In this document: positions 1 through 18,802 of the stretch, piece by piece | Position numbering within the stretch: position 1 is the first letter of the stretch | Layout of the letters: each line of letters begins with the position of its first letter | Assembly (NCBI GenBank): GCA_027335515.1 | Contig: DAHWHT010000201.1 | Span: 1-18,802 of the forward strand | DNA from: Clostridia bacterium | GTDB lineage: Bacteria; Bacillota_E; RBS10-35; JAJYVN01 | DNA: 18,802 nucleotides | Direction: 5' to 3' | Position numbers and translations under genes: made by a program | The notes under the pieces: generated by a model | The model's database searches: none | Told to the model about the DNA's origin: nothing | What the model saw: the letters and a program-made list of their open reading frames with translations, nothing else

Positions 1-250
1 CAACGGTCCGGCCGAGGCCCGCGTCGGCGGGCGGCGCATCGGGAACCCGGGCGGTCCGCCCCCCCCGCCGGGGCGCGGCACCTGCCGCCGATCCACGGTC
101 AAGCCCCGCCGCAGCGGGCCCGGGATCTGCCGCAGCCCGCCGGCCGCGGCCCCTGCCGCGCGTGGGGACCGACGGGGGCGGCCCCTCCACGGGGGCGGCC
201 GCGTCGGCATGCGGTTCTGCATCCAACGGTTGCCCGTCGTCTGCTGCCAT
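1..250 (-). CDS. N-terminal part of an unidentified protein with a disordered Pro/Ala/Arg-rich leader (runs off the left edge)
   Basis: An ATG at 248-250 is preceded by a strong GAGGAG ribosome binding site 7 nt upstream, and the frame stays open for 83 codons to the window edge. About four fifths of third positions are G or C, as expected for a gene here. The visible protein starts MAADDGQPLDAEPH and continues as low-complexity Pro, Ala, Gly and Arg with an RGRGRGRR cluster, so no fold is recognisable. It lies 161 nt after the fabF stop on the same strand. In many Bacillota the gene after acpP/fabF is rnc (RNase III), so an RNase III with a disordered leader is possible, but nothing seen here shows it. 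The open frame with its RBS is direct observation; the identity is unknown. Confidence 0.6.
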   Translation of the reverse strand, partial: MAADDGQPLDAEPHADAAAPVEGPPPSVPTRGRGRGRRAAADPGPAAAGLDRGSAAGAAPRRGGRTARVPDAPPADAGLGRTV

Positions 251-411
251 CTTCAATCTCCTCGTTTCACCACGCCGGCAGACGCCCAAGGCGCGCCGGG
301 CCCTCGCCCCCTTCCACCCCGGTCCCCGCCACACCGGGGCTGCGGGCGGGTTCGCACGCGCCCATGGCGCCCGAGCGCGTGTCTGCGTGCGTCGGAACCG
401 CCGCACACCGC

Positions 412-1653
412 TCAGGCTTCGAACCGCCGCACCGCCAGGCAGACATTGTGTCCGCCAAAGCCGAAGGAGTTGGACAGCGCCACCCGCAGCGCAGCCGGCC
501 GCGCCGTATTCGGCACGCAATCAAGGCCGCACTCCGGGTCGGGGGTCTCGTAATTGATGGTCGGCGGCAGCATGCCCTCTTCGAGGGCGCGCACGCAGAG
601 AATCAACTCCGAGGCGCCGGCCGCACCCAACAGGTGCCCGGTCATCGATTTGGTCGAGCTGACCGGCAGCCGCTGCGCCACCTCGCCAAAGAGGGTGCGA
701 ATGGCGACGGCTTCCTCGCGGTCACCGACCGGCGTCGACGTGGCGTGGGCGTTGATGTAGTCCACGTCCTGCGGACGCAAACCGGCCTCCTCCATGGCCA
801 GCCGCATGGCGCGCACCTGTCCCGCTCCACCCGGCGCGGGACGGACCACGTCATACGCGTCCGAGGTCATACCATAACCCACCACCTCGGCGCGAATACG
901 GGCCCCGCGCCGCTCCGCCGCTTCGAGCGACTCCAGCACGAGCGCACCGCCGCCCTCGCCGAGGATGAAGCCGTCGCGGTCGGCGTCGAAGGGCCGGCAG
1001 GCCAGGGCCGGTTCGTCGTTGCGGGTGGAAAGCGCCTTCATGGCGCAAAACCCCGCCATCGCCAGGGGCACCACCGGGGCCTCGGCGCCGCCGGTCACCG
1101 CGATGTCGATGTCGCCGCGCCGGATGGCCCGAAAGGCATCGCCCACCGCATTGGCCGACGAAGCGCAGGCGGTCACCGTGGTCACATTCGGGCCGCGCGC
1201 CCCGATGAGGATCGACACCTGCGCGGACCCCATGTTGGCGATCATCATCGGCACCATGAAGGGGCTGACCCGGCCCGGCCCGCGCTCCCGCAGGATCGTC
1301 GCCTGTTCCACCAGGGTCGCGATGCCGCCGATGCCCGTGCCCATGATAACGCCGACCCGGTCCAGATCCACCCGGCCCCAGTCGATCCCGGCGTCCTCGC
1401 CCGCCATGCGCGCACAGACGCTGGCAAACTGCGCAAAGCGATCCATCCGCCGCGCCTCTTTGCGCGGCAGCCAGGCGTCCGGTTGGAAGTCCCGCACCTC
1501 GGCGGCGATTCGGCAGGGAAAGTCGGTGGCGTCAAACCGCGTCACGGGGCCGACACCGCCGCGCCCGTGCACCACGCCGTCCCAGAGCGCGTCCAGCCCC
1601 ATCCCCAGTGGTGTGACGGCCCCCATCCCGGTGACCACGACCCTGCGCGCCAA
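412..1653 (-). CDS. fabF: beta-ketoacyl-ACP synthase II (FabF)
   Basis: FabF catalyses decarboxylative condensation of malonyl-ACP with acyl-ACP, the elongation step of type II fatty-acid synthesis in the cytoplasm. The protein is 413 residues, normal for KAS II. The N-terminus reads [17 protein letters not shown]. The catalytic Cys163 lies in TACASS, the two histidines are His303 (NAHATST) and His340 ([10 protein letters not shown]) with Lys335, and the C-terminal glycine-rich [10 protein letters not shown] is present. The start is TTG: an in-frame TGA lies immediately upstream, so no longer form exists, and AAGGGG sits 9 nt before it. It is the seventh gene of the fapR-plsX-fabH-fabD-fabG-acpP-fabF operon and follows acpP after a 70-nt gap that holds a strong hairpin. 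FabB/KAS I is less likely, because FabF follows acpP in Clostridia-type operons. Confidence 0.95.
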
Positions 1654-1674
1654 TCACCACAACCCCTTGCGCGC

Positions 1675-1711
1675 GTCGGGGCGGGGGCCGCGGCCAAGGC
1701 CGCGCCCCGAC
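1675..1711 (-). other. strong hairpin between acpP and fabF
   Basis: An outer 8-bp perfect stem pairs 1675-1682 with 1704-1711. An inner 5-bp stem pairs 1690-1694 with 1699-1703 around a 4-nt loop, with a single 7-nt bulge on one side. On the transcribed strand it lies just after the acpP stop and before the fabF RBS. No U-tract follows, so it does not look like a classical intrinsic terminator. It could act as an mRNA 3'-stabiliser or partial attenuator that raises acpP over the enzyme genes; this role is inference. Confidence 0.55.
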
Positions 1712-1723
1712 CCCAAAGACGCC

Positions 1724-2056
<333 letters not shown>

Positions 2057-2803
2057 CTATCCCCCCATGGTCAGCCCTCCGTCCACAACCAGCACCGTGC
2101 CCGTGATGTAGGCGGCGCCGGGCGATGCCAGAAAGAGCACCGCCTGGGCCACATCCTCCGGTCGGCCCAGCCGGCCGAGGGGGACGCGTTCCAGCACGGA
2201 CGCGCGCACCGGCGCGGGAACGGCGGCGGTCATGTCGGTCTCGATCCAACCCGGTGCCACCGCGTTGACCGTGACCTGCCGACTCGCCAACTCCGCCGCA
2301 GCCGTCCGGGTCAAACCGATCAGGCCGGCCTTGGCCGCGCTGTAGTTGGCCTGGCCGCGGTTGCCGACCAGCCCGGCCACCGACGCGATGTTGATGATGC
2401 GCCCCGACCGCTGGCGCAGCATCACCCGCGCCGCCGCCCTCAGGCAGAAGAAGGCCCCGTCCAGGTCGGCGCGCAGCACCTCGGACCAATCCTCGTCCCG
2501 CATGCGCAGCAGCCAGCCGTCCAGCGTCCGACCCGCATTGTTCACCAGGATGTCCACCCGTCCGAACCGCTGCTGCGCCGCCGCGATCAGCGCATCCGCC
2601 TGCGGCCGCTCGCGCAGGTCCGCGCCATGGGCGACCGCGGTGCCCCCGGCGGCCGCAATCCCCTCCACCACCTCCTGAGCGGCGTCGGCGCGGCTATGGT
2701 ATCCGACCACCACCCGGGCGCCGGCCTGGGCCAGCGCCTCCGCCACACTGCGGCCGATGCCGCGCGACCCCCCGGTCACCACGGCCACAGCGCCGTCCAG
2801 CAT
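2057..2803 (-). CDS. fabG: 3-oxoacyl-ACP reductase (FabG), short-chain dehydrogenase
   Basis: FabG is the NADPH-dependent reductase of beta-ketoacyl-ACP in fatty-acid elongation. The 248-residue SDR has the cofactor motif TGGSRGIG at 10-17, NNAG at 88-91, and the catalytic Ser141, Tyr154 and Lys158 (YSAAK). The C-terminal part (ITGTVLVVDGG) is typical. The conserved active-site Asn of the SDR tetrad, expected in a motif like (T/V)NLxG(V)F, is Asp113 here (ADLDGAF), and the codon is clearly GAC. The ATG start at 2801-2803 has GGGAGG 7 nt upstream. The gene lies between fabD (37-nt gap) and acpP. Position in the operon supports FabG over another SDR; the effect of the Asp substitution on activity is unknown. 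Confidence 0.93.
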   Translation of the reverse strand: MLDGAVAVVTGGSRGIGRSVAEALAQAGARVVVGYHSRADAAQEVVEGIAAAGGTAVAHGADLRERPQADALIAAAQQRFGRVDILVNNAGRTLDGWLLRMRDEDWSEVLRADLDGAFFCLRAAARVMLRQRSGRIINIASVAGLVGNRGQANYSAAKAGLIGLTRTAAAELASRQVTVNAVAPGWIETDMTAAVPAPVRASVLERVPLGRLGRPEDVAQAVLFLASPGAAYITGTVLVVDGGLTMGG

Positions 2804-2840
2804 ACCATCGCCTCCCACACGGGCCGTGCCGCCGGGTACC

Positions 2841-3812
2841 CTACGCGGAACCAAACTCCTGCACGCAGCGCGCCACGCCGGCGGGATCGCAGACGGAAAG
2901 GGTGCGCACGCCCGGCAGGATGCGGGCGACAAACCCGGCCAACACCCGCCCGGGCCCCACTTCGACAAAGGCCTCGCAGCCCAGGACCGCGAGCCGGCGC
3001 ACACAGGCCTCAAAACGCACGGCGCCCTCGACCTGCGCCACCAGAGCCGCGCGGATCGCGTCGGGGTGCTGGCGCGGCTCGGCGTCCACGTTCGCCACGA
3101 CCGGCAGGGACGCCGACCGCAGGGGGACGGCGGCGAGGTCGGCCGCCAAACGCAGCGCGGCCGGCCGCATCAGGGGCGAATGGAACGGGGCCGAGACCGC
3201 AAGCGGCACGACGCGCCGCGCGCCAAACCCCGGCCCCAGGCGGACGGCCTCGCGCACCGCCTCGCCGTGGCCGGAGATCACCGTCTGCCCGGGGCAGTTG
3301 AAGTTGGCGGCGGCGAGCACCCAGCCCCCCGGCGGCGCACTCGCACCGGACGACACCAGCGCCTCGACGGCCGCCGCGCACAGTGCCGCCACCGCCTCGT
3401 CGCCAAGACCGCTGACGGCGGCCATGCCGCCCACCCCCAGGGCCACCGCCTCCTGCATGTAGCGGCCGCGGCGGCGCACCAGGGGCACGAAATCCCGCGC
3501 CTGCGCCGCCCCGGCCGCCACCAACGCCCCATACTCCCCGAGGGACAGGCCGGCGGCCGCATGCGGCACCACCCCGCGGGAAACCAAGACGGCATGCACG
3601 GCGAGGGACACCGCCAGGATGGCCGGCTGGGTCCGTTCGGTCTCCCCGAGGCGTTCGGCCGGCCCGTCGAAGGCCAGCGCCGCAAGGTCCAGCGCGCACG
3701 CCTCCGCCGCCTCGTCCAGCACCGCCCGCGCCTCCGGAAAGGCGGCGCACAGTTCCCGCCCCATACCGACAAACTGCGCGCCCTGCCCCGCAAACAGGAA
3801 CCCCAGCCGCAC
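2841..3812 (-). CDS. fabD: malonyl-CoA:ACP transacylase (FabD)
   Basis: FabD moves the malonyl group from CoA to ACP to supply extender units. The protein is 323 residues, a typical length. It has the N-terminal FLFAGQGAQ motif, the nucleophile Ser90 in GLSLGEY (Leu in place of the commoner His of GHSLGE, an accepted variant), the substrate-carboxylate Arg region RRRGRYMQEA around residue 115, and catalytic His211 in SAPFHSPLM. The QTVISGHGEAV segment near 177 is also canonical. The start is GTG at 3810-3812, where homology begins (VRLGFLFAG); a G-rich stretch lies about 5-10 nt upstream. It begins 20 nt after the fabH stop and ends 37 nt before fabG. Confidence 0.95.
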   Translation of the reverse strand: MRLGFLFAGQGAQFVGMGRELCAAFPEARAVLDEAAEACALDLAALAFDGPAERLGETERTQPAILAVSLAVHAVLVSRGVVPHAAAGLSLGEYGALVAAGAAQARDFVPLVRRRGRYMQEAVALGVGGMAAVSGLGDEAVAALCAAAVEALVSSGASAPPGGWVLAAANFNCPGQTVISGHGEAVREAVRLGPGFGARRVVPLAVSAPFHSPLMRPAALRLAADLAAVPLRSASLPVVANVDAEPRQHPDAIRAALVAQVEGAVRFEACVRRLAVLGCEAFVEVGPGRVLAGFVARILPGVRTLSVCDPAGVARCVQEFGSA

Positions 3813-3832
3813 CGACGTCCCCCCCTGCCCGC

Positions 3833-4870
3833 TCAGACCCAGCGCAGCGTCATGGCACCCCAGGTCAGGCCGGAGCCGAAGGCCACGGCCAGCACCACCG
3901 CGCCCCGCTGCAACCGCCCCGCCTGCACGGCCTCCGACAGCCCGATGGGAATGGACGCCGCAGACGTGTTCCCGTAGCGGTCGATGTTCACCCAAACCCG
4001 GTCCAGCGGAAAGTCGAAGCGGCGCGCCGCGGCCTCGATGATGCGGTAGTTCGCCTGGTGGGGCACCAGCAGCGTGACGTCCGCCGGCGTCAGGCCGGCC
4101 CGCGACAACGCGACATCCGCGGCGTCGCCCATGATCTGGGTGGCGAACTTATAGACCTCGCGACCGTTTTGCTGAAAGGCGTGCAGGCCGGCGGCCAGCG
4201 TCTCGGAACTGGTCGGCTGCCGGCTCCCTCCGGCCGGCAGGCAGACCAAGGGTCCCTTGGACCCGTCCGCGCCCAGGTAGGTCGAGCGGACTCCGAAACC
4301 CTCCTCCACCGGCCCGAGCACGACCGCCCCCGCGCCGTCGCCGAGCAGGATCGCCGTGCTGCGATCGTTCCAGTTGAGGATCTTGCTCAGCACCTCGGCC
4401 CCCACCACCAGCGCATAGCGCACCGCGCCGACGCGAATCAACCCCTCGGCCATCGCCACCCCATACAGGAAGCCCGTGCAGGCCGCCCCCACATCCGCCG
4501 CCGCCGCCCGCGTCGCCCCGAGGCGATCCTGCAGCAGGCAGGCCGTGGACGGAAAGGCGTGGTCCGGCGTCACCGTCGCCACCAGGATCAGGTCGAGCTC
4601 GGCGGCGGCAATCCCCGCCCGCTCCAGCGCGGTGCGGGCGGCCGGCAGCGCGAGGTCGCTGGTGGCCTGCCCGGGCGCGGCGACGCGCCGCTCCCGAATG
4701 CCCGTGCGGGTGCGGATCCACGCATCCGTCGTGTCCAGGCTCTGCTCCAACTCGGCGTTGGTCACCACCCGCTCCGGCAGGTAGTGCCCCGTGCCCAGGA
4801 TCCCGGCCGCGGCGGCGGGACCCGCCGCGCCGGCGCCAAATCCCCCGGGTCCCACTGCGGCCTCAGACAC
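3833..4870 (-). CDS. fabH: beta-ketoacyl-ACP synthase III (FabH)
   Basis: FabH performs the first condensation, joining an acyl-CoA primer to malonyl-ACP. The 345-residue protein has the full triad: Cys131 (AACTGFLYG), His271 (VPHQAN) and Asn301 (YGNTSAAS), plus the LGDGAGAVVL glycine loop. The GTG start overlaps the plsX stop by 8 nt and has GGGGAGG about 9 nt upstream, suggesting translational coupling. This adds about 22 Gly/Ala-rich residues before the usual start of homology (AGILGTGHYLPE); a shorter form cannot be excluded. In B. subtilis fabH lies elsewhere, but a plsX-fabH-fabD order is common in Clostridia-type operons. No fabK-like enoyl reductase follows it here. Confidence 0.95.
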   Translation of the reverse strand: MSEAAVGPGGFGAGAAGPAAAAGILGTGHYLPERVVTNAELEQSLDTTDAWIRTRTGIRERRVAAPGQATSDLALPAARTALERAGIAAAELDLILVATVTPDHAFPSTACLLQDRLGATRAAAADVGAACTGFLYGVAMAEGLIRVGAVRYALVVGAEVLSKILNWNDRSTAILLGDGAGAVVLGPVEEGFGVRSTYLGADGSKGPLVCLPAGGSRQPTSSETLAAGLHAFQQNGREVYKFATQIMGDAADVALSRAGLTPADVTLLVPHQANYRIIEAAARRFDFPLDRVWVNIDRYGNTSAASIPIGLSEAVQAGRLQRGAVVLAVAFGSGLTWGAMTLRWV

Positions 4871-5876
4871 CGGCGGTCGCCTCCCCGGTCAGGGCATCCG
4901 CGATCGACGGCAGAATACCCGCATCGACGATGCGGCCCGCCGCCAATACGCCGTTGCACAGGGCGCGGACATCCGAGCTTCCGTGGCACTTGACACAGAC
5001 ACCGCCCACGCCGAGGAACGGCACGCCCCCATACTCCGCGTAATCCATGCGCTTGCGCAGGCCGCGCAGGGTTCGCGCCGCCAGGGCCGCGCCAACCAGG
5101 GTGAGAAACCCCGAATGGCGCAACTCCCGCCCCATCACCTGCGAAATTCCGTGACCGAAACCCTCCAGCGCCTTGATCACCACGTTGCCCACAAAGCCAT
5201 CCGTCACGACCACGTCGGCATGATCGGCAAACAGGTTGCGTCCCTCGATGTTGCCGACAAAGTTCAGGTCGCTGGCCTGGAGCATCGCGAACGCCTCACG
5301 GCTGATGGCCGTGCCCTTGCGCTCCTCGGTACCCACGTTCAGCAGGGCGACCCGCGGCCGCCGCGTCCCGCGCACCTGCTCGGCGTAGAGGCTGCCCATC
5401 ACCGCATAGTCAAAGAGGTTGCGCGCCCCCGCATCCATGTGCGCCCCCACGTCCAGCAGCACAAAGCCGCGTCCGTCCACGGTGGGCAGCACGACGGGCA
5501 TGGCCGGCCGCGCGACCCCCGCCAGCGGGCCGAGCGTCAGCAGACTGCCGGCCGTCAGGGCGCCGGTGTTCCCCGCGGAGACGAAGGCATCCGCCGCTCC
5601 GTCCCGGCACAGTTCCAGACCGACCGCAATCGACGACCGCCGCTTGTGACGAAAGCTCTCCACCGGACGGTCGCCCGGACCGATGACCTCCGGCGCGTCG
5701 ACGATGCGCCAGCGATCGTCCGCCGGGCGGCGGTCCGGCAGGTGGGCGCGAATCGCGGACTCCTGGCCGACCAGCAGCACCTCGAGATCCCGCCGCCGCG
5801 CCAACGCGGACAGTGCGCCCTGCACCGGGGCCTCCGGCTGCCGGTCCCCACCCATGGCGTCCACCGCGATGCGCAC
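4863..5876 (-). CDS. plsX: phosphate acyltransferase (PlsX)
   Basis: PlsX converts acyl-ACP to acyl-phosphate, the donor that PlsY uses for the first acylation of glycerol-3-phosphate. It thus links fatty-acid synthesis to phospholipid synthesis. The 337-residue protein starts VRIAVDAMGGD and has SAGNTGAL, LLNVGTEERKG, GNIEGRN, VVTDGFVGNVVIKALEG and the C-terminal YGGVPFLGVGG, all family hallmarks. I chose the GTG at 5874-5876 because GGAGGAGG lies 7 nt upstream and homology begins exactly there. A GTG 27 nt further upstream would add nine unconserved residues. It follows fapR after 35 nt, and its stop lies inside the fabH start region. Confidence 0.96.
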   Translation of the reverse strand: MRIAVDAMGGDRQPEAPVQGALSALARRRDLEVLLVGQESAIRAHLPDRRPADDRWRIVDAPEVIGPGDRPVESFRHKRRSSIAVGLELCRDGAADAFVSAGNTGALTAGSLLTLGPLAGVARPAMPVVLPTVDGRGFVLLDVGAHMDAGARNLFDYAVMGSLYAEQVRGTRRPRVALLNVGTEERKGTAISREAFAMLQASDLNFVGNIEGRNLFADHADVVVTDGFVGNVVIKALEGFGHGISQVMGRELRHSGFLTLVGAALAARTLRGLRKRMDYAEYGGVPFLGVGGVCVKCHGSSDVRALCNGVLAAGRIVDAGILPSIADALTGEATAGV

Positions 5877-5911
5877 CCGCGCCCCTCCTCCGCCCTGCGG
5901 CACCCGGGACC

Positions 5912-6472
5912 TCAGGCCTCGCGCGCCGCCGCGCCGCCCGCGACCACAAACTTGGCGCGCACGACGACCTGATCCCCCACCCGGATCTGGACGAGCACCA
6001 CGCGCCGCTCACGGCCCCCGGCGGGATCCCGGCGCCGCCGCAGCACCTCGGCCTTGGCCACCGGCGGACCCGCCAGCTCGGCGCGGCGAAAGCGCACCTG
6101 CACCAGGTCGACCGCGGCGGCGGACACGCCGCTGGCGGCCAGGGCCAGCCCCTGGGCGTCCGCAAACCAATCCGGATCCTGATAACCGCGGGGCTCCAGC
6201 ACGGCCACGGCTCGGGATCCGGGTTCCAGGTCCACGATGGCGCCGCGCACCACCCCGCCGCCGGGCCGCGCCAGGCCCCGCTCGGCCATGGACCGCACCC
6301 GTCGCCGCACCTCGGGGATCCCCAGGGCAACCCGGTCCAACCGCACCGTCGGCACGCTGACCTGGAACCGCAGGGCAAGCGCGGCATCCGTCAGCAACGG
6401 GTCTGCGGCGAGTGCCTCGCGCAACGCCCGTCGCCGGCGCTGCCGCCGCGCAGCGGGCGTCATCCCCGCCAT
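5912..6472 (-). CDS. fapR: fatty-acid and phospholipid biosynthesis repressor (FapR-like)
   Basis: FapR is the malonyl-CoA-responsive repressor of Bacillota lipid genes, with an N-terminal winged helix and a C-terminal hot-dog domain. The N-terminal helix-turn-helix is excellent: TDAALALRFQVSVPTVRLDR at about 28-47, followed by IPEVRRRVRSMAER, close to the family pattern. The C-terminal half keeps hot-dog features (AIVDLEPGSRAVAVLE, FADAQGLALA, VAKAEVL, VVVRAKF). Compared from memory with B. subtilis FapR, however, about nine residues are missing around the IARGHH segment, and the ligand-contacting Arg and Asn have no obvious counterparts. The protein is 186 aa, close to normal. The start is ATG at 6470-6472; a second ATG three codons on is possible. 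It opens the lipid operon, directly downstream of a promoter and candidate operator. Confidence 0.85.
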   Translation of the reverse strand: MAGMTPAARRQRRRRALREALAADPLLTDAALALRFQVSVPTVRLDRVALGIPEVRRRVRSMAERGLARPGGGVVRGAIVDLEPGSRAVAVLEPRGYQDPDWFADAQGLALAASGVSAAAVDLVQVRFRRAELAGPPVAKAEVLRRRRDPAGGRERRVVLVQIRVGDQVVVRAKFVVAGGAAAREA

Positions 6473-6496
6473 ACCCCCGCCCCCTCGCGGGAGACC

Positions 6497-6513
6497 TTGG
6501 CACCAGATATTAA
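6497..6513. promoter_or_regulatory. fapR box: candidate FapR operator
   Basis: The plus-strand sequence ttggcaccagatattaa agrees at 14 of 17 positions with the FapR inverted-repeat operator as I recall it (left arm TTAGTACC, right arm TACTAA). It lies in an AT-rich patch that stands out from the GC-rich surroundings. It sits about 20-40 nt downstream of the predicted transcription start and 24 nt upstream of the fapR start codon, a sensible place for autorepression. The match is an imperfect palindrome and the consensus was recalled, not looked up. Confidence 0.5.
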
Positions 6514-6526
6514 CACATACCCTTAA

Positions 6527-6544
6527 ACTGGCACCGCCGCCAGT
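6527..6544. repeat. perfect 6-bp inverted repeat overlapping the fapR -10 region
   Basis: The arms actggc (6527-6532) and gccagt (6539-6544) are exact reverse complements around a 6-bp spacer. The element overlaps the predicted -10 box and transcription start of the fapR operon. It could be a second operator or a 5'-end hairpin; no regulator can be named from the sequence. Confidence 0.4.
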
Positions 6545-6570
6545 ATAGTGGCGCGGGCACCAGCCCACAA
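6542..6570 (-). promoter_or_regulatory. predicted sigma-A promoter of the fapR-plsX-fab operon
   Basis: On the minus strand a -35-like TTGTGG (6565-6570) and a -10 TATACT (6542-6547, five of six consensus bases) are separated by exactly 17 bp (6548-6564). The predicted start is near 6535, about 60 nt before the fapR start codon. It lies right after the stop of the upstream CPBP gene, in an AT-rich patch, which supports an operon boundary here. Confidence 0.65.
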
Positions 6571-6584
6571 GCGGCCGCGGCGGC

Positions 6585-7253
6585 TCAAACCGGGGCCAGC
6601 AACTGACCCGCCGTCAGCAGAAAGTGCAGCAGGGCGCAGGGCCCAAGGCTGCGCCGCCACAAAAACAGCGCCGCGTAGACGACGGCGATCAGCCCCGCCA
6701 CGAGCAGTTGCATGCCGTTGAAGGTGAAGCCGGGGTGGTAGAACGTGAACGAGGCGGCGGACAGCAGCGCGGCCCCGAAGCGACCCACGCTGGGCTCCAG
6801 CCAAGTGATCAGGGCGCCCCGCCAGATCGTCTCCTGCACCAGGGCCTCCACCACCGCGAGCAGCAGCAGCGCCCAGCGCTCCAACGGGGTTGCGGGTGTC
6901 GATGCCGTCACGAAGGCGACCTGGGTCGACACATGCATCGGCTGGTGGAGCACCGCGGCGACGGCGCCCGCGAGCACCACCCCGATGCCAAGCACCTCCC
7001 AGAGCCTCAGCCTGCGGGGCCAGCCGATGTCGGCCAGGCCCTCGCCGGAGCGGTGCAGGGCCCACGCGACCACGGCCGCACCAACCGCACAGAGGGCAAG
7101 CCGCACCTGAAAGCCCGAAAACCAATACCAGATGTCCCCGCTGTAGAAGCTGCCGGGACCCGAAAGCAGGGTGCTGGCCTCATAGGCCAGCGGCAGACCG
7201 AGCAGACAGACCCAGATGGCGAGGCGTTTGGCGCCGGTGCCCTGCCGCTTCAC
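6585..7253 (-). CDS. CPBP-family intramembrane protease-like protein with a degenerate active site
   Basis: This 222-residue, very hydrophobic protein has about six membrane segments and the C-terminal layout of the CPBP/CAAX protease (Abi) family. Motif 1, normally EExxxR, reads QETIWR (Gln140, Glu141, Arg145), so the first glutamate is Gln. Motif 2 (FxxxH) is intact as FTFYH ending at His173. Motif 3 keeps His210 (LLHFLLT) but has Thr where Asn is usual. Known members cleave prenylated or other membrane proteins or serve in bacteriocin immunity; here activity is doubtful and the substrate unknown. I chose the GTG at 7251-7253, with GGAGG 8 nt upstream; a GTG five codons earlier is an alternative. 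It follows secF after 46 nt and probably shares its transcript. Confidence 0.7.
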   Translation of the reverse strand: MKRQGTGAKRLAIWVCLLGLPLAYEASTLLSGPGSFYSGDIWYWFSGFQVRLALCAVGAAVVAWALHRSGEGLADIGWPRRLRLWEVLGIGVVLAGAVAAVLHQPMHVSTQVAFVTASTPATPLERWALLLLAVVEALVQETIWRGALITWLEPSVGRFGAALLSAASFTFYHPGFTFNGMQLLVAGLIAVVYAALFLWRRSLGPCALLHFLLTAGQLLAPV

Positions 7254-7299
7254 CGCCGCAGCCTCCACGGCGCGTCGTCCCCCTTTCCGAACCCGCCGG

Positions 7300-8223
7300 T
7301 CAGACCCGGGCCAGGCGCGCCTCCGGCCGCCCGCGGGTCACCAGCCACAGGAAGACCGGGCTGGCGATAAACACCGAGGAGTACGTCCCGAAACCGACAC
7401 CGACCAGCAGGGCCAAAGCCAGATCCCGCGTGGAGGCGCCGCCGAGGAAATACACCGCCAGCAGCGCCAAAATGACCGTCGCCACCGTCGTGACGGTCCG
7501 GCTGAGCACCTGGTTGAGGCTGACGTTGATCAGATCGAGCAGCGGTTCCCGCTCTCGCCGCCGCTGCTGCAGGCGCTCGCGAATGCGATCGAACACGATG
7601 ATCGTGTCGTTCATCGAATAGCCATAGACCGTCAGCACCGCGGCGACAAAGGGGCTGTTCACCTGCAGGTGGAAGATCGAAAAGAGCCCGATCGTGAGCG
7701 TGATGTCGTGGAGGAGCGCGATCACCGCGGCCAGGGCGAACTTCAGGCCGGAGTAGGTGCCGGCCTCACCCAACTGGAAGCGAAGGGACAGATACGCCGT
7801 CATGAGCACCGTGGCGATCGCCACCGCCATCAGGGCCCGCGTGCGCAGCTGGCGGCTGATGGTCGGCGAGACTTCGCTGACGCTGCTTTCCACCACGCCC
7901 TTGCCGAACCGGGCGCGCAAAGCCGTCAGGATCGACTGCAGGGTGTGGTCCGAGATGGCCGTCGTACGCGCCTGGAACTGCCGGCCGGTGCTCCCCAGCG
8001 CCTGGATCGAGGCCTGGGACTGGCCGTGCGCCGCGAACACCTGCCGCACCGCCGTGGCGGACTCCGCCTTGGGCGTCGAGAAGGCGACGACCACCCCGCC
8101 GCGGAAGTCGATGCCGAAGTTGAGCCCGCGGGTCGCCAGCGACACCACGGTCACGCACAGCAGGATCGCCGACAGCAGCAGAAACACGCGCCGCCGCTCC
8201 ATGAACCGGAACCGCACCTGCAT
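7300..8223 (-). CDS. secF: protein translocase subunit SecF
   Basis: SecF is an RND-type membrane subunit that works with SecD and uses the proton-motive force to complete export through SecYEG. The 307-residue protein has an N-terminal membrane segment (about 13-30), the GIDFRGG motif at 37-43, a soluble extracytoplasmic domain, and five C-terminal membrane segments with the hallmark YGYSMNDTIIVFDRIRE at about 200-216. The ATG at 8221-8223 shares one base with the secD TGA and has GGGGAGG 6 nt upstream, so the pair is translationally coupled. Length and motifs are normal. Confidence 0.96.
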   Translation of the reverse strand: MQVRFRFMERRRVFLLLSAILLCVTVVSLATRGLNFGIDFRGGVVVAFSTPKAESATAVRQVFAAHGQSQASIQALGSTGRQFQARTTAISDHTLQSILTALRARFGKGVVESSVSEVSPTISRQLRTRALMAVAIATVLMTAYLSLRFQLGEAGTYSGLKFALAAVIALLHDITLTIGLFSIFHLQVNSPFVAAVLTVYGYSMNDTIIVFDRIRERLQQRRREREPLLDLINVSLNQVLSRTVTTVATVILALLAVYFLGGASTRDLALALLVGVGFGTYSSVFIASPVFLWLVTRGRPEARLARV

Positions 8224-9791
8224 CACCGGCCTCCCCTCTTTGGCCGGCGACCGCGCGGTCGATGGCCCGGCTTGGGCGCACGCCCCTGGCGCGGCGCCGA
8301 CCGCTCGCGGGGCTGAGCATCCGGCCCCGGCGGCACCGCGTCCGCAGCCTCGGGTGCCGCCGGCCCGGCCGGTTCCGCGGACGCGGCGGGGGGTTCGGGC
8401 GGCTGCGGGGGCGGGGACGGCTGGACCGGGATGTCCGGCGTCCATTCCCTGCGCATGTCAAACAGCCCCGCACCCCGCCGCACCGGGCCCGCGCTCGGCC
8501 GCCGCAGGTCCCGGCCAGCCGACACGCCCGCGGCACCCGCCATCGCCAGCGCCGGTTGGGGCGTCCCGCGCGCCGCAAAAAACCACCAGGACGGCACGGC
8601 GCCGGCGTCCACCAACCAGTGCAGCAGGTAGCGGGTGAACACGACCGCCGTCAACAGGCTGATCACCACACCGATGCCCAGGGTCACCGCGAAGCCGCGG
8701 ATCAGCCCCTGGCCGAGCTCATAGAGCACAACGGTGGCGATGACCGTGGTCGCGTTGCTGTCCAAGATGGCGCGCAGACCATGGTGGAATCCCTCATCCA
8801 CCGCCCGGCGCAGGGTGCGGCCGTTGCGCAGTTCCTCGCGGATGCGCTCAAAGATGATCACGTTGCTGTCGACGGCGATGCCGATGGACAAAATCATGCC
8901 GGTGATACCCGGGAGGGTCAGGGTCGCGTGAACCCCGAGCAGCGCCGCCATGAGCAGCATCGCATACACCAGCAGCGCCATGTCCGCCCAGAAGCCGGGG
9001 ATGCGGTAGACCAGAAACATGAAGGCGGCCACCAGCACGAGGGCCACCAGCGCGGCCACCTTGCTGGCACGCACCGACTGGGCCCCCAGGGTGGGCGAAA
9101 CGGCCGTCTTGGACAGAACGTGCAGCTTCAGCGGCAGGGCGCCGGAGTCCAACTGAATGGCCACGTTCTGGGCATCCGCGAACTTCGGAAAGGCGCCGCT
9201 GATGACAGCCTGTCCGTTGGTGCAGCAACCGTGGTCAATGATCGGATTCTGAATCTGCTTGCCATCCAGATAGATGCTCATGTGCTTCAGCTGATTGGCC
9301 TTGGTGAAGGCGGCGAATGCCTGTGCGCCCGCGGCGTCAAACTGCAGCAGCACCTGGTTTTGGCCGTTGACGATCTGGGCGCTGGCCTTCTTGAGGTCCG
9401 CCCCGGTGACGACCACCTTGCCCTTGTCACTCTTGAACTGGAGCACGGCGGGGGTGCCGATGATCTTCTGCGCCTGATTCGGGTCCTTGACCCCGGCCAA
9501 CTCGATGAGAATGCGGTTGAGCTTTGGCTCGGACTGGACGATCGGTTCGCTCACGCCCAGCCGGTTGACCCGGTACGAGATCACCTGAACCGTGCGCTTG
9601 AGCGCCGCGGCGGTCAGCGGCTGGCCCGGGGCGCTCTCGGCCTGATAGACAATCTGAATGCCACCCTGCAGGTCCAGGCCCTTGCGGATCATGTCATACA
9701 GCGGTCGGACCCCAAGCAGGAACACCGCCGCGGCCAGCACCACAACCACCGTCGCTACAAGACGGACCATGGCGCCGCGCTGCCTGCGCAA
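8223..9791 (-). CDS. secD: protein translocase subunit SecD with a long Pro/Ala/Arg-rich C-terminal tail
   Basis: SecD is the larger partner of SecF. Visible features are an N-terminal membrane segment (10-28), GLDLQGGIQI at 38-47, the periplasmic-type P1 domain to about 240, and six membrane segments in total, with GIAVDSNVIIFERIREEL at 304-321 carrying the conserved Asp308. The RND core ends near residue 395-405. About 115 further residues follow, rich in Pro, Ala, Gly, Arg and Lys and ending in the basic RPRGRRPKRGGR, which ordinary SecD proteins lack. The P1 domain also has adjacent cysteines at 189-190. The TTG start at 9789-9791 is supported by GGGAGGGG 9 nt upstream; the ATG at 9768-9770 has no RBS. 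A near-consensus promoter lies about 95 nt upstream. Confidence 0.95.
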   Translation of the reverse strand: MRRQRGAMVRLVATVVVVLAAAVFLLGVRPLYDMIRKGLDLQGGIQIVYQAESAPGQPLTAAALKRTVQVISYRVNRLGVSEPIVQSEPKLNRILIELAGVKDPNQAQKIIGTPAVLQFKSDKGKVVVTGADLKKASAQIVNGQNQVLLQFDAAGAQAFAAFTKANQLKHMSIYLDGKQIQNPIIDHGCCTNGQAVISGAFPKFADAQNVAIQLDSGALPLKLHVLSKTAVSPTLGAQSVRASKVAALVALVLVAAFMFLVYRIPGFWADMALLVYAMLLMAALLGVHATLTLPGITGMILSIGIAVDSNVIIFERIREELRNGRTLRRAVDEGFHHGLRAILDSNATTVIATVVLYELGQGLIRGFAVTLGIGVVISLLTAVVFTRYLLHWLVDAGAVPSWWFFAARGTPQPALAMAGAAGVSAGRDLRRPSAGPVRRGAGLFDMRREWTPDIPVQPSPPPQPPEPPAASAEPAGPAAPEAADAVPPGPDAQPRERSAPRQGRAPKPGHRPRGRRPKRGGR

Positions 9792-9884
9792 ACCGCTAAT
9801 CCCCTCCCGGCCGGCCGCCTCCGATCACGCCCGGCGCCCGCGGACGGCCGACAGGACGCACACCACCGGACAACCCTGGCGCGG

Positions 9885-9913
9885 ATTATACGTTCCGCCT
9901 CAATTGCCGTCAA
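9885..9913 (-). promoter_or_regulatory. near-consensus sigma-A promoter for secDF
   Basis: On the minus strand TTGACG (9908-9913) and a perfect TATAAT (9885-9890) are separated by 17 bp (9891-9907). The predicted start near 9878 gives a 5' leader of about 87 nt before the secD TTG. It lies in the 209-nt gap between the ATPase gene and secD. I see no clear terminator or riboswitch in that gap. It is the strongest promoter match in the window. Confidence 0.85.
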
Positions 9914-10000
9914 ACCGCAAGCTTTTGGCCGCAGGAACGCGCGCCGGGGCCCCTGGGCGTCCCGAATGGTCCGATCCAGCCCTGGACGCACCCTGGCGGG

Positions 10001-12229
10001 CTATTTCCGCTCGCGCTCCGGCCCCGTCCCGGCCGGGGGACGACCGGACGGCCGGGTGGTTCGGCCGCCGAATCCCGCCAGGGTGCCGAGCGTCGGACGC
10101 ATTCCGGATCGCGCCGCGCCACCGCGCACCGTATTCTCCACGCGCCGGCCACCCTCCCGCGGGGCCGCCGCACGTCCGACCCCGGCGTTGCCGCGCGCCG
10201 GCGCACCCACGCGCCGTCCGCCCTCCCGCGGGGTCGCCGCACGTCCACCTTCGGCGTTGCCGCGCGCCGGCGCACCCACGCGCCGTCCACCCTCCACACG
10301 CCGACCGCCCTCCCGCGGGGTCGCCGACCGTCCGCCTTCGGCGTTGCCGCGCGCCGGCGCACCCGCGCGCCGTCCACCCTCCACGCGCCGGCCACCCTCC
10401 CGCGGGGCCGCCGACCGCGGGCCGTCCCCGGGCCGATCCGGCTGGGCCAGGTGGAGCACCTCGGCCCGCCGGACCCGCACCGGCCGCGGCGGCCGCGCCG
10501 TCCGCTCCTGTCCCGCGACGCCCAAACCCGGAATCCGATTCAACACCGCGCCCAGCTCAAACCCCCGCGGTCGCGCGTAATCGCCCGGACACTGCCCCTG
10601 CCAGGGAGAACACGCCGCGAGCCCCAGGCGGTCCAGGTCGGCTTCCACCTCCCGCACCACCTCCGCCAGCGTGCGCTGCCCATCCGCATAGCGGGCGGCC
10701 AGGGGGACCAGGTCGGCCAGGGCGCGCAGTTGACCCGGCTCGGCCAGCTGGCCGACGGGCCCGAGGTCGACGTCGGCATCGCCCACGGACAGGGTGTGTT
10801 CCCCGCGCACCCGCACCCGCAGCCGCTCCCCCGCGTCCGGCGGCCCCCCCAGGGCGTCGGCGGCCAGCACGCGCGGCGCCGGCAGTTCGGGAGGCGGACC
10901 GGCGGGACGCGCCGGTGCTTCGAGGGCGGCCGCGACGGACCGCGCCTCGGCGGTGCGGTCCTCCGGTTGGAAGTCGCGCAGCCGCAGCACGCAATCCGCC
11001 TCGTCCAGGAACGACCCGGCCCCCCCGACCACCAGCACCGTCGAGATGCCCCGCTGTCGGTGCAGCCAGCGCACCCGCTGGACAAACGGAACGACCGGTT
11101 CCTCCTCATCCGGCACCAGGGCGCGCATGCGTGCGTCGCGGGCCATGAAGTTGGCGGCGCAGCGGTCCTCGTCCAGCAGCAGGCAGTCGGCGCCCAGTTC
11201 AACGGCCTCGCACAGGGCGGCGGCCTGGGATGTGCTGCCCGAGGCGGCCAGCGTTGTGAAGCGCCGCGTGTCGACCCCTCCCGGGAGGGGCCGGACGAAC
11301 GTGGAAATGTCCAGACCGGTCACGGCACGACCGTCCTCGCTGGCCACCCCGACGGCTCCGGCCCGCGTGATGCAAAGCTCCCGCCCGTCGCCCGCGACAT
11401 GGTCATACACCCCGCGCTCCAGGGCCCGCAGCAGGGTGGACTTTCCGTGGTACGCGCCACCGACGATCAGCACCACCCCGCAGGGGATGGCCAGTCCGCG
11501 CACCTCGCCACGGTGGGGCAGGCGCAGCGTCGCGGCGAGCGCCTCGGGCGCCACCAGCGGCTGCGCGGCCGGGCGCGGCAGCGGCGCATCGCTCGTGCCA
11601 CTTTCGCGTGCGAGGACGGCCCCGTCGGCGACGAAGGCGATCCAGCCGCGCCGCTCAAGTTCGGCCCGCACATACTGCTGATCCTCGCGCAGGTCCCCGT
11701 GCGCCGTCAGGGACGCCTCGTCGGCCGGCCCCTGGGGCAGCATGGCCGCGACCGCGGTCGGCAGCGCGACATCCAGGGCCGTCGCCGCCCGCTGGGCCTG
11801 GACGGCGCGGCGGTCGGCCGGCAGCGCACAGCCGAGCCGCACGACCACCTCACCACGTTCCACGATGACCGCGGACCGGGCCAAGACCTGCTGACCAGGC
11901 AGCGCCAGGCGCAGGCAGGCCCCCGGCAGCGGATCCTGACCCGGCCCCCCGGCCGCGCGGGCCACGGCGGCGGCAAACCGACGCAGCAGCCAGTCCTCGG
12001 TGGCCACCCGCCGCACCTCGCCGGCCACGTCCACCGGACGCAGGCCGCTGGCGGCCAGTGGCAGCCGCACGACGATGCGCGACGGCCCGGCGAAGGGATC
12101 CGCCTGAACGTGCGCGATGTCCAGGCGGAAGCGCTCGAAGGCGTAGGACCCGGCGAGGTCGCGGTAGGCGGGGTAGGGCCGGCCGTCGATGCGCGACAGG
12201 GTGGAACGGAGTTGCGCCCGTGGATACAT
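10001..12229 (-). CDS. ABC-class P-loop ATPase (PF09818-like) with a repetitive Arg/Gly-rich C-terminal tail
   Basis: The first 570 or so residues match the predicted ABC-class ATPase family: the N-terminal RIDGRPYPAYRDLAGSY region, Walker A GGAYHGKST at 257-265, the signature-like ASGSTSQAA near 329-337, and Walker B LLLDEDRCAANFM near 350-362. No membrane segments are present, so it is not a transporter subunit as seen. The cellular role of bacterial members is unknown; a trypanosome relative, MRB1590, is an RNA-editing factor. After about residue 575 comes a basic tail of roughly 165 residues made largely of PREGGRRVEGGRR and GAPARGNAEGGR units, which normal members (about 550-570 aa) lack. 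I chose the ATG at 12227-12229 by homology although its RBS is weak. A TTG at 12287-12289 overlaps the upstream stop codon but has no well-placed RBS. The 56-nt gap suggests co-transcription with the aldolase gene. Confidence 0.85.
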   Translation of the reverse strand: MYPRAQLRSTLSRIDGRPYPAYRDLAGSYAFERFRLDIAHVQADPFAGPSRIVVRLPLAASGLRPVDVAGEVRRVATEDWLLRRFAAAVARAAGGPGQDPLPGACLRLALPGQQVLARSAVIVERGEVVVRLGCALPADRRAVQAQRAATALDVALPTAVAAMLPQGPADEASLTAHGDLREDQQYVRAELERRGWIAFVADGAVLARESGTSDAPLPRPAAQPLVAPEALAATLRLPHRGEVRGLAIPCGVVLIVGGAYHGKSTLLRALERGVYDHVAGDGRELCITRAGAVGVASEDGRAVTGLDISTFVRPLPGGVDTRRFTTLAASGSTSQAAALCEAVELGADCLLLDEDRCAANFMARDARMRALVPDEEEPVVPFVQRVRWLHRQRGISTVLVVGGAGSFLDEADCVLRLRDFQPEDRTAEARSVAAALEAPARPAGPPPELPAPRVLAADALGGPPDAGERLRVRVRGEHTLSVGDADVDLGPVGQLAEPGQLRALADLVPLAARYADGQRTLAEVVREVEADLDRLGLAACSPWQGQCPGDYARPRGFELGAVLNRIPGLGVAGQERTARPPRPVRVRRAEVLHLAQPDRPGDGPRSAAPREGGRRVEGGRRAGAPARGNAEGGRSATPREGGRRVEGGRRVGAPARGNAEGGRAATPREGGRRVGAPARGNAGVGRAAAPREGGRRVENTVRGGAARSGMRPTLGTLAGFGGRTTRPSGRPPAGTGPERERK
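10148..10405 (-). repeat. 87-bp tandem repeats encoding the Arg/Gly-rich tail of the ATPase
   Basis: Two 87-bp units (10319-10405 and 10232-10318), a 69-bp unit (10163-10231) and the start of a fourth (10148-10162) follow head to tail and in frame. Each encodes a copy of PREGGRRV...GAPARGNA. The 69-bp unit lacks an 18-bp block (six codons, EGGRRV) that is itself an internal duplication in the longer units. Lengths are multiples of three throughout, so copy-number change would keep the frame. The copies differ at scattered bases, so they are not a very recent expansion. Confidence 0.9.
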
Positions 12230-12285
12230 TCTGATTGCCCGGCCAGACGGCCAGGCTCCCCCCCTTCGGCGGTGCGGCGCCCGCG

Positions 12286-13170
12286 TCAAAAACGGATGCA
12301 GGCCGCCTCCCGCAGGGCGTCGGCCAGTCGTGTCCCTTCAACCCGCGTCAGGGGTCGCAGGGGCAGGCGCGGGTCCCCCCCACAATAGCCCAGCAGGTCC
12401 ATCGCCCGCTTGATCCCGGCAATCCCCATCTGCCCCAGCGCCTGGCGGACCGGTTCCAGCCTGGACGCAAGAGCGGCCGCGGCAGCCGCGGGCCCCTCCA
12501 CGGCCAGGCGCCAGAGGTCGCAAACCTCAAACGGCAACGCGTCGGCCTCACCGAGCACAACCCCGGCGAGACCAAGGCGGGCGGCCTCCGGCAGCAACGC
12601 GCCGCGGCCGCACACCAAGCCCCATCCCGCCGGCACCGCAGCCGCAAACGCCGCCAGCCGCTCACGCTGCCCTTCGCTGTCCTTCATGCCGACGATGCGG
12701 GGGTGGGCGGCCAGCCGGGCCACGCTCTCCGGCGCCAGTCGGACCCCGGTGTGCTGGGGGATATGGTACACGAAGACCGGCAGCGGGGCGCGATCCGCCA
12801 CCGAGAGATAGAAATCGACCACCGCGGCCTCGTCCAGCAGCCGGGCGTAGTAGCGGGGGGGAAGCACCAGCACCGCGGCGGCACCGGCGGCCTGGGCGCG
12901 CTCCGCCATCTCGATCGTCCCGCGCACCGCCTCGCGGCCGATCTGGGCGATGACCGGGCGGCCTCCCGCCGCCCCCGCCACGGTTGCCACCACCCGTTCA
13001 CACTCGGCGTCCGTCAGCAGCGGCCCCTCACCGGTGGTGCCCGCCACCACATAGCCCGCCAGCGGCGACGCCCCATAACCCTGCAGGTTGCGTTCCAGGC
13101 CGTGGAGATCCAAGGCGCCATCGCCGTCGAACGGTGTCGTCAGCGGCGCGAACACCCCTCGGAGGATCAA
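12286..13170 (-). CDS. dihydrodipicolinate synthase-family aldolase (DapA/HOGA-like)
   Basis: This is a 294-residue TIM-barrel class I aldolase. The pyruvate-binding loop GTTGE is at 45-49, the general acid/base Tyr135 is in VYHIPQHTG, and the Schiff-base Lys163 is in GMKDS. In E. coli DapA the sequence after the tyrosine carries Arg138, which binds aspartate semialdehyde; the aligned residue here is His140. With the IPxxTG and GMKDSEG wording, this looks closer to 4-hydroxy-2-oxoglutarate or other 2-keto-acid aldolases than to lysine-pathway DapA, so I leave the symbol empty. The TTG start at 13168-13170 overlaps the tlyA stop by 4 nt (TTGA). A GTG five codons on is the alternative. Family assignment is sure; substrate is not. 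Confidence 0.88.
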   Translation of the reverse strand: MILRGVFAPLTTPFDGDGALDLHGLERNLQGYGASPLAGYVVAGTTGEGPLLTDAECERVVATVAGAAGGRPVIAQIGREAVRGTIEMAERAQAAGAAAVLVLPPRYYARLLDEAAVVDFYLSVADRAPLPVFVYHIPQHTGVRLAPESVARLAAHPRIVGMKDSEGQRERLAAFAAAVPAGWGLVCGRGALLPEAARLGLAGVVLGEADALPFEVCDLWRLAVEGPAAAAAALASRLEPVRQALGQMGIAGIKRAMDLLGYCGGDPRLPLRPLTRVEGTRLADALREAACIRF

Positions 13171-14075
13171 TCCGTCCGTCCGCCCCTTTCCGGCCCGCGC
13201 CACGCCTCGGCGACCGCGGCGGCGGCCAGGGCCTCCAGACCGTCGCCGCCGGCCGTCCCCGGGCGCAGCAGGGCGACAAACTCCCGATTGCCATCTGCGC
13301 CGCGCGGCGAGGCCGGCCGCAGATCCACCACCGGCCACCCCAGCCGCCCAAGGTCGGTGCCCACGGCGCACAGAACCTCAAGGTGCACCTTCGGGTCGCG
13401 AACGATGCCCCCGCGACCGACCTGGCGCGGCCCGGCCTCAAACTGCGGTTTGATCAGCACCACGGCCCACGGACGGTCCGCCCCCGGCGGAGCCAGTCGG
13501 GCCAGCGCCGCCGGCAGGACCTTCGCCAGGGAAATGAACGAGACATCGGCCACCAGGGCGTCGGCGGGCTCAGGGACGTGCTCGGGGCCCAGGTACCGCG
13601 CGTTCACCCGCTCCAGCACGACCACCCGCGGATCGCCCCGCAGCGCCCAGGCCAGCTGGCCGCGCCCGACGTCCACCGCATACACCCGCGCCGCGCCCCG
13701 CTGCAGCAGGCAATCGGTGAAACCGCCCGTCGACGCCCCCACGTCGATGCACACATACCCCGCCGGGTCGAGGCCGAAAGCGTCCAGGGCGCCCGCCAGC
13801 TTGAAGCCGCCGCGGCTGGCGTAGGGCGGGCGCGGGGCGCACACCTCCAGGGGCGCATCCACCGCCACGGCCTGGCCGGGCTTGGACGCCACCGCCGGGC
13901 CGATCCGCACCTGGCCGGCCAGCACCACGGCCGCGGCCTGGGCGCGGCTGGCACAAAGCCCCCGCTGCACCAACAGCTGGTCCAACCGCTGCCGCCCGGA
14001 GGCCCTGGCCGCGGGCGGTGGACCGACCGGCACGTCCGGTGTGCCACCGCCATCCGCCCGCCGGCCGCCGCTCAC
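13167..14075 (-). CDS. tlyA: TlyA-family rRNA 2'-O-methyltransferase (S4 plus FtsJ domains)
   Basis: TlyA enzymes methylate ribose 2'-OH of cytidines in 16S and/or 23S rRNA. The 302-residue protein has a Gly/Pro-rich leader, an S4 RNA-binding domain (about 28-85: QRLDQLLVQRGLCASRAQA), then an FtsJ-like Rossmann methyltransferase. SAM motif I reads DVGASTGGFTD at 111-121. The catalytic K-D-K-E set is visible as Lys92 (GGFKL), Asp177 (ADVSFISL), Lys209 (IKPQFE) and Glu265 (NREF). The GTG start forms a GTGA overlap with the dxs stop. The dxs-tlyA order matches the B. subtilis/B. halodurans yqxC position. The ahrC and recN genes that often follow are replaced here by an aldolase and an ATPase. 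Confidence 0.93.
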   Translation of the reverse strand: MSGGRRADGGGTPDVPVGPPPAARASGRQRLDQLLVQRGLCASRAQAAAVVLAGQVRIGPAVASKPGQAVAVDAPLEVCAPRPPYASRGGFKLAGALDAFGLDPAGYVCIDVGASTGGFTDCLLQRGAARVYAVDVGRGQLAWALRGDPRVVVLERVNARYLGPEHVPEPADALVADVSFISLAKVLPAALARLAPPGADRPWAVVLIKPQFEAGPRQVGRGGIVRDPKVHLEVLCAVGTDLGRLGWPVVDLRPASPRGADGNREFVALLRPGTAGGDGLEALAAAAVAEAWRGPERGGRTD

Positions 14076-16021
14076 GCCCCGACCCCGCGCCCGTCCAGCG
14101 CCGCCGGTGCGACCCGCAGGGTGCGGCCCAAAAACTGCGCCGCCGACCGGGCCAGGGATGCGGCGTCCAGGCCGTATTCCTCCAGCTGCGCCTCCCTTTT
14201 GCCATGGTCGATGAACTGGTCCGGCAGACCGTGGACCGCGACGCGCGCCGCCACCCGCCTTGCCGCCAGCAACTCCAGCACCGCGCTGCCGAAACCGCCC
14301 GCGGCGGCGTGCTCCTCGGCCGTCACCACCACCGAGCATTCCCCCGCCAGGCGGACGATCAACTCCGCATCCAACGGCTTGCAAAAACGGGCATTGACCA
14401 CCGTGGCCCGCACCCCGGCCGCCGCCAGCAGACGCCCCGCCTCCACGGCCCGGGCGCACATCGGACCGATCGCCAGCAGCAGGCAGTCGCGACCGTGTTC
14501 GGCAAGCACCTCGGCGCGTCCCCAGGGCAACGGTTCCGGGTCCGCGGGCAGCGCCACCCCGCTGCCCTCGCCGCGGGGGTAGCGCAGGGCGATCGGACCA
14601 CCCTCGTACGCCAGCGCCGTGACGACGGCCTGGGCCAGCTCCGCCTCATCCTTGGGCACGAGGATGGACATGTTCGGGATGTGGCGCAGGTAGGCGATGT
14701 CAAACACGCCCTGGTGCGTCGCCCCATCGTCTCCCACCAATCCGGCGCGGTCCAACCCGAACACGACGGGCAGACCCTGGTGCGCCACATCGTGCAGCAC
14801 CTGGTCGTACGCCCGCTGCAGGAAGGTCGAGTAGATCGCGACCACCGGCCGCAACCCGCCAAGCGCCAGCCCGGCGGCGAACGTCACCGCGTGCTGCTCG
14901 GCGATACCGACATCGAAGGCGCGGTCCGGGAAGCGCTCCGCGAAGCGATCCACACCGGTCCCGCCCGGCATGGCGGCGGTGATCGCCACCACGCGCGGAT
15001 CGCGCTGCGCGCAACGGACCAGCGTGTCGGCAAACACCTTGGTGTAGGTCGGCACGGCGGAAGGCGCCCGCAGGACCTTGCCGGTGCGGGGGTCGAAAGG
15101 CCCGCTCCAGGCGTGCGACGACTCCGGCTTGGCCTCCGTGGGCCCATACCCCTTGCCCTTGACCGTGACCACGTGGCAGAGGGTCGGACCGTCGACCTGG
15201 CGCGCCTGCCGCAGGATCTCCTGCACCTGGGCCAGGTTGTGTCCATCGACCGGCCCCATGTAGGTAAGGCCCAGCTCTTCAAAGAGCATCCCCGGCAGGA
15301 CCAGCTGTTTGAGGCTGTCTTTGACCCGCTCCGCCACCCGCACCATGCGCGGCCCGATCAGCGGCACGCGCTGCAGAATCCAGTGCAGGTCTTCGCGCAG
15401 ACGCAGGTAGCCCGGCCCGGTGCGCAGCCGCGCCAGATAGGTGGGCAGGGCTCCCACGTTGCGGGAGATGGACATGCCGTTGTCGTTGAGCACCACGACG
15501 AGGCGGGTTCGGCTCTGGCCGATGTTGTTCAGGGCCTCCAGCGCCATGCCGGCGGTCAGGGCCCCGTCGCCGACGACCGCGACCACCGCGTGGTCCTCGC
15601 CGCGCCGATCGCGGGCACAGGCCATACCGAGCGCCGCCGACAGGGAGGTGCCGGCGTGGCCGGCCTCCAGGTGATCGTGCGGGCTCTCGCGGCGCTTGCA
15701 AAACCCGGACAGGCCGCCCGGCTGGCGCAGGGTGCCGAAATCCGCGTAGCGGCCGGTCACCAGTTTGTGCCCGTACGCCTGATGGCCGGTATCCCAGACG
15801 ATGCGGTCGCGGGGACTCGCAAACACCGAGTGCAGGGCCAGCGTCAGTTCCACCGTGCCCAGGCTGGCGCCGAGATGGCCGCTGTTGCGCGCAACCGTCT
15901 CCACGATCGTCTGGCGGATTTCGGCGGCGAGTTCTGCCTGTTCGGCGGCGTTCATGCCCTGGAGGTCCTCAGGCCCGCGGATGCCCGGCAGCCACTTCAT
16001 GCCGGAGACGGTTTCGGGCAC
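14072..16021 (-). CDS. dxs: 1-deoxy-D-xylulose-5-phosphate synthase (Dxs)
   Basis: Dxs condenses pyruvate and glyceraldehyde-3-phosphate, the first committed step of the MEP isoprenoid pathway, with thiamine diphosphate. The 649-residue protein has GHLGASLGTVELTLALH near 48-64, DTGHQAYGHK, the ThDP motif beginning GDGALTAG (151-158) and ending NDNGMSIS, GPVDGHN, and the transketolase-type catalytic Glu375 in DVGIAEQH. The usual GAGHSSTS segment reads AGHAGTS. Homology begins at the ATG at 15998-16000 (642 aa), but that codon has no RBS; the GTG at 16019-16021 has AAGGGG 10 nt upstream, so I prefer it. It is 61 nt downstream of oapA and overlaps tlyA by 4 nt. Confidence 0.95.
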   Translation of the reverse strand: MPETVSGMKWLPGIRGPEDLQGMNAAEQAELAAEIRQTIVETVARNSGHLGASLGTVELTLALHSVFASPRDRIVWDTGHQAYGHKLVTGRYADFGTLRQPGGLSGFCKRRESPHDHLEAGHAGTSLSAALGMACARDRRGEDHAVVAVVGDGALTAGMALEALNNIGQSRTRLVVVLNDNGMSISRNVGALPTYLARLRTGPGYLRLREDLHWILQRVPLIGPRMVRVAERVKDSLKQLVLPGMLFEELGLTYMGPVDGHNLAQVQEILRQARQVDGPTLCHVVTVKGKGYGPTEAKPESSHAWSGPFDPRTGKVLRAPSAVPTYTKVFADTLVRCAQRDPRVVAITAAMPGGTGVDRFAERFPDRAFDVGIAEQHAVTFAAGLALGGLRPVVAIYSTFLQRAYDQVLHDVAHQGLPVVFGLDRAGLVGDDGATHQGVFDIAYLRHIPNMSILVPKDEAELAQAVVTALAYEGGPIALRYPRGEGSGVALPADPEPLPWGRAEVLAEHGRDCLLLAIGPMCARAVEAGRLLAAAGVRATVVNARFCKPLDAELIVRLAGECSVVVTAEEHAAAGGFGSAVLELLAARRVAARVAVHGLPDQFIDHGKREAQLEEYGLDAASLARSAAQFLGRTLRVAPAALDGRGVGA

Positions 16022-16082
16022 AAGCGCCACACCCCTTGCCGATCTGACCCTGCCACCGCAGCCCCCCGTCGGGCGGGCCGGC

Positions 16083-16652
16083 TCAGGCGCGGCGGCGGCG
16101 GGAAAACGGCGCCGCCAGCGCGTGGGCCACATAGCCCGCAGCGTACAGCACCACGTTGGCGTGGTCCAGGGCCACCCCCTTCAGGGTGCCCTTGGCGCCC
16201 ACCGTCAACGCGGCCACGGCCGCCACCGCCAGCGCGGCCGCCGCCGTCGGGGACCAGCCGTGCCGGTGCGCGGCGATCACCGCCCAACCGGCCGCCGCCG
16301 CACCACTCACCGTCCCGGCCACATCGCCCACGATATCCCCGGAGATGCCGGCGACGCGGTCCGCCCGATGTTTGAGCGCCAGGGCCGCCTTGGCCCCGGG
16401 CCGGCGCCGCGCAGCCATCGAATGCAGGGCCGGTTCGGTCGCCGCGGCGGCGGCGATGGCAAGCATGTCGCCCGCGGCGCCGATCAGGATGAGCAACACG
16501 ACCATGATCGTGGTGATGGTCAACCCTGGCTGGTGGAGCAACGACTCCGCGGGCAATGTGACGCCGACCGCCACCACGAGCGCAAGGCCGGCAAGCAGGG
16601 CGCCGCGCCGACCGTGGTGCCGCACGCTGCCGCGGCGAGCCCTGCCCTTCAC
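16083..16652 (-). CDS. oapA: small DUF21-like integral membrane protein, probable OLE-associated protein OapA
   Basis: This 189-residue protein has about four hydrophobic segments (roughly 18-34, 45-70, 112-128, 135-152), a further C-terminal one (163-182) and basic ends. The middle reads ATEPALHSMAARRRPGAKAA, then KHRADRVAGISGDIVGDVAG with a DxxxD pair (Asp106, Asp110), then GAKGTLKG. This pattern is like the DUF21/CNNM membrane domain, but without CBS domains. Short DUF21 proteins next to an OLE RNA and dxs are OapA, which binds OLE RNA at the membrane in B. halodurans. I chose the GTG at 16650-16652 because GGAGGG lies 6 nt upstream. The ATG at 16686-16688 coincides with the predicted transcription start and so is unlikely. 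Identity rests on a recalled motif pattern plus gene order. Confidence 0.75.
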   Translation of the reverse strand: MKGRARRGSVRHHGRRGALLAGLALVVAVGVTLPAESLLHQPGLTITTIMVVLLILIGAAGDMLAIAAAAATEPALHSMAARRRPGAKAALALKHRADRVAGISGDIVGDVAGTVSGAAAAGWAVIAAHRHGWSPTAAAALAVAAVAALTVGAKGTLKGVALDHANVVLYAAGYVAHALAAPFSRRRRA

Positions 16653-16693
16653 CGATTGCCCTCCAGCCTGCGAAAAACGAACGTCCATGAATT

Positions 16694-16722
16694 CCTATAA
16701 GGGTGGCAGCGCGGCGGGTCAA
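16694..16722 (-). promoter_or_regulatory. predicted sigma-A promoter for oapA-dxs-tlyA
   Basis: On the minus strand TTGACC (16717-16722, five of six consensus) and TATAGG (16694-16699, four of six) are separated by 17 bp (16700-16716). The predicted start is near 16687, giving a leader of about 35 nt with a GGAGGG site. It lies at or just past the 3' end of the OLE RNA, so oapA could be transcribed apart from the RNA. Confidence 0.6.
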
Positions 16723-16729
16723 TCTTGCG

Positions 16730-17330
16730 CCTTAGGTCCAGCCGGATTTCCCGCGCCCCCACCGCCCCGTCGCCGGGACGGCGGTTCCCCTTCACGGGGG
16801 CTCCGCCGGGTCGCCCACGGCGGTGCTGGATAGCCACTGAGGTCGCACCGCAATCCCCGCCGCGCCTCCGCACTCGGAACAGCCTAGGGGCTTTCCCCAG
16901 ACCGCAACCGCGTCCTAGCCTCTGTCGCAACCGCGATTTCGGCGAGCAGCCCCGCTGACGACGGGCCCATCGTCCACGGCGCCTCGCCCGCTCAAGGCGG
17001 GCTCTCGCTTCCTTCCCGGCCGCTTCAAGGCAGGCTACGCTGCACGCAGATGCCCCACATGCAGGTTACTACCCCGGGCCCCGACCCACGTCGGGCCGGA
17101 ACCTCGGGCCTCCGCGGGGAAAGGGTCCACGCCCGCATGCCATTGCGGCTCGCCCTCGCCCCTTAACTCCCAGCAACAACCCGCAGCTGGGCGCCGCAAG
17201 CCGCCACCAGGAACTTCATCGCTGTGCCATCCGCGGATTTTTAGGCCCGCCTTCGGACGCGTGCGGCAGACTAGAATACTGCGCCACCCCCACGGTGCAG
17301 TATACCATCCCCACCGGGCGGTGCGGGCCC
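16730..17330 (-). ncRNA. ole: OLE RNA (ornate, large, extremophilic noncoding RNA)
   Basis: About 600 nt between ispA and the DUF21 gene holds no credible protein gene, matching the usual OLE size (about 600 nt) and its position between ispA and oapA/dxs in extremophilic Bacillota. The minus strand is rich in local helices: 17276-17282 with 17297-17303 (7 bp); 17145-17153 with 17196-17204 (9 bp, one G-U) enclosing 17169-17174 with 17186-17191; 17077-17085 with 17090-17097; 16986-16991 with 16997-17002; 16957-16961 with 16970-16974; 16887-16890 with 16895-16898; and 16761-16766 with 16780-16785. In B. halodurans OLE RNA is abundant, membrane-bound through OapA, and linked to magnesium homeostasis, cold and alcohol tolerance. 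The ends are estimates. I did not match the primary consensus, so the call rests on synteny, size and structure. Confidence 0.85.
16903..16935 (-). repeat. 10-bp direct repeat inside the OLE RNA
   Basis: The sequence cgcaaccgcg (plus strand) occurs at 16903-16912 and again at 16926-16935, with a 23-nt period. The first copy is flanked on the other side by a GGGG-AAAG-CCCC minus-strand hairpin (16887-16898). The repeat may mark two similar structural elements in the 3' half of the RNA. Confidence 0.6.
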
Positions 17331-17333
17331 CGT

Positions 17334-18221
17334 TCACCAGCGGCGGGCAGCGGCATAACGCGCCAGGTCCGCCAGAACCGACGCCCGCGGCCCCAGGGGC
17401 TCCACCGCGGCCACCGCGGCCGCGGCGGCCTCCGCCGCCCGCGCCCGGGCGCCGTCCAGCCCCAGGCGTGAGACGGCCGTGACCTTGCCGCCGCGCGCGT
17501 CGCTGCCGGGGGTCTTGCCCCAGGCGGCATCGGAGGCGGTCACATCCAGGATGTCGTCGGTGATCTGGAACGCCGCGCCCAGCCCCTCGCCGCAGGCGGC
17601 GAGTCGGGCGAAGGTGGCGGCATCGGCGCCGGCCAAACGGGCCCCGATTTGCACCGAGGCCCCCAGGAGGGCGCCGGTCTTCATGGCCTGCAGCCGCCAC
17701 AGGCCGGCGTCGTCGGGCGGTTCGACCTCCGCGGCGAGGTCCAGGGCCTGGCCGCCGCACATGCCGGCGGCCCCGGCCGCCTGCCCAAGGGTCGCCACGG
17801 CCGCGAGTTGGTCCTCCGGACGCACCCCGGGCAGCGGCTGGGCGAGCGAGGCGAACGCCAGGGCCTGCAGCGCGTCCCCGGCGAGGATCGCGACCGCCTC
17901 CCCAAAGGCGCGGTGGCAGGCGGGCCGGCCCCGCCGCAGTTCCGCGTCGTCCATCGCGGGCAGGTCGTCATGCACCAGCGAGTAGGCGTGGATGAGCTCC
18001 ACGGCGCAGGCGGCCGGCAGCAGGCGCGTCGGGGCATCGACGGCGCCGCATGCCTCGGCGGCGGCCAAACAGAGCGCCGGGCGCAGCCGCTTGCCCCCAC
18101 CCAGCACGCTGTGGCGCATCGCCGCGGCCAGGTCTGCGGGAACCCCCGGGTCGGCAAGCCGCTCGCGCAGGTACGGCTCGCAGACGGCCGCCACCTCCGC
18201 CAGAAACGCAGGCGGTTTCAC
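17334..18221 (-). CDS. ispA: polyprenyl synthetase, probable farnesyl/geranylgeranyl diphosphate synthase (IspA)
   Basis: This enzyme joins IPP to allylic diphosphates to make C15-C20 prenyl diphosphates. The 295-residue all-helical protein has GGKRLRP at 42-48, the first aspartate-rich motif DDLPAMD at 85-91, GQALD at 157-161, KTG at 181-183 and the second motif DDILD at 222-226. The position after xseA-xseB and upstream of dxs is the standard ispA context. The GTG start overlaps the xseB stop by 4 nt (GTGA), and AAGGA lies 8 nt upstream. Exact product chain length cannot be told from the sequence, although two small residues and a Tyr (AYSLVHDD) precede the first motif. Confidence 0.94.
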   Translation of the reverse strand: MKPPAFLAEVAAVCEPYLRERLADPGVPADLAAAMRHSVLGGGKRLRPALCLAAAEACGAVDAPTRLLPAACAVELIHAYSLVHDDLPAMDDAELRRGRPACHRAFGEAVAILAGDALQALAFASLAQPLPGVRPEDQLAAVATLGQAAGAAGMCGGQALDLAAEVEPPDDAGLWRLQAMKTGALLGASVQIGARLAGADAATFARLAACGEGLGAAFQITDDILDVTASDAAWGKTPGSDARGGKVTAVSRLGLDGARARAAEAAAAAVAAVEPLGPRASVLADLARYAAARRW

Positions 18222-18505
18222 GCGCCGGGTCCTTCGAGCGCCGCCAGCACGGGGTTACCCTCACCGTCCAGGGTCAGGACGCGCAGGCGCGCCTCCGCCC
18301 CGTCGAGTTGCCCGCCGCACAGGCGCACCAGCGCCACCCCCCGCTCATACAGCCGCAGCGCCTCGTCCAGGCCCAGCGCCCCGGTTTCCAGGTCGCGCAC
18401 AATCCGCTCCAGTTCGGCCATCGCCGCTTCAAAACTCGGGTCCTCCGGCCGTCCGTCCGGCTGCTCCGCCTCGGCCACGCGCCCGCCACCTCCCTCCACG
18501 CTCAT
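18218..18505 (-). CDS. xseB: exodeoxyribonuclease VII small subunit (XseB)
   Basis: XseB assembles with XseA to form exonuclease VII, which degrades single-stranded DNA. The 95-residue reading has the family core SFEAAMAELERIVRDLETGALGLDEALRLYERG at about 24-56, followed by RLCGGQLDGAEARLRVL. The ATG at 18503-18505 forms an ATGA overlap with the xseA stop. A GTG nine codons later has GGGAGG about 10 nt upstream and would give a more usual 86 residues, so the start is uncertain. It overlaps ispA by 4 nt. Confidence 0.93.
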   Translation of the reverse strand: MSVEGGGGRVAEAEQPDGRPEDPSFEAAMAELERIVRDLETGALGLDEALRLYERGVALVRLCGGQLDGAEARLRVLTLDGEGNPVLAALEGPGA

Positions 18506-18802
18506 GGCACCCATGCCGGGCCGTGCTCCTGGACGCGGGCCCACAGCCGCCCCTCCTCCACCAGCACCTCAATCCGGTCCCCCGCCGCGGCCTGCGCGGG
18601 CCGCCGCACCACCGTGCCGTCGGCCAGGCGGCAGACGGCGTAGCCGCGCGACAACACCGCCAGCGGCGACAGGGCGGCCAACCGACCGGCGGCGTGGCGC
18701 CAAACGGATCGGCCTTCGGCGGCGCGGGCCTGCCCGCCGGCCGCCAGCCGCACCTGCAGATGGACCCAGCGCGTGCGTTGCGCCAGGAAGGCGGCCTCCG
18801 GC
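18502..18802 (-). CDS. xseA: exodeoxyribonuclease VII large subunit (XseA), C-terminal end only
   Basis: The last 100 or so residues of XseA are visible; the rest lies beyond the right edge. After a charged helical stretch (FLAQRTRWVHLQVRLAAGG), the typical C-terminal ending is present: LSPLAVLSRGYAVCRLADGTVVR, then a GDRIEVLVEEGRLWARV strand pair, as in exonuclease VII large subunits. Its stop overlaps the xseB start. No break is seen in the part present. Confidence 0.92.
   Translation of the reverse strand, partial: PEAAFLAQRTRWVHLQVRLAAGGQARAAEGRSVWRHAAGRLAALSPLAVLSRGYAVCRLADGTVVRRPAQAAAGDRIEVLVEEGRLWARVQEHGPAWVP

Follow-up and report, generated by a model that had tools for sequence, protein, structure and literature searches.

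A complete OLE–OapA locus in a high-GC bacterial lineage

The window, by which we mean the entire stretch of 18,802 nucleotides analysed here, carries a run of minus-strand genes that starts with xseB (18218–18544; NCBIfam E 1.2e-19) and ispA, encoding farnesyl diphosphate synthase (17334–18221; E 2.2e-86), and continues beyond an intergenic gap with oapA (16083–16688), dxs (longest ORF 14072–16132; E 1.1e-245) and tlyA (longest ORF 13167–14459, with the S4 domain from residue 157; E 3.8e-62). Pfam agreed with the NCBIfam assignments of xseB, ispA, dxs and tlyA, and the real dxs start probably lies downstream of the oapA stop. A sequence-only reading had proposed a gap between ispA and a small membrane protein, set within an ispA-dxs-tlyA neighbourhood of a high-GC member of the Bacillota, and each of these points held up. 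The gap is real, with 645 nt separating the ispA end (17334) from the oapA ATG (16688), the gene models bear out the neighbourhood, and the GC content of the whole window is 72.7%. Two MAGs titled Bacillota bacterium (FK2.bin46 and FK2.bin21) are the closest records that carry a name, which supports a Bacillota origin; in both of them OLE lies just upstream of oapA. Eight mechanically called ORFs of at least 60 aa overlap positions 16690–17330, as is to be expected at this GC content. Elsewhere in the window, an ABC-class ATPase (10001–12289, minus strand; domains PF09818, PF20446 and MRB1590_C) has tandem repeats with periods of 69 and 87 bases in its tail, past the last Pfam domain (10138–10417), and an ORF adjoining plsX (5912–6568, minus strand) gave no Pfam match at E 0.001; from its position, we take it to be FapR-like.

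The gap is filled by a full-length gene for OLE RNA (16687–17303, minus strand). The cmscan match to RF01071 scored 388.6 bits (gathering score 50; E 3.5e-111), spans model positions 1–616 of 616 and is not truncated; RF01071 is also the sole Rfam family to reach its gathering score anywhere in the window. This is decisive for the presence of OLE in the gap, as the sequence-only reading had suggested. OLE ranks among the largest RNAs of bacteria for which no biochemical task is known. For comparison, we used 61 genomes chosen as relatives of G001, the genome of locus L001. The closest to the window in OapA identity are G001 (74%), G006 (71%), G004 (59%) and G002 (51%), against at most 37% for the other 21 rows of alignment A1, and phmmer E-values over all loci agree.

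The 5' and 3' ends of the RNA come together in a closing helix, whose 5' strand (17283–17290, minus strand) faces a 3' strand at 16700–16707 (17290–17283 with 16707–16700). Across 51 OLE loci, with the incomplete loci L053 and L054 excluded from this and the promoter count, 396 of 408 cells were paired (97.1%), with compensatory changes. Sliding the partners by -2 to +3 positions lowered pairing to 30–51%, and 1000 row shuffles gave a mean of 78.2% and a maximum of 82.4%. The Rfam structure line leaves the positions concerned single-stranded, so the helix played no part in fitting the alignment. It is probably the published P1, which is named in the literature as part of OLE domain 2 (PMC12265935). 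Compensatory support was computed for the closing helix; the internal helices are taken from the CM score alone.

Several published contact sites can be placed by sequence and CM alignment. Thus, the A-rich P4 loop, a dimer contact of OLE (PMC12265935), corresponds to CCUAAAAAUCC at 17235–17245, and the kissing partners P5.1 and P6.1 of the OLE dimer (PMC12265935) to GCCCAG at 17187–17192 and CAAUGGCAUG at 17136–17145, respectively, all on the minus strand. The GCCCA and UGGC loops of the published dimer contact were found here by sequence, and the names P5.1 and P6.1 are placed by our own assignment. The terminal loop of P9 (16963–16968, minus strand) reads GGGCCC, a palindrome and, on sequence, a candidate P9-P9 kissing contact; its GGCC core is replaced by GAUC in L002, and a palindrome switch in P9 has been published (PMC12286853). 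The P9 arm also carries a predicted additional hairpin, GCCCGC-CUUGA-GCGGGC (16986–17002, minus strand), as an insertion relative to the Rfam consensus. A hairpin occupies the same place in G001, G004 and G006 and none does in G002. Since the arms in the window, G001 and G004 have a CCCGC/GCGGG core in common and vary only around it, the compensatory evidence for this element is thin; the hairpin of G006 is longer and unlike these. P9 was readable, with its anchors found, in 31 of 53 rows. L011 has another additional P9 hairpin of its own kind; the OLE of L001 (1303–1990) has a 20-nt P9 insertion forming a palindromic hairpin and, after position about 487, 69 nt where the model has 6. Further on, GGCGAC (16769–16774, minus strand) is likely the loop of P13, the OapB site (PMC12265935); its placement is inferred and agrees with the consensus.

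Within the k-turn, model position 84 aligns with G17222 (minus strand; CM alignment) and forms a G-G mismatch with position 145. Position 84 was A or G in 15 of 48 OLE loci, and 84 and 145 were unpaired in 14 of 40. The neighbouring pairs are conserved (85-144 in 37/40, 85-J6/7 in 46/47), whereas position 84 pairs in 26/40 and 30/47 loci. These counts derive from 51 loci, of which three lacked the anchor, eight more the first partner and one more the second, and the pair counts at 40 and 47 loci do not separate the two published k-turns.

Just ahead of the closing helix lies a predicted extended -10 promoter element, TGGTATACT (17299–17307, minus strand), from which the transcript would start near 17292, two bases before that helix. 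TGn-TATAAT elements with at most one hexamer change occurred in the 91 nt ending beside the closing helix in 31 of 50 OLE loci (one short locus of the 51 was set aside), against a shuffle expectation of 1.06 of 50 and a maximum of five in 200 shuffles. Their distance from the anchor varies, from 17 nt in the window to 84 nt in the nearest relative, L001. A two-box promoter scan found none, so the -35 element is poor or absent. OLE is thus likely transcribed from an extended -10 promoter of its own, as judged from sequence. In Halalkalibacterium halodurans the OLE cluster has been reported as a single polycistronic transcript, and an own OLE promoter would therefore be an additional one; our literature search, within the portions of the sources available, turned up no report on OLE promoters. 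Together with the self-pairing ends, the predicted promoter delimits the transcript for cloning.

The gene that follows OLE encodes 201 aa from its ATG, rather than the 189 aa given previously. It had been called DUF21-like but falls short of PF01595 (9.6 bits, E 0.88, against a 28.4-bit cut-off), and we rejected this model as proof of OapA. Among a 26-member OapA alignment, 18 proteins matched PF01595 at E up to 1, the best at 2.9e-6. The call of OapA itself is supported by synteny, by the DxxxD motif, by co-occurrence with OLE and by fold. The motif (DIVGD in the window, D118-D122) is present in 46/46 OapAs, as are D74, K166 and K170; the DxxxD motif, which CNNM domains lack, and the loss of a proline have been described for OapA (PMC11332333). 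OapA is predicted to adopt a CNNM-like transmembrane fold: the model shows four long helices, with an additional N-terminal helix relative to CNNM, and its best structural matches were all CNNM. PDB sequence searches with the window protein and with the A1 profile gave no convincing CNNM match, and Pfam found no CBS or CorC domain in the window OapA. The H. halodurans OapA is reported to bind OLE and carry it to the membrane (PMC12265935).

Among the 61 genomes, OLE was present in 53, including a fragment at a contig end in G008, and OapA in 51, all of them with OLE (51/53 OLE genomes vs 0/8 others). The two OLE genomes without OapA, G008 and G013, both have an OLE that is incomplete at a contig end. 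In seven genomes (G007, G008, G009, G011, G012, G039 and G057), OLE is followed immediately by dxs, with no oapA in between; oapA is unlinked and encoded elsewhere in six of these (all except G008). Loci of this arrangement are L009, L012, L017, L021, L029, L041 and L110, the ispA side of the last being unassembled. As for the OLE-less genomes, G003, G005, G010 and G033 gave no full dxs match, so the ispA-dxs site is probably unassembled in them, while G019, G044 and G060 (L106, L107 and L108) have clean empty sites in which ispA abuts dxs, with no OLE or oapA. In G025 (L109, 3434–3889), the space between ispA and dxs that other genomes use for OLE and oapA holds an ORF of about 151 codons.

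A full CNNM domain (>100 bits) was found in all four OLE-less genomes with the site assembled (G019, G044, G060 and G025) and in 7 of 53 OLE genomes. With G008 counted as OLE-less, Fisher's test gave P = 0.047 (7/52 vs 4/9) or P = 0.004 (7/52 vs 4/5); the OLE-less genomes with CNNM are not independent, since three of the four have CNNM domains that are 69–70% alike. These counts, from few independent lineages, fit the anticorrelation reported for OLE and MpfA (PMC11332333).

Regarding the partner proteins, an OapB-like ORF lay between map and infA, presumably the usual place of the OapB gene, in 8/8 genomes examined (seven by eye, G006 by profile); map, infA, rpoC and rpsL were themselves recognised by eye. 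For the G001 ORF, the best PDB match was OLE-associated protein B (E 8.9e-6). The KOW family PF00467 was tried as a marker of OapB and dismissed: it gave two matches per genome in eight genomes, which from ORF size and place we took for ribosomal L24 and NusG. An L7Ae-like ORF between rpoC and rpsL in G001, G002, G004 and G006 is the OapC candidate, that of G002 matching YbxF (E 1.2e-14). All four nearest relatives thus carry both OapB-like and OapC-like genes. A bS21 match was obtained in 48 of 61 genomes, and none in the six genomes G001–G006 (L001, L002, L046 and L049 among them) with either PF01165 or TIGR00030, the second model being positive in 3/3 controls (G007, G010 and G013). Overall, 10 of 52 OLE genomes (G008 not counted) were without a bS21 match, some of which may be incomplete genomes. 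The protein has its binding site on P6 of OLE in H. halodurans, where losing either bS21 or that site leads to growth defects in cold and ethanol (PMC12054373). The CCUCC anti-Shine-Dalgarno mimic was discarded as a marker of bS21 binding, since its presence in only 5 of 51 loci makes it uninformative. Because OLE and OapA, along with OapB and OapC in the nearest relatives, persist without detectable bS21, this contact is probably dispensable there, and the high-GC lineage likely does without it. The locus hence adds a high-GC lineage with OLE and OapA, whose nearest relatives have OapB and OapC and lack detectable bS21.

Very probably, then, the window holds a full-length OLE gene followed by a gene that bears the marks of oapA, and the RNA, likely made from its own extended -10 promoter, would bind OapA in a membrane-bound, dimeric particle that aids tolerance of stress and divalent metals. 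The RNA, its compensating closing helix, the gene order, the co-occurrence of OLE and OapA and the OapB-like and OapC-like genes of relatives are observed here; the promoter and the CNNM-like fold are predicted. By analogy with the published H. halodurans and cryo-EM work, OLE would dimerise through the P4, P5.1/P6.1 and P9 loops, bind OapA, OapB (at P13) and OapC (at the k-turn), sit as a particle at the membrane and act under cold, alcohol, Mg2+ and carbon-source stress.

One might instead regard the stretch as chiefly an extended, structured 5' leader that controls oapA in cis, or as a riboswitch, rather than as a separate RNA. The OLE match indeed runs two bases into the oapA start codon, and between the closing helix and the ATG, 4 bases ahead of the latter, sits the ribosome-binding site AGGA. 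Yet OLE is kept straight before dxs in seven genomes that have no oapA there, and its ends pair mutually with compensatory changes, as in a self-contained RNA, which leaves the leader a very improbable reading. Slightly less credible again is that the neighbour of OLE is a plain CNNM/DUF21 magnesium transporter which lies there by chance. Such a protein would fit the CNNM-like predicted fold and the weak CNNM profile match (E 7.8e-5, probability 61.5), but would not be expected to track OLE even when unlinked or to be absent where ispA and dxs occur without OLE; besides, the protein has the DxxxD motif and lacks the Glu and Pro that are invariant in 11 CNNM domains, and full CNNM proteins trend opposite to OLE (4/4 OLE-less genomes with the site assembled vs 7/53).

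The least credible alternative, which we would hardly entertain, is that this OLE copy has decayed or no longer functions, its lineage having lost part of the particle. The absence of bS21 from G001–G006, including the four nearest genomes by OapA, and the G-G mismatch at k-turn pair 84-145 could be read in this way. However, that pair is open in 14/40 loci and a U84A OLE is still functional in vivo in H. halodurans (PMC9723947), while the 388.6-bit match is full-length, the closing helix is intact in the window, OapA has all of its invariant residues and OLE is kept in all four nearest relatives examined.

Taking the locus as that of an OLE–OapA particle, the likeness of OapA to CNNM domains allows a closer look at the metal site. 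In MtCorB, Mg2+ is held by Ser21, Ser25, Ser71 and Glu111 together with backbone carbonyls; in TtCorB, transport was lowered by mutations around the conserved turn, its Glu, Pro and Lys among them, and raised by mutating Ser and Asn residues of the metal site (PMC8242095). When a profile of 53 OapAs was compared with one built from 11 CNNM domains of the same genome set (E 7.8e-5, probability 61.5), D74 of OapA fell on the Ser25 column, K166 on that of the invariant Glu, K170 on that of the invariant Lys and A173 on that of an invariant Ala, MtCorB numbering of profile columns being our own translation. The A1 profile gave the same register (E 2e-4, probability 46.5), and phmmer (E 0.36) placed D74 on Ser25, D122 on Ser71 and K166 on the residue after Glu111, a one-residue shift that a pi-bulge could explain. 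The Glu and Pro of the pi-helical turn are invariant in 11/11 CNNM domains; opposite them, the window OapA has Lys (or Ala by phmmer) and Leu, respectively. The pocket of OapA thus appears to keep charged residues in a new arrangement, in which an acid sits on the first CNNM helix and a lysine occupies the former acid position or the one beside it. Because the invariant Asp and Lys align with two metal ligands, we infer that OapA would not bind or move Mg2+ by the chemistry of CNNM/MpfA proteins. Alternatively, K166 and K170 could belong to the conserved positive residues on the cytoplasmic face that are thought to touch OLE (review PMC12265935). We found no mention of the OapA lysines in the accessible part of PMC11332333, nor did our literature search, within similarly partial sources, turn up a report of the Asp/Lys swap.

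A bolder and rather doubtful extension is that a charge-swapped, CNNM-fold OapA (Asp74/Lys166 for Ser25/Glu111) makes the particle an ion-pair-locked membrane gate or sensor opened by OLE, instead of an RNA-dressed Mg2+ pump, and that the high-GC lineage runs this particle without bS21. If true, the reciprocal swap (OapA to Ser/Glu, MpfA to Asp/Lys) should shift one device towards the other and so test the purpose of OLE. Either way, the aligned Asp/Lys swap provides a cheap mutagenesis handle on whether OapA transports metal.

Set against known systems, the window OapA differs from the CNNM/CorB/CorC/MpfA transporters in that it has no CBS or CorC domain, an additional N-terminal helix and no conserved Pro, and from their Mg2+ site in having Asp for Ser25 and Lys at or beside Glu111. 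With the OapA family, it has in common a place directly downstream of OLE, the DxxxD motif, four long helices in the model and the loss of the CNNM proline; it falls below the Pfam CNNM cut-off, and the likeness is drawn from these traits. The RNA resembles the OLE of H. halodurans and Clostridium acetobutylicum in its full-length consensus, P4 A-loop, P5.1/P6.1 loops, palindromic P9 loop, P13-like hairpin and adjoining ispA and oapA, and departs from them in its GC content of 69%, the additional P9-arm hairpin and the lack of a CCUCC anti-Shine-Dalgarno mimic on the 3' side of P6. The locus is, in sum, a complete OLE-OapA locus and a further member, in a high-GC lineage, of an already known family.
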